Shown piece by piece: positions 1-64,000 of a stretch of 64,000 nucleotides of DNA. A program made the translations under genes and the position numbers. Below the pieces are notes generated by a model that was not told the DNA's origin, searched no databases, and was given only the letters and a program-made list of their open reading frames with translations. Source of the DNA: Akkermansiaceae bacterium (lineage in GTDB: Bacteria > Verrucomicrobiota > Verrucomicrobiia > Verrucomicrobiales > Akkermansiaceae); assembly GCA_015062005.1 (NCBI GenBank), contig SUVL01000012.1:1-64000 (forward strand), read 5' to 3'. Every line of letters starts with the position of its first letter. Position 1 is the stretch's first letter.

Positions 1-114
1 TCGCTTGTGAATTTTGGTCATGTTGATGAGTGTGTTGTGTTTTTTGAGGTTATTCTACACTCATCCAGACTTTTGCGCAAGCTAAGCTGAATTAGCTCTG
101 TGTCCTAAATTCGG

Positions 115-438
115 GTGGCAGCATATATCTTCTGCTACCTAATTAGAGAAATGGAAGAAGTCGTTGCCTGTGCATTCTTGCTAATAGTTGAAAAGCCTGC
201 AAATCCGATGTTCATAACAGGCAGAACCGGAACTGTGCTTAACGTATACACGAAACCGATATGCCGACATAAGGGGTATGCAAAAGCGATAATGAAAACG
301 CTGCTACAGGATGCAGTTGAACTGAATTTGAGTTTTGTGGAACTTGAATCTACAGAGGCTGGATACGATTTGTATAAATCCATTGGTTTTACTGATGATG
401 TGTCAAAGTACCATTGTATGAAATGGTACAACGTATAG
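115..438 (+). pseudogene. GNAT-family N-acetyltransferase, probably 5'-truncated
   Basis: Translation has a GNAT-like core (LNVYTKPICRHKGYAKAIMKTLL...LESTEAGYDLYKSIGF) but begins inside the fold; no convincing start or N-terminal segment upstream. Confidence 0.5.
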
Positions 439-516
439 TGAAAAGCCAATTTGTCAGTCTGGTTATTCACCAGGGGGTATGCCAGTTATTTCCCGAACGC
501 TATACTAGAGACTGTT

Positions 517-589
517 ACATCGCTTGCAACCTGTCTCGGCGAAGCCTTGGCGAAGACGGAGTGTCTTTTTATCCCCTTGCAAGCGATGT
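517..589. repeat. 13-bp perfect inverted repeat (acatcgcttgcaa...ttgcaagcgatgt) around a GC-rich loop
   Basis: Arms 517-529 and 577-589 are exact reverse complements. Confidence 0.6.
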
Positions 590-595
590 TTCATT

Positions 596-808
596 TTAGG
601 TTGCCACTCGGTGAGAAAGAGTGCTTAAACTGCTGATTCTGTGTACGATTTGTACGATGGCTCCACCCACCATACAGCCCTTTTTCATCGCAGCATAAGC
701 CACACTCCCGGGCTTGGATAGCGATGCATTGATGTGGCTTTCCGGGAGAATCACTTCCGAAATGGAGCCGTATTCAGCCTCCGCTCCTTTCTGAAATGAC
801 TCCTGCAT
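596..808 (-). pseudogene. GNAT-like acetyltransferase N-terminal fragment
   Basis: MQESFQKGAEAEYGSISEVILPESHINASLSKPGSVAYAAMKKGCMVGGAIVQI resembles a GNAT N-terminus; the rest of the domain is missing. Confidence 0.4.
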
Positions 809-873
809 GTCTCGCTTGAATGCCGGGAGGGCGGGCTTGCTCCGGTAAAATCTGTAATTGGATGCTCATATAT

Positions 874-1569
874 TCAACCTTGCCAGTTTTTCTCACTGAG
901 TTTTCCGTCTTCCATCATCCAGATGCGGTCAAATACATCGATAGCGCGGTGGTCATGAGTGACGACTAAAACTGCAGTATGGTGTGTATGCGCTACATTT
1001 TTGAGCAGTTCCATCACCTTACGCCCCATGTGGCTATCGAGAGCGGCAGTAGGTTCATCTGCCAGTAGCAGGCTTGGTTTATTGGCAAGAGCTCTTGCAA
1101 TAGCCACGCGCTGTTGCTGACCACCGGAAAGCTGCTTGGGCAGGAATGCCCTGCGAGCAGACAATTCAAAGTGCTCCAACAACTCTGCGGCGTATTGTTT
1201 TGATTCTCGGGAAGAGGCGTCATTTACCTCCATCGCTATGCGGATATTTTCTTCGGCTGTCAGGAAAGGCAGCAGGTTTGCTTTCTGAAAAACAAACCCG
1301 ATGTTATTGCGGCGAAAATCTCGTATATTGACTTGATAGCCGTTATCGAAAACCCTCGTACCGGCAATGGATATTGTTCCCGAACTTGGCGGCTGAATCA
1401 GCCCCAGCGTGGTCAGCAATGTTGATTTACCTGCACCGGAAGGACCGAGCAAGGCCACAATCTCCCCCACATTCATGGAAAAAGAAACATCATTGAGGGC
1501 ATGAACCGCCGTATCCCCCTCGCCGTAGGTTTTGAAAAGATGCTCAGCAGATAAAGCAACAGTATTCAT
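874..1569 (-). CDS. ABC transporter ATP-binding protein (LolD/MacB/DevA type)
   Basis: Walker A GPSGAGKST, signature LSGGQQQRVAIARAL, Walker B LLLADEPTAALD. Confidence 0.93.
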   Translation of the reverse strand: MNTVALSAEHLFKTYGEGDTAVHALNDVSFSMNVGEIVALLGPSGAGKSTLLTTLGLIQPPSSGTISIAGTRVFDNGYQVNIRDFRRNNIGFVFQKANLLPFLTAEENIRIAMEVNDASSRESKQYAAELLEHFELSARRAFLPKQLSGGQQQRVAIARALANKPSLLLADEPTAALDSHMGRKVMELLKNVAHTHHTAVLVVTHDHRAIDVFDRIWMMEDGKLSEKNWQG

Positions 1570-2771
1570 GATAATATTTCTCCTGCATTGGTGCGCATGG
1601 CTTTAATGATTCCGGCACAACTAGCCAATACCGAGATGCCGATGACGATGCCGAACAGTACCCACAGGTCAAAACTGACCAGAACCACTCGCCGGGGGAA
1701 GAAGGGGTATACCCATTCACCGCAAAATCTGGCAATACCGAATGCCAGTACGCCGATGAGAAGCGACTGCTGCATAATCATGCTTACAATAACACCATTG
1801 CGTGCACCAATGAGTTTCAACATGGCGATGTCGTGCAATTTATCGAGTGTGAGGGTGTAGAGAATAAGCGTCATCACGACCGTAGATACAATAATCAGAA
1901 TGGTTCGGAACAACAAAAGTTGCTTGCGGGAACGAGCAACGAAGCCGCTAAGCATGATTTCTCTCTGCTCATCAGCGGTGTAGGCGGTTACGTCCGGCAT
2001 GGTGCGGAGTTTGGCTAACACGGCTTCCATACTGTGCCCGGGTAAAACCTTGACCAGTACCGCGCTGATTTGCCGACCGGGTAACGCTGCCGGGCGCGAG
2101 GTTTCGCTCATCAGCATGTCCGCGTGGTCTACAGACGTGCTGCCGTATGGAAGGGCATCAAAGCGTTGCAGGCGGGCATGGCGCTCCAGTCGAATAGCCT
2201 CTGCCGGGGTATCCGCCTGGATGGCCATGGCATCATTCAGAGATAGAAATACCATGGCATCACCGGAGGGGGAGTTCATGCGCCCTGTAATACCCACTAC
2301 AGTGTAAGTATCCTTGCCCAGTTTGAGCGTACTGCCCAGTGGAAGCTTGGCAGATTTATCGGCCATCATTTCAAAATGCCCGGCCTGCAAGGCTCTACCT
2401 TGGATAATGGGTAGCCAGGAGCCATCATCCGGCACTCCTTGGATGGTGAGCCGCAAAACCCGCTCATCCTTGTTGCGTTGTACGGTGTGAGAGACAAAGG
2501 GTTCAGCCGAGGCAACGCCGGAGATAGCTTCAATGCGATTCTCCAAATTACGAGGCAGCTTAGATACCTCAGCAAAGGGACCTTTGGTATCTCTTTGCAC
2601 CACCCAGATGTCAGCTCCGGCTCGGTCAATGATGAGCGTTGCTTCCTGAATCAGCCCCCGATAGATACCCCCCATTCCCATCACCACAATGAGCAGCAAG
2701 CTGATGCCTGCCGTGGTGAGCAGGAAACGCCCCAGATTGTGGCGTATATCTTTGAAGGCAAGATTTATCAT
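1566..2771 (-). CDS. ABC transporter permease, FtsX/MacB/DevC-like
   Basis: N-terminal TM, periplasmic domain, C-terminal TM helices; overlaps the ATPase gene by 4 nt. Confidence 0.88.
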   Translation of the reverse strand: MINLAFKDIRHNLGRFLLTTAGISLLLIVVMGMGGIYRGLIQEATLIIDRAGADIWVVQRDTKGPFAEVSKLPRNLENRIEAISGVASAEPFVSHTVQRNKDERVLRLTIQGVPDDGSWLPIIQGRALQAGHFEMMADKSAKLPLGSTLKLGKDTYTVVGITGRMNSPSGDAMVFLSLNDAMAIQADTPAEAIRLERHARLQRFDALPYGSTSVDHADMLMSETSRPAALPGRQISAVLVKVLPGHSMEAVLAKLRTMPDVTAYTADEQREIMLSGFVARSRKQLLLFRTILIIVSTVVMTLILYTLTLDKLHDIAMLKLIGARNGVIVSMIMQQSLLIGVLAFGIARFCGEWVYPFFPRRVVLVSFDLWVLFGIVIGISVLASCAGIIKAMRTNAGEILS

Positions 2772-3910
2772 TGCGCAATACGGCGGTTGATATGCTCCCT
2801 GTGTTGCAGGGGGTGAAGAATGAGGCGGTCTGATTCATCCAACCCGGAGAGAATCTGGGTTTGCTGGCGGGTCTGTATTCCGATTTTTACATCTCGCTCC
2901 ACAATACACCCATCTTCCTCCACCAGCACAAAGGTGCGTTGCTTGTCACGGCAAATCATATTATTGGGCACAGCCAAGCAATTATCCGTCTTGCCGATAT
3001 GGATGTAAACCTCCAAACGCTGTCCCAGTACCCAGTTGGCGGGCAAGGTATCCGGTGTTATATCGACCCGGTATTCGCGTGTTTCGCGGTCTGTCTCGCG
3101 TGATGTGCGGGTTACTTTGCCGGAAAACTTCTTATCGGGCATAGCGCGGAAGACTATGTCAACCGGCAATCCCGGGGTAATGGTGGACATGGCGGTTTCA
3201 TCCACCCACACGCTTGCCCAAATTTGCCCCGTATCTACCACATCCATGATGGATACACCGGGATTGACAATGCTGCCTTGCTCTCTATTGCGTCGGATAA
3301 CCAAAGCATCGAAGGGCGCTTTTAACTGAGTTTCTGCCAGTTTGGAGCGAAAGTACTTAATTTGTGCTTCATGGCGCACAATTTCGGCTTCAATTTCGAG
3401 CTTTTGTTTTTCTGCCTGTTCCAAGTGAGCCACAGCAACTTGGTATGCCTGTCTGCTTTTGTCAACATCTGTCTGAGATACAGAATTTGATTGCCGCAAA
3501 TTATCCATTCGCTCAAACGTGACCTTTGCGTAGTCAAGTGTCGCCCTGGCAGCTGCTATTTCCGCCTCATTGCGTTGGATTGAAGCCTTGGCGATGGCTA
3601 AATCAGCTTCCGCTACTGCCAGTTGCTGGGTAATATCCTCAGCATTCATTTCCACCAGCAGCTCCCCGCTTTTAACCGTATCACCCTGGTCAGCATGCAG
3701 GGTTTGCACCAGCCCGGTGGCATACGGGCTGATAGCCACGCGCGTTTTTGCCTCCAGCGTGCCGGTGCCGAAAACTGTTTGTTGCAGAGTCATACGCGTG
3801 ACCTGCTTAGTTTGAGCATCAACCGGGGAGAATTTCCACCAATAAATACCACCTCCCACAAGCAAGAAACACAATGCAGTCTTGATGATTTTGTACCCTA
3901 GCTTTTTCAT
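2768..3910 (-). CDS. HlyD-family efflux periplasmic adaptor subunit
   Basis: Lipoyl/HlyD-type motifs (GTGTLEAKTRVAISPYATGLVQTLHADQGDTVKSGELLVEMN), coiled coil; ATG at 3910 preferred over the longer ORF; overlaps permease. Confidence 0.9.
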   Translation of the reverse strand: MKKLGYKIIKTALCFLLVGGGIYWWKFSPVDAQTKQVTRMTLQQTVFGTGTLEAKTRVAISPYATGLVQTLHADQGDTVKSGELLVEMNAEDITQQLAVAEADLAIAKASIQRNEAEIAAARATLDYAKVTFERMDNLRQSNSVSQTDVDKSRQAYQVAVAHLEQAEKQKLEIEAEIVRHEAQIKYFRSKLAETQLKAPFDALVIRRNREQGSIVNPGVSIMDVVDTGQIWASVWVDETAMSTITPGLPVDIVFRAMPDKKFSGKVTRTSRETDRETREYRVDITPDTLPANWVLGQRLEVYIHIGKTDNCLAVPNNMICRDKQRTFVLVEEDGCIVERDVKIGIQTRQQTQILSGLDESDRLILHPLQHREHINRRIAQ

Positions 3911-4363
3911 AATACCAATGCTGACCGTGAAGAGTATACCAAATAGTATAGAATAAAATAAAGCACAAACAACAAAAATACCCATCTAGCATTATGTTTT
4001 GTGCCATGTCGGGTCGCTCTACGCCTCCCATTTTATATACCTTGATTATTTCAATCGAACAACGCTGCGTCTTATTCTTAACAGTTTACGACACAAATCG
4101 CCCACCACTGCATCCCCCAAAACGTCTACACCAACCGGGCAAAAACGGGTATTAGAAAAACCGGTTCAGCAACACTCTAAGAATGAGCCTTTTGAGGTTC
4201 GTTTGAATAAAGCAAGGTAGATGTATACTACCGCGTTTAGCGGAGGCGTGCAGAGGCGTTTGGGGTGTTTAAGCCTCCGGAATTGCATTTAACGGCCTGT
4301 TTTAGCCCCAACGGGGATGCAACAGGGCAGCGAGTAACACGCTAAGCCATAGGCGAAAATGAA

Positions 4364-4398
4364 ACAGGCGGCAGATTCACGAAAAATCTGCCGCCTGT
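4364..4398 (-). terminator. Intrinsic-terminator-like hairpin downstream (minus strand) of the tRNA-Ala-like element
   Basis: 14-bp perfect stem acaggcggcagatt / aatctgccgcctgt, followed on minus strand by TTTCATTTT. Confidence 0.6.
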
Positions 4399-4407
4399 CT
4401 GTAGAAG

Positions 4408-4584
4408 TGGAGCATAGGGAACTCGAATCCCTGACCTGACGGCCCCACTCGACCCCGGCCAGCCGGGGTACCGGCTCGGAGGAGTCCTCGCCTCTCGGGG
4501 CGCGGAAGCCCACTGGGCTTCCGCGTGTGCTCAACAACCGCTCTCGCCCTGCGGGCGCCCGGTGAACCGGGGAGCTCATGCACC
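4408..4584 (-). other. tRNA-Ala-like interrupted element (pseudo-tRNA or structured RNA)
   Basis: Three collinear blocks match tRNA-Ala at 4661-4733: 4572-4584 (11/13), 4535-4544 (10/10), 4408-4438 (31/31); GC-rich hairpin-forming inserts between them. Confidence 0.55.
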
Positions 4585-4622
4585 GCCCGCAACAGGTCAG
4601 GGGGTATGTCGCTCTTGTGCCA

Positions 4623-4659
4623 TAACAAAAAAAGGCACCATGAAGGTGCCTTTTTTGTT
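4623..4659. terminator. Bidirectional intrinsic terminator after tRNA-Ala
   Basis: taacaaaaaaaggcaccatgaaggtgccttttttgtta: hairpin with A-tract and T-tract. Confidence 0.85.
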
Positions 4660-4660
4660 A

Positions 4661-4733
4661 TGGAGCATAGGGAACTCGAATCCCTGACCTGTTGCGTGCG
4701 ATGCAACCGCTCTACCAACTGAGCTAATGCCCC
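4661..4733 (-). tRNA. tRNA-Ala (anticodon CGC), CCA not encoded
   Basis: Reverse complement GGGGCATTAGCTCAGTTGGTAGAGCGGTTGCATCGCACGCAACAGGTCAGGGATTCGAGTTCCCTATGCTCCA folds as a cloverleaf; loop ATCGCAC gives CGC; G3:U70 present. Confidence 0.95.
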
Positions 4734-4754
4734 GGTTTGATGTGGTGCGGGGGT

Positions 4755-4783
4755 ATTTTACATGGGGCCAGGGGTTGGTGCAA
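4755..4783 (-). promoter_or_regulatory. sigma70-like promoter of tRNA-Ala
   Basis: Minus strand TTGCAC (4783-4778), 17-bp spacer, TAAAAT (4760-4755), ~22 nt upstream of the tRNA. Confidence 0.6.
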
Positions 4784-4889
4784 GCTTTATGTGAAGATTT
4801 TTTTGTCAGCTTTTGGCGTGGTGCCTGTGTTGCTTGGTCTGCTCGTTATTTGCTTGCGGCACGCTGCCGGGCGTGCTAGACTGGCGGGT

Positions 4890-5504
4890 ATGAAAGCGCT
4901 TCTCATCAATGGTAGCCCGAATGCAAATGGTAACACATTCCAGGCTCTGAGCATGGTGGCTGCGGTCATGAACGCAGCCGGGGTGGAAACGGAGATTGTG
5001 CAGATTGGTGCCGCTGCGGTGCAGGGCTGCATAGGCTGCCGCCAGTGCCTCAAGACAGGCCGCTGCGGCATGAAGGATAAGCTTTATAACTACATCTACG
5101 ACCAGCTGGATTCCATCGATGGCATTGTGATTGGCAGCCCCACCTATTTTGCGGGGCCGAACGGTTCCCTCTGCGCCCTGCTGGACCGCCTTTATTACTC
5201 TGCCGGCGCCAAATTGGCCTATAAGCCCGGCGCCACGGTGGCCGTGGCCCGCCGCGGTGGCGCCAGCACCACGCTGGACCGCCTGAACAAGTACATCACC
5301 TACAACAAGCAGCCGCTGGTCAGCTCCTTCTATTGGAACATGATTTACGGCATGCGCCCCGGCGAAGTGCAGCTTGATGCCGAGGGCGCCCAGACCCTCC
5401 GCCACCTGGGGCAGAACATGGCCTGGATGATGAAGTGCATTGCCGCCGGCCCCGCCCACCCCGAGCTGGGTGAAGAACGCGCCTGGACCCACTTCATCCG
5501 CTGA
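4890..5504 (+). CDS. Flavodoxin-like NAD(P)H-dependent FMN reductase family protein
   Basis: MKALLINGSPNANGNTFQAL...GCIGCRQCLKTGRCGMKD...IDGIVIGSPTYFAGPNGSLCALLDR; internal ATG at 4890. Confidence 0.88.
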   Translation: MKALLINGSPNANGNTFQALSMVAAVMNAAGVETEIVQIGAAAVQGCIGCRQCLKTGRCGMKDKLYNYIYDQLDSIDGIVIGSPTYFAGPNGSLCALLDRLYYSAGAKLAYKPGATVAVARRGGASTTLDRLNKYITYNKQPLVSSFYWNMIYGMRPGEVQLDAEGAQTLRHLGQNMAWMMKCIAAGPAHPELGEERAWTHFIR

Positions 5505-5513
5505 GGCTGCCGT

Positions 5514-6329
5514 ATGTCTCATGTTTCTTCAGTTCACTGCGTGATGGGGATTCTGCTGGCGTTCCCGGCGGTGGCAGGGTATATAATGGCGGTGTTTGTG
5601 ATGGCACCGCTGCTTATCTCCGTGACCAATGCCCCCATTTTCGAAATCACGCCGGATAAGTATCGTGGTGCTACCGATTCCTGCCTGGTGGAACTGGAGG
5701 TGAACAAGCTGCACGCAGAAGGCAGGATTGAGCTGCCGGGTATCGGGCCGGTGGAGGAACAGGCCCTTTTTGTGTGCCATGAGGGGAAATATCACGCTGC
5801 TCCGCATCTGTATGCCGGGCTCTGGGAATTGAAACTGAGCGAAGCGCAGACAGCGCAGCTTGCCGGAATCTTTGGCTCCTTCGAGGGGCAGGGCGCACCC
5901 TTCAGGTACACGCCTTCTCCCGGGGGACCCTATGACGGTATTCCGGTCAGGATGTTGGGGCGGCAGAATGGGCGGCTCATAGAAGTCGCGGATATAGCAG
6001 ACTGCAGCGGTTATTTCAATAGCCACCTGGTCACGAGCTTCCTGGATGATGTGTTCATGCTCGGGCTGTGCGGCGTGGTGGCCTGCGCCCTGGCTGGGGG
6101 ATGGTGCTTGTTCAGTCCTGCTTCGCGGCGGGTATTTCTGCTTCGCCTGCTGATGGTCTTTTGCCTGATTATTGTACCCGCCGGGGTGCTGGTGAGCATG
6201 GGTATCGTGGTGCATGCAGACGAGGCGCCGTCCTGGGTCGGGCCACTGGCCGTTGCGGGGGCTGTCCTGGGCATTGCTTATTCCCTATTCCGTTTGAGCA
6301 AGAGTGCTGAGCCCCGTCCATGTGCATGA
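5514..6329 (+). CDS. Hypothetical membrane protein
   Basis: N-terminal TM, soluble domain, several C-terminal hydrophobic segments. Confidence 0.6.
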   Translation: MSHVSSVHCVMGILLAFPAVAGYIMAVFVMAPLLISVTNAPIFEITPDKYRGATDSCLVELEVNKLHAEGRIELPGIGPVEEQALFVCHEGKYHAAPHLYAGLWELKLSEAQTAQLAGIFGSFEGQGAPFRYTPSPGGPYDGIPVRMLGRQNGRLIEVADIADCSGYFNSHLVTSFLDDVFMLGLCGVVACALAGGWCLFSPASRRVFLLRLLMVFCLIIVPAGVLVSMGIVVHADEAPSWVGPLAVAGAVLGIAYSLFRLSKSAEPRPCA

Positions 6330-7030
6330 AGAACCGCTTTGTCCATCCGTATTGCTTATTCCTGGTCAGCGTGCTGCTGTGGGCATGCAGCCTGTCATCC
6401 TGCTGCTTTGTGCGTTGCAATCTCAACACGCAGGTGGGAAATCTGCCCCATTGGGACGACGAAGCCTGGAAGGTGGTGGAGTTTGAGTATTGCGATGATT
6501 TCCTGACGGAGTATACCTCTGCATCGGGGCAGAAACATTACGTGGTGCGGGGAAAGTATACCATGGAACGCACTCCCGGGCGGGCTCTCCATGTGCACGA
6601 TATCGATTTGTACCACGGCCGGAGCTGGCAGACAGAGCATGAGCCCCGCCGCACGGAACCGGTTGAGGCAGAGGTGCGGGTTCCCTGTGAATCGCTGGGT
6701 GCATATGGAATCCAGGTCAGCGGGCGGACCACTGACCCGCGGGACTGCGGAGCCCGCTGCTGGCGCTGGTATCTGCGCCACTGCCCCACGGAAGAAAGCA
6801 CCATGGTGGCGCAGCGGCAAATCCCACTCCGGCACAAGCCCGGACTGGAAGAAAATCCGGCGGTCATGAACGATAATCTGTGGAACGCCCTGCTGTATGA
6901 AGAGGTGGCTGCAGAAAACGTGAGCCGATACGTGGTAAGACCAGTGGTAAACCTGCTTATCGACTGGCCCGTGACGCTGGTTGGCTCTGCCGCGGCATCT
7001 GTTCTTTATACCCCCTTTATGTTTTTCTGA
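6320..7030 (+). CDS. Hypothetical secreted/lipoprotein-like protein
   Basis: Signal-like N-terminus FLVSVLLWACSLSSCC; overlaps upstream ORF. Confidence 0.55.
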   Translation: MCMKNRFVHPYCLFLVSVLLWACSLSSCCFVRCNLNTQVGNLPHWDDEAWKVVEFEYCDDFLTEYTSASGQKHYVVRGKYTMERTPGRALHVHDIDLYHGRSWQTEHEPRRTEPVEAEVRVPCESLGAYGIQVSGRTTDPRDCGARCWRWYLRHCPTEESTMVAQRQIPLRHKPGLEENPAVMNDNLWNALLYEEVAAENVSRYVVRPVVNLLIDWPVTLVGSAAASVLYTPFMFF

Positions 7031-7040
7031 AGCAGATTTT

Positions 7041-7409
7041 ATGGAAAAGTACTCCCACCTTACCCGGAAAGCATGCGGCATCTGGTTGCTGGTGTTCTGC
7101 ATGCTCTCCTTTCCCTGGGGACTGGTGTATGCTGCCCCGGTGCTGCTGGCGTATGCGGTGACGTGGCGCAAGGACTGGTGCAGCCAGGTGGGAGTGGCTG
7201 CCGGTTGTGTGTCGCTGCTGTTCACCGGGTATTTCCTGATACGCTTTGCCTGTTGGAAAACAGCCGGAAATTACGATGACCAGGAATCCATAGGCCTTGT
7301 GTTCCTGCTTTTCTACCAGACCGCCATCAGTCTGATAGCCATGGTGCTCACCTGGTGCTTCTGTGCGGGGTACCGCAATTTATCAGCTCCGTATGAAAAA
7401 CGGCGTTGA
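7041..7409 (+). CDS. Hypothetical small membrane protein
   Basis: ATG at 7041; multiple hydrophobic segments; 10 nt after previous gene. Confidence 0.5.
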   Translation: MEKYSHLTRKACGIWLLVFCMLSFPWGLVYAAPVLLAYAVTWRKDWCSQVGVAAGCVSLLFTGYFLIRFACWKTAGNYDDQESIGLVFLLFYQTAISLIAMVLTWCFCAGYRNLSAPYEKRR

Positions 7410-7513
7410 AATATAGAGCCGCAGCAATAGCGACGCTACGACTTGGAATACTTAATCTTTCAACTGGATATCCTCCAGCACCGGCTGATAAATCAGAATT
7501 TGTGGGGGAACTC

Positions 7514-7584
7514 TGTCGGAGCACGGGACTTCAGTCCCGATTGGAAGCACCGTTATTTCGGGACTGAAGTCCCGTGCCCCGACA
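7514..7584. repeat. REP/BIME-like nested palindrome
   Basis: 27-nt arms tgtcggagcacgggacttcagtcccga (7514-7540) and tcgggactgaagtcccgtgccccgaca (7558-7584), one mismatch; each arm contains cgggact-tc-agtcccg. Confidence 0.85.
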
Positions 7585-7718
7585 ACGACAAATATCAATT
7601 TGTTGGTTAGTTTTGAGTTTTTAGAGGTTCCTGATATATTAACCGTTTTTCAGAGAAATCCGATTAGAATTCAATGCTGCCGTTAATTATTCCGACGCGT
7701 AACTACGGTAACAGATGA

Positions 7719-8837
7719 TCAGCCCTTGAACTTTTCTATAGCTTCATTCAGGAAGCCTTCTGCGATGAGCTGGTGTGCCTGGTATTCCGGGATACCGCGG
7801 GTGAGCAGGTAGAAGAGCTGTTCCTCATCCATGGGGCCGGAGGCGCTGCCGTGGGAGCAGCGCACTTTATCCGCCAGGATTTCGAGACCGGGCAGGGAGT
7901 TGACGGTGGCATTCTCGCTGAGCATGAGGTTGCGGTTGCTCTGGTAGGCATCCGTGTTGTGCGCACCGGGTGCCACGTAGATATTGCCGGCAAAGGTGGC
8001 TGTGGCGTTGTCATCCAGCACGTTCTTGTAGAGCAGGTCGCTGGTGGCGCCGCCTGCGTGGTGAATCTGCTTTGTGTGCTGGTCGAGCACGGCATCACCG
8101 GCCAGTTTATTGGAAGAGAAAAGCTTGGTCTCCGCACCGGGGGTGTAGGCCTCGGCCACGGTTTCCTCGCGCACCCAGCGCAGGCCCTGGTAACTGGTGA
8201 GGTGCGCGACCTTGCCCCCCATGTTCTGGATGTTGGTGATAAGCATGCAGCGGCTATCTGCTCCATCTCCTTGTGCGTTCACGCGCACTTTGAGCTCGGC
8301 GCCTTCGGCCACCTGAATGTTGCAGGTAGCAAAGATGTAGCCTGTTTCCAGGCAGGCATAGGTGATAGCCACCTCGGCTTTGACTCCGGGTGCCACCATG
8401 ATGAAGGTGGAGGGAGAGGCTGCCCAGCGGGTGCCATAGCCCAGGCAGATGGGCTCTTTCGTGTCTTCCTCGATGTAGAGGACATGCCCATCGCCAAAAC
8501 GCTTGAGGTGCAGGGCGAGCAGGGCATCGGACCCGATGGTGGGCATGAGTATCTCGGTCTGGCGCAGGTCTTCGTCATCTGCGGACAGGCGGACGATGTG
8601 CTCGTCGCTGTTGTCGAATCCCACGTATTCAAAGCAGTTTTCGCCATCTTTGAAACGGGCGGCCCATTCCTTGGCGTACACATGCGGGCGGCCGAAGCGC
8701 CAGTCTTCGTTCAGGCGGTCAGGCATGGCGGCCTTGTCGAAACGCTCCTTGCTTTCCTGGAGGGCGGCGTTCAGCCTGGCCTCGGCTTCAGCCAGGGCGA
8801 AGGCTTCTTCCATACTCATGTTCTGGGGAAAATCCAT
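7719..8837 (-). CDS. sufD: Fe-S cluster assembly protein SufD
   Basis: SufBD fold, C-terminal RCSHGSASGPMDEEQLFYLLTRGIPEYQAHQLIAEGFLNEAIEKF; downstream of sufB. Confidence 0.92.
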   Translation of the reverse strand: MDFPQNMSMEEAFALAEAEARLNAALQESKERFDKAAMPDRLNEDWRFGRPHVYAKEWAARFKDGENCFEYVGFDNSDEHIVRLSADDEDLRQTEILMPTIGSDALLALHLKRFGDGHVLYIEEDTKEPICLGYGTRWAASPSTFIMVAPGVKAEVAITYACLETGYIFATCNIQVAEGAELKVRVNAQGDGADSRCMLITNIQNMGGKVAHLTSYQGLRWVREETVAEAYTPGAETKLFSSNKLAGDAVLDQHTKQIHHAGGATSDLLYKNVLDDNATATFAGNIYVAPGAHNTDAYQSNRNLMLSENATVNSLPGLEILADKVRCSHGSASGPMDEEQLFYLLTRGIPEYQAHQLIAEGFLNEAIEKFKG

Positions 8838-8858
8838 GGTGGTGCGGTCGTTGGGGGG

Positions 8859-10262
8859 TTAGCCGATGGAATCCTCCATCTCCAGGTCGATGAGGCGGCG
8901 GAGCTCCACGGAGTATTCCATGGGGAATTCCTTTACCAGGTCGTTGATAAAGCCATTCACAGCCAGGCTCATGGCCTGGGCGCGGGTGAGGCCGCGCTGC
9001 TGCAGGTAGAAGAGCATCTCCTCGTCCACCTGGGAGACGGAAGCCTCGTGCTGCACGGCGCTGGCGTTGCCGTTCACGGTGATGGCGGGGTAGGTATCGG
9101 TGCGGCTGGCGGGGTTGATGAGCAGGGCATCGCACTCGGTGTTGTTCTTGCAGCCCTTCATGCCTTTGAGCACCTTCACCTCGCCGCGGTAGCTGGCGCG
9201 CCCTTCGCCGATGGAGATGGACTTGGCCACGATGTTGGAGGTGGTTTCCGGGGCGGCGTGAATCATGCGCGCGCCGGTGTCCTGCAGCTGGCCGGAGTGC
9301 GCCAGGGAGATGCTGACCACCTCGCCACGGGCGCGGCGACCCTGCAGCACCACGGCGGGGTATTTCATGGTGAGCCCGGAGCCCAGGTTGCAGTCAATCC
9401 AGCGGATTTCGGCATCCTCCATGGCAAGGCCGCGCTGAATCACCAGGTTGTACACATTGGTGGACCAGTTCTGCACGGTCACATACTGGATTCTGGCGCC
9501 TTTGAGGGCCACGAGCTCCACCACGCCGGAGTGCAGGGTGGCGCTGTCGTACTGCGGGGCGGTGCAGCCCTCCATGTACATGAGCTCGGCGCCTTCATCG
9601 GCGATGATGAGGGTGCGCTCGAACTGCCCCATGCTTTCGGAGTTGATGCGGAAGTAGGCCTGCAGCGGCTGGGAGAGTTTCACGCCCTTGGGCACGTAGA
9701 TGAAGGAACCGCCGGAGAAAGCCGCATGGTTCAGGGCGGAGAACTTGTTATCGCCCACGGGGATGACCTTGCCGAACCAGGGACGGAAGATATGCTCGTA
9801 TTCCTTGAGCCCCTCGGTGGAGTTCACGAAGATGACTCCCTGCTTCTGCAGCTCCTCGCGCATGTTGGTGTACGCGGTTTCGGAGTCGTACTGCGCATCC
9901 ACACCGGCCAGGAAGGCGCGCTCCTGCTCCGGCACGCCGAGACGTTCGAAGGTGCGTTTCATGTCCTCCGGCACTTCATCCCAGCTGCGGCTGGGGGTGG
10001 CACCGTGCGAGAGATAGTAGCGGAAGTTTTCGAAGTCCACGTTCCGGATACCCTCCGGCGCCCAGTGGTAGGGCATGGGCATCTCGTTGAACTTCTTGAG
10101 CGCGTCCTTGCGGAACTGGCGCAGCCAGTCCGGTTCGCCCTTGGCATCGCAGATGTAGTCGATGGTCTCCTCGGTGAGGCCATATCCGGCATCAAACTTG
10201 TGGTTCTCCGGCATGGAGAACGCACCGCGCGTATCCATCTGGAACGGTGTCTCGTCCATCAC
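8859..10262 (-). CDS. sufB: Fe-S cluster assembly protein SufB
   Basis: [25 protein letters not shown]...[24 protein letters not shown]... Confidence 0.97.
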
Positions 10263-11008
10263 TCCTCGCTGGTTTTCAGGAAATCGAAGCCGTGCTGCTC
10301 AATGTGGTCCACCAGCTCGAAGCCGGCGGTGCGCACAATCTGCCCCTGGTAGAGCACGTGCACCACGTCCGGGCGGATGTAATCCAGCAGACGCTTGTAG
10401 TGGGTGATGACCAGGAAGCTGCGGAAGGGTGCCCGCATGGCGTTCACTCCCACGGAGACAATGCGCAGGGCATCCACATCCAGCCCGCTGTCCGTTTCGT
10501 CCAGAATGGCGTAGCTGGGGTTGAGCATCATCATCTGCAGAATGTCGTTGCGCTTCTTTTCGCCGCCGGAGAAACCTTCGTTCACCGCGCGGGCCGTGAA
10601 CTTCGGGTCCATGCCCAGCTGCTTCATCTTGCCGCGCAGCTCTTTGTAGAAGGAGACGGCGTCCACTTCCTCGCCCTCGGGCAGGCGGGCTTTGAGCGCG
10701 GCGCGCATGAAGTTCGCATTGGTCACGCCCGGTACCTCCACCGGGTACTGGAAGGCCAGGAAGAGGCCGGCGCGGCTGCGTTCATCCACGCTCATGGCGA
10801 AGAGATCCTGCCCGTCCATTTCGGCGCTGCCGGCAGTGACTTCGTAGTCGGGGTGGCCACAGAGCACCTTGGAAAGCGTGGATTTACCGGAGCCGTTCGG
10901 CCCCATGATGGCATGCACCTCGCCTTTCGGAATTTCCAGGTTGATGCCGTTGAGAATCGGCGCGCCGTCCTTCACTCGCGCATGCAGATTTTTAATGACC
11001 AGACTCAT
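10259..11008 (-). CDS. sufC: Fe-S cluster assembly ATPase SufC
   Basis: [63 protein letters not shown]; start taken at 11008. Confidence 0.97.
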
Positions 11009-11019
11009 TGCTGGGGGCA

Positions 11020-11448
11020 TTATACAGGAATATTACCGTGTAGGCAAGCGTCCATGCGTGTCACGCAGGTGCCTTCCGGCAAATCAAACACGTCCTCGGG
11101 GCGCAGTCCGGCTTTGAGCTGCACGTCCAGCACGCGGTTGTTCGTGTCGTCCAGAAGGTGTACGTGCGGCTCCAGATTCGGGCAGAAACGCGATGGCCCG
11201 TTGTCGAAATTCAGGTGGTTGATGAGCCCTGCCTCGGCCATGGTTTCCAGGCAGTTGTACACCGTGGCCAGGGAAATGCCCGGCATGTGCGCTTTGGTGC
11301 GCTCATATATCATGGCGGCAGTCGGGTGGTCGTGCGAGGCCAGAATCGTCTCCAGCACAGCGCGGCGCTGGCGGGTCATGCGAACCCCGGCGCGGCGTAC
11401 CATGCTCGTGGCCATGGTGCGGTTGCTTGATGTTTTAGAAGTAACCAT
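11020..11448 (-). CDS. Fur/PerR-family transcriptional regulator (start may be internal, e.g. 11415)
   Basis: [53 protein letters not shown] Fur winged helix; no CxxC pairs; first gene of the suf unit. Confidence 0.88.
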
Positions 11449-11454
11449 AACTTA

Positions 11455-11493
11455 GAACGGTTCCATTATAAAGAATCATCCTGTTCATGGCAA
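11455..11493 (-). promoter_or_regulatory. Promoter of fur-like/sufCBD with candidate operators
   Basis: Minus strand TTGCCA (11493-11488), 17-bp spacer, TATAAT (11470-11465); spacer carries AGGATGATTCT, palindrome GAACCGTTC overlaps the start region. Confidence 0.6.
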
Positions 11494-11620
11494 GAGAAAA
11501 TGCAGGTACAGACAAAAAATCCACGTGAGGTGAGAGGGTAATCCGATTTTCCGGGCAGATGGGGGCTCACATGTTGCTGATATTTCTGTCCCTTACAAAA
11601 ACATGAGGAAGGCGTCAGGA

Positions 11621-12760
11621 TTATGGATGGGGCTCTTCCGTGAAGAAAGGGTAGATGGCATCTGCGAGCCAGCCGATGGGGGTGGCAAGCAGGGAGAGGG
11701 GAATATCGACCACTTCTGCGCACCAGCTCAGGGGCTGCAGGCAGCGGTTGTACCAGCTGCGGCGGGAGGGAAGCCGCTGCACGTGGAATTTGTAGAGCTG
11801 AAGATGCCCCGACATCCCTTTTCGCCCACTCAGTTCCGGGAGATTCAGCTTATTATCAATCTGACTATCGTACAGGAGGGTGGCGTTCCCCGGATTGTAC
11901 TGCTCAGCCGGTATGAGCGGAACGTGCTTCAATGCTTGTGAGGCAAATTTGACTCGTTTGACGAGTATTTCCAGTTGCGGTAAGGTGAGCTCGGCGTAGT
12001 AGAGTTCTTCCGGATACCGGGAGGGATCCACCTTATCCCGGCAGTAGAGGCGGCAGTTCAATGATGGGAGCTTCTCCGTCCAGGGCGTTTGGTGAATGAA
12101 AATGGGGTAGCGGGCCGGAACGTAGGCGATGGGGATTTCCACCACATAGTTCTCGCCTTTCTTCCAGAGTCGGGTGTGATAGTTACTGTGCTTCTGCTCG
12201 TAACGTATGGTCGGCACCATCTGCCCCGGTTCAGCCAGGGCTCCGCCCAGGTCGATGATGGTGAATCTCCCGGTGCCGATGGCAATGTACACTTCTATCA
12301 GCAGGAGAAGCAGAACAAGGCCGATTCCGCCGGCGATGCGCGAGATTTTGAACAGGTAGATGATACCCGTGAACAACAACGCAACAATGATGAGACGCGC
12401 ATAGTACCACAACCCGAGGAAAATGAAGGGCATGGTCATGGGCCCGTTCAGGTGGCCATAGTTCAGGATATCCAGGGCGCAGAAATATGCCGGCACACCC
12501 GCAGCCAGCCCACAGAGCAGTGCCAGGGTGGAGAAAAATCTGCCGTTCCCGGTTTCAGGCCTGTATCGGAAGCGCTGTACGATACCCATCACCACTGAGG
12601 TGATGAAAAAGCTGGCAAGGAGGAGCAAGGCCCAGGGGCGCTCTTCCACATGGTGGTCACAGCCGGCGCGGTAGATGATTTCCAGGAGCCTGAGCCCGAG
12701 TGTGCCCGATACCAGCAGAATCAGGCCGGTCAGGCATAGTTCTCTGGCATCTTTAGGCAT
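11621..12760 (-). CDS. Conserved hypothetical multi-pass membrane protein
   Basis: Several N-terminal TM segments, soluble C-terminal half. Confidence 0.6.
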   Translation of the reverse strand: MPKDARELCLTGLILLVSGTLGLRLLEIIYRAGCDHHVEERPWALLLLASFFITSVVMGIVQRFRYRPETGNGRFFSTLALLCGLAAGVPAYFCALDILNYGHLNGPMTMPFIFLGLWYYARLIIVALLFTGIIYLFKISRIAGGIGLVLLLLLIEVYIAIGTGRFTIIDLGGALAEPGQMVPTIRYEQKHSNYHTRLWKKGENYVVEIPIAYVPARYPIFIHQTPWTEKLPSLNCRLYCRDKVDPSRYPEELYYAELTLPQLEILVKRVKFASQALKHVPLIPAEQYNPGNATLLYDSQIDNKLNLPELSGRKGMSGHLQLYKFHVQRLPSRRSWYNRCLQPLSWCAEVVDIPLSLLATPIGWLADAIYPFFTEEPHP

Positions 12761-13567
12761 TTAGCGGGCCTTCAGGAAGTTCACGATACCGTGGCCGATG
12801 GCTTCGGCATAGCGGATGGCGTTTTTCTCCTTGCCCAGGAATCTGGCGTGCTGGGGATTGGAGAGGAAGGTGGCCTCGGTGATGGCGGCGGGTACGTAGG
12901 ATTCGTTGCAGGCGTTCAGCCAGTCGCCGCCACCCTTGCGGCCATCGTTGCGGATGATGACGCCGCAGCGTACGCCGTTGTTGGGCATGCCGCCGTGGTC
13001 GTAGATGGTGGCATCGATGACATCTGCCAGGGCGATGCCGAGGCCGGTGCCTTCCTCATTGCAGTAGATGGCGCCCTTGTTGTACACCATCCAGTGATTG
13101 GTCATGCTGTTGTGGTGCAGGTAGACCACGGCTGCCGGGTTCTGGTCCAGCGCGTAGTTGGTGCTGAGCATACCCACGGCCATGCGGTGCGGGTGGTGCC
13201 TGGAGCGGTAGATGGCGTTCGGCTCCGGGGTGTTCACATGGTGAACCTTCTCGCGGCGGGCTATTTCCTCCAGCTTTTTATCGGTGGGCATGGAGCCGCG
13301 GCAGCAGATGCGGCAGTCGTAGCCCGCCTCGCGGATGATGCGGGCGGTGTGGCCAGCGTAGCGGTACCAGAACTCACATTCCTCAATCTTGCCGTAGCGG
13401 TTGTCCGGGGTGCGGGCGCCCTGGCCGCCGCGTACCGGGTGGTAGTAGTGGCCGATATCCAGCACCACCACCCTGGATTCACGCACCTGGGCGCGCATCA
13501 TCTGCTGCGTGCAGCTGGTGAGCAGGAGCAGGGGAAGAAGCAGGAGAAAAAGGAACAGTTTCTTCAT
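12761..13567 (-). CDS. N-acetylmuramoyl-L-alanine amidase-like lipoprotein
   Basis: Lipobox-like LLLLTSC; amidase_3-like [36 protein letters not shown]. Confidence 0.75.
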
Positions 13568-14583
13568 AATCCGAGTTCAGTCTGACCGCCGGGCAGCATG
13601 GCGCCCAGCTTGTGATAGGCTGCGGGCATGGCTTCGCGCCCGCGCGGGGTGCGCTTGATGTAGCCCTGCATGATAAGGAAGGGTTCGTGCACGTCCTCGA
13701 TGGTGGATTCATCCTCGCCCACGGCCACGGCCAGCGAGGAAAGCCCCACGGGACCGCCGCCGAACTTGTAGATGATGGTCTCCAGCAGGCGCTTGTCCAT
13801 CTCATCGAGCCCGTCGTCATCAATATCAATCATTCCCAGGGCGGCCTGGGCCACCTCGGCGGTGATGCGCCCATCTGCCTTCACCTGGGCATAGTCGCGC
13901 ACCCAGCGGAGCAGGGCATTCGCCACGCGGGGAGTGCCGCGGGAGCGCCGTGCAATGGCCAGTGCACCGGCCGGTGCGAGGTCCACATCCAGCAGACCGG
14001 CAGAGCGGTGCAGAATCTGGCAGAGCTCATCGGCCGAGTAGTAATCCAGGCGGTTCACCAGGCCGAAGCGCGAGCGGAGCGGTCCGGTGAGCATGCCGGC
14101 GCGAGTGGTGGCGCCCACCAGGGTGAATTTCGGCAGGTTCAGCTGGATGGAGCGTGCATTCGGCCCCTGGTCGATGATGATATCGAGCCGGAAATCCTCC
14201 ATGGCCGGGTACAGGTACTCCTCGATAGCGGGGTGAAGGCGGTGAATCTCATCGATGAAGAGCACATCCCCCTTCTCCACATTGGTGAGGATGCCGGCCA
14301 GGTCGCCTGCCTTTTCAATCTGCGGGCCGCTGGTGGTGTGCAGCCGGTGCCCCACGGCCCCGGCAATGATATTGGCCAGGGTGGTCTTGCCCAGTCCGGG
14401 CGGGCCGCTGAGCAGCACGTGGTCGAGCACATCGCCGCGTATGCGGGCCGCCTCCACCATGAGCATGAGACGCTCCTTCACCTTCTCCTGCCCGCAGAAC
14501 TCACTGAATGCCGGCGGGCGCAGGGAGAGGTCATAGCTGGTGACGGGGCTGTCCGCCATGCGCGTGTAGAGGGAATCGGCCAT
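13564..14583 (-). CDS. ruvB: Holliday junction DNA helicase RuvB
   Basis: [43 protein letters not shown]; start at 14583. Confidence 0.98.
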
Positions 14584-14692
14584 TGCGCGGTCAATGTACC
14601 ACATTTGCCGGGTGCGGTCAAGATACGCGCGTGACCGCAACTGAATTTCCTTGCTTCAGGAGCTGAGGTGTAGTAGTATACAGATTGATTCT

Positions 14693-14971
14693 ATGTCCGT
14701 AGTCCTCACCATATTCGGATTCTGCATCTGCAGCTTCACTTCTGCCTGCCTGGGGCGGCAGAGGGAGGGGCTGTGGCTGTATCTGGTGGCGGTGCTGCTG
14801 GGGCTGCCCGTGGCTGTGGGCTGTGCCGTGGCCGGCTGGCAGGTATACGGCTGGAGCGGTGGTTTGTGGATGGGGCTTGCGGCTCTGTTGGTGGTGCTGT
14901 TTCTGCGGGCGTTCTGCGTGTTCTGGATGCGCATGTGCCGGCGGCTGAATATCTGGATTCACCGCAGTTGA
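14693..14971 (+). CDS. Small hypothetical membrane protein
   Basis: Hydrophobic ORF from ATG 14693, divergent from ruvB; overlaps 3' end of the next minus gene. Confidence 0.4.
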   Translation: MSVVLTIFGFCICSFTSACLGRQREGLWLYLVAVLLGLPVAVGCAVAGWQVYGWSGGLWMGLAALLVVLFLRAFCVFWMRMCRRLNIWIHRS

Positions 14972-15555
14972 ACCTTGCGGTTCTGCAGGTAGAAGATGAG
15001 GGCGGCGAGCGCGCCGCCGAGGGTGTCGAGCAGCATGTCCTTGTGGGCGTCCCATACATCGCCCTGGGAACCGAGGAAGGCCTGCCCGGCGCTGCCTCCA
15101 TCGATTTCTGCGTATATCCACTCCACCAGCTCCCACAGCCCGGCCAGAGCCAGGACGAATACCAGGCTGAACGATGCAGCGGTGGATACTCCATTCACCA
15201 GGCGCCGCTTCCAGAGCAGCTCGGCTATGGCAATGCCACCCATACCCACGGCGAAGTGGGCAACGCGGTCGTAGTGGTTGCGCTCAAACCCGAACAAATC
15301 GGTGATGGCGCCGAAGGGGACGAGCTCAAAGGTATAGTGCGCACCCACTATCTGCAGGCCGCACCAGAGGCCCATGCACACATAGGCGGTGTTTGAGAAG
15401 CGGAACTGCCGGAAAGTGCTCACGAGTGCCCCCACCAGCAGGAAGACAGAGCTCATCTCAGCCCACCACACCTGCACATCATGCGGGGCTGTGCCTGACC
15501 AGATGGTCAGCGCCGCCAGCACAACGAGCAGGATATGGGGAAGATGGTAACTCAT
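14959..15555 (-). CDS. DUF2238 (YjdF-like) membrane protein
   Basis: FGFERNHYDRVAHFAVGMGG...ELVEWIYAEIDGG...VWDAHKDMLLDTLGG. Confidence 0.8.
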   Translation of the reverse strand: MSYHLPHILLVVLAALTIWSGTAPHDVQVWWAEMSSVFLLVGALVSTFRQFRFSNTAYVCMGLWCGLQIVGAHYTFELVPFGAITDLFGFERNHYDRVAHFAVGMGGIAIAELLWKRRLVNGVSTAASFSLVFVLALAGLWELVEWIYAEIDGGSAGQAFLGSQGDVWDAHKDMLLDTLGGALAALIFYLQNRKVQLR

Positions 15556-16046
15556 TCGTCGTCTTTTTCCTCTTCTTTTTCAGAATCCTTACCCTCCTCC
15601 TCGGCGTCCGCTTCCTCTGGGGATTCATACTCGGGCGGAACTGGCGTGTGCAGACGGATGAAATCTTTGATTTCCTTGAATTTTCCCGGCGTGACGATAT
15701 AATCGGTTATACCCAGGTCCATATCGGTGATAAGGGTGCCTTTTTCATCGCGCTCGACGTGGTAGTAGTACTCTTTATCGCCGCTGCGGCACACGCCCAT
15801 GATGGGCTGGGTGTCCTGTACTGAGCTGATGACATCCTGGGAGTCGAAGAAGCTGGTACCTTCAGGCGTGTTCTTGTATTCGTTGTCCGGGGTGGCGACA
15901 TCGGACATCAGCTGTTCGAATTGGAGGATGGCCTCCTCATCCTCAATCATGAGGCTTTCGCCTTCGTCGAAGGGGTCGAGGATGAGCTGGTTCTGGGTGC
16001 AGCTGAGCAGAGCCAGGGAGAGGAGCAGGGAGAGAATGCGTTTCAT
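15552..16046 (-). CDS. Hypothetical lipoprotein with acidic C-terminus
   Basis: MKRILSLLLSLALLSC lipobox; C-terminus EEADAEEEGKDSEKEEEKDDE. Confidence 0.6.
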   Translation of the reverse strand: MKRILSLLLSLALLSCTQNQLILDPFDEGESLMIEDEEAILQFEQLMSDVATPDNEYKNTPEGTSFFDSQDVISSVQDTQPIMGVCRSGDKEYYYHVERDEKGTLITDMDLGITDYIVTPGKFKEIKDFIRLHTPVPPEYESPEEADAEEEGKDSEKEEEKDDE

Positions 16047-16061
16047 GGCAGGGAGAAAAGG

Positions 16062-16970
16062 TCAGATAGTGAGAGCAAGCAGGAAGAGCCCCATGTGCAG
16101 GGAGGAGAGCCCCAGCAGCATGTTCATCTTCTTATTGGCTGGCATGGTGTGCAGCTTCAGCAGGATGAACCCGCCCACCACAATGGCGGCCAGCCACACC
16201 AGATTCCACTGGAATCCGGGCAGGAAGAAAGCGGTCTGTTTCAGGGTGACGTAGGGAGCAATGAGGAAAGCGGAAGCCAGGCCACGGGCGCGTTTATCCC
16301 CGAGACGCACGGCGAGGGTACGTTTGCCGGTGGTGGCGTCCTCCTTGCGGTCGCGGATGTTGTTCACCTCAATGAGCAGGCAGGAGAGCAGGCCGCATTG
16401 GATACCCAGCACAAAGGCACCAGCGTAGATTTCCTCATAGCCAGGCTGCCAGCCAATCTGCACAAAAACCGTGCCAGCCACCGCTACCAGGCCGAAGAAA
16501 AGCAGCACGAAAAGCTCTCCCAGCCCGTGGTAGGCCAGCGGCCAGGGCCCGCCGGTGTAGCCATAGGTAAAGAACAGGCTCGGGATACCGATGAGCAGCA
16601 CCGGCCACCCCTGCGCCAGAATGAGCGGCAGGCCGAATGCCGAGGCTGCCACCAGGAAGAAACAGCCCCACAGTTTAACAGTCAGGGGCTTCATATCTCC
16701 GCTGGCAGTGATGCGGCGCGGCCCCTGTCGTTTGTCTGTATCGGCGTTCTTGGTGGCATCAATCGCGTCGTTGAAGAAATTGCAGGCAATCTGGATGCAG
16801 GCGCAGCTTAGCGCGGTGAAGGCGGCGAGCCACCAGTCGAGCCGTATGCCGGTTTCCGGGAAATGCTGCTGGAATTTCCAGACAATAAGGCAGCCGGCCC
16901 ACACGGCCACGAAGCCAGCGGGGAGGGTTTTCGGCCTGGCTGCCAGGATGATGGAACGGAGTTTGTTCAT
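16062..16970 (-). CDS. menA: UbiA-family prenyltransferase, likely 1,4-dihydroxy-2-naphthoate polyprenyltransferase
   Basis: AARPKTLPAGFVAVWAG...NFFNDAIDATKNADTDKRQGPRRITASG. Confidence 0.82.
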   Translation of the reverse strand: MNKLRSIILAARPKTLPAGFVAVWAGCLIVWKFQQHFPETGIRLDWWLAAFTALSCACIQIACNFFNDAIDATKNADTDKRQGPRRITASGDMKPLTVKLWGCFFLVAASAFGLPLILAQGWPVLLIGIPSLFFTYGYTGGPWPLAYHGLGELFVLLFFGLVAVAGTVFVQIGWQPGYEEIYAGAFVLGIQCGLLSCLLIEVNNIRDRKEDATTGKRTLAVRLGDKRARGLASAFLIAPYVTLKQTAFFLPGFQWNLVWLAAIVVGGFILLKLHTMPANKKMNMLLGLSSLHMGLFLLALTI

Positions 16971-16980
16971 GAGAAAGGTA

Positions 16981-17274
16981 TTATTTGCGTGGGAAGTGGC
17001 GGCGTCCTCCGGCTGCGGTGCGGAAGGGGGTGAAGAGATTATCCAGCCCGCTGTTCTTGATGAGGAGCGTCTGCTCCATCAGGCGGCCCAGCTTGCCTTT
17101 GGGCCAGCCGCGCTGCCAGAACCAGTCCAGATACTCCGTGGGCAGGTCCATGAGCGGGCATCCTTCCGGCGGGTAATTCTTCGGGCCGTACATGCCGTAG
17201 GGCATGTGCGTGGAGGCAATGTCTGCAAGCAACTGCCGCAGGTCATCGGCCGTGGGTATGGGGGCTGCTTCCAT
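16981..17274 (-). CDS. DUF3820-like protein
   Basis: MPYGMYGPKNYPPEGCPLMDLPTEYLDWFWQRGWPKGKLGRLM. Confidence 0.75.
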   Translation of the reverse strand: MEAAPIPTADDLRQLLADIASTHMPYGMYGPKNYPPEGCPLMDLPTEYLDWFWQRGWPKGKLGRLMEQTLLIKNSGLDNLFTPFRTAAGGRRHFPRK

Positions 17275-18281
17275 CAGCGGACTACACTCCAGCCTATGCT
17301 CTCACCCGCGTACATCGGCACTACTTCCTGGCCATAGCTGCGGTATGCCGCCGGTACGCTCATAGGCGTGTCGTGCAGCGTCACCTGCTTCTGTTCCGGG
17401 GTGAGCCCGTACCACTTGCAGGCGTTGTCGCTCACAAAGCCCTGCAGCTTATCCAGGGCGCCATGCGTGGCAAAAATTTCTGCCAGCCTGGGCAGGGCTA
17501 CGGGGCTGGTGAATACGCCGGCGGCGCAGCCACAGGCCTCCTTCTTGCAGCGCGGGTGCGGGGCGGAGTCGGAGCCGAAGAACAGGCGCGGATGACCCTC
17601 CAGCGCGGCCTGGAGCAGGGCATCGCGGTCCTCGGGTCGCTTCGCAATCGGTTTGCAGAACAGGTGCGGGCGCAGGGCACCACCTGCTACATCGTCCAGC
17701 GTGATGATGAGGTGCTGCAGCGTGACCGTGGCGCAGATGTTCGGGAACTCATCCAACAGCTGCAGGGCAGCTGCGGTGGTGATATGCTCCATGCTGAGCT
17801 TGAGCCCCGGGTACCTGGTAGCCAGATGTCGGTACACCGCCAGGAATTCCTGCTCGCGGTCCATCACAAAACCGTGGCTTTCGCCATGCACCAGCAGGGG
17901 AATGCCCAGTTCTTCCATGAGGCGTAGTGTGGTATCAGCCTGTGCCATGTCGGAAACGCCGCCCTCGCTGTTGGTGGTGATGCCGGCAGGGTAGAGTTTG
18001 AACCCGAAGAAGCCGGGCGTCTCCTTTGCTGCCAGCAGCTCCTTTTCCCCGAGAGCGGTGAAGAACAGGGTCATGTACGGCGTGAACGCCGCCCCATCCA
18101 GCGCTGCCTCAATACGTGCAGCGTAGCCCTGCATCAGTTCCGGCGTGGTCACCGGCGGAACCAGGTTCGGCATAATCACGGCTCCGGCAAAGTCGGCAGA
18201 GAGCGGCGCGGTCAGCTTCAGCATGTCGCCATCGCGCAGGTGCAGGTGCATATCCAGCGGGGAATTGAGCGTTATCTCCAT
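17274..18281 (-). CDS. pyrC: Dihydroorotase
   Basis: [12 protein letters not shown]...GFKLYPAG...HITTAAAL...[15 protein letters not shown]; start at 18281. Confidence 0.95.
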
Positions 18282-18353
18282 GCCCCGCATTCTACCATAG
18301 CTCCCCACGCTTTTCAAGCTTGGCGTAAAAAGAAAAAAGCGCCGGCGGACGGT

Positions 18354-19274
18354 TTAATTCCGGGCCTTGGCCTCGTCGGCGTACTCGACGGTGGTGTTGA
18401 TGCGGGGAATGACGTTGATGGTGCGGGGACGGCGCTGCACTGCACGGCAGTGCTCCAGAATCATGGCGAGTCGCTCCACCTGGCCTTTGATATCATAAAC
18501 CTGCAGCATGACTTCTGCACCACCTTCCATGATGGCAATAATCTTCCAATCCTTGGGACGGAAAATTTCCCGGATGGGGGGGATGGTAACCGGGTCGTAG
18601 TGGTTGACAGCCTCTGCCAGGTTGATGATGGGGCGGCACTTGTTTTCGTCCACGACGGTGCCGGCCTTGAACTCCGCCACGTCACCGGGTTGGAGATACC
18701 AGACTGGTACGCCCATGAAATCGCGGTGGTATTCCGGCATGACGGGAAAGAGGTGCCCGTTCTGGTCCATGAAGAAGCGGAGCCGGTTGCCGGTGTCGGC
18801 GCCACTTTCCTGCTCAACATAGACGATGGGGATACGCTCGCTGATTTCGATGTGGAGAGTGTCGGGAAGCTCAGCGCGGATGTGGGCAGATTCGATACAG
18901 AGGTTGCTTTCCAGCTTTTCCTTCATGGCGCTGGTGTTCAGGGTGGCCATGTTGATGGAGCCCTCAATGCCGAGAATCCGCAAGGCTTGTTCCTTGCTGA
19001 TGAACTTTCGCTGGGAATCGAAGGTGATTTTATCGATGCTGAGGCTGTAGGCTTTTTCCACGGCGGTCATGGCACCCCAGATGATACCGGCAATGATGGG
19101 GATGATGATGAGCAGGAGGATAACCCAGCGCCGCAGGCGCCGCAGACCGCGGCGCAGAGCCACCATGCTGAAGAAGCGGTGTTTGAGCGAGAGTGCGGCT
19201 TCCAGAAGACGCACATTGGCGGAGGCCTCGTGACCTTCGCCATAGTGCGTGCGGTACTGGTTGCGTTTCGCCAT
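18354..19274 (-). CDS. ftsQ: FtsQ/DivIB-like cell division protein
   Basis: Single TM plus POTRA-like region (NMATLNTSAMKEKLESNLCIESAHIRAELPDTLHIEISERIPI); next to ddl and murC. Confidence 0.8.
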   Translation of the reverse strand: MAKRNQYRTHYGEGHEASANVRLLEAALSLKHRFFSMVALRRGLRRLRRWVILLLIIIPIIAGIIWGAMTAVEKAYSLSIDKITFDSQRKFISKEQALRILGIEGSINMATLNTSAMKEKLESNLCIESAHIRAELPDTLHIEISERIPIVYVEQESGADTGNRLRFFMDQNGHLFPVMPEYHRDFMGVPVWYLQPGDVAEFKAGTVVDENKCRPIINLAEAVNHYDPVTIPPIREIFRPKDWKIIAIMEGGAEVMLQVYDIKGQVERLAMILEHCRAVQRRPRTINVIPRINTTVEYADEAKARN

Positions 19275-19290
19275 GAAGAATCCGCGTGGA

Positions 19291-20214
19291 TCAGCCGCGC
19301 GGCTGGTTCAGGGAAACCTCTGCGATGCGGGTGCAGAGCTCACCGTAGGAAATGCCGGCTGCTTTCGCAGCCTTGGGGAAGAGGGAGGCTCCCGTCATGC
19401 CCGGAATGGTGTTGATTTCCAGTACGTAGGGCTTGCCGTCATCCGTGAGCAGTACGTCCACCCGGCCGTAAACTTCCACGCCAAGCGCCTTGTAGGCGGC
19501 TACGGCAGCGGCCTGCACAGCCTTGGTCTCTTCTTCGCTGATATCGGCCGGGCAGATGTAGTCCGAACCGACGCCGCCATACAGGGAGGGATACTTGTTG
19601 TTCATATCATAGAAGCCGCTGCGGGGGCAGATATGGACAACCGGCAGGGCTTCGCCGTTGAAAATAGCCACGGTGAGCTCCTTGCCCTTGATGTATTCCT
19701 CCACCAGGATTTCCTTGCCGTACCGGGAGGCATCCGCCACGGCGGCGGGGAGTTCTGCGGCATCATTCACGATATGCACACCCACTGAGGAACCTTCGCA
19801 CGGGGGCTTGATGACGCAGGGAACAGGCAGGGTGGGCATCTGGCCTGCGGCGATGGTCTCGCTGAGCGGGGTGGGCACCTGCCCGGAGATGAAGAATTTC
19901 TTGGTGAGTACTTTGTCGAAGCAGTTGCGGCTGGTTTCAGAACCGGCGCCAGTGTAGGGCAGACCAAGCTCCTCCAGGTAGGACTGCAGGCCGCCGTCTT
20001 CGCCGTAAGTGCCGTGAATCATGTTGTAGCAGAGCTCCGTACCCTCGGGGATCTCGGGGCGTTCATTGTCCACCAGCACGGGGGTCACGTTGGTGAAACC
20101 TTCGCTGCGCAGTGCTTCGAGCACCCCGTTGCCGGAGGCGATGGAAACGTCTCGTTCAGAACCGGGGCCGCCCATCAGCAGGGCAATCTTCGTGTCTTTC
20201 TTCAGTTCTTTCAT
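19291..20214 (-). CDS. ddl: D-alanine--D-alanine ligase
   Basis: MGGPGSERDVSIASG...VIKPPCEGSSVGV...EINTIPGMT. Confidence 0.96.
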   Translation of the reverse strand: MKELKKDTKIALLMGGPGSERDVSIASGNGVLEALRSEGFTNVTPVLVDNERPEIPEGTELCYNMIHGTYGEDGGLQSYLEELGLPYTGAGSETSRNCFDKVLTKKFFISGQVPTPLSETIAAGQMPTLPVPCVIKPPCEGSSVGVHIVNDAAELPAAVADASRYGKEILVEEYIKGKELTVAIFNGEALPVVHICPRSGFYDMNNKYPSLYGGVGSDYICPADISEEETKAVQAAAVAAYKALGVEVYGRVDVLLTDDGKPYVLEINTIPGMTGASLFPKAAKAAGISYGELCTRIAEVSLNQPRG

Positions 20215-20226
20215 GGGGAAATGTGA

Positions 20227-22545
20227 TTAGAATTGCGGTTCGCGGTCACCGATGACCTGCACCTCTTCGTGCAGGATGATGCCGCGTTCCTTCTGGGCGG
20301 TGCGCACGATGTGGTTGATGAGTTCGGTCACATCTGTGGCCTTGGCGTCGCCCGTGTTGATGATGAAGTTACCGTGCTTGGTGGAAATCTGGGCGCCGCC
20401 GATGCTGTAGCCCTTCAGACCGAGCTCTTCGATGAGCTTGCCGGCAGGTATTTCTTCCGGGTTGCGGAAGGTGCAGCCGGCGCTGGGCTGGAGGGGCTGG
20501 CTGTTCTTGCGGCGGGCGCGGTAGTCCTCCATGGCGGCTTCGATGGCGGCTTTGTCGCCGGGGGTGCCGCGGAAGGCGGCTTCCACCACCATGTTGTGCT
20601 CAAAGTCGGGGATGCTGCGGTAGCGGGCGGGTTCCATCTCATCCTTGTGGAAGCGAACCACTTCGCCATCTTCATCCAGCGCGGTGGCGGAGCTGAATAC
20701 CTGCCACATATCACCGCCCATGCAGCCGGCGTTCATGCGCAGACTGCCGCCCACGCAGCCGGGAATGCCGTCCATCCACTCAAAGCCGGAGAGTCCGTTC
20801 TTCGCAGCAAAGGCGGCCAGTTTCTTGAGCTTCACGCTGGCACCGGCCACGATGGTGGTGGAGTTTACGAGCTCCAGACGGTCAAATTCGCCACCGGAGG
20901 GGTGGATGACCGCACCGCGGATGCCGCCTTCGCGCACCACGAGGTTGGAGCCTCGGCCCACGACATGCACGGGGATGTTGCGGTCCTTGAAGTAGTTCAC
21001 CACGTCCTGCATGGCCTGGACGGTGTCCGGCTCAATCCAGTACTGGGCCACGCCGCCCACTCCCAGGGTCGTGTGCTGGCGCATCGGCTCATACAGGCGG
21101 GCAGGGAAGTCCTTGCCGCATTCGGCCTGCATTTCGGTGAGGATGCGCAAATCTCGTGCAATCTTGGCACCGGCTTCATGCACATTGCCTGCTCCCAGGG
21201 TCAGGAAGAGGTCACCAGGCTTGAGCTGGTTGCCCACCACGTGGTGCGCCACCGGCATGTCGGGCAGGAAGGTGGCATCCACCGGGCCGTGCTCCTGCAC
21301 GGCGTCCACGATGGTCTGGCCGGAGATGCCGGGGATGGGCAGTTCGCTGGCCGGGTACACATCTGCCACGAAGAGCTTGTCCACATTCTGCAGCACGCGG
21401 CCGAAATCATCGCGCAGCAACTTGGTGCGGGTGTAGCGGTGCGGCTGGAAGAAGATGACCAGACGGTCCGGCTTCAGGCTCAGCGCGGTCTGTACCGTGG
21501 CTTCAATCTCCGTGGGGTGGTGGCCGTAGTCATCCACTATGCGGTAGTCCTTGGAAAGGTACTTGGTTTCGAAACGCCGGCGGGCACCGGCAAAGGACGC
21601 CAGCCCGCGGGCAACGCTGGCGAAGTCGGCCCCCATCTCCAGCGCGGCGGCGGTGGCCGCCAGGGAGTTGAGCACGTTGTGGCGCCCGGGGATACCCAGC
21701 TCCACCCGGCCGAGTTTCTTGCCCTTGTGGTTGATGGTGTAGAGGGTACGGCCACGCTTCACGGTGACATTCGTTGCGGTGTAGTCGGCATCCTGCCAGC
21801 CGTAGGAAACGCTGTTCGGGTACTGGCTGCACACATCGGCAGCGCCGGCATCGCTCTTGCAGTAGAAGATGGTACCGCGGGTCTGGCGGCAGAGCGTGTG
21901 GAACACCTCTTTGATGTGATCCAGGTCGCGGTAGAAATCCAGGTGTTCGGCTTCCACATTCAGCACGATGCTGTGCTCGGGAATGTAGTTGACCAGGGTG
22001 CCGTCGGATTCATCACCTTCGGCGATGAGATAGTCGCTGTCTGCATTCCAGTGGGCATTGGCTCCCAGAACGGGGATTTCGGCACCTACGTAGTGGCAGG
22101 GGCGCAGGCGCGCCTCGCGCAGCAGGTGGGCTGTGAGGGCGGAGGTGGTGGTCTTGCCGTGCGTGCCAGCCACGACCACACCCTTCTTGTTGTTCAGGAT
22201 GGCAGCCAGGCATTCCGCGCGGCGCAGGCAGAGGCTGCCCAGCTTGCGGGCCGCGGCCAGGGCCACGTTGTCCTCACGGATGGCGCTGGAGTAAATGACA
22301 ATTTCCGCATCGGCCACAGCATCAGCGTTGTGCGGACAGGCAAACTTCAGGCCGCTCTGCTGCAGCCTTTCTGTTTCTTCACTGGTGACGCGGTCGCAGC
22401 CACTCACCCGGTGCCCCATTTCCAGGAGCATGCGCGCAATGCCACTCATGCCGGCACCTGCAACGCCAATAAGATGAATGCGCACCGGATTATCCCGGTC
22501 CAGAAGTCTCATGCGTAATTGCTCAATCATAGCTACTCCGGTCAT
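20227..22545 (-). CDS. murC/murB: Bifunctional UDP-N-acetylmuramate--L-alanine ligase / UDP-N-acetylenolpyruvoylglucosamine reductase (MurC-MurB fusion)
   Basis: MurC: IHLIGVAGAGMSGIARMLLEMGHRVSGCD, VVAGTHGKTTTSAL; MurB: TTLGVGGVAQYWIEP, VVGRGSNLVVREGG, SAGCTFRNPE in one continuous ORF. Confidence 0.96.
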   Translation of the reverse strand: MTGVAMIEQLRMRLLDRDNPVRIHLIGVAGAGMSGIARMLLEMGHRVSGCDRVTSEETERLQQSGLKFACPHNADAVADAEIVIYSSAIREDNVALAAARKLGSLCLRRAECLAAILNNKKGVVVAGTHGKTTTSALTAHLLREARLRPCHYVGAEIPVLGANAHWNADSDYLIAEGDESDGTLVNYIPEHSIVLNVEAEHLDFYRDLDHIKEVFHTLCRQTRGTIFYCKSDAGAADVCSQYPNSVSYGWQDADYTATNVTVKRGRTLYTINHKGKKLGRVELGIPGRHNVLNSLAATAAALEMGADFASVARGLASFAGARRRFETKYLSKDYRIVDDYGHHPTEIEATVQTALSLKPDRLVIFFQPHRYTRTKLLRDDFGRVLQNVDKLFVADVYPASELPIPGISGQTIVDAVQEHGPVDATFLPDMPVAHHVVGNQLKPGDLFLTLGAGNVHEAGAKIARDLRILTEMQAECGKDFPARLYEPMRQHTTLGVGGVAQYWIEPDTVQAMQDVVNYFKDRNIPVHVVGRGSNLVVREGGIRGAVIHPSGGEFDRLELVNSTTIVAGASVKLKKLAAFAAKNGLSGFEWMDGIPGCVGGSLRMNAGCMGGDMWQVFSSATALDEDGEVVRFHKDEMEPARYRSIPDFEHNMVVEAAFRGTPGDKAAIEAAMEDYRARRKNSQPLQPSAGCTFRNPEEIPAGKLIEELGLKGYSIGGAQISTKHGNFIINTGDAKATDVTELINHIVRTAQKERGIILHEEVQVIGDREPQF

Positions 22546-22653
22546 TATATACTATTCCTTGTCACAAGCAAGGCAAATATATGTTGGAACACCAGAAAAA
22601 GGTACGTCTGGAAAACAGAAGCGGCACCTCAGGGGGGCCGCTCGGTTGCATAA

Positions 22654-25302
22654 TCACTTCCGGGATTTTTTCTTCTTTTTGCCGGACTTTTTCTTGCTCT
22701 TCTTTTTCTTTTTGCCCTTTTTGGAGGCGGCCTCGTCATCATCATCATCATCGCTACTATCGGCCTTCGCTTTTGCTCCTGCAGCGCAGATGCCTTCCAG
22801 TACGATGACTTCCTGCGGTTTGAGCGTGATGTCGATAGGGGCATCCACATCGATGGCTCCGCCCACCAGACCGGGAACATTGCGCTGGTCCTTGAAGGAG
22901 TTGCGGAATGTTACTTTGTCTTTTTTGACCATGGGTGGTACATCCAGAATTTCACGCAGGGTGCTGGAGAGGGTCTTTTCACTGTCGCTGGAATTGCGGA
23001 GGGTCAGGGTGCATTTGCCGGGGCTCCAGGCTGCCCAGCCGTATATATCACCATCGCCTGCGGAGCGGTCCCAAGGATTACCCCCTACCCAGTGAATATC
23101 TGGCAGCACATCCTCATTGCGGCGAGCCCACTTGATACAGGCGGCGAGCTCGTTCCACAACTTGCCGTTTTCCTGGCTCATCAGGTCTGCATCCACATAC
23201 AGCTCCATGAGGGATGAGCCGCAACCGAAGGCTGCACGCATTTCCTTGATGCAGTTATCCGGCTCCTTGCTCATGACGTGGGGTGGGCCGTTCTTGGTGA
23301 TGATGAGCCCGTGCGTCATGACGGAATTGATGGGGAAGAGCGGGGCTCCGGTCACAAAGACCTCATGCACCAGACGGTCTCGGTAGGTAATCCACTTATC
23401 GCGGGCATCTCCGGCGCTGCCTTCCTGGCCGAAGTCATTTTCCTGTCGCCATACACAGTCAGAGTAATGGAACCAGAACGGGCTGGCCCAGGTGCCCACC
23501 GTTGTATTGAGGAAAATATCGTTTCTTGCCTTACGCAGTTCGGTGAGCACGCGGATAATGCCTTCTGCATCTTCCAGGTTGCCTGGCCCCTTGGAGTGGA
23601 AGTGGGTGGAGATTCCGTCGAACTTGAAGTAGCGCATCTCATAGTCTCGCACCATCTGGGAGCAGCGGCCCACAAATGCATCGAAATATTCCTTGTTGGA
23701 AAGCTGGAAATTGCCAATCTGGTTCTTGGGATGCTTCTTGTTCCAGTGTCCAAGGCGCATGTTCTTGGCGGCACCGTAACCGCCGACCGGCCCCAGCCAG
23801 GTGCCGATGCCGCTTTTCATGCCGCGAATGACCTTATCCATGCGGGAGAACCCATTGGGGAAACCTGCGTGGAAATCCCAGAGACTGTTGAAGTCGTCCC
23901 AGCCGTCGTCAATCACGAAACAATCAATGGGTGTCTTGCGTTTCTGGAACATTTCGCGTTTCCAGGTATCAATCGTGTTGAGTTGCCATTTTTCCGAATT
24001 GCGCTTGAGGGGGTCCTGGTTATTGTTGATGGTGATACCGATTTCGTACCAGTCGTTGTAATGGATGAACAGCCGGTAGGCGGCGGCGCGTTCGCGTTCA
24101 CTGTAGGCCAGGAAGGAGCGGCGTTGCTGTTTGGGGGCGAAGAATCCCAGCACCGAGGAAACTTTCCAGGACTGGCCTTTCTGCAGGGTGGTGTTGCGCA
24201 CCCATTCACCCTGCACCAGGGAGGCATCGCCCCCGGCGGTGCTTTCGCTTCCTCCGCTTTCCGTGGGCAGGGAATAGGAAATTTTCCCTTCTCCTTTAAT
24301 GCCGGCCTTCCGCGTATCAACCCAGATCTTGAGGGTATAGGTGCCGGAATCGGGGACGGTTACCTTGTAGGTGGGGTCAGATGAAGCTTTGTGTACGTCT
24401 TCTCCAGCCGGGGTCTCACTTCCTTCCGGGAAGAGTTGCACGGCTACCACATTCAGCCCGCCGGAGATTTTAATGTTGCAGCTGCCTTTTTCGGCGAAGG
24501 AGACAGGCCCTTCTGCTGTCATGAGGCCTACTACTACGGGGCCATCCATTTTGGCATAGGCTTTGCCGTATTTCTCACTCATGCTTGCCGGTACGTTGAA
24601 GGCGGGAGTGAACGTGTCAGTATTCCATTCTTCCGGATTCCAGCCGCTTGCCGTATCTGCGCTGCCGCCGGGCGCCGTCATCAGGCTCATGGGTGTTTCC
24701 AGACCACAGAACAGTAAGTTGTTGATGACGACCTTGCCGTGTGTCGTGTTGCCTGATACCACCGGTGTGCCTCCGGCCTGGATATTGTATTGTACCGGAG
24801 TCAGTTTGCTGAATTTGGTATCGCGGGCTGCTGTTATTTCCATTTCCTGGCGCAGGTAGTGGGAACCATTGCGCAGAACGGCCTGCCATTTGATATCCAG
24901 CGTTTTGTCCGGGGTGGTAAAGGTGCAGCTCACGGCCACGCCCGGAATGCGCTGCGCCAACTGCGGGTGTTCGTCATCTGCCTTGAGCCGGACTTCCGTC
25001 AGGGTGGAACTCTGCAAATCTTTAGAGGTGTAGGTGGTGCCGTCCTCCAAGGTAAGGGTGAAGAGGTTGGTCCCGCTTTGGGCCACAGATTTCCCATTGG
25101 GCATTTTCATGCCATCGAACACAACCCCTTTGCCCGCCTTGCGGAACGAGGCTGAAAACATGCGGTTGCTCAGGGTGGCTCTTGTTGAGTCGCATTCAAC
25201 TTTGGCTTTGCCCGGGTCTATCCAGGGGAATTTGACCTCTGCTGTTGTAGTCTGGTTTGCGCATACGCTGAATGCGATAATTGCTACGAGAGATTTTTTC
25301 AT
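22654..25302 (-). CDS. Secreted alpha-galactosidase-like glycoside hydrolase (GH-D clan/melibiase-like)
   Basis: Signal peptide; CFVIDDGWDDFNSLWDFHAGFPNGF, YFKFDGIS, GTWASPFWFHYSDCVWRQENDF; C-terminal DDDDDD and Lys-rich tail. Confidence 0.7.
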   Translation of the reverse strand: MKKSLVAIIAFSVCANQTTTAEVKFPWIDPGKAKVECDSTRATLSNRMFSASFRKAGKGVVFDGMKMPNGKSVAQSGTNLFTLTLEDGTTYTSKDLQSSTLTEVRLKADDEHPQLAQRIPGVAVSCTFTTPDKTLDIKWQAVLRNGSHYLRQEMEITAARDTKFSKLTPVQYNIQAGGTPVVSGNTTHGKVVINNLLFCGLETPMSLMTAPGGSADTASGWNPEEWNTDTFTPAFNVPASMSEKYGKAYAKMDGPVVVGLMTAEGPVSFAEKGSCNIKISGGLNVVAVQLFPEGSETPAGEDVHKASSDPTYKVTVPDSGTYTLKIWVDTRKAGIKGEGKISYSLPTESGGSESTAGGDASLVQGEWVRNTTLQKGQSWKVSSVLGFFAPKQQRRSFLAYSERERAAAYRLFIHYNDWYEIGITINNNQDPLKRNSEKWQLNTIDTWKREMFQKRKTPIDCFVIDDGWDDFNSLWDFHAGFPNGFSRMDKVIRGMKSGIGTWLGPVGGYGAAKNMRLGHWNKKHPKNQIGNFQLSNKEYFDAFVGRCSQMVRDYEMRYFKFDGISTHFHSKGPGNLEDAEGIIRVLTELRKARNDIFLNTTVGTWASPFWFHYSDCVWRQENDFGQEGSAGDARDKWITYRDRLVHEVFVTGAPLFPINSVMTHGLIITKNGPPHVMSKEPDNCIKEMRAAFGCGSSLMELYVDADLMSQENGKLWNELAACIKWARRNEDVLPDIHWVGGNPWDRSAGDGDIYGWAAWSPGKCTLTLRNSSDSEKTLSSTLREILDVPPMVKKDKVTFRNSFKDQRNVPGLVGGAIDVDAPIDITLKPQEVIVLEGICAAGAKAKADSSDDDDDDEAASKKGKKKKKSKKKSGKKKKKSRK

Positions 25303-25372
25303 ACTTTCCCCGTAATCTATCAAAATTGACAGGTGGTGTGAAGCCTAAAATGGGAGTTACTGTTTATTTGAG

Positions 25373-27232
25373 TTACAATTCTTCCCACGAGTGGCCGGCG
25401 GCTGTGGCGTATGCAGGGTGAGCCCAGAGACGGCGTGCCATGAGCCCCGGGCTGAGCAAGCCCAGCAGAAAACGCCGGCGCTGGGCGGGGCGGTCAAATT
25501 CCGGCAGCGGTTTTTCAGGAGTGCAGAAGCCAGCCGGATCATAGGGTGGGAGCTCCGGCGCCGGGGGCAGGGGGGCGGTGAGTCCCAGGCAGGCTGTGCA
25601 GTGGCCGCAGGCGGGGCGGGCTGATTCTACAAAGTACTGCTCCAGTGCGTCATTCAGGCAGGTGGGGGCCTGCAGCATGTCAACAATGGCCTGTTGGCGT
25701 GTGAGGTCGGCTTTACGGCGGCGCTCAAAGGCTTCACTCAGTCTGGCTGCTACGGTGCGGGCATCCGGTGCGGGAGCTCCGGGCACAAGGCGCAGGCAAA
25801 GTGCTTGTTGGCGCATGGTGAGTTTCCATTCCCCTGCGGATTCGCATTCGTACAGGTATTCCACAGCTTCGGCAAAGGTGCAGTTCCAGGCCAGCGCTGC
25901 ATCTTCTACCTCGCCTTCGCGGTGGGTGTCCAGCCAGCGGAGCCTGGCAGTTTCTCCAGCATCACGCCCGTCGGTGATAGTGCTGAGGGGGTAGAGTGGC
26001 TTCACTTTGTAGTATTTGCTGCCTTTACTTTCGATGCGCACGCTTTTCTCCATGGCCATGAGTGCCCGGGTCGGCACGTCATCCGGCACATCGCAGCCGG
26101 TGCCCAGTTCCCAGAGGGAAACAACACGCTGCCCGTTGGGAATGAGCCAGCGTACACAGCGCAGCACGCCTTCGGTATCCGGTTCTGCGGCCAGAATCCG
26201 GTTGCGGGCTTCCACCAGATCCGGCGCATGCAGCAGGATGAGGCTGGTGCTGGGGGCGCCGTCGCGCCCGGCGCGGCCGGATTCCTGAAGGTAGGCCTCC
26301 GGTGAGGACGGGGTGCTCCAGTGAACTACGGCGCGTACGTCAGGCTTGTCAATTCCCATGCCAAAGGCGATGGTAGCCACCAGCACGGTGATTTCATTGC
26401 GCAGGAAGGCATCCTGCAGCTGCTCCCGCTGCTCAGCGGGGAGCCCGGCGTGGTAGTGGGCGGCGGGGAGCCCCTGGCGGCTCAGTTCACCGGCCAGCCA
26501 TTCTGTTTCCTTGCGGGTGCGGCAGTAGACAATGGCGGGTAGATGGGAGGCGCGCCCCAGAAAATCGAGCAGGGCGGGCATGCGCTCCTGCACCGGTTGG
26601 CAGATGCGGGTGATATTTGGCCGGTAGGGAGGCAGGACGATGCGGTTCTGCTCAGGAATATTGAAGGCATGCCCCAGATCATGCTGCACACGCGGCGTGG
26701 CGGTTGCGGTGAGCGCCAGGGTGGCGCGCGGGCGGAGTTGTTCCAGCAGCGCGGGAAGTTTGAGGTAGTCCGGGCGGAAACTGTGTCCCCATTCAGAGAC
26801 ACAGTGCGCTTCATCCACCACCAGCAGGGAAAGTTTTTCCGGAGCCAGCGCCTGGCGCAGTTCCCGGTTCTCCACTGATTCCGGTGCGACAAAGAGGATT
26901 CGGAGCTGCCCGCTGCGCACATCTGCGAGCACCTGCTCACGTTCTTCCGGTTCCAGGGTGGAGTCGAATCTTGCGGCGCGGATGCCCAGTACACGCAAGG
27001 CCGCGCACTGGTCGCGCATGAGGGCAATGAGCGGTGAAATCACCAGCGTGGTGCCTCCCAGCAGTTCTGCTGCAGCCTGGTAACACAGGCTTTTGCCGTG
27101 GCCCGTGGGCAGCACTCCCAGCGCATTCTGCCCTGCCAGCACCAGCTCAATAAGCTGCCGTTGCCCGGTGCGCAGGCTTTGTTTACCAAACTGGGCCAGC
27201 ACGCGTGCTTCTGCCTCTGCTGTGAAATTCAT
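25373..27232 (-). CDS. recQ: ATP-dependent DNA helicase RecQ family
   Basis: GVLPTGHGKSLCYQ, VDEAHCVSEWGHSFRPDYLKL, ATATPRV, YCRTRKETEWLA, QESGRAGRDG. Confidence 0.93.
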   Translation of the reverse strand: MNFTAEAEARVLAQFGKQSLRTGQRQLIELVLAGQNALGVLPTGHGKSLCYQAAAELLGGTTLVISPLIALMRDQCAALRVLGIRAARFDSTLEPEEREQVLADVRSGQLRILFVAPESVENRELRQALAPEKLSLLVVDEAHCVSEWGHSFRPDYLKLPALLEQLRPRATLALTATATPRVQHDLGHAFNIPEQNRIVLPPYRPNITRICQPVQERMPALLDFLGRASHLPAIVYCRTRKETEWLAGELSRQGLPAAHYHAGLPAEQREQLQDAFLRNEITVLVATIAFGMGIDKPDVRAVVHWSTPSSPEAYLQESGRAGRDGAPSTSLILLHAPDLVEARNRILAAEPDTEGVLRCVRWLIPNGQRVVSLWELGTGCDVPDDVPTRALMAMEKSVRIESKGSKYYKVKPLYPLSTITDGRDAGETARLRWLDTHREGEVEDAALAWNCTFAEAVEYLYECESAGEWKLTMRQQALCLRLVPGAPAPDARTVAARLSEAFERRRKADLTRQQAIVDMLQAPTCLNDALEQYFVESARPACGHCTACLGLTAPLPPAPELPPYDPAGFCTPEKPLPEFDRPAQRRRFLLGLLSPGLMARRLWAHPAYATAAGHSWEEL

Positions 27233-27280
27233 ACCGATGCTATTTTCCTGAAAGCCCGCCAAGCTGTAAATTCCGCTTTC

Positions 27281-28294
27281 TTACTGGTAGATGTCCACCC
27301 CCAGCCGCTGCATGTCTGTGAGCGAAACGGCGCAGGGATCCGGTGCTACCCAGTGGCCGGGTTCCAGTTCACGCGGGGTCAGATCCATCCCCACCGTGGC
27401 TTCCTGGTATGGGTGGTTGATGCGGAGACCGAAGGCGCTGCCCGGTGGCGGGTCAATGGGGGAGGGCATTTCTCCGGGCAGAATAGGGGTGCGCTGCCTG
27501 ATTGTGGGGTCCGGAATCGGAATGGCGGAGAGCAGGGCTCGTGTGTAGGCGTGGCAGGGCCGGTCATACAGTCTGTCCGCATCTGCCATTTCTACAATTT
27601 TTCCCATGTACATGACAGCCACGCGGTCTGATATATGCCGCACTACTGAGAGGTCATGCGAAATGAAAAGGTAGGAAAGATTCAGTTCCTGCTGCAGATT
27701 CAGCAGCAGGTTGAGTACCTGGCTCTGCACGGAGACGTCCAGCGCACTCACTGGTTCATCCAGTACCAGCAGTTTCGGCCCCATGGCCAGCGCCCGGGCT
27801 ATGCCGATGCGTTGCCGCTGGCCACCGGAGAATTCGTGCGGAAACTTCTCCAGAGCAGTGGAGGGCAAACCCACCAGATCCAGCAGCGCCGCTACTCGCC
27901 GGCGGCGGCTGGAGCCCGTGCCCTGCCCGTGAATTTCCAGAGGCTCGGAGATGATGTGGCGCACGGTCATGCGCGGATTCAGTGAGCCTGCCGGGTCCTG
28001 GAATACCATCTGCACCTTGCGGCGCAGGCTCCGCAGCCGCCACTGTGAGCGGTGCGTTACATTGTGGCGCATGAAACGAATCGTTCCGGAGGTCGGCTCC
28101 AGCAGGCGCACGATGCAGCGGCCCAGGGTGCTCTTTCCGCAGCCGCTCTCGCCCACCAGTCCCAGGGTCTCGCCCGGGGCTATGCTCAGCGAGACATCAT
28201 CCACCGCCTTGAGTGTGCCAATCCGCCGACCAAATACTCCGCCACGCACGGGAAAGTGCATGCAAAGTTTCGATATCTCCAGAATGTTTTCCAT
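27281..28294 (-). CDS. Oligopeptide/dipeptide ABC transporter ATP-binding protein (OppF/DppF type)
   Basis: [41 protein letters not shown], oligopeptide-type C-terminus. Confidence 0.92.
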
Positions 28295-28415
28295 AATCTG
28301 CGCGGATTCCCCATCACTTTAGCACCATCCGGCTGCTTTGGCAAGCTTATACAAACGCTTTCACCTGTATGCTGCGGATAAAATACGACATTGATACCCA
28401 CTTGCGCAAGGTAAT

Positions 28416-28450
28416 GAAAAAAACGGGATAGGCTTCCGCCTATCCCGTTT
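28416..28450 (-). terminator. Intrinsic terminator of ddh
   Basis: aaaaaaacgggataggc-ttc-cgcctatcccgttt. Confidence 0.75.
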
Positions 28451-28470
28451 GAGAAAAGTGGGGGTATGTT

Positions 28471-29352
28471 TTACACCAGCTGGGCGATGAGCGCCTCGCG
28501 GTCGCCGGGGCAGAAGTCCATGGGCGGGATTTCCGGCAGGGTATAGCAACCGGGGGCCAAGCGCTTGCTGGCGCGGGCTGCTGCTACCATCACCTGGGCT
28601 GTCAGGGCCGGGTTGTTGATACGCATCTCAAATTTGAAAATCTGGTTCTGCGTTGTGCCGGATACGCCCTTGCGCTCCATGTATACACCGTGGCCCATGT
28701 CGCGGAGAGAATCTATGTCCGGAACCTGCGTCACATGCGTTTCGTCGTGGCAGAAGTAGTCATCTGCCTTGATGGCTGCTTCCACCGCAGCAAAGTCTGC
28801 ACCTTCCTCCAGCTGGACATACACCATGCGGCGATGCACGCCGGAGCCTGTGGGGATGGTGAGCGAGAGGGCGTCCTTCACGCCTGCCTTGGAGCGGGCC
28901 ACCACGCTGTGCCCCATGCTCATGCCCGGGCCGAAGTTCGTGTAGGTGATACCCTTGGGGGCCATGGCCAGCATCATGGTGCGCATGACGGAGTCGGAAC
29001 CGGGATCCCAGCCGGCGGAAATGACGGAAACGGCGTTGCCAGCCTGGGCCTGCTTGCCCAGTGTGCGTCGCAACGCAACGATGCCGCCGTGAATATCAAA
29101 GCTGTCTACGGTGTTGATTCCCTTGGCCAGCAGTGGCAGGGCGGTTTCTTCCACGCTGCGTGTCGGGGTGCAGAGCAGGGCTACATCCACCTCTCCGAGT
29201 TCGGCGATGTCCGTCACCGTTTTAATTCCGTGTACGGGGGCACTGCCTGCACGGCGTACTATGCCTACCAATTCCATATCCGGCGCAGCGCGCAGTGCGT
29301 CCACTGAGTACTTGCCGATATTCCCGTATCCTACGATTGCTACCTTAATCAT
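28471..29352 (-). CDS. ddh: meso-diaminopimelate D-dehydrogenase
   Basis: VAIVGYGNIGKYSVDAL...NTVDSFDIHG...SAGWDPGSDSVMRTM...GPGMSMGHSVVARSKAGVKDAL. Confidence 0.93.
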   Translation of the reverse strand: MIKVAIVGYGNIGKYSVDALRAAPDMELVGIVRRAGSAPVHGIKTVTDIAELGEVDVALLCTPTRSVEETALPLLAKGINTVDSFDIHGGIVALRRTLGKQAQAGNAVSVISAGWDPGSDSVMRTMMLAMAPKGITYTNFGPGMSMGHSVVARSKAGVKDALSLTIPTGSGVHRRMVYVQLEEGADFAAVEAAIKADDYFCHDETHVTQVPDIDSLRDMGHGVYMERKGVSGTTQNQIFKFEMRINNPALTAQVMVAAARASKRLAPGCYTLPEIPPMDFCPGDREALIAQLV

Positions 29353-29498
29353 CGTTGTGATTCTGTGTGGCTTGCGTTATTGTTTATCTTGCAGCGGGAT
29401 GCCTATATCCTGCCGCAGAGGTATTGTATACGATTCTTATCAGCTGCGCAAGTGCAGACTTGTGCATGATGACGCTTTTAGAATGCTTCTTATGAAAA

Positions 29499-29531
29499 AT
29501 CCCCGCCGCACTTGACGCAGTGGGCGGGGAT
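29499..29531 (-). terminator. Terminator-like hairpin after the second hydrolase gene
   Basis: atccccgcc...ggcggggat with T-tract on minus strand. Confidence 0.55.
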
Positions 29532-29555
29532 GTGTACGAAGTGTGTGGGGGGGGA

Positions 29556-32123
29556 TTAGTTGGCAGGAGTGCCTTCCATCACGATGATTTCCATGGGTTC
29601 CAGCGAGATGCTGATGGGAGTATCCACATCCACGGCCTTGTCCATGAGGCCGCTGAGCACGCGCTGGTCGGCAAAGGAGCTGCGCAGGATGATGGCACCT
29701 GTTACCTCGGGCGGCACGTCGAGCATCTGGCGCAGGGTTGTGTTCAGCGTCTTGGGCTTGGCTGAGGAGTTGCGCAGGGTCAGGGTGCACTTGGTGGGAG
29801 ACCAGGCAGCCCAGCCGTAGATGTCGCCATCCTTCTTAGCCTTGTTCCAGGGATTGCCGCCGACCCAGTGGGTATCGGCCAGCACATCGGCGTTGCGGCG
29901 AACCCAGGCAATGCACTTGGCAAGTTCATCCCAGAGGATGCCTCCATCCTTGTTCAGGATGTCGGAATCGGCGTAGATTTCCTGGAGGCTGGAGCCGCTG
30001 GCAAAGGCAGTGCGCATTTCCTTGATGCAATTGGCGGGGTCCTGGCTCATGACTCGGGGCGGGCCATTCTTGGTGATGATGGTGCCGTGAATCATGACGG
30101 AGTTGATGGGGAAGAGCGGGGCGCCTTCCACGAATACCTCGTGCACGAGGCGGTCGCGGTAGGTAATCCAGCGGTCACGGGCATCACCCATGTTGCCCAT
30201 CTGGTCGAAGTCGTTCTCCTGGCGCCAGACGCAATCCGAGTGGAAGAACCAGAACGGGCTGGCCCAGGTGCCCACCGTGGTGTTCAGGTAGATATCCGGG
30301 CGAGCTTTGCGCAGGGCTGCGAGCACGTTGAGAATACCCTCACTGTCCTCCAATGCACCGGGGCCCTTGGCGTGGAACTTGGTGGAGATGCCATCGAACT
30401 TGAAGTAGCGCATGTCATAGTTCTTCACCATGTCCGAGCAGCGGCCCACGAAGGCGTTGAAGTATTCCGGGTTGGAAAGCTCGAAGTTTGCGATGCGGTT
30501 GTTCGGGTGTGTCTTGTTCCAGTAGCCGATGCGCATGCTCTTGGCGGCGCCGTAACCACCCACCGGGCCGAGCCAGGTGCCTATGCCGCAGTCCATGCTG
30601 GTGGCTACCTCGTTCAGTTTGGTGAAGCCGTTCGGGAAGCCGACGTGGAAGTCCCACAGGCTGTTGAAATCATCCCAGCCATCGTCGAGGATGTAGGCAT
30701 CAAGCTTGGTTTTGCGCTTCTCGAAGAGTTCTTTCTTCCAGGTGTTGAGGATGTTCAGGGAAAGCTCTTCATTGCTGCGCTTTTTCGGGTCTGCTTCGAA
30801 ATTGCGGGTAATGCCTACTTCGTACCAGTCGTTGTAGTGCACGAAGGGACGATAGGGGACCGCCCTCTCGCGTTCAATGTAGCGCAGGAAGGAACGGCGC
30901 TGCTGCCCGGGGCGGAAGAGACCGATGACGGAGTTCACCTGCCAGGGGAATTCCTTGGTCAGATTGGTCTTGCGTACCCAGGTGCCACGCACCATATCCT
31001 CCGGAACCGGGGCGGTGGTTTCCTCCGGGTTGCCCATGGCGAGGGAGAGAGAGATACGGCCGCTGCTGGTGATGGGTTCGGTCTTCTTTTCGACCCAGTA
31101 ACGCAGGTGGTAGGTGCCGGCCACGGGTACAACCATGCGGTACTCCGCATTCTGCGAGCTGTGGCCTGTGTAGCCGGGGTGGATATCTTCAGCAATGACC
31201 TGCCCTGCGGTGGTGACAAGTTGCACGCCCACCATGTTCAGACGGTGGTTGCCACGTTCGTACTCAAAATCAATGACGAGCTCGCCGGGTTCCAGGAAGT
31301 TGACCGGGCCTTCTGCCACGGCCAGGTCGCGGAGCACGGGGCCATTCTGGGCACTGAACTTGGTGCCGTAGACCGGAATGAAGCTTTCCGGCACGTTGAA
31401 GGCACTGCCGAACATGCCCGGGGTCCAGGTTTCAGGGGACCAGGTGTCTTCCTGAGCGGCGCCATGCTGGCCGACCGTCATCACGGACATGGGGGTTTCC
31501 AGACCCATGAAGAGTTTTTCGGTGACAGCCACCGTGCCGTGCGTGGTATTGCCGGAAATGGAGGGAATGCCGCCAGCATCTGTGGGCACAACCTGCAGTG
31601 CGGTGATGCTGGAGAAGGGTACCGGTTTTTCGCTGGCTTTCAGCGTGAACTCCTGGCGCAGGTAGTGGGAGTTCTCACGCAGAACCGCTTTCCACTCAAT
31701 GCTGAATGAATCATCCGGTGCGGTGAAGGTGGAGCTGATGGCCTGGCCCGGCAGCTGGGCTGAAACGCGAAGCGAGGTCTTATCCGGGCTGAGTTCCACC
31801 AGTTCGGGCTTGGAGGCCTTCATATCGGTGGAGCTCATCTGCCGGCCATCCGCCAGGGTCAGGGTGAATACAGGGCCTCCGCTCTGCAGCAGTTCCGTGC
31901 CATCCGGGCCTTTCAGACCGCCGAACTGTACACCGCCGTCTTTCCACAGAAATGTGGCACTGAGGAGCTTATTGTTGAGCGTGCAGGAATCGTCATTCAG
32001 CGAGGCCTGGGCTTTTCCTGCCGGGTGTTTTGAAGATTGATTATCGCAACTCACCAGCGTTACGCCGACGCTGACTGTGGCGAGTGCTGCCAGTATGGAG
32101 TGGAGAAATATGTTTTTACGCAT
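29556..32123 (-). CDS. Secreted alpha-galactosidase-like glycoside hydrolase, paralog of 22654-25302
   Basis: Signal/lipobox-like N-terminus (VTLVSC); same core motifs (AYILDDGWDDFNSLWDFHVGFPNGF, YFKFDGIS, GTWASPFWFFHSDCVWRQENDF); start at 32123. Confidence 0.7.
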   Translation of the reverse strand: MRKNIFLHSILAALATVSVGVTLVSCDNQSSKHPAGKAQASLNDDSCTLNNKLLSATFLWKDGGVQFGGLKGPDGTELLQSGGPVFTLTLADGRQMSSTDMKASKPELVELSPDKTSLRVSAQLPGQAISSTFTAPDDSFSIEWKAVLRENSHYLRQEFTLKASEKPVPFSSITALQVVPTDAGGIPSISGNTTHGTVAVTEKLFMGLETPMSVMTVGQHGAAQEDTWSPETWTPGMFGSAFNVPESFIPVYGTKFSAQNGPVLRDLAVAEGPVNFLEPGELVIDFEYERGNHRLNMVGVQLVTTAGQVIAEDIHPGYTGHSSQNAEYRMVVPVAGTYHLRYWVEKKTEPITSSGRISLSLAMGNPEETTAPVPEDMVRGTWVRKTNLTKEFPWQVNSVIGLFRPGQQRRSFLRYIERERAVPYRPFVHYNDWYEVGITRNFEADPKKRSNEELSLNILNTWKKELFEKRKTKLDAYILDDGWDDFNSLWDFHVGFPNGFTKLNEVATSMDCGIGTWLGPVGGYGAAKSMRIGYWNKTHPNNRIANFELSNPEYFNAFVGRCSDMVKNYDMRYFKFDGISTKFHAKGPGALEDSEGILNVLAALRKARPDIYLNTTVGTWASPFWFFHSDCVWRQENDFDQMGNMGDARDRWITYRDRLVHEVFVEGAPLFPINSVMIHGTIITKNGPPRVMSQDPANCIKEMRTAFASGSSLQEIYADSDILNKDGGILWDELAKCIAWVRRNADVLADTHWVGGNPWNKAKKDGDIYGWAAWSPTKCTLTLRNSSAKPKTLNTTLRQMLDVPPEVTGAIILRSSFADQRVLSGLMDKAVDVDTPISISLEPMEIIVMEGTPAN

Positions 32124-32188
32124 AATATTTCGGTAACACATAGTACTGTTCTGGAGACTACCATAATATAAGTACTTATGCAAGCATG

Positions 32189-32215
32189 AAAAAGCCGCAT
32201 AATCTGCGGCTTTTT
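32189..32215 (-). terminator. Intrinsic terminator of the bat/moxR operon
   Basis: aaaaagccgca-taatc-tgcggcttttt. Confidence 0.75.
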
Positions 32216-32249
32216 GCAGATGAAGATAGTACCAAGGAAGAAAAGAGCG

Positions 32250-33224
32250 TCAGGGGGTGATTTTTGAGCGGAGGGCAGCGGAGTAGTTATCCACGGGCAG
32301 GTCGTAGCCTACGTAGCAGCGCTTGCGGATTTCCTCCTCGGTCTCACCGGGGCGGCATTGCACGGCGCCGTAGTGGATGAGGAGCCCGGCGATGCTGCCG
32401 TTGTGCAGGGGGAGGAAGTCGTACTTGCGGGGCATGGTGGGTACGAGTACGCGGAATCCGCTCACGAGGCCGGTGGAGCAGTTGTCTGAGATAGTGTTGT
32501 ACGGCGTGTGGGTGGATTCTGCGTACCTGGCGAGGTCGATGTAGTGTTGCAGCAGCTTGCGGGCTCCTGCCTGCTTGATTTTCAGGGGGTAGACGCTCAG
32601 GTCCTCGTGGCGGATGTTGGTGCGCAGCCCGAAAAGGTCTTCCTCTGTGCCGAACAGGTAGAGAATGCCGTATTGTTTATAGAGCCCGGGAATGGCTCCT
32701 TGTTCCACCCCTTCCGGCAGACGCGTTTCGGCGGAAACGGCAAAGCGGCGTCCGTCCGCAAAATGGAAGCTGAGCATGGTGTGGCACACGGCCTGCATGC
32801 CATCCCAGTGGCATTCGGCAAAGTCTACACCGCAGAGGGTACTCAGGTCGTAGGTTTCGGTGCGGTAGCGGGCTTCGCTGTCCGCCTCGGTGCGGTATCG
32901 GAAATCGCGCAGGTTGCGGATGGTGAGCCTGTCTCCCTGCTGTTCGAACTCCGGCGCCACAGCCCAGGGCTTTTGCCACCGTTCGGGCGTAGGGCCAGGG
33001 ATGCAGAGGTAGGTGATGATGTTTACCAGAACCAGCAGCCAGAGTACCAGATGGGCGGAGGGACGGCGGCGCTTCCTCCACCAGAGCCCGGCTCCTGCCA
33101 GCAGGAGCGCTGCCGGGATGAGGCTGATGGGCTGGTAGTACCACAGTCCGATGCTCCAGAGCAGGGGTAGCACCAGCAGGATGGCTGAGGTGATTCCCGC
33201 AGTAATAAGCAGGGCCTTTTTCAT
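32250..33224 (-). CDS. DUF4105-like membrane protein
   Basis: TM N-terminus; LRTNIRHEDLSVYPLKI...TPYNTISDNCSTGL; start at 33224. Confidence 0.68.
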   Translation of the reverse strand: MKKALLITAGITSAILLVLPLLWSIGLWYYQPISLIPAALLLAGAGLWWRKRRRPSAHLVLWLLVLVNIITYLCIPGPTPERWQKPWAVAPEFEQQGDRLTIRNLRDFRYRTEADSEARYRTETYDLSTLCGVDFAECHWDGMQAVCHTMLSFHFADGRRFAVSAETRLPEGVEQGAIPGLYKQYGILYLFGTEEDLFGLRTNIRHEDLSVYPLKIKQAGARKLLQHYIDLARYAESTHTPYNTISDNCSTGLVSGFRVLVPTMPRKYDFLPLHNGSIAGLLIHYGAVQCRPGETEEEIRKRCYVGYDLPVDNYSAALRSKITP

Positions 33225-35608
33225 CAGAAACGGAGGATGATGGGAAGAGCCGGGGCCTCGCCACCAGGCATGAGGGGCTCGGCATCTGCCGCGGTAATCC
33301 ACCCTCGCACGCCGGTGAAGGTTTCGACATAACTCTGGCTGCCGCGGGTGGCAAGCAGTTGCAGCGGGGTGGAGGGGGGGAGTTTCATAATGCCGGCCCC
33401 CTTTTCATCGGCAGAGGTGCGCAGCTCCGTGGCTTTGAGCACATAGGCCACATTATCCGGGGGAAGGGAGGATAAATCCGGTGTCTGGCGGGTGGTATAG
33501 TACCCCCAGTCGGCGGCGCAGAGCAGGGATACCAGCAGGGAAAGGGCGGTGCAGGTCTGCAGCCATGGCTTCTGCTGCCCCCTGCGCGCTATGAGCAGCG
33601 CCACGCAGAGTGCGAGGGCGGCCGTGCTTACCGTGGTGAGCACCCAGAGCTGGGATGGGGTAATCAGTGTGAAAATTTCATCTGTAACCGAGCCGGAGGG
33701 GAGAAGGGCGCCCTCCTTGCGCTGGATGAACTCCAGGTTGGCGCGGGCTTCCTTGAGCCCGGGGTCACTTTGCAGGGCTCGTGCGTAGCGGAGAGCTGCC
33801 TGACCGGGCTGGCCCAGGCGGTAGTAGCAGTTGCCCATGTTGTACTGGCGCAGGGCATCCGGATAAGCGGTCGCCTCTTCCAGTTGGGATATGGCTTTGC
33901 TGTACTGGCCCCCCCTGTAGTTTTCCTGGGCGGTGTTGGCCTGACTGAATGGTGCCAGGCAAAGCAGGAGGAGTGCTGCCTTGGTGCTGATGCTGCGCAG
34001 AGCTTTCATGATAATGTTGCGCTCCTGAGGGGAAAGGGAAGTCTGCGCGTCCGGACGGAAGGCTTCTTCATCACGCCGGTCTAGAATGCGCTGAAGTTCA
34101 GGTGTCATGCTACCGGGTTCTACATGCGTTTCGATGTAGGCTCCCACGCCTTTCAGGAAGCTGAGGCCATCCTTGCGGGCAGCGAGTTCGTTGAGCTCCT
34201 TGTCGCGAGCCCGGCTGGCTGCGCCCGCAGCCATCTTGTGACGCAAGGCATTGAGCCCCACAGTAAGCAGAATGATGCCCGCGGGAAGGTAGAGCAGGTA
34301 CCACAGCCAGCGCGGGAGGCTCCACACCGCGCCGTACATGGCGCGGGGCATGTAGCCATAGATATCGGTCATTTCTGCCACGGGCACCGTGCCTGCGGGC
34401 GGTGGTTCAGCCGCTGCCACATGCTGGATTCCACTGCCGTGGGTTTCCGTATCTTTCCATTGCAGGGGGATGGGGGCAGTAGCAGCCTGGCGGTATTCCA
34501 TACGCTTCGGGTCAAAGTAGGAGAAGGAGAATGAGGGGATACCTCCCACTTCTGCCGTGGGGCGGAGCAGCTGGCTGAACACCATGCCGAGCGTTTCTCC
34601 ATTCGGACCGACGATGGGTTTGCGTGTGGCCGGCACCAGTTTCCAATCGGCTGCATCATCTGGCTTCGGGCATTCGAGTTGCTCCAGATTGCCCGTGCCT
34701 TTCACGGTGATTTCCACTTCCACCGCTTCATGCATGGCCAGTGTCCTGGCGTTCGTGCTGGCGGATATGGTATATTCTCCCACCATGTCGGCAAAGTTGG
34801 CAGGAGCGCCGGGCGGCAGGGGCAGGGCTCCAATCGTCAGCATGGGAAGTTCTGCTTCTGCCCGCATGAGGGTGAAGAAGCCCTGGCGCTGCTCCAGGAT
34901 TACTTTGCCGGCCACGTCGGAGTTCCCTTCGCGGAACGGGGTGAGCGTGCCGCTGAAATCCACGGTGCGCCAGATCTGCCCCTTGGCATAGGCGGTGGTG
35001 GAACCCATGGCCTGGTTGTGCACCATGGCCAGCACGCCCTGCATAGTCGGCTGGAAGGTGCCTACCTTCACGTTTACCGAGCTGAGCTGCGGTGCTCCTG
35101 CAGAGTCTATCCCGCCCGGGAGCAGAAGCTTGATAGCGGTCTTGACGGGTTGATGCACATAACCATCCTTGGTGCTGGTGTACCAGAGCACACCAAAGTT
35201 AACTGGGTTCTTCTTCCATTGAATCTGGCTCTGCGAGAGTACCGGCAACGGCGGAACTGTAATGTTTTCCTTCCGTCCGGAGTTGTACTGCACTTCCAGC
35301 TCCGTCACTTTGACTTCGCCTGGTGCATCCGGAATAATCTGCAGGGGATACACCTCCATGGCTGCGCGATTTGGATCCATTGGGTTGGCTCCGGCATAGT
35401 GCTGCATCACTTCCAGTGCGGCATTTTCTACGCTCGGGCGCTTCTGGATGCTGAACAAGTCTTCTCCTACCTCGGTATCCACTAGGTAGAGCGCCACCTT
35501 TTCACCTGGCACTGCCACATCTACGGACCATACTGGTACTACTTCGGCCAGTGCTGCACCAGCTGCACTGAATACCAAGGTGTATAAAAGCTTTATTGCG
35601 TTCTTCAT
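33224..35608 (-). CDS. BatD/BatE-type fusion protein (BatD domain, TPR, SH3-like)
   Basis: BatD-like beta region, TM (LWYLLYLPAGIILLTVGLNAL), second TM, TPR (ALRQYNMGNCYYRLGQPGQAALRYARALQSDP), C-terminal SH3-like region. Confidence 0.78.
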   Translation of the reverse strand: MKNAIKLLYTLVFSAAGAALAEVVPVWSVDVAVPGEKVALYLVDTEVGEDLFSIQKRPSVENAALEVMQHYAGANPMDPNRAAMEVYPLQIIPDAPGEVKVTELEVQYNSGRKENITVPPLPVLSQSQIQWKKNPVNFGVLWYTSTKDGYVHQPVKTAIKLLLPGGIDSAGAPQLSSVNVKVGTFQPTMQGVLAMVHNQAMGSTTAYAKGQIWRTVDFSGTLTPFREGNSDVAGKVILEQRQGFFTLMRAEAELPMLTIGALPLPPGAPANFADMVGEYTISASTNARTLAMHEAVEVEITVKGTGNLEQLECPKPDDAADWKLVPATRKPIVGPNGETLGMVFSQLLRPTAEVGGIPSFSFSYFDPKRMEYRQAATAPIPLQWKDTETHGSGIQHVAAAEPPPAGTVPVAEMTDIYGYMPRAMYGAVWSLPRWLWYLLYLPAGIILLTVGLNALRHKMAAGAASRARDKELNELAARKDGLSFLKGVGAYIETHVEPGSMTPELQRILDRRDEEAFRPDAQTSLSPQERNIIMKALRSISTKAALLLLCLAPFSQANTAQENYRGGQYSKAISQLEEATAYPDALRQYNMGNCYYRLGQPGQAALRYARALQSDPGLKEARANLEFIQRKEGALLPSGSVTDEIFTLITPSQLWVLTTVSTAALALCVALLIARRGQQKPWLQTCTALSLLVSLLCAADWGYYTTRQTPDLSSLPPDNVAYVLKATELRTSADEKGAGIMKLPPSTPLQLLATRGSQSYVETFTGVRGWITAADAEPLMPGGEAPALPIILRF

Positions 35609-35629
35609 GAAGGATTTAGGGGTGGGTGT

Positions 35630-37546
35630 TTAGTAGTCTTTGTCGGGCGGTCGTACCTGTGCTTCGTTGTGAGGGATGGGGGAACCTTGTTCTTCATCCA
35701 TATGGCTGCGGAGCACAGAGGCAGCATACCTGCGAGCTTTTTCCTCATCGCTGGGTTGCTCCTGCTGCTTGTCTTCCTCTGCTGTGGAGGGGTGCTGCTG
35801 GTTCTGTGGCTGTGGTTGATTCTGCTGCTGTTCTTGCTGTTCTTGCTGGTTATCCTGCTGTCCGTTCTGATCATCCTGCTGGTCTGACTCCTGCTGGCCG
35901 CTCTGCTTGTCCTGCTCCTGCTGTTGATTCTGCTTGTCTTGCTGCTGGTCAGATTTCTGCTGCTCGTCGTCCTTGTCCTGTTTATCAGCGTCCTGGTTCT
36001 GCTTGTCGTCCTTGGGCTGGTCCTGCTGCTGGTCTTTGTCCTGCTGCTGGTCCTGTTGTTGCTGATTCTGTTGCTGTTGTTGCTGCTGCTTCAATTTTTC
36101 GATTTCTTCTTCCAGGCGCTTAATGAGCAGCCCAATGCCGTCAATGTTCTTTTGGGCGCGCGTGAGAGAGGGCGAGAGTTTCAGTGCATCCTGGTATGGT
36201 ATGAGATCCTGTTTCAGGGAATCTACGATTTTCTGAAGCGCTTCCGGGGTAACGCTGGAGGGGGCCTTCTCTGCATCATTCATGCCTTCCTCTGTATTTT
36301 CTCCATATATGGTACGGAGCTCGTCAAAGGTGGAGGCTGCATTAATCTGCCCCAGCTGATACAGGGCTGCGGCCTGGAGGGCAGTGTCTTCATCCAGAAG
36401 GGCGGCAGAAAAGAATTCCTTGGCTTTGTCCTTTTCCATATTCTGCATGCAGGCCAGGCCTTGGCTGTAGGCCGCAGCTGATTCAGCCTTGGGCGCAGCC
36501 TGGAGCTCAGGTGTCATGCCACTGAGTGCGAATAGGATGATGAAGTGTCTGGCCCGCTTCCATTCGGTGCTGCTCAGCATGGTGAGCAGCAGCAGAATGA
36601 GAGCCGCGCCTGCAAAGGGTGAGAAAAGGTCGTTCGGAACCTTGTTCACAGAGAAATCTTCCTCGTGTTTGTCGAGTTTGCGCACCGCCGCCTGAGTGAA
36701 GGCTGTCAGATTGGCGTTGGAGTCCATCACAAAGTAATCTCCGCCGGTTTCCTTGGCAAAATTGATGAGTGAGTCCGTGTTCAGTTTGCTGATGACGTGC
36801 TTGCCCTGAGCGTCTTGCCAGAGGCCGTTTTCACCCCGTGCATCGGGGATGGGGCCGCCTGCAGCCGTGCCAATGCCTACGGTGATGACCAGCAGATTGC
36901 TTGCTTTCGCTTCTTCTGCTATTTCGAGTGAGGAATTCACGGTGTCCTCACCATCGCTCAGGATGACCAGCGCATTGGTACTACCCTCAGGGGTGCTGCG
37001 CTTGAAATCCTGCATAGCCTTGCGGAGCACGAGCCCGAAGTTCGTGCCGCCCACGCCTGCCCAGCTGCGGTTTACCTGCTCCAGTGCATCGCGCAGCGCG
37101 GTGTGGTCGTAGGTGAGCGGCACAACGAGGTCGGCCTCGCCGGAAAAGACGATAAGCCCGATTTTGTCGCCGGGCAGGGCATTAATCAATTCGTAGGCAG
37201 CGGCGCGTGCCTCTGCCAGACGCGAGGGCTTCACGTCCTCCGTCTCCATGGAGCGTGAAATATCCAGCGCGATGAGCAGGTTGCGGCCGGTGGCGGTGGC
37301 GCCGCCTTCTCGGTAGCCGTTGATGGGGCGGGCCAGGGCAATGATGATGCAGGTAAGCGCCAGCAGACCAAAGGTGGCAGGCAGGGCAGTGCGCCAGAGG
37401 GAGCGTCGCTGCACCAGTTCCTGGTGCTGGGCGGAGATGAGCTTGCGCCAGCCCTGGCCTGTGCTGCGCCAGGCCAGCACCACCAGCACTGCCAGTGCGG
37501 GGACAAGCAGAAGAAGCCAGAGAACGTTCGGATATAGGAAACTCAT
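35630..37546 (-). CDS. BatB/BatC-type fusion: VWA domain, TPR-like region, Gln/Asp-rich tail
   Basis: MIDAS-like ALDISRSMETED, VILSDGEDT; long Q/D/K-rich tract at C-terminus. Confidence 0.82.
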   Translation of the reverse strand: MSFLYPNVLWLLLLVPALAVLVVLAWRSTGQGWRKLISAQHQELVQRRSLWRTALPATFGLLALTCIIIALARPINGYREGGATATGRNLLIALDISRSMETEDVKPSRLAEARAAAYELINALPGDKIGLIVFSGEADLVVPLTYDHTALRDALEQVNRSWAGVGGTNFGLVLRKAMQDFKRSTPEGSTNALVILSDGEDTVNSSLEIAEEAKASNLLVITVGIGTAAGGPIPDARGENGLWQDAQGKHVISKLNTDSLINFAKETGGDYFVMDSNANLTAFTQAAVRKLDKHEEDFSVNKVPNDLFSPFAGAALILLLLTMLSSTEWKRARHFIILFALSGMTPELQAAPKAESAAAYSQGLACMQNMEKDKAKEFFSAALLDEDTALQAAALYQLGQINAASTFDELRTIYGENTEEGMNDAEKAPSSVTPEALQKIVDSLKQDLIPYQDALKLSPSLTRAQKNIDGIGLLIKRLEEEIEKLKQQQQQQQNQQQQDQQQDKDQQQDQPKDDKQNQDADKQDKDDEQQKSDQQQDKQNQQQEQDKQSGQQESDQQDDQNGQQDNQQEQQEQQQNQPQPQNQQHPSTAEEDKQQEQPSDEEKARRYAASVLRSHMDEEQGSPIPHNEAQVRPPDKDY

Positions 37547-37555
37547 GGTGGTGAT

Positions 37556-38617
37556 TTATGGTGCGGGCTTGGGGCGCGCCAGGTTGATGGCGATGCCGAG
37601 TGCCAGGAAAATGAAGGCTGCGGCAAGTGGCCAGATGAAGAGTTCATCGTAGCTGATGAGGGTTCGCTTCTTAGCCTCTGTTTTTTCCAGTTTGTCAATG
37701 CTCTCAAAGGCTTTTTGCAGGCGGGCACCGCTGCTGGCGCGGTAGAACTGACCACCGGTGATGCGGGCAATCTCCTTGAGGGTCTTCTCATCGAACGTAT
37801 CGACATTGGCGGTGTAGCGGGAAAGTCGCTCGTCTTTGCCGATGGCGATGGTGAAAATCTTGATTCCGAGCTCGGCTGCCTGCCTGGCGGCATCCACGGG
37901 GGAGATGCTGCCGCGGTTGCTCATGCCGTCCGTCACCAGGATGATGACCTTGCTCTTGGTCTCTTTGCGCTCATTGAGTCGCAGAGCGGCTGAAGCAATG
38001 GCGGTGCCGATGGCTGTGCCATCTTCTGCAATGTAACCGGGGCGGCGGTCATCCGCCAGGTAAAATTCCTGGATGATATAGCGCACAATGCCGTGATCGA
38101 GCGTGAGCGGGCTGCAGAGCTTGGCTTTGCCGGCAAAGGCAACGAGGCCGATACGGTCGTTCGGGCGGCCGGTGATGAACTCACTGATGACGTGTTTGGC
38201 CGCAGTGAGGCGGTCGATGGCCACGCGTTGCTTGCGGCCCAAACGGTCCTTGGCGGTGAAAAGCATATCCTGGCTGGCCATGGAACCGGAGAGGTCGCAG
38301 GCAATCATGATATCAATACCGCTCACCGTTTCCTCCGTGTGCTGGTTTTTCCACTGCGGGCGGGCCAGGGCAATGATGAGGGCAGCCATGGCCAGCACCA
38401 TGAGAATGGGGCCGATGCGCCCGGCCAGCGTAGCGGGGCGGCGCAGATGAGTTGAGGCAAATCGGATGGTAGGGTGTACCAGACTTGCTGTAGTTCCGGG
38501 GCGGCGGCGTAAAAAGATGAAAAGGAGCAGGGCCGGCAGGAGCCAGAGCCAGTGCGGCTGGGCAAAGGTGAATTCCCGCGTGGCTTCCACGGTGGCGGCT
38601 GTTGTGGCAAGCATCAT
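37556..38617 (-). CDS. VWA domain protein, BatA type
   Basis: IACDLSGSMASQDM...VILVTDGMSNRG; N- and C-terminal TM segments. Confidence 0.88.
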   Translation of the reverse strand: MMLATTAATVEATREFTFAQPHWLWLLPALLLFIFLRRRPGTTASLVHPTIRFASTHLRRPATLAGRIGPILMVLAMAALIIALARPQWKNQHTEETVSGIDIMIACDLSGSMASQDMLFTAKDRLGRKQRVAIDRLTAAKHVISEFITGRPNDRIGLVAFAGKAKLCSPLTLDHGIVRYIIQEFYLADDRRPGYIAEDGTAIGTAIASAALRLNERKETKSKVIILVTDGMSNRGSISPVDAARQAAELGIKIFTIAIGKDERLSRYTANVDTFDEKTLKEIARITGGQFYRASSGARLQKAFESIDKLEKTEAKKRTLISYDELFIWPLAAAFIFLALGIAINLARPKPAP

Positions 38618-39159
38618 GCTGCTACCTCCTTCAATTCTGCTTCTTTTTTCTGTTCTCTATCAATGCGGCCTACCAAATCGCGAGCCTGTGAAATGAGCCC
38701 ATGAGCCAGCGGAATGTCATGCGCAGTGGCGCCGGCATACTTGAACTCTGCCAGATGATCCAGCAGGTCGCGTGTTTCCAGCTGGCAACTCTGCGGTACC
38801 CTGGAGAGTGAATCCATGCGCTGCGAGAATTCCTCATGCGTTTCAAACAAGGCTGAATCCTGAGTCTGCCCGGCCAGAAAGGTACGCAGAATCAGGGAAA
38901 GCCGCAGGGAGCACTCGCGCATGGGCGGCAGCTGTGCGTCCAGCTCATCCATGGCTGCCAGTGCTTCCTGCAGCGGAGTGATGCCGGGTGCGGCTTTCTT
39001 CCTGTTCCGGCGGTAAAGCCACCAGGCTGCCAGAACTGCCAGCGGAATAAGTATGGCGCATGCCCAGGCCAGTGGTACCCAGAACTCCTGCACCATGAAC
39101 TGGTCTGCGGGAATATCCTTTTCCAGCGTGGGAATAGCCTGTAAAATGTCGTTGCCCAT
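38614..39159 (-). CDS. Bat-operon membrane protein (DUF4381-like)
   Basis: TM segment WACAILIPLAVLAAWWLYRR; between DUF58 and BatA genes. Confidence 0.6.
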   Translation of the reverse strand: MGNDILQAIPTLEKDIPADQFMVQEFWVPLAWACAILIPLAVLAAWWLYRRNRKKAAPGITPLQEALAAMDELDAQLPPMRECSLRLSLILRTFLAGQTQDSALFETHEEFSQRMDSLSRVPQSCQLETRDLLDHLAEFKYAGATAHDIPLAHGLISQARDLVGRIDREQKKEAELKEVAA

Positions 39160-39165
39160 ATATAC

Positions 39166-40056
39166 TCAATGTGCGAATACGCGACTGCGCCGGTTAAACA
39201 TCTTGCGCAGGGCGGGGATGAAATCCTGGGTGGTGAGTAAATCCAGCGAGTCTATGCCCAGCTGGTTGAAAACGCGCTGCCACTCCACGCGGTGAGCCTG
39301 CATGGCTCTGGCGTGGGCAAGGCGCAGTTGGGTGTCGCTCAAATCGCCCACCAGGAGTTCGCCGCTTTCCGGGTCCCGGAAGCTGATTCTCCCCGCAGCG
39401 GGTAGCTCGAGTTCCGCCGGGTCATTCACTCGCACGGGAATCAGCTCGTGGCGGAAGTTCAGCTTGCCGATGGCCTGTTTATCCACCTCTGCCAGAAAAT
39501 CGCTGATGAGGAAGACCATGGCGCTTTTGCGCTGGGTGCGCAGAATCTCAGCGGCCACTTCGTCCACTGTGTCGTCTACGCCAGCAGTGGGGGAACTCAG
39601 GATTTCGCGCACTACGCGCTGGCATTGTTTCATGCCCTTGGCGGGCGGCAGGTAAAAGTGCGGCTTGTGCCCGAAGAGCAGCAGCCCGACCTTGTCGCCG
39701 TTCAGCGCAGCACTATAGGCCAGCACTGCGGCAATCCGGGCTGCGTATTCGCGCTTGGTATCGGCTATGCCCGCACTGGCGTAATCCATGCTGCCACTCA
39801 CATCCACCGCCAGCAGCAGCACTTGTTCGCGTTCCTCATGAAAGGTGCGCACGTAGGGCGTGCCGGTGCGGGCGGTCACCTTCCAGTCGATGAAGCGGGG
39901 CTCATCCCCGGCGCGGTATTCCCGGAAATCATCGAAATCCAGCCCCTGACCCCGGAAGCCGGAGCGGTACTGCCCGGCAAAGGTGGCCGTGGACATGCGG
40001 CGCGCCTGCAGCTCGATGCGGCGCACTTTTTCCATGATTTCCTGGGTCTTATCCAT
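39166..40056 (-). CDS. DUF58 domain protein
   Basis: GQYRSGFRGQGLDFDDFREYRAGDEPRFIDWKVTARTGTPYVRTFHEERE, VDVSGSM. Confidence 0.92.
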   Translation of the reverse strand: MDKTQEIMEKVRRIELQARRMSTATFAGQYRSGFRGQGLDFDDFREYRAGDEPRFIDWKVTARTGTPYVRTFHEEREQVLLLAVDVSGSMDYASAGIADTKREYAARIAAVLAYSAALNGDKVGLLLFGHKPHFYLPPAKGMKQCQRVVREILSSPTAGVDDTVDEVAAEILRTQRKSAMVFLISDFLAEVDKQAIGKLNFRHELIPVRVNDPAELELPAAGRISFRDPESGELLVGDLSDTQLRLAHARAMQAHRVEWQRVFNQLGIDSLDLLTTQDFIPALRKMFNRRSRVFAH

Positions 40057-40062
40057 AGCGGT

Positions 40063-41046
40063 TTACGGCACGGGTACCTTGGAGAGGATGCTGTCGATGA
40101 CGTTGTCGCTGGTCTTGTTGGCGGCTTCGGCCTCGTATGAGAGCAGGATGCGGTGGCGCAGGATATCATGTGCCAGGTCCTTCACATCCTGCGGGGTCAC
40201 ATAGCCACGCTGGCGGGTGAAGGCCAGAGCCTTGGCTGCAAGTGCAATGTTGATGGTGGCACGGGGGGATGCACCGGCGCGTACCAGACCTTCCAGCCGG
40301 GGGTCTACTTTTTCCGGGCTGCGCGTGGCGCGCACCAGGTCCACAATGTAGCGCTGCACGGCTGGGTCGATGAAAATCTGGTCCATCAGCCTGCGGGAGG
40401 CATCAATGTCCTCCACTGTGACGACGGGGCTGGTGTGGGGGGTGGCTGTGGTGCTGCTCATCATTTCCAGCACCTTGAGCTCTTCGTCTCGGCTGGGATA
40501 GTCCACGATGACCTTGAAGAGGAATCGGTCGAGCTGGGCTTCGGGCAGCTGGTAGGTACCTTCCTGCTCAATGGGGTTCTGCGTGGCCAGCACCAGGAAG
40601 GGATTGGGCAGGGGGTAGCTACTTTCTCCCAGGGTCACCTGGCGTTCCTGCATGGCTTCCAGCAGGGCGCTCTGCACCTTGGCCGGGGCGCGGTTAATTT
40701 CGTCCGCCAGAATCAGGTTGGCAAAAACCGGCCCCTTCTTGGCGGTGAACTGGCGTTCCTCCGGGTTGTAAATCATGGTGCCCAGCAGGTCGGCCGGCAG
40801 CAGGTCTGGAGTGAACTGTATGCGTGAAAATGCAGCTTGCATGGTTCCGGCCAGGGCTTTCACGGAAAGGGTTTTGGCAAGACCCGGCACACCTTCCAGC
40901 AGCACGTGCCCCTTACAGAGCAGACTCAGAATCAGGCGGTTCACCAGCTTCTGCTGGCCTACTACTACCTTGGCCATTTCCTGTTTCACTGCGCTCACCC
41001 ATGCGGATTTCTGCGCAATCTCTTCGTTGAATTCCTGTGTGTTCAT
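40063..41046 (-). CDS. MoxR-family AAA+ ATPase
   Basis: HVLLEGVPGLAKTLSVKALA...GPVFANLILADEINRAPAKVQSALLEAMQE. Confidence 0.95.
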   Translation of the reverse strand: MNTQEFNEEIAQKSAWVSAVKQEMAKVVVGQQKLVNRLILSLLCKGHVLLEGVPGLAKTLSVKALAGTMQAAFSRIQFTPDLLPADLLGTMIYNPEERQFTAKKGPVFANLILADEINRAPAKVQSALLEAMQERQVTLGESSYPLPNPFLVLATQNPIEQEGTYQLPEAQLDRFLFKVIVDYPSRDEELKVLEMMSSTTATPHTSPVVTVEDIDASRRLMDQIFIDPAVQRYIVDLVRATRSPEKVDPRLEGLVRAGASPRATINIALAAKALAFTRQRGYVTPQDVKDLAHDILRHRILLSYEAEAANKTSDNVIDSILSKVPVP

Positions 41047-41175
41047 GGTCGTGGGTTGCGCACAAGTCTACCACCTGCGCGTGTTTTATCAAGTAAGTTC
41101 AATGTCAGTTGACGAAGATTACTGAATCTCCGTTCAATCTCATGTCAAAACAGCTACTGCAGGTCTGAAACGAAA

Positions 41176-41204
41176 AATCCCCGCATCCGGGAGATGCGGG
41201 GATT
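41176..41204 (-). terminator. Intrinsic terminator downstream of lptD-like gene
   Basis: aatccccgcatc...gatgcggggatt with T-tract on minus strand. Confidence 0.75.
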
Positions 41205-41225
41205 GCCAGTATTGCGTAAATCTTA

Positions 41226-43652
41226 TTACATGAGGTTAATGGGTAAGGCTGTACCGGTTTCGCCCAGGGTGAAGGAAATGCCGAAACCCTGTTCTTTTTT
41301 ACCGCCGTTGTCGCGGAGGAAGACGGTGGCACCAATATACCAGGCCCCGGCGTGCCGGAATATGGAATACTGCTGGATGGGGAAGCGCCCTTCGTCTTCT
41401 TCGTAGTACAATTGAACAGAGAAGGTGTATTTTTCGTTCAGGCGGACGTTTGTGCGCAAATGGAACTGACCGGAGTCTTCCTGAATGGGATGGTCAGAAA
41501 TGGCTCGATACGAGATATAGGTTTCAAGCCAGTCCGCCGGGATGACGCGGGCTCCTATGCTATACTGCCAGAACCCTTCGCCGTTATTGACCGTGGGCGT
41601 CTGCGTTGTGACGTTGAACTCAAAACGCTTGGAAGGCTGGAAGCGAACGATGTTATACAGACTGGAGAAATCGTATTCTGAGTTGGGGTTGTCAGCGTTA
41701 TAATCGCAGAACGTATCCCAGGTAAGCAGCTTGATGGTTTCGCCGTCTACGCGGGATGTCAACGTGTTCTTCATGCCCAGTCGCCAGATGTTCCAGTTGC
41801 CCCAGCCATCCAAACCGGCAAATCCGCAAAGATCAAGCGGGATGGGGCTGGTGGTGCTGCCGCTCTTGGTGCTGGACCACACGTCAATCTGGGGAACGAG
41901 GTCATTTGAGGAGGAAATGCTGCCTCGGGAGTAATTGGCGTACGGCTGAATGATATGGGTAAGCCCTTGCAGCCCGAAATTCTTGTACTTGAAATTCGGG
42001 TATGTGCTGTGGAACTTCATGTTGAAGTCGCAGCCGAAATAGCCAAGGAAGCGGTTGTCGGACCCAACTCCACCTACGTCATAATATCCGGTGTAGGCAC
42101 CACCTACCTTCGGGGCGATGTTCAGGAATTTGCAGGCGGTCAGGTTAGTGGTGAACTCATGAGTGGAATTGACTCGGAAGAAACTATCCGTGTTCAGCAA
42201 TCGGGTATAGTATTCCTTCATAGCGCCATCCTTGAGGCGATCCAGCCTGGCTTTGTATTGCGCCTTGACATCATGGGGCAGGTACTGCTGCATGATACAG
42301 GCGCTGTTGTTCGTCTCGTAGTTGATGCCAGTGTTGCCAATAGCCGTACGAACCCGGTAGAAGGAGGCCTCGATGCGCTCGTCGGTCATGTAATAATCAT
42401 TTGGCGCAAAACGGGTATAGACCATGCTCTGGGTGGAGTCAGTGCGGCGCACAATACGGACGGTGTTGTCCGGTTTATCATTGGTGCGGCTGATATCGGG
42501 CAGGAAGTCGCGCAGCATGTAGCGGTCACTTGCCACATTGATGTTGGAACTCAATTGCCAGTCTGCGTGTACGTCTGCCGAAGGGGTGATGTCCCAGAGA
42601 GCCTTAAGGCTGTAGTAGTAACGGTTGTCATTAACAGGGAGTCGCTCTTTCTCAACCGGGTTGATAGTGGAATTGCGGTCTTTCGCAAAATAGGAGGCAA
42701 ACCCCGTCATGTCCTTATGCTTTTTGGTCATGCCTATGTCTTCCAGATCAAGACCGGTGGCTACACCACGGCGGGTTCTGACATCGAGGTGCAGGGTGGC
42801 CAGGTAGTCGGCCGTGGGCATGATGCCGTCTACGCGGCGGTTGCCGAAGAGGATACCGTAACTGTTTTCCAGGTATGCGCCCCAGTGTGAGCGGGTTCCG
42901 GCGCCAGGAAGATAGCCCTCGCGGGGGTTCAGGGAGTGGGAGAACGTGAACCAGCCCAGAATGGGGATGGTCATTTCATGGTCGCCGGTGGCTATGCTGA
43001 GTCGGGAAACTTCGCCATAGTCGCCGGGATATATGGTGAGGTTACCGGTGCCAATCCATGTAGTCGGCTTCTGAACATCTTCCGTGGTAACGTAGGCGTC
43101 TGAAACCTTGATGTATTCCTTCCCTTCGCTGTCTGTCGCGTATTCGATGCGGGAGCCCCTTACCATCAGCCCGTTGACCTTGATGCGTACTTTGTTTACA
43201 GCTGTCTTTTTCTCTTTCCAGTTGTAGAATCCACCGTCCTCGCCTCGCACCAGCACGTCATCCTGGTACAGGGTGACCGGCCCGGAGAGAATGGCATCTC
43301 CGGAATCGAGTCTGGCTTCCAGTGCTGGGGTGTGAATGTCTGAGCCCTCATCGGTTCTCAGGCGGAGAGCTGTGCCTTCTCCTGCCTCGTAACGGAAAAT
43401 GTTCTTATCCTGGTCGTAGGAGATAGTGCCGCCTTCGTTGGTGACCTGGAGCGTATCAGGAACTTCCGGTGCCTGTTTACCCAGCCCGCTTACTGTGCGG
43501 TTGGTGATATCCATAATGGGGTTAACGTCATCTTTGCCGTTGAAGAGATCTTCAGGCAAAGGAACCAGGTCTGCGCCGTGTGCGGAAACCTGTGTCAGCC
43601 CCCCGAGAACAAGGGCGAGTGTGAGCTTTGCGTGCCGTTTACTGCGTTTCAT
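41226..43652 (-). CDS. lptD: LptD-like LPS-assembly outer-membrane protein
   Basis: OstA-like N-terminus then beta-barrel-like region (LTIYPGDYGEVSRLSIATGDHEMTIPILGWFTFSHSLNP); start at 43652. Confidence 0.72.
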   Translation of the reverse strand: MKRSKRHAKLTLALVLGGLTQVSAHGADLVPLPEDLFNGKDDVNPIMDITNRTVSGLGKQAPEVPDTLQVTNEGGTISYDQDKNIFRYEAGEGTALRLRTDEGSDIHTPALEARLDSGDAILSGPVTLYQDDVLVRGEDGGFYNWKEKKTAVNKVRIKVNGLMVRGSRIEYATDSEGKEYIKVSDAYVTTEDVQKPTTWIGTGNLTIYPGDYGEVSRLSIATGDHEMTIPILGWFTFSHSLNPREGYLPGAGTRSHWGAYLENSYGILFGNRRVDGIMPTADYLATLHLDVRTRRGVATGLDLEDIGMTKKHKDMTGFASYFAKDRNSTINPVEKERLPVNDNRYYYSLKALWDITPSADVHADWQLSSNINVASDRYMLRDFLPDISRTNDKPDNTVRIVRRTDSTQSMVYTRFAPNDYYMTDERIEASFYRVRTAIGNTGINYETNNSACIMQQYLPHDVKAQYKARLDRLKDGAMKEYYTRLLNTDSFFRVNSTHEFTTNLTACKFLNIAPKVGGAYTGYYDVGGVGSDNRFLGYFGCDFNMKFHSTYPNFKYKNFGLQGLTHIIQPYANYSRGSISSSNDLVPQIDVWSSTKSGSTTSPIPLDLCGFAGLDGWGNWNIWRLGMKNTLTSRVDGETIKLLTWDTFCDYNADNPNSEYDFSSLYNIVRFQPSKRFEFNVTTQTPTVNNGEGFWQYSIGARVIPADWLETYISYRAISDHPIQEDSGQFHLRTNVRLNEKYTFSVQLYYEEDEGRFPIQQYSIFRHAGAWYIGATVFLRDNGGKKEQGFGISFTLGETGTALPINLM

Positions 43653-43703
43653 ATGCTGCTTCCCCATCGATGCTGATTATTCTGCCCGAATATTTCAGTT
43701 TTG

Positions 43704-45491
43704 TCAAGCTTCGCCCGCGCTCTCAGCGTGCGATTTTAAGGTCTTCCCACAGTAACGCGTGATGAGCCTGTCCGGCGCTTCGTGCAAATCTACCAACACC
43801 AGGCAGTCCAGGGTGTCACCAAATTCGGAATCAACGTTGAAGGATACCATCCGGCCATTCAGTCTGAGATATTGGCGGAGCAGAACCGGTATACTGCGGC
43901 CGTCCGGTTCCAGATCACTCACGAGCGAGGAAAGAAGGCGCAAATCTGCCAACCCTTTGGGCAGCAACCTGGCATCTTCGCTCAGCAGGTCCATGCCGGT
44001 GGGCGGAGTTTTGGCTTGTACGTGCCTGGCCAGTTCTTTGTCCATGCAGTGGCATTTAAGGTATTCATACATGAGGGCGCGGGAGCGTACCGAGTAGTCC
44101 GAGGATACACTGACAGTTCCGTACAGATAGCGGTACTGCGGGTATTTGAGTACAAATCGGCCGATTCCCATCCAGAGGGTATCAAGGGAGGCCGGGTGTT
44201 TCTGGTACGGGGCGGTTATGAAGGCTCTGCCCATCTCCAGTCCGTTTTTCACGTAGTTGATAAACTCGTTACCGATAGTGAAGAACTCGGTGTTATAAAT
44301 ACCCGTCACCCCGCGGGCTTTCACAATCTGGTCTGTTCGACCCATGCGGTATGCACCGGCAATCCGGTGGGCTGCCGGATCCCACATGATGAGGTGGTCG
44401 TAGAAGAGGTCATACTCATCCATGTCACAGGACGTGCCGGAACCCTCGCCAACAGAGCGGAATACGATTTCCCGCTGTATTCCTATTTCCTTCAGGAGTT
44501 TGGGGATGCGGTTCCCTTGGGCGGTGTAAATCTGCAACCCTGTGCTCTTATGGGTATAAAGCAGGTGTTCGTCTTCGGGCAAGGAGTCAATTTCCTGTTG
44601 GAGTTCTTCCGGGGGAAGGGGAGAATCAATTGGCGCCAGGCTGCGCGGAATTTCATTGCAATGGGAGGCAGCGGTGGCGGGGTAGCGCAGCATCATGCTG
44701 TTGAGTCGCAGGAAATCTGAAAGCGCAGCATCTGTTTCCAGGAGCTCCAGCCTGCTGGCAGGAATGGGCTTGCCTATGCGAACCTGGTGCAGGGTGCGAC
44801 GGTCTCGTTTGATTTCGCGGGCAAGCAGGGCGGCGCGCTTCTCCTTGCATAGCCGGGTGACCAGCTGGAAAAGGGCTCCATTCTGCCCGGAGAAGTGCAT
44901 GGGCACCACGGTCGCACCCGTCTTGCGGATGATGGCGGCCATGTTTTCCTGCCATGGGTCATCTATGACCCTGCCATCTTCTTTTGACCACGAAGCAGCT
45001 GAGCCGCTGGGGAAAATAATCAGGCAATGCCCGCCGCGCAGCCACTTGAGAATCTCGCGCATGCCCGCCATGTTGGCCCTCTTGGCTTCTTCTCCCCCGT
45101 ACACATCGACCGTAATCTGGTAAGGTCGCATGCCGCGCACGCAGTGGAGGAACTCATTGACGACAATGCGGATATCGCTGCGCACCTTCATGGCAATATC
45201 GCCAATCATCAGACCGTCGGACATACCGTGCGGGTGGTTGCTGACGATGACGCAGGGGCCTTCCGCCGGGATGTTCTCCAGCCCCTCCAGTGCATAGTTG
45301 AGGGGGAGATGCTTGCAGGCGAGTTTGAAGAAATTATCCTGGCTTCCGTTCTTGAAATCGTCTTCAATTTTGGAGTGTGCCACGTTGAAAATATGGAATC
45401 CGAGCAGTTTTTCTCCCAGCTTCAGTAACCATCCCGGCCATTTTTTTCCACCTGGGATATGCTCTCCCAAATCCATGATTTTCGCATTCAT
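43704..45491 (-). CDS. Bifunctional acyltransferase: PlsC-like O-acyltransferase plus GNAT-like N-acyltransferase (OlsF-like)
   Basis: PlsC-like VSNHPHGMSDGLMIGD, IIFPSGSAA; C-terminal hemolysin/OlsB-like IAGAYRMGRTDQIV...GIYNTEFF...EMGRAFITAPYQ. Confidence 0.78.
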   Translation of the reverse strand: MNAKIMDLGEHIPGGKKWPGWLLKLGEKLLGFHIFNVAHSKIEDDFKNGSQDNFFKLACKHLPLNYALEGLENIPAEGPCVIVSNHPHGMSDGLMIGDIAMKVRSDIRIVVNEFLHCVRGMRPYQITVDVYGGEEAKRANMAGMREILKWLRGGHCLIIFPSGSAASWSKEDGRVIDDPWQENMAAIIRKTGATVVPMHFSGQNGALFQLVTRLCKEKRAALLAREIKRDRRTLHQVRIGKPIPASRLELLETDAALSDFLRLNSMMLRYPATAASHCNEIPRSLAPIDSPLPPEELQQEIDSLPEDEHLLYTHKSTGLQIYTAQGNRIPKLLKEIGIQREIVFRSVGEGSGTSCDMDEYDLFYDHLIMWDPAAHRIAGAYRMGRTDQIVKARGVTGIYNTEFFTIGNEFINYVKNGLEMGRAFITAPYQKHPASLDTLWMGIGRFVLKYPQYRYLYGTVSVSSDYSVRSRALMYEYLKCHCMDKELARHVQAKTPPTGMDLLSEDARLLPKGLADLRLLSSLVSDLEPDGRSIPVLLRQYLRLNGRMVSFNVDSEFGDTLDCLVLVDLHEAPDRLITRYCGKTLKSHAESAGEA

Positions 45492-45584
45492 AACTCATTG
45501 CTGAGTGCTATTGCACACTCTCAGGTTCATCATATCACATGCTACCTGATGGGGTCAATGTCAAAACAACAAGGATTTGTTATT

Positions 45585-46292
45585 TTACGGGTGCAATACG
45601 TAGGAGATGCTGGTGTGAACCTGGGAGTCAACCGGGGTGGAGCCCTTGCGTGCGGGGCGGAAATGCCAGTGTTGCATAATCCAGCTGCGGGTATGGCGAT
45701 CCAGTTGCCGGTTTCCGCTGCTGTGGGTGATTTCCACCGCTTTGGGCCGACCACCTGCCGAAATGCTGATGAGAACCCCTACCTGGCCTTGCAAGCGCTT
45801 GTAACGCAGCTGCCTCGGATAAGGCGGGGTGGGGCAATCCTGGTAATCAGGCGGGGTGTAGAGCTCACTTTCGTTCGTGTTTGCCATTTGTTGATTCCGG
45901 GGTGCCTGAGGTGGTTCGAGTCGCGGCAGGAGCCCGGTGTCTGTTTCGAGAAATGGTTCTTCATCCTCCGCCAGTTCGTCCAGGAGCTCAAGTTCTTCAC
46001 AAACTGGCTGGGCTTGCAGGTGGACGGTGGGTAGGGCCGGCATATCGGGTGGAGTGATGGTGGTCGAAGGAAGCGGTACACGTGGCGCTTCCGGGGGTAC
46101 CTCTGTTTCGACCGGAATAAAGGGTACACCTGTAAAATTGCAACCTGAGGAATAGGGGGAGAGAATGGAGACTTGCGATGCCGCCAGCGCCACCCCTATG
46201 CCAAGCAGCGCGATGCAAAGCGAGCATTGGCTCACCAGCCGCATGCGGCGGTGTGCCAGAGTGGCTGCAGAGGTGTGGCGTATGTGAATCAT
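45585..46292 (-). CDS. TonB-family energy transducer
   Basis: N-terminal TM, Pro-rich spacer, C-terminal PPYPRQLRYKRLQGQVGVLISISAGGRPKAVEITHSSGNRQLD. Confidence 0.85.
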   Translation of the reverse strand: MIHIRHTSAATLAHRRMRLVSQCSLCIALLGIGVALAASQVSILSPYSSGCNFTGVPFIPVETEVPPEAPRVPLPSTTITPPDMPALPTVHLQAQPVCEELELLDELAEDEEPFLETDTGLLPRLEPPQAPRNQQMANTNESELYTPPDYQDCPTPPYPRQLRYKRLQGQVGVLISISAGGRPKAVEITHSSGNRQLDRHTRSWIMQHWHFRPARKGSTPVDSQVHTSISYVLHP

Positions 46293-48037
46293 GGCGCCGG
46301 CTTGACCCAGAAGAGGTGCTCATCCAGTGCATCAAAACACCAGGGGCTTGGCGGTATTTGCAGGTGTGGATGGTACGCCAGGAAGACCCGGTTCTCTTTC
46401 CATCCTGGCAGCCAGATGGCGAGTTCGTAGATGCGGTGGTCGATTTGCTCCAGTGTGTGTGCCGGTTTGCATTGCATCTGCTCCAGCAGGGTGGACATGC
46501 GTTCGTCTGACAGGTTGAAAGGTGAATTTTCCGGTGCAGCGTCTGCACCGAAAAAGAATTCCGGCTGCGGTTGAGGAGGTGCGGGTACTGCCCAGAAGAC
46601 AAGCTGGTGGCTGCGTTCCTGCAACTGGCGCAAGCAATTTTGCCAGGGCACCGGCTCCGGTACAATTTCTGCTCCGCAGGTTGCGGCGCTTTGTACCAGG
46701 AAGTTGACCATGTTGGTGATTTTTTCGTGGGGCGAGAAGAGGAGCTTCACGCTGAGGCGCGAGCCATCTGCCCGCCGCAGGATGCCATCGCTGCCGCTGG
46801 TGGTGAACCCGGCCTGGGCGAAGCAATCGCGGGCCGCTTTTGCATCGTACTTGTATCGCGGGGTGTGTCTGGGGGTGAGCTCGCCATACCCGCTGCTGAA
46901 GGTGGTGAGGCGCTGACCCTCTCCCCGCATCATGACGGCCAGCGCGCCGTCCATATCCATAGCGTGCATCAGCCCCCGCCGCAGGTGAATATCCGTCAGG
47001 GTCTGAGTGTTGGCCGCAATCCCATAGGGCGGTAGCGGGTATTCCGCATCATACACCAGAGTGGGGAGTTCCGGGTGGGGGGCAAGGCGTTCCTGCCAGG
47101 CTGTTAAGTTGCGGGTTTGCAGCGCATCAAGCTTGCCGCGAAGGAAAAGTTCCCACACCTGGTTTTCATCGGTCAGGAAGTGGAATTCCAGGGTGTCTGC
47201 ATTGAAGCGGTGCCGGCAGAGCGGCAGGGACTCCCCCCACCAGTTCCTGACCCGGTGTAGTACGATGAGCCGGCCGCGCTGGATGTCTGCTATGCGGTAG
47301 GGACCCGTTGCCGGAGCTATGAGCTGGGCGTAACTTTCACGGAAATTGCTGCTGAAGCGGGAGTAGAAACCGGGTTCTGCTGCGTGCAGCATCCGGCATA
47401 CATCGAGGACATCTGCTCCAGCCCGCAGGGTAACCGAGAGCAGGTCGCTGCCGTGGCTGCAAGCGGCTGATATGAGGTCTTTTATAGATTCATATCCGTA
47501 ACAATGATGCTCTGCCTGCAGCAGGAGGGAAAGCAGGTAGTCATCTGCACGTACGGGACGTCCGTTGTTGTAGTGCGCAGCCGGATTCAGTTTGAAAAAA
47601 ATGGTGGAACCCACTCTGGCCCAGGCCATGGCCACTCCGGCAGTTGTTTCCTGTGTCTGCGGGTGGCGGGCAAGCAGCGGAATTTCGGTGGCCTGTTTCA
47701 GATTCTGGTGAAAGAATTGCACCGAGCCTCCGAAACGCAGGAAGTGTGCAGGGAAGGGACCTGCATTACTCAGTCGCACCGTGCCACCTTTCCGGGCTTC
47801 CGGAGAGCCGACGGGGGGCTGTCCTTCTGCTGTTTTCCATGGGAGATTGTCTGGAGCCGGAACATTGCGTTGCAGCTTGATTCCGGTTACCCTCTTGAGG
47901 CGGGCTCCGAAATCCGGCGGGTACTCGGCAGGTGCCTGGTTCTGCGCTGGTGGTTGCGGGGCTTGCCGGATGGTGCTGGTGGCCCACCAGGCCACCAGCA
48001 CCATCAGCAACAGGACAATGGTAAGGAGATACCGCAT
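46289..48037 (-). CDS. SBP_bac_5-type substrate-binding protein, membrane-anchored
   Basis: N-terminal TM; FFKLNPAAHYNNGRPVRADDYLLSL and ATGPYRIADIQRGRLIVLHRVRNWWG typical of peptide-type SBPs. Confidence 0.8.
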   Translation of the reverse strand: MRYLLTIVLLLMVLVAWWATSTIRQAPQPPAQNQAPAEYPPDFGARLKRVTGIKLQRNVPAPDNLPWKTAEGQPPVGSPEARKGGTVRLSNAGPFPAHFLRFGGSVQFFHQNLKQATEIPLLARHPQTQETTAGVAMAWARVGSTIFFKLNPAAHYNNGRPVRADDYLLSLLLQAEHHCYGYESIKDLISAACSHGSDLLSVTLRAGADVLDVCRMLHAAEPGFYSRFSSNFRESYAQLIAPATGPYRIADIQRGRLIVLHRVRNWWGESLPLCRHRFNADTLEFHFLTDENQVWELFLRGKLDALQTRNLTAWQERLAPHPELPTLVYDAEYPLPPYGIAANTQTLTDIHLRRGLMHAMDMDGALAVMMRGEGQRLTTFSSGYGELTPRHTPRYKYDAKAARDCFAQAGFTTSGSDGILRRADGSRLSVKLLFSPHEKITNMVNFLVQSAATCGAEIVPEPVPWQNCLRQLQERSHQLVFWAVPAPPQPQPEFFFGADAAPENSPFNLSDERMSTLLEQMQCKPAHTLEQIDHRIYELAIWLPGWKENRVFLAYHPHLQIPPSPWCFDALDEHLFWVKPAP

Positions 48038-49977
48038 CAGAACGTAACGGTGCAGCCGCCGTAGATGGCGGTTCCGGCATTGATGTATGACTGGCTGTAG
48101 TCCATCCAGTCTGTTTCAGAGACGTATTTCTGGTTGGTGAGGTTTTCCACACGCAGGTGCAGGGTCAGGTGCTCGTTCACTTCGTAGCGGGCGTACCAGC
48201 GCAGGGTGTAGTAGGCATCCAGCATGCCGGGATGGCCGCCCTGGTAGTTGGCGCGCCCGCTGGCAGCCGCGAGCCCTATGCCGGTGGTGAATCCTTCCAG
48301 GGGGGAGGTGTGAACATCTGCCGACCAGGTCTGGCGGGCGGTGTAGCTGAGTTGCTCACCATCGGAGCTCCTGGGGTCGCAGAGTGTGACGCTGAGGGTG
48401 TAGCCGGTTTCCCAGTGCTCCTCCCAGGTGCCTCTCAGGCTCAGCTCTATGCCCTGGCTTGTATCGTGCCCCTTGGAGTTATAGTAGTTAACCAGATTTC
48501 CCTGCTCATTGGTTTTGATGGTATCTTCTGTTCGAATCCAGAACAGGGTGATGCTGGTGAAGTGGCCGGGTGCCCATTCATGCTCCAGCCCGAGGTCGGC
48601 GCTCCAGCTGGTCTGGCAGTCCAGCCCCGGGTTGCCCCTGTAGGTCTTGTTGTATGCATCATAACTGCCAGTGGAGCGTTGGAATGCTGTGGGTGCCTTG
48701 TATCCCCGCGCGATGGAACCGCTCAGCCGCGTGCGGTCTTCATTGAAACTGAAGTTGCTGGCTCCTCGCACTGTGTACAGGGAGCCGAATACGTCACTCT
48801 CATCCCAGCGAAGCGCCAGGGAGTTGTCCCACCCGGTGGTGGGGGTGACGCGGTGCTCCACAAACATGCTGAACATGTTTTCCTCATGGTCGGAGCCTAT
48901 ATCTTTCTGCCCTGCATTGACATAATCATGCTGGCTGTGCATGTAGCCCACGCCGGCTGTGCTGGCCTGGTGGCGGCACCAGCGGTATTCATTGCGCCAG
49001 TTCAGCTGCACATTGCGCAAGTCGTGGTTACTACCTTTGCCGAAGGCATAATCTGCGCCGTAATACCCCCCGCTCAGTTCTGTCGCGAAGGAGCGCGTAA
49101 ACCGTTTTTCCAGAGCGGCGGATACCAGGTTTGTCCGGTAGTTGTAGTGCGGATCCCCCCAGGTGGCGGGTGCCTGGTAGCGGGCATCACTGCGGCGGTA
49201 GGTGATGCGCCCGTGGGTATCGGCATCCGGGCGGTAGTCCAGGCGCAAGGCTTCCTGCTTGTTTTCAAAGCTTCCGGCCTTCGGATCTGCGGGGCGTGTT
49301 CCATCCACCTTCTTTAAGTCATTGTCTGTGGTTTCGCAGGTGGCTGAGAGAAAGTATGAGAGTTTTTCCTGCTGTCCCTGGGCCGTGAGGTTGCCGGTGT
49401 AGCTGGAGAAACTGCCGGCTTCGTTGAACAGGGTGCAGCCTGGGGGACCCTGTCCCTCCGGTGTTTCCATGTAGATGACACCACCCACCGCGCCACTGCC
49501 GTAGATGGCTCCTTGTGAGCCTTTCAATACCTCCAGCGTGCCCAGGTCAAACATGTTGGTGCGTGCCATGACGTTGGGCGTGAGGTTGCAGCCCTGTGTG
49601 TTATCGTAAAGTCGCATGCCGTCCAGCATGGGCAGGGTATGCTGCCCGCTGCTCATGCCGCGGATGACAAGGTTACTGACGTTTCCCCTCTGGTTGGAGC
49701 CACCGCCGGATTCAACATAGACTCCGGGCACCCGGGTAAGCGCTTCGCCCAGGTTGAGTACCCCCTCGCTCCGTAGTTGCTCCGTATCGAGCACGGTGAC
49801 GGAGACTCCGGTGCTGTCGTAGGGAATGGCCGTGCCTCCATGCGCTGAGACGGTGATGGGGGCCAGTTCGGTGACTAGTGCTTCCGCAGCCATGGCAGCG
49901 GTACTCAAGCCTGCCAGCAAGAAGGCAGGCACAACGCGCGTATGGCTCCCGCCGGGAGCCGGTGTGGTGTGTTTCAT
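48037..49977 (-). CDS. TonB-dependent outer-membrane receptor, probably cobalamin (BtuB-like)
   Basis: Plug domain VTVLDTEQLRSEGVLNLGEALTRVPGVYVESGGG, C-terminal barrel; preceded by cobalamin riboswitch; ATG at 49977 because 50124 lies inside the riboswitch. Confidence 0.9.
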   Translation of the reverse strand: MKHTTPAPGGSHTRVVPAFLLAGLSTAAMAAEALVTELAPITVSAHGGTAIPYDSTGVSVTVLDTEQLRSEGVLNLGEALTRVPGVYVESGGGSNQRGNVSNLVIRGMSSGQHTLPMLDGMRLYDNTQGCNLTPNVMARTNMFDLGTLEVLKGSQGAIYGSGAVGGVIYMETPEGQGPPGCTLFNEAGSFSSYTGNLTAQGQQEKLSYFLSATCETTDNDLKKVDGTRPADPKAGSFENKQEALRLDYRPDADTHGRITYRRSDARYQAPATWGDPHYNYRTNLVSAALEKRFTRSFATELSGGYYGADYAFGKGSNHDLRNVQLNWRNEYRWCRHQASTAGVGYMHSQHDYVNAGQKDIGSDHEENMFSMFVEHRVTPTTGWDNSLALRWDESDVFGSLYTVRGASNFSFNEDRTRLSGSIARGYKAPTAFQRSTGSYDAYNKTYRGNPGLDCQTSWSADLGLEHEWAPGHFTSITLFWIRTEDTIKTNEQGNLVNYYNSKGHDTSQGIELSLRGTWEEHWETGYTLSVTLCDPRSSDGEQLSYTARQTWSADVHTSPLEGFTTGIGLAAASGRANYQGGHPGMLDAYYTLRWYARYEVNEHLTLHLRVENLTNQKYVSETDWMDYSQSYINAGTAIYGGCTVTF

Positions 49978-49999
49978 TTCTCTGTTTGGCCGTTGAACA

Positions 50000-50195
50000 A
50001 GCGGTGCATCGCCGCTCTGTGTCGTTGGCGAACCCCCATGGCTGGTATTCCGACTGAGTGCGCGCAGCATCCTGCGGCTCATCACGGTTGCGGCACAGCG
50101 ACGGATTCTCACCGTCTTCCCCATCTATTTCCTGCGGCATCCCGCCGCCTCCGGGGGGCTCTCCGCGCGCTGTGGTTGCGCGCGGTGCTGGAAGT
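50000..50195 (-). ncRNA. Cobalamin riboswitch (approximate ends)
   Basis: Minus strand GGGGAAGACGGTGAGAATCCGTCGCTGTGCCGCAACCGTGATGAGCC...AGTCGGAATACCAGCCATG. Confidence 0.92.
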
Positions 50196-50201
50196 ACCTC
50201 T

Positions 50202-50230
50202 ATCATAATTTTTTAGTGCTGACAAGTCAA
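50202..50230 (-). promoter_or_regulatory. sigma70-like promoter of the riboswitch/btuB-like operon
   Basis: TTGACT (50230-50225), 17-bp spacer, TATGAT (50207-50202). Confidence 0.65.
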
Positions 50231-50385
50231 AACGCTCACCTTCCGGTGTTCCGTACGGCGGAAAGCGTGTCACCCCTATACATTTTCCTTGCCAAAGCCC
50301 GGGGTAGGGCGTAGAATGTCCCCCGGTGTGCGCTGCGTACCGAAGCGCATGCACTGTGTACCAATTTCAACCACTTCTTACAACA

Positions 50386-51555
50386 ATGATGGATTTCATT
50401 TCAGATTGCGCTGAGTCTCTGTCTCCTTCCCTTACTCTGGCTGTGACCAATAAGGCCAAGGAGATGAAAGCCCGCGGCGAGCAGGTTTATGGCCTGGCTG
50501 GCGGTGAGCCTGATAAGGACACCCCCGAGAACATCAAGAAGGCTGCTATCGAAGCCCTCAACAACGGTGCTACCAAGTACACGCCTTCCGTGGGCCTTCC
50601 CCAGCTTCGTCAGGCTATTTCCGAGAAGCTCAAGCGCGATAACGGTCTGGACTACGGTATCGACCAGATTTGCGTGTGCAGCGGCGCCAAGCCTGCTGTG
50701 TACACGGCTCTGCGTGCTACCATCTCCGCCGGTGATGAGGTGATTATCCCCTCTCCCTACTGGGTGAGCTATCCCTCCATGGTGGAGCTTTGCGGTGGTA
50801 CCCCGGTGTTTGTGGAAACCAAGGCTGAGAACGGCTGGAAGATTACGCCCGAGGAGTTTGAGAATGCCATGACTCCCCGCACCAAGATGATTATCCTCAC
50901 TACTCCGCATAACCCGACCGGCACTGTCTATACGGAGGATGAGCTGCGCGCCCTGGGCCAGATTGCTGTGGACGAGGATATTCTCATCATTGCCGACGAA
51001 ATATACGAGCACCTGGTTTACGATGATACCAAGCACGTTTCCATGGCTTCTCTGAGCGAGGAAATCTACAACCTCACCATCACCATCAACGGCTTCTCCA
51101 AGGGCTACGCCATGACCGGCTGGCGTCTCGGTTACTCCGCCGCCCCGGCTCACATTGCCAAGTACATCAAGCTTATCCAGGATCACACCGCCTCCAACGC
51201 CACGACCTTCTGCCAGTACGGCGCCATCGAGGCCCTGAGCGGTGACCAGAGCTTCATCTCAGACCTTCGCGAGGAATATGACTTCCGCCGCCAGTATGTG
51301 TACAGCCGCCTGACGGCCATGCCCAAGATCAAAGTTGTGGAGCCCAAGGGTGCTTTCTACTTCTTCATCGATACCACAGAGCTTGGCCTGGGCTCCCTCG
51401 ACCTCTGCGAGAAGCTGCTTGACCGCTATAAGGTGGCCGCCGTGCCCGGCATTGCCTTCGGTAATGACAACGCAATCCGCATCTCCTACTGCACCTCTCT
51501 GGATGTGCTCAAAGAGGGCCTGGACCGCCTTGAGGACTTCTGCAAGAAGCACTAA
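50386..51555 (+). CDS. Class I/II pyridoxal-phosphate aminotransferase, aspartate aminotransferase type
   Basis: YGLAGGEPDKDTPENIK...TPHNPTGTVYTEDEL...NGFSKGYAMTGWRLGY; ATG at 50386. Confidence 0.95.
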   Translation: MMDFISDCAESLSPSLTLAVTNKAKEMKARGEQVYGLAGGEPDKDTPENIKKAAIEALNNGATKYTPSVGLPQLRQAISEKLKRDNGLDYGIDQICVCSGAKPAVYTALRATISAGDEVIIPSPYWVSYPSMVELCGGTPVFVETKAENGWKITPEEFENAMTPRTKMIILTTPHNPTGTVYTEDELRALGQIAVDEDILIIADEIYEHLVYDDTKHVSMASLSEEIYNLTITINGFSKGYAMTGWRLGYSAAPAHIAKYIKLIQDHTASNATTFCQYGAIEALSGDQSFISDLREEYDFRRQYVYSRLTAMPKIKVVEPKGAFYFFIDTTELGLGSLDLCEKLLDRYKVAAVPGIAFGNDNAIRISYCTSLDVLKEGLDRLEDFCKKH

Positions 51556-51582
51556 GAAATATTTGTAAAACGGATTTATTCC

Positions 51583-51617
51583 AGCCGGCGCAGTGTTGAT
51601 ACTGCGCCGGCTTTTTA
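51583..51617 (+). terminator. Intrinsic terminator of the aminotransferase gene
   Basis: agccggcgcagt-gttgat-actgcgccggcttttta. Confidence 0.85.
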
Positions 51618-51644
51618 ATCTCTCCGGAGGACCGGACACACAAA

Positions 51645-51678
51645 ACCGCCTGCAATCGGCGAAGCGATTGCAGGCGGT
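51645..51678 (-). terminator. Intrinsic terminator of pflB
   Basis: accgcctgcaatcg-gcgaag... cgattgcaggcggt with TTTT on minus strand. Confidence 0.8.
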
Positions 51679-51704
51679 ATAATCAGGTTAAATCCTGTTC
51701 AGCT

Positions 51705-53969
51705 TCAGCGCGTGTGGAAGGTACGGCTGATTACTTCGCGCTGCTGCTCGGGGGTGAGCTTGATGAAGTTCACAGCGTAGCCGGACACGCGGATGGTGAG
51801 CTGGGGATACTTCTCCGGGTGCTCCATGGCATCCATGAGGGTTTCGCGCTCCAGCACGTTCACGTTGATGTGGTGGCCGGTGGCGGCGAAGTAGGCATCC
51901 AGCAGGGAGACCAGCTTGGTTTCGCGCTCGGCCTCGTCCTTACCCAGTGCACCGGGCACGATGGAGAAGGTGTAGGAGATGCCGTCCTGGCTGTCGTCGT
52001 AGTTGAGCTTGGCCACGGAGAGCATGGAAGCCACAGCGCCGTTCTTGTCGCGGCCGTGCATGGGGTTGGCACCCGGGGCAAAGGGCTCGCCGGCGCGGCG
52101 GCCGTCGGGCGTGTTGCCGGTCTTCTTGCCGTACACCACGTTGGAGGTGATGGTGAGCACAGACTGGGTGGGCATGGAGTCGCGGTAGGTGTGCAGCTTG
52201 CGCAGCTTGTTCATGAAGTTCGTGACCAGAGCCTCGGCGATTTCGTCCACGCGCGGGTCGTTGTTGCCGTAGCAGGGGAACTCACCTTCGGTCTCGAAGT
52301 CGGTGATGAGGCCTTCCTCGTTGCGGATGCACTTGACCTTGGCGTACTTGATGGCAGACAGGGAGTCAGCCGCCACGGAGAGGCCGGCGATACCGGCAGC
52401 CATGGTGCGGAGAATCTCCGGGTCGTGCAGAGCCATCTCGATGCGCTCGTAGCAGTACTTGTCGTGCATGTAGTGGATGATGTTGAGCGCGTCGATGTAG
52501 GTCTTGGCGAGCCAGTCCTGCATGTTGTCGAAAAGCTCCATCACCTTGTCGTACTCAAGGTACTCGCCCTCGTAACGCGGGGCGGGCGGGGTCACCTGCT
52601 TGCCCTTCACTTCGTCCATACCGCCGTTGAGCGAGTAGAGAAGGCACTTGGCCAGGTTGGCGCGGGCGCCGAAGAACTGCATCTGCTTGCCGATGCGCAT
52701 GGCGGACACGCAGCAGGCAATGCCGTAGTCATCGCCCCAGTACGGGCGCATCAGGTCGTCGTTCTCATACTGCACGGAGGAGGTCTCGATGGAAACCTTG
52801 GCACAGTACTTCTTGAAGCCTTCCGGCAGGGCGGTGGACCACAGCACGGTCAGGTTCGGCTCCGGGGCCGGCCCCAGGTTGTACAGGGTCTGCAGCATGC
52901 GGAAGGAGCTGCGGGTCACCAGCGTGCGGCCGTCTTCGCCCATACCGCCGATGGATTCGGTCACCCAGGTGGGGTCGCCGGAGAACAGGCTGTTGTACTC
53001 GGGCGTGCGGATGAAGCGCACCATGCGCAGCTTCATCACGAACTGGTCCATCAGTTCCTGAATCTCGGATTCGGTGATGGTGCCGTTGGCCAGGTCGCGC
53101 TCGAAGTAGATATCCAGGAAGGTGGAGACTCGGCCCAGGGACATGGCGGCGCCGTTCTGTTCCTTCACGGCGGCCAGGTAGCCCAGGTAGGTCCACTGCA
53201 CGGCCTCGCGGGAGTTGGTGGCCGGGCGGCTCAGGTCGCAGCCGTAGCTCTGGCCCATCTCTGCCAGTTCGGCCAGGGCGCGAATCTGTTCGTTCATTTC
53301 CTCGCGCAGGCGGATGGTGGCATCCGTCATCACACCGGCTTCACGATCCTTCAAATCTTTGCGGCGGGCGGCAATGAGCTTGTCTGTGCCGTACAGGGCC
53401 ACGCGGCGGTAGTCGCCGATGATGCGGCCGCGGCCGTAGGCATCCGGCAGACCGGTGATGATACCGGCGGAACGGGCGGCGCGGATGTCACTGGTGTAGG
53501 CATCGAACACGCCTTCGTTGTGCGTCTTGCGGATGCGGCCGAAGAATTCGGCGGTGTGCGGGCACATTTTCAGCCCGTAGGATTCCAGAGCCTTCTGGGC
53601 CATGCGCAGACCACCAAAGGGCATGAGCGCGCGCTTCAGCGGCGCATCCGTCTGCAGACCTACAATCTTCTCACGAGCCTGGTCGATGTAACCGGGAGCA
53701 TGGGAAACGATGGTGGAAACCACCTCGGTGTCGGCGTCAAGCAGGCCGCCGGCGTCAATCTCCTTCTTCATGAGGTCTTTTACCTCATCCCACAGTGCTG
53801 TTGTGTCTTCTGTAGGCCCTGCAAGGAAATCGCCCTCGCCGGTGTAGGGGGTATAGTTCAGCTGAATGAAATCACGGACGTTGATGGACTCGGTCCATAC
53901 GCCTGTTTTGAAGCCCTGCCAGGGAGCTACCTGGCAGCCGCAATCCTGAGGTGTTGCTGTGTCTGTCAT
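51705..53969 (-). CDS. pflB: Formate C-acetyltransferase (pyruvate formate-lyase)
   Basis: Glycyl-radical motif [12 protein letters not shown], active-site CC in [38 protein letters not shown]; start at 53969. Confidence 0.96.
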
Positions 53970-54128
53970 AAAAATAGCTTGGTTTGGAGTTGTTCTTTCG
54001 CCGGGAGGGTCTCCCCGCCTCTCCACCAACGTGGGTATTCTAACTCCCACAGGTGGATTAGTCAAGATGCTTTCCTCGGAATTTTCAATGATTCTATGCA
54101 AATCCGTCTTTCTATCTGAATGCTTATC

Positions 54129-54177
54129 TGGAATTATTCTAATGGAATGACAGATTTTGTCAAGTAGAATCATTCTA
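54129..54177 (-). promoter_or_regulatory. pflB promoter with two Fur/PerR-like palindromes
   Basis: Minus strand TTGACA (54163-54158), 16-bp spacer, TAGAAT (54141-54136); tagaatcattcta at 54165-54177 and tggaattattcta at 54129-54141. Confidence 0.6.
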
Positions 54178-54201
54178 AAAAATGAATTAGGTATAAAAAG
54201 T

Positions 54202-54224
54202 GGCGCTGCCGTGTGGGCAGCGCC
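54202..54224 (-). terminator. Intrinsic terminator of the M3 peptidase gene
   Basis: ggcgctgcc-gtgtg-ggcagcgcc, TTTTT follows on minus strand. Confidence 0.8.
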
Positions 54225-54243
54225 TTGATAATGGAGTCTGGTT

Positions 54244-56451
54244 TTATTTGCAGAGCCCCTGCACCTGGAGGAGGGCATCAGGGTTGGGGTCGCGTCCCAT
54301 GAAGTTGCGGTAGATTTCCGCTGCGGACTGGCTGTCGCCCTTGGAAAGGATTTCGTTGCGGAAATCCGAACCGGTTTTGCGGTTCATCACGCCTTCATTG
54401 CGGAAACGGGTGTAGGCGTCGGCCGCGAGGACTTCGGCCCACTTGTAGGAGTAGTAGCCGGCGCAGTAACCACCGGTGATGCAGTGGCGCAGGGTTCGCA
54501 TGATGGAGTTGCCGGGCACAGTGTAGGCAATCTGCCAGTTGCTGAGCAGTTCGCGGGTGGCGGAATCCAGGTTTTTGCCCTTGAACTTCTCATCGTAGAA
54601 CATGTGCATTTCGAGGTCGAGCTTGGCGATGCAGAGCTGGCCCATGTTGCTGGTGGCGGGCATGAAGAAGCGGCTGGCTTTGAGCTTGGCAGCCAGCTCC
54701 TCGGGCATGAGCTTGCCTTCCTTGTAGTGGTATCCGAAAGAGGCGATGCCTTCGGGTTCCCATGCCCAGTTTTCGCAAATCTGGCTGGGGAGCTCCACGA
54801 AGTCCCAGGCCACGCCGGTACCGGCGTGGGCCTCCAGCTCAGTGTTGCTGAGCATGCAGTGCATCATGTGCCCGAATTCGTGGAAGAGCACCACGGCATC
54901 GCGGTGGCTGAACAGGGCGGGAGCATCGCCACTGGCAGGGGTCATGTTGCCCACCAGTGCAGCCAGGTGCGGAGCCCGGGGCGCCCCGTTCTCACCGGAT
55001 TTACCATAGCCCAGGGGCATGACCCAGGCACCCTCGCGCTTCATGCTGCGGGGGAAAAGGTCCATGTAGAACGAGCCCAGGTGCTGGCCGGTGCGGTCAT
55101 CGGTCACGGCATAGACCTTGACCTCCGGGTGCCAGGTTTCGATGCCGCCCGGCGAAATCTTTTCGCCGGGCTTCACGCACTGGGTAGGCAGCTCAGTGAA
55201 GGAGATACCGTACAGGTTTGAGAAAATATCGAAAATGCCGTTTACCAGGCGCTGGCTCTCCAGATAGGGGCGGACACTGTCGGCATCAAAATCGAACATT
55301 TCTTCTGCCATTTCCCGCAGGTAGAAGCTGCGGTCCCAGGGATTCAGCGCGGTGGTCACACGGCCGGTGCGGTTGGTGACAAAGTTCAGCACTTGGGCGC
55401 ACTCTGCATCGAAGGCTGGTTTTACCTTCTGCATCATGTCGTCAACAAACTTCAGGGCGTTATCCCCGCTGCCCACCATGCGCCGATGGGTGGTCAGATC
55501 TGCAAAGGTCTTGAAGCCCAGCAGACCGGCCAGTTCACGGCGCAGCTCCATGATGCGGGCCACGATGGGGGCGTTGTCATACTGCCCCGTGCCGATGGTG
55601 CGGGTGCCCTCCCAGCACGCCTTGCGGGTGGCCTCCACCGAGCAGTGGCGCAGTACTTCGTATGCGCTGGAAGCCTGCAAGCTGATGCGCCAGGTTGGTG
55701 CGGTATCATCACCATGCACACGCTTGCGGGCATCTTCGCGGGCTTTGTCCATCCAGGCCGCGCTCATGCCGGCAAGCTGGGCGGGGTCTGTGATAATGAG
55801 TTCCCAAGCTTCGGTGGAATCCTGCACGTTTTTGCCGAACTCCAGTTCCAGCATGGACATCTCGTCCTCAATCTCCTTTTTGCGGGCTTTCTGTTCGGGG
55901 CTCAGGTCGGCGCCCTGGTCGTGGAAGTTCTGGATGACCTGTTGCACATAGCGCTGCTTTGCAGAAGAAAGCTCCTTCACCCAGGGCTGGGATGCCGCAT
56001 GGCGCAGAACTGCCCAGAGCTTGTCATTCGCCAGCACCTCGGCCGCCAGGTTGTTCCACTGGGGTATCAGCTCTTCCTGCACCTGGCGCAGCCCCTCACT
56101 GTCGGCCACGGTTCTGAGGTGGTAGATGCGGTTCTGTACTTTTTCAAGTTCGTCCTCGGCGTGGGAAAGAGCCAGAAACGTGTTTTCAAAGGTGGCTTCC
56201 TCCGGTTTAATGTCGCTGATGGCTTGTAGGCGGTGGCGAGCCATCACCATGGCGGCGGCGGAGTCAGTGCGGGCTTGTTCCGGGGTCAGCTTTGACCAGT
56301 CCGGGTACATGCTCTTATCGAAAAATGGGTGCTCACCAGCTTGAATGGCCTGCTGCACAGCCCGCACCTCGGCCGGTGCGTCCTGTGCGAAGCTCTGGGG
56401 CGCGCCAAGCAGGGCGCAAAGTGCAGTTGTGATGATGGCCAGGGTTCTCAT
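54244..56451 (-). CDS. M3-family oligopeptidase (oligopeptidase A/Dcp-like), signal peptide
   Basis: Zinc motif [15 protein letters not shown]-terminal signal sequence. Confidence 0.93.
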
Positions 56452-56520
56452 GTCTGCCCATTGGTACGCATGTGCGCGCGAAAATCTTTCAGGAAAACTT
56501 AAGTGTTTCGGAAAGACTTG

Positions 56521-57927
56521 TTAAAGGGCGGGTGCCAGCAGGCGGAAGCAGTTGGATAGCAAACGGATAGGATAAGGAGCTTTATACCAGTGGGCCGGGG
56601 TGAGCTGGACAGCTTGTGCCATATCCTGCTCCAGCATGGTGGCCACAGCCGCCGTGGCGGCGGTATCCTCCATGAGAAGGGTGAGTTCAAAATTAAGCCG
56701 CAAGGAGCGGGCATCCAAATTGGCGGTGCCGATGCAGCATTTACCGGAATCTGCCACACAAACCTTCTCATGCAGAAAGCCAGGCGTGTAGGCCAGAAGC
56801 TGCACTCCTGCTGCCAGCATGGGAGGGATAAAGGTGCGCATGGCAAGCCCGGCCGCCAGGTTATCGCTGTGCTGGGGCAGCAGGAGGCGCACATCCACTC
56901 CGCGCAGTGCGGCTGCGCACAAGGCTGCCTGCACTGCTTCTGTCGGCACAAAGTAGGGTGAGGCCAGCCAGAAGCGTTCGCGGGCGCTTGCGGCCATTTC
57001 CAGCAGGGTGAGCTGCCATGCATTCATGGGGCCGTCTTCCGGGCCGCTGGGTACCAGTTGGCAGGTGTGAGCACCGGCTCTGGGACATGTGGTGGATAAG
57101 TGGTTGATGTTCTGCCCCGTGGCTCGTTTCCAGTCATCGGCAAAACTCAGTGCACACTGGCTGACGATGGGCCCTCGCAGTCTCAGAAACGTATCTCGCC
57201 AATACGGCGCCAGGGGGCGCTGTGTGTATTCCATTCCTATGTTGAGGCTGCCCAGATAGGCTGATTCACCATCGATGACAACCAGCTTGCGGTGATTACG
57301 GTAGTTGAGCCGCAGGATGGAGCTCAGCCAGAATCGGCGACCATTCACAGAGCTGACATGCACTCCGGAGCGGCGCAGGTGCCGCAGGTACCCGGCCGGA
57401 AGTTTGTGAGAGCCCACTTCATCGTAGATGACGTAGACCTGGACCCCGGCGCGTGCTCGTTCTTCCAGCACCTGTCTCAGGGCGGTTCCCACCAGGTCAT
57501 TGCGTATGATGAAGAATTCAACCAGAATGGAACGCCGTGCTTCGCGGATGGCGGTCAGCATGTTCCGGTAGGTGTCGTTCCCATCGCGTAGGATATCAAT
57601 TTCATTGCCGGTGCAGGGGGGGAATCCAGTGGAGCGGGTCAGCGCCCTGGCCAGTTCAGAATTGCCGCTTGTGCTGGCTCCCTGTGATTTCAGAAAGGCC
57701 TGGATGCTCTCCCTGCTGTGGCGGCTGGTGGTGTGGCGGTGAATACGGGCTGCCCCCAGGATGAGATAGAGGGGGATGGCAATAATCGGGAGTAGCAGAA
57801 GTCCCAGCAGCCAGGCTATCGTGCCTTGCGGGGAATGCGGGCGGTTCAGGGCGTGCAGCGCAAAGACCGCACCGGCCAGGTGCAGCGCGCTTAGTAATAT
57901 GCTGGATAACTGCGACAGAGCCTCCAT
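56521..57927 (-). CDS. Cardiolipin synthase / phospholipase D family protein
   Basis: Two N-terminal TM segments; HRKLVVIDGESAYLGSLNIG and HEKVCVADSGKCCIGTANLDARS HKD motifs. Confidence 0.93.
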   Translation of the reverse strand: MEALSQLSSILLSALHLAGAVFALHALNRPHSPQGTIAWLLGLLLLPIIAIPLYLILGAARIHRHTTSRHSRESIQAFLKSQGASTSGNSELARALTRSTGFPPCTGNEIDILRDGNDTYRNMLTAIREARRSILVEFFIIRNDLVGTALRQVLEERARAGVQVYVIYDEVGSHKLPAGYLRHLRRSGVHVSSVNGRRFWLSSILRLNYRNHRKLVVIDGESAYLGSLNIGMEYTQRPLAPYWRDTFLRLRGPIVSQCALSFADDWKRATGQNINHLSTTCPRAGAHTCQLVPSGPEDGPMNAWQLTLLEMAASARERFWLASPYFVPTEAVQAALCAAALRGVDVRLLLPQHSDNLAAGLAMRTFIPPMLAAGVQLLAYTPGFLHEKVCVADSGKCCIGTANLDARSLRLNFELTLLMEDTAATAAVATMLEQDMAQAVQLTPAHWYKAPYPIRLLSNCFRLLAPAL

Positions 57928-57929
57928 GA

Positions 57930-60900
57930 TTATTCCGTCTTGAGCTCCTTTTCTTTCTGCGGTTCCGGGCTCAGGCTGTTATCTGTCGCTTTTAACTTCT
58001 TGCTCAGCCCGAATTCCCATTGGGGAGAGATGAGGTCGCCGTATAGGTTGATGTCAATGAGGAAGTCAGAAAGAATGGTAACGGGGGAAATCAGCACGGT
58101 CGGCACGCTGGAAATCTTTGGCCACAGGTCACCCGTGAGGGTGAGCTTGTCCAGGTCTATATCCAGCTGGACGCCTACGTTCAGGTTGTAGCCTTTTGCT
58201 TTCATATCGCGGCTGATGAGGTGGCCGTTGCTGATATCAAACCGTGCAAAGGCTTCATCGATGCCGTAGCGCAGGAAATGGTTGGCAAAGGGAACTTTGT
58301 AGGCTGAATCCTGCATGGTGTCGATAGCGCTGCTGCCGGTATCGAACAGGGCGCGGATTACCTTATCTGCCCAGGAGGGCGGGGCATCCTCTTGTTTCAG
58401 GTTCACGCTCTGCTGCAATTTGGCAAGGTTGCCCGGCATGTCGGAGAGCAGGGCCCCGATGGGGCGGAAGAGGCCAATCTGCATCAGGTCCCCATCCTTC
58501 AGATGAACCTGTCCGTAGCCCCGCACGTCCTCCAATTCAGGTTTCGCTGCCTGGAAGCGGATGTACCCATTGCAGATTGCCGGTGTAAAATCTGTCCCGT
58601 ATGAGGCAACAATGTCTTTGAGATCCATATTGCTGGCGTTGAAATAGCCATCCAGCGTGGTGTGCTTGCCGGAGAATCCGATGCGCAAGGCACCCGCTAT
58701 CGAACCTCCCCAGCATTGGGCGTTCATGCGGTCGAGATAGACATCCACATCGCTGATATTGATGAATCCGCTGAAATTGGTAAAGGGAATCGTGGTGCCC
58801 AGGAATTGGAAGCCGGCGCCGGTGGCCGCTTCTGCATGAATGAGCCCCTGCATGGGGACATCACAGTTCCTCGAGAGCGGGAAAATGCAGTAGTCCGTCC
58901 GGATATCCACTGGATCTTTCAGGATGATATCCTCCAGGAAATGCTGAATGGGGGCATAATACATGCCGATGGAGTAGGCCGGGTAGCAATTGCCCTTCAG
59001 CTTGTGCAGGGAGATGGTGTTATTTTCGATGTTGAAGCGTACAGCTTCGCCCGTAATCCTGCTGGTGGCAGCTCCCTTTTTGAACCCCATGCGCTTGAGC
59101 CAGGGCTTGTTGTCGTACAGCAGGTCCGGGTTGTTCAGGTTGATTCGCAGACGCTCGGGCAGGGGATTCCCCTTTTCGTCCACGCAGTCCATCTGCACCA
59201 GGACTTCTACGCCGCATTTTCCTTCCTTGATTTTGCTGTAGGGATTGGGACTCAAGTCAGTGCGCAGGTATTCCTCCCCGGTGGGGTTGCCCCGGGTATC
59301 TTCCTTATCGCGAATGGCCCCCAGCAGGAATTCCATGTTATACAACTCGGCATCGCAGAGGGCATGCACATAGATGCCCTTGTCATAGCGAATGGTCGTG
59401 TTGATGTTTTTGATAACATTGCGGGTCACTCCCGGGGTGCAGCGGAAATCGCGCATAATCCAATGCGCATCTGCATTATCAATGAGCGCGTTGATGATAT
59501 TGACCGGAATGGTGTTTGTGCCCGTGATGTTGCATTCTTTCAGGGGATTGCCGGTTACATGCACCATTGCCTCTCCGTGCTCATGGGTGATTAGGGCATC
59601 GGCTCTGTATTGCATGCAGCCGTCTGGATCCGTCTTGAAATCACCGCGGACCTCAAGCGCAATCGGTATCTCCATCCCCTTGTGGACGTGGACGTTGTGG
59701 CACACGCGCTCCAGCCTGGGAACCAGGATGGCGTAATGGCACTCTTCCAGTGCTCCGGTTGTGGTGTTGACAGTTGCGTCGCCTTCTGCCTCTATCAACC
59801 CCGGCAACTTGAGCTCAGCCAGTGGCTCACCGCCCCAGATGGGCGCGAATGCCGCCGCCGGGATTCTCAGGCTCACTTCATCTAGTTTGAGACGGTCATT
59901 GTTCAGGAGCGTTGCCGCCCCCTGTATGTTGAGCTGTTCTGCCCCGATGGTGCTTGCTATTTCTGCCGTCAGAGTATCTGGCCCAGTATTGTTGACCCGG
60001 ACCTTGGTGTCGGAAGCGACGAAGTCGGCTCCATGACGGATCTCCTTCACATCAGCAATGATGTTGGTGCCCTTCTGCATGTTTTTCCACGCATCGGCCA
60101 GGTTAAGACCCTCGGGAATATTGGCATCCAGATAAATCTCTTTCACCCTGGTATCGGCGTGAGCAAAGCTGTCCGCGTTGAGCTTGAGGGCGATGCTGCC
60201 TGAACGCAGGCTTTCGGTGATATTGTCGAATCTCATGCCCAGGTTACCCAGTGCCGCAGTGGAATGCAGTTTTTCCAGCCTGGTAGTCTGGTACTGTGCC
60301 GTGGTGGCACTGGCGCGAAGCTCTGCTTGCTGAATATTCAACTGACTTAAATCTGCCGGTGTGTAGAGCCCTTGTAATTTCACGTTGAGCAGCAGATCTT
60401 CCGCATCCATGTCCTGCCCGGGGGCGTTGGCCGTGCCCAGCAGGGCATCCAGTTGGATGGATTCAGCTGTGATGGCCTCGTTGTTGTATCCTATGCCGTG
60501 AACCTTGAGCGTGATGGCCGGGTTCTGCAGGTCCGTGCCCATGACGTGGGTTTTGCCCGTGTTGAGCTGGAGGCTGCACGCCTGGAGGGAAGGAATCAGA
60601 TCTTCAAACCGGGTTTTGCCGGAAACAAAGGGCTCCAGGCTCATTTCCCCCCTTGCATGAATACTGATATTATCTTCAAAATCAATACCCTGCGGGAGAA
60701 TTAACTTGTCGTTGCCGCTTAAATCCCGTACCAGGGCGAGCATTATTTCATCCGGCAGGGAAAGGTTGATTTCCGCATGTCCGGATTCGCCTTCTGCCCT
60801 GGCAGTGGCGCTTATTTGTCCCTGTTCATGCTGTAGTTTGAAAGAGTCCAGATTGAACCTTCCATCCTGCAGGAAGAAGGAGAGGTACAGCTGCTCCACC

Positions 60901-61991
60901 GGGGTGCTGCCGATATTCAGGTGCCGGTGTTCTATTTTGCCGCGAAGGCTGATGCTGTTGAGGGCAAAGTTCTCAGCCAGCCTGGCTTTGCCGTCCAGCT
61001 CGATGGTGGGCGTGTTCTCCGGAGCTGAGTGAAGCTTGCTCAGAAACTCGCGCGATGGTGCGTCCAGATAACTGTAGGCAATCCGTATGAGGGGGGCTGT
61101 GCTTTTGGCGTTGAACTCCAATTCCCGGTTCAGCCAGTCGTATCCACCTTGGAGGGCAACGGTAGTATCCGGATCAATCGTACGAAAACTCAGGTGGTCG
61201 ATGGTGATGGTTTCTTCCTCCAGATGAGCAGTGAGCTGGGCATCCCGGAAATGGAATTGCTTGAATTCATAACTGGGAACTGTGCCATTGAACTCGACCC
61301 GCCATTTTTCCTCTTGGACGGCTGCGACTTTGAGGTGGGGATGCTGCTGGTCATTCCAGTTTTGGGCTTCCAGCTGCTGTTTCGCATCTTTCAGGTAGGG
61401 GCGCAGCTCCGATAGCTGAAATGTTGAGCCGGATTCGGTTTCTGTGCTGGAAAAATCTGAAAGTATCCGCTCCGGGTCTGTGAGCAGGATGCGTGTTTCA
61501 AGGGTGATATGGTTGAGAACCGCGCTGATATTGGTGTTGATGCCTTTGCCGCCGCGTAAAAAGACGGTGTAGATATCAATGTCATGGAGTGTGAGCGCAT
61601 CGTTCTCTTCCTGGCTCAGAGGGAAATTCAGCCTTCCGTCCGTAAGGCGTATGTTGACCGGGCGGAACTCGCCGGCCATCATGCGGGAAAGGCTGAAAGC
61701 AACCTGGACTTTCCGGGTTTTGAGGGTGATGGGCGCAGCGCCCGGCTGGGCCTGTTCCACCACCACATCCTCTGCCTTGATGGCCATGCCGGAACTGGGA
61801 GAAAGCCGGATTTTGCCAATTTTGAGGGAGATGCCATTTTTGGCTGCTTCTTCCTCAATATAGCGCAATGCACAGCCGGGCAGCCCGGCTGTGCAAAGCC
61901 ATGAAATGATTGCGATGACCAGCAGAACTCCTGCCAGACACATGCTCGGGAGGTAATTGCCAACGCGTCTGATAGAAAGTTTGCCTGCCAT
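57930..61991 (-). CDS. AsmA-like large membrane-anchored protein
   Basis: N-terminal TM, long beta-rich region, C-terminal AsmA-like QAAKPELEDVRGYGQVHLKDGDLMQIGLFRPIGALLSDMPG. Confidence 0.72.
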   Translation of the reverse strand: MAGKLSIRRVGNYLPSMCLAGVLLVIAIISWLCTAGLPGCALRYIEEEAAKNGISLKIGKIRLSPSSGMAIKAEDVVVEQAQPGAAPITLKTRKVQVAFSLSRMMAGEFRPVNIRLTDGRLNFPLSQEENDALTLHDIDIYTVFLRGGKGINTNISAVLNHITLETRILLTDPERILSDFSSTETESGSTFQLSELRPYLKDAKQQLEAQNWNDQQHPHLKVAAVQEEKWRVEFNGTVPSYEFKQFHFRDAQLTAHLEEETITIDHLSFRTIDPDTTVALQGGYDWLNRELEFNAKSTAPLIRIAYSYLDAPSREFLSKLHSAPENTPTIELDGKARLAENFALNSISLRGKIEHRHLNIGSTPVEQLYLSFFLQDGRFNLDSFKLQHEQGQISATARAEGESGHAEINLSLPDEIMLALVRDLSGNDKLILPQGIDFEDNISIHARGEMSLEPFVSGKTRFEDLIPSLQACSLQLNTGKTHVMGTDLQNPAITLKVHGIGYNNEAITAESIQLDALLGTANAPGQDMDAEDLLLNVKLQGLYTPADLSQLNIQQAELRASATTAQYQTTRLEKLHSTAALGNLGMRFDNITESLRSGSIALKLNADSFAHADTRVKEIYLDANIPEGLNLADAWKNMQKGTNIIADVKEIRHGADFVASDTKVRVNNTGPDTLTAEIASTIGAEQLNIQGAATLLNNDRLKLDEVSLRIPAAAFAPIWGGEPLAELKLPGLIEAEGDATVNTTTGALEECHYAILVPRLERVCHNVHVHKGMEIPIALEVRGDFKTDPDGCMQYRADALITHEHGEAMVHVTGNPLKECNITGTNTIPVNIINALIDNADAHWIMRDFRCTPGVTRNVIKNINTTIRYDKGIYVHALCDAELYNMEFLLGAIRDKEDTRGNPTGEEYLRTDLSPNPYSKIKEGKCGVEVLVQMDCVDEKGNPLPERLRINLNNPDLLYDNKPWLKRMGFKKGAATSRITGEAVRFNIENNTISLHKLKGNCYPAYSIGMYYAPIQHFLEDIILKDPVDIRTDYCIFPLSRNCDVPMQGLIHAEAATGAGFQFLGTTIPFTNFSGFINISDVDVYLDRMNAQCWGGSIAGALRIGFSGKHTTLDGYFNASNMDLKDIVASYGTDFTPAICNGYIRFQAAKPELEDVRGYGQVHLKDGDLMQIGLFRPIGALLSDMPGNLAKLQQSVNLKQEDAPPSWADKVIRALFDTGSSAIDTMQDSAYKVPFANHFLRYGIDEAFARFDISNGHLISRDMKAKGYNLNVGVQLDIDLDKLTLTGDLWPKISSVPTVLISPVTILSDFLIDINLYGDLISPQWEFGLSKKLKATDNSLSPEPQKEKELKTE

Positions 61992-62008
61992 GCGGTGAGG
62001 TGCGGGAA

Positions 62009-62395
62009 TCAGATTTCCGGGTCGAACTCGCCCTCCGGCAGGGGAGGTGCCTTGGGCAGGTTCTGCTCTATGTCATCCAGAAGATTCACCAGGTCCACAC
62101 CGCGCTGGGCGGAGTTATCGTGCTTGAAGGTAAGTTTCGGGGTGTTGCGCAGCACCACCCGCTTGCTCACCGCCCGCTGAATCTCGCCGCGCTTGCGGCT
62201 GAGCTTATCGATAACCTGGGCGGGAGCCATGCGGCCCACCACACCAACCCATACGCGGCCTTCCTTGAGGTCTTCCGTAATCTCGACATCCAGGATTGAG
62301 ACGATGGTTCCGGGCCATTCGAACTCCTTCTGAATGAAGGTGCCGATTTCCCGCTTCATCAACTCGTTCACTTTGTCAAGACGTCGTGTAGCCAT
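62009..62395 (-). CDS. rbfA: Ribosome-binding factor A
   Basis: RLDKVNELMKREIGTFIQKEF...ISILDVEITEDLKEGRVWVGV; downstream of infB. Confidence 0.92.
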   Translation of the reverse strand: MATRRLDKVNELMKREIGTFIQKEFEWPGTIVSILDVEITEDLKEGRVWVGVVGRMAPAQVIDKLSRKRGEIQRAVSKRVVLRNTPKLTFKHDNSAQRGVDLVNLLDDIEQNLPKAPPLPEGEFDPEI

Positions 62396-62401
62396 GTTTC
62401 G

Positions 62402-64000
62402 TTACAATGTCTGTTTGATTTTCTCCAGGGAGTAGCACTCGATGACGTCGCCCACCTCGTAGTCGTTGTAGTCTGCCAGGCGGATACCGCATTCCAGACC
62501 AGCCTTGACTTCCTCCACTTCGTCCTGGAAGCGGCGCAGGGTGGACATCTTGCCGTCGAACACCACCTGACCATCGCGCAGCACGCGGGCCTCTGCCGTG
62601 CGGAGCATCTTGCCATCGGATACATAGGAACCGGCGGCCTTGCCCTTGTTGAGCTTGAACACCTGCTTGATTTCGGCGTGACCCAGCACAGTTTCGCGGG
62701 TCTCGGGTTCCAGCAGACCGAGCATGGCATCCTTCACCTGGTCGATGAGCTCGTACACGATGGAGAAAATCTTCACCTGCACGCCTTCGCGCTTCACGGC
62801 CTTCACGGCGTTGCTTTCCACCTTCACGTTGAAGCCCAGGATAACGGCATCGGAAGAGGAGGCAAGCAGAACATCGCTCTCGGAAATCGGACCGGCGGCA
62901 GCTCCGATGAACTGGCATTCCACCTTCTCGCTCTCGATATCCATGATGGCTTTCTTGATGGCCTCCACAGAGCCCTGCACGTCGCCCTTCAGATAGAGCT
63001 TCAGCACTGCCTTCTGGGCGCCATCACCCATCATGGCCAGAATATCCTCCATGCGCGAGCGGCGCGGAGCCGTCAGGCGCTGCTGGCGCAGTTCCTCCAG
63101 GCGCTCATCGGACAGGCGGCGGGCGGCGCGGTCGTTCTCCATTTCCACCAGCTCATCGCCCACATTCGGCGTCTCCAGGAAACCGGAAACCTCAGCAGGC
63201 ATGCCGGGTGTAGCCTTCTTGATGCGCTGGCCTTTGTCGTCGAGCATGGTTTTCACCTTGCCGGAGTAGGGGCCGCAGATGAAGGGCATGCCGACCTTCA
63301 GGGTGCCGCTCTGCACAATGACGGTAGCGGAGCTGCCTTTGCCCTGTTCCATGCGGGCCTCGATGATGGAGGCGCGGCAGTTGGCCTTGGGGTTGGCTTT
63401 CAGTTCCAGCACTTCGGCCTGCAGGCAGAGCAGGTCGAGCAGGTCATCAATGCCGGAGCCGGTGTGTGCGGAGACGTCCACGCACTCAATCTCGCCACCG
63501 AAGTCAGTGGGCATGAGGTCGTTCTCCATGAGCTGAGTGCGCACACGCAGCGGGTCGGCGGCGGGCAGGTCGCACTTGTTCACCGCTACGATGATGGTCT
63601 TGCCGGCAGCCTTGGCATGCATGATGGCTTCCTTCGTCTGCGGCATGATACCGTCGTTCGCCGCTACCACGAGCACCACAATGTCGGTCACGTCGGCGCC
63701 TCGGGCGCGCATCTCGGTGAAAATGGCGTGGCCGGGGGTATCAATGAAGGTGAGGGTGTTGCCAGCGTGGTTCACGGTGTAGGCACCGATGTGCTGGGTG
63801 ATACCACCGGCTTCACCGGCGGTTACCTTGGTGCGGCGGATGTAGTCGAGCAGGGAGGTCTTGCCGTGGTCCACGTGGCCCATCACGGTGATGATGGGGG
63901 TACGCACCTTCAGGGCGTCCTCGGGCTCTTCCTCTACGGCCACAGCCTCAGGCTCCTTGATTTCCTCTACCGGGGCCTTCACGCCGGCTCCTTTTTCGCG
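62402..64000 (-). CDS. infB: Translation initiation factor IF-2, N-terminus beyond window edge
   Basis: [60 protein letters not shown] open to the right edge. Confidence 0.97.

Follow-up and report, generated by a model that had tools for sequence, protein, structure and literature searches.

A tRNA-linked repeat family in Akkermansia with arms copied from the 3' ends of host tRNA genes

Organization of the locus behind tRNA-Ala(CGC)

The window, meaning the whole stretch of 64,000 nucleotides of Akkermansiaceae DNA analysed here, carries an intact gene for tRNA-Ala(CGC) on the minus strand (4661-4733). This gene is called by ARAGORN and by Rfam (63.6 bits), in agreement with the initial annotation, and the features described below follow it on the same strand. 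Directly behind the gene, an inverted-repeat search identified the first of two terminator-like hairpins, T1 (4620-4663). Its stem is partly made of A/T tracts, its palindrome extends into the last 3 nt of the tRNA, and it was not flagged by a consensus terminator scan. An inverted copy of tRNA positions 22-52 comes next (4572-4602 against 4682-4712; 31 nt, 84% complementary), as found by a repeat search. The existence of an inverted copy had been recognized earlier, but it had been confined to 4584-4602 and is longer than was thought. Similarly, the segment GGTGCATGAGCTC, previously taken for a copy of the 5' acceptor strand and D-arm, is better read as the distal end of this inverted copy.

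Two small hairpins read from the sequence lie between the inverted copy and the center of the unit. The first, CCCGG-TTCA-CCGGG (4558-4571), also occurs in other Ala-type copies and folds in prediction, and the second, CGCCC-GCA-GGGCG (4545-4557), has an equivalent in other Ala-type copies. They are followed by a short direct copy of a D-stem/anticodon-stem strand of the tRNA, GAGCGGTTG (4535-4543), recognized from the sequence and its sister copies, which is weak as a general feature of such units (score of 10.0 with the own tRNA versus 8.2 with other tRNAs). The center itself is a conserved multi-hairpin core (4440-4526), delimited by alignment and model search and scoring 73.9 bits with the covariance model R1 described below. 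Core stem 1 (4501-4525), detected by inverted-repeat search and by covariation, is a near-perfect palindrome with an RGT triloop, and the hairpin originally reported at this position is indeed present, with 11-12 bp.

At its end the unit repeats the final 31 nt of tRNA-Ala(CGC) in direct orientation (4408-4438; source, 4661-4691), and a repeat search showed this copy to be 100% identical. Perfect recurrence of a 31-nt tRNA end far exceeds the chance expectation in 64 kb. Folding predicts that CAGGTCAGGG of this direct copy pairs with the inverted copy and thereby closes the unit. Folded alone, the unit has a z-score of -2.2 as RNA and -3.7 as DNA. The core lies 134 nt from the tRNA, and the window holds a single copy, with no tandem repetition. 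All the sequence blocks listed in the initial annotation, including the identical 31 nt, are thus present in the window.

The second terminator-like hairpin, T2 (4364-4398), was identified from inverted repeats and from relatives, and its 14-bp stem (4364-4377 with 4385-4398) is as first described. However, T2 and its flank are homologous to the 3' flank of a different gene, tRNA-Ala(GGC), in the related genomes G007 (93%) and G023 (83%), which indicates that the unit of the window genome (G000) is joined to the flank of another tRNA. A similarity search found no second tRNA-Ala in G000. The junction of the 3' copy with the Ala(GGC) flank (4340-4438) may reflect recombination or an assembly join.

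Copies, hosts, and anatomy of the family

A DNA search of 59 relatives with the window unit showed that other Akkermansia also carry this unit after tRNA-Ala(CGC), at ~80% identity, including one tandem pair of Ala(CGC)-type units with a 248-nt period in G003. Searches restricted to the core retrieved diverged copies behind tRNA-Asp and tRNA-Pro, and searches from these led to copies at His, Pro-GGG, Cys, and Gly tRNAs and to a pair beside tmRNA. Twenty-two cores were aligned, and their consensus fold, in which 23 of 30 consensus pairs show changes on both sides, was converted into R1. This model finds ~110 copies, spread over 40 of 76 Akkermansia genomes, and has no hit in the 49 other genera among the 50 sampled from the order (387 genomes), most of the genomes searched being MAGs. 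In a species-level collection, the exact core pattern matches only Akkermansia/Akkermansiaceae or uncultured gut MAGs, which assigns the window to an Akkermansia genome. As far as tested, the family is restricted to Akkermansia. No such repeats were found in the open-access literature on Akkermansia or Verrucomicrobia, and the family is previously uncatalogued. Weak blast matches (77%) in complete Akkermansia genomes were judged by eye to be coding sequence and were set aside.

The initial annotation had considered that the feature might be a decayed tRNA copy invaded by palindromes, to be recognized by a lack of conservation and of compensatory change; the opposite was found, namely conservation with covariation. 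Truncated 3' arms, present in many copies, are what random tRNA duplication followed by decay under palindromic insertions would leave behind, whereas the recurrence of one covarying core behind nine tRNA types in 40 genomes makes such an origin hardly credible.

The nine host tRNAs are Ala, Asp, His, Pro-GGG, Pro-TGG, Cys, Gly, Met, and Leu, to which the copies beside tmRNA are added. Among 113 core copies read in their sequence context, 74 are first copies situated 81-160 nt behind a tRNA on the same strand (Pro-GGG, 21; Asp, 19; His, 12; Ala-CGC, 8; Met, 5; Gly, 4; Cys, 4; Leu, 1). For Pro-TGG the copy is found 296 nt after the tRNA, beyond an assembly gap, and the remaining ones are further tandem copies, copies at contig ends, or copies without a tRNA. 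Apart from those at tmRNA, none of the copies read lies equally close to a tRNA on the opposite strand. Tandem arrays of two to three copies occur at 16 loci, with spacings mostly of 197-274 nt and outliers of 170 nt at tmRNA and 310 nt in G073. The window genome holds eight copies: the one at tRNA-Ala, a tandem array of three and a single copy at two different tRNA-Asp genes, two at tRNA-His, and one at tRNA-Pro.

Whether alone or in tandem, units of ~200-270 bp share one order: tRNA, terminator-like hairpin, inverted copy of the 3' part of the tRNA, core, and direct copy of the tRNA end. The core is common to all hosts, and the arms match the host tRNA. For example, an inverted copy of the own tRNA is found between tRNA and core with a score of 16.9, compared with 9.7 for other tRNAs and 8.1 for shuffled sequence. 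In 72 of the 74 first copies the inverted arm scores higher with the tRNA of its locus than with other tRNAs, and the same holds for the direct arm in 62. The direct arm reproduces the 3' end of the own tRNA from the T-loop onward, spanning 17-19 nt in 35 of 41 units and 31 nt in the Ala type; a clear 3' copy is missing from 26 of 67 testable units. In eight units that were folded whole, the predicted structure is a closed multi-branched hairpin in which the tRNA-derived arms pair with each other (16-29 arm-arm pairs).

This anatomy bears on the proposal, made from the window alone, of an expanded tRNA-like RNA of ~180 nt with an acceptor stem and T-arm interrupted by hairpins. The order of the blocks on the minus strand of the window does resemble that of a tRNA. 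However, the tRNA and tmRNA models of ARAGORN and Rfam match only the real tRNA-Ala and leave the feature itself uncalled. The supposed 5' acceptor strand (GGTGCAT, 4584-4578) reads GGTGGAT, GATGGAT, or GGTGTAT in sister Ala copies, without compensation. Furthermore, a split T-arm with the core inside its T-loop is seen in Pro, His, Gly, Cys, and Leu hosts (in Ala, the core is at the anticodon arm), and these five have no copy of the 5' acceptor strand. A tRNA-like acceptor stem is therefore refuted as a conserved feature, and a tRNA-like RNA is very improbable. With the acceptor pairing lost in sister copies and no counterpart of the 5' acceptor strand in other hosts, the U:U that was said to replace the G3:U70 identity pair has no bearing. 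The third suggestion of the initial annotation, a tRNA-derived mobile hairpin element, came close, and its description is to be completed: the element recurs as a repeat family, with copies of the host tRNA 3' part, inverted on one side and direct on the other, around a conserved hairpin core. The observation is thus confirmed as real and its interpretation partly supported.

Several other elements were seen around the units. Ala(CGC) loci of related genomes that have no unit (L028-L034 and others) show a plain terminator-like hairpin of varied sequence after the tRNA and represent unoccupied sites. In L212 (2325-2886; contig C109 of G075), a group II intron, recognized by Rfam hits to D1-D4 and to domain V, ends directly ahead of a second Met-type unit, and this stretch contains no ORF of at least 250 aa. 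Another hairpin-rich repeat (AAAGCGCCCGACGGCC...) is inserted in some units of G003 and G083, behind the core in L108 and L110 and ahead of it in L119. Stretches of ~160-190 bp bounded by inverted repeats of the TACAGCATT/AATGCTG type come after several arrays and before a gene start (L053 1700-1890, L087 1865-2025, and L120 1640-1800). Lastly, at contig ends (L010 1880-2007 and L018 1660-1900), a repeated unit of ~125-130 bp, GGGTCAAGCCCAATTTTTGTGGAATTTG..., comes immediately after tRNA-linked units or tRNA-Ala(GGC).

Likeness to tRNA-linked repeats and other mobile repeats

Escherichia coli has 22 tRNA-linked repeats (TLRs) distributed over ten loci, and in all of them the final 18-19 bp are identical to the 3' end of the tRNA or 5S gene upstream (PMC8144298). 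TLRs were already known in 1978, and as of 2021 no function had been established for them (Egan and Landy, 1978; Rudd, 1999; both reviewed in PMC8144298). The Akkermansia units resemble those at tyrT (rtT/RttR) and argVYZQ in lying behind a tRNA gene, in occurring in tandem at some loci, in their 17-19-nt direct copy of the tRNA 3' end from the T-loop onward, and in their GC-rich multi-hairpin core. When the MG1655 loci tyrT, tyrV, argV, argZ, and argQ were re-read, direct copies of 18-19 nt were found. Ahead of the core, tyrT and tyrV have an inverted T-arm copy (score of 16 versus a shuffle maximum of 12). Such a copy is visible but below the shuffle maximum at argV (10 versus 13) and argQ (8 versus 12), and the aligned inverted hit at argZ lies elsewhere and not ahead of the core. 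These readings indicate that E. coli TLRs and Akkermansia units have an architecture in common. In contrast to E. coli TLRs, the Akkermansia units differ in core sequence and fold, begin with a terminator-like hairpin, copy 31 nt in the Ala type, and use more host tRNA types within one genus, with one set at tmRNA. Membership in the RtT sequence family was rejected, as neither model finds the other's family: Rfam RF00391 (RtT, the tyrT TLR) has no match above its gathering threshold in the window genome or in the Akkermansia loci searched, whereas it matches the E. coli control, and R1 finds none of the E. coli TLRs. That the units are TLR-type elements is nonetheless very probable.

The far end of the insert also carries a 3'-end identity block of the kind left by integrase-borne elements. 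As in tyrosine-integrase attachment sites, the block reaches from the T-loop or, in Ala, the anticodon stem to the tRNA end, and attB cores at the T-loop are known (PMC1762012). The units might accordingly be remnants or minimal satellites of tRNA-targeting integrative elements, with the direct copy as an attR produced by a tyrosine integrase acting at the T-loop or anticodon loop and supplied by a helper in trans. Tandem accretion would be consistent with such an origin, as would the tRNA-less copies in G024, G075 (L046), G083, and G018, in which homology starts at the last nucleotides of the tRNA. Conversely, the four annotated genes adjoining the window copy encode an ABC/MacB-HlyD system and an FMN reductase, and no integrase is among them; exact core patterns are absent from viral contigs; and integrase insertion leaves the inverted tRNA copy and the covarying core unexplained. 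An integrative origin is therefore unlikely.

Two 19-nt palindrome matches in viral contigs are at about chance level. Phage or plasmid origin was likewise set aside after similarity searches returned ordinary tRNA-Ala genes only. Integron attC sites were dismissed when R'/R'' boxes, sought by eye, gave no convincing pair. The units share with REP/BIME-type repeats the form of DNA palindromes kept by paired changes in many copies per genus, but, unlike these, they are bound to tRNA ends and derive their arms from the host tRNA.

Action as DNA or RNA and the spread of the units

Paired changes can preserve a palindrome in DNA as well as a fold in RNA, and the two may be told apart by wobble pairs. 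In core stems 1-3 the ratio of GU to AC is 16:13, whereas the acceptor and T stems of tRNAs from these genomes give 28:1 (Fisher p = 0.0004). The counts were deduplicated, yet they are not independent of phylogeny, and conserved G-U pairs recur in the tRNA control. The near-even core ratio implies little strand preference in pairing, as expected of palindromic DNA and not of an RNA fold. Substitutions in the inverted arm keep wobble pairing in 56 cases and break it in 39. The closing stem leans to GU (16:7), which argues against the DNA reading. The copied sequence often extends beyond the tRNA end to include part of the terminator, and an untemplated CCA is absent from the copies; both features indicate copying as DNA, and they rule out retro-copying of mature tRNA. 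The copies without a tRNA, whose homology starts at the tRNA 3' end, and the core that is flipped at tmRNA also speak for action at the DNA level. On balance, we consider the unit somewhat more plausible as a DNA-level palindromic repeat than as anything else.

RNA function is the main rival. Three E. coli TLRs in rrn operons (rrA/rrB/rrF) are made by T1 read-through and bind Hfq and CsrA, and the 3' end of RrB RNA lies 3 nt beyond the repeat (PMC8144298). These elements likewise sit between two terminators behind a stable-RNA gene whose 3' end they copy; they differ from the Akkermansia units in their 5S host and in that CsrA and Hfq binding is known there. The Akkermansia unit is probably transcribed solely by read-through. 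A TLR-type functional small RNA would arise when transcription reads through T1, and tRNA-processing nucleases would set its end at the tRNA-3'-like copy or at T2. It would act in trans, in the manner of E. coli RrA/B/F, which bind Hfq and CsrA, or as a buffer for the processing of tRNA 3' ends. The T1-unit-T2 layout, the strongly covarying multi-branched fold, and the GNRA/UUCG-like loops of some copies suit such an RNA, as does the fact that the units almost always face the same way relative to the tRNA, something that a transcription-coupled function would explain equally well and that also counts against the DNA reading. Set against a small RNA are the core stems without G-U preference, the absence of the family from 36 of 76 genomes of the genus, and the lack of a conserved single-stranded motif. 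Moreover, beside tmRNA in G019 the core is flipped relative to the gene. There, L085 (1499-1755) holds two tandem units with the core opposite in orientation to the tmRNA gene. We regard a small RNA as possible but not probable.

Movement between tRNAs appears to be rare, as the nearest core is that of the same tRNA in another species for 55 of 74 cores. The Cys and Gly cores of G003, on the other hand, are 95% alike and at most 83% like the core of the same tRNA elsewhere. From such patterns we infer how the units may spread. A unit acting at the DNA level as a palindromic repeat would give rise to tandem copies by recombination between its direct tRNA-end repeats, and the core would occasionally pass to another tRNA gene. 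After transfer, strand switching or conversion at the palindromic end of the new host tRNA, where replication forks would stall, would recast the arms on that tRNA's sequence. Neither a transposase nor an integrase or relaxase could be linked to the units, the annotated genes being the four that adjoin the window copy, and no target-site duplication was demonstrated. We assign a probability of about 55% to the reading as a whole, that is, a TLR-type element of an Akkermansia family with DNA-level action and with recombination and arm rewriting as its mechanism.

Tentatively, TLRs could be a general class of DNA palindromes tied to the 3' ends of stable-RNA genes, occurring in at least two phyla with unrelated cores on one plan (direct 3' end, hairpin, inverted 3' part, multi-hairpin core, and direct 3' end) and spreading by arm rewriting from each new host, either without an enzyme of their own or with an unknown one. 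A second, independent TLR-type family in another phylum provides comparative data on the class, with many copies, tRNA types, and alignable species. Their comparison separates fixed parts, such as the core fold, the length of the copied tRNA end, and the inverted arm, from parts that follow the host tRNA, and the family yields a testable prediction on action as DNA or RNA. For annotation, units that duplicate tRNA 3' ends can mislead the calling of att sites and tRNA pseudogenes. In the window genome, the units are associated with a joined or rearranged tRNA locus.
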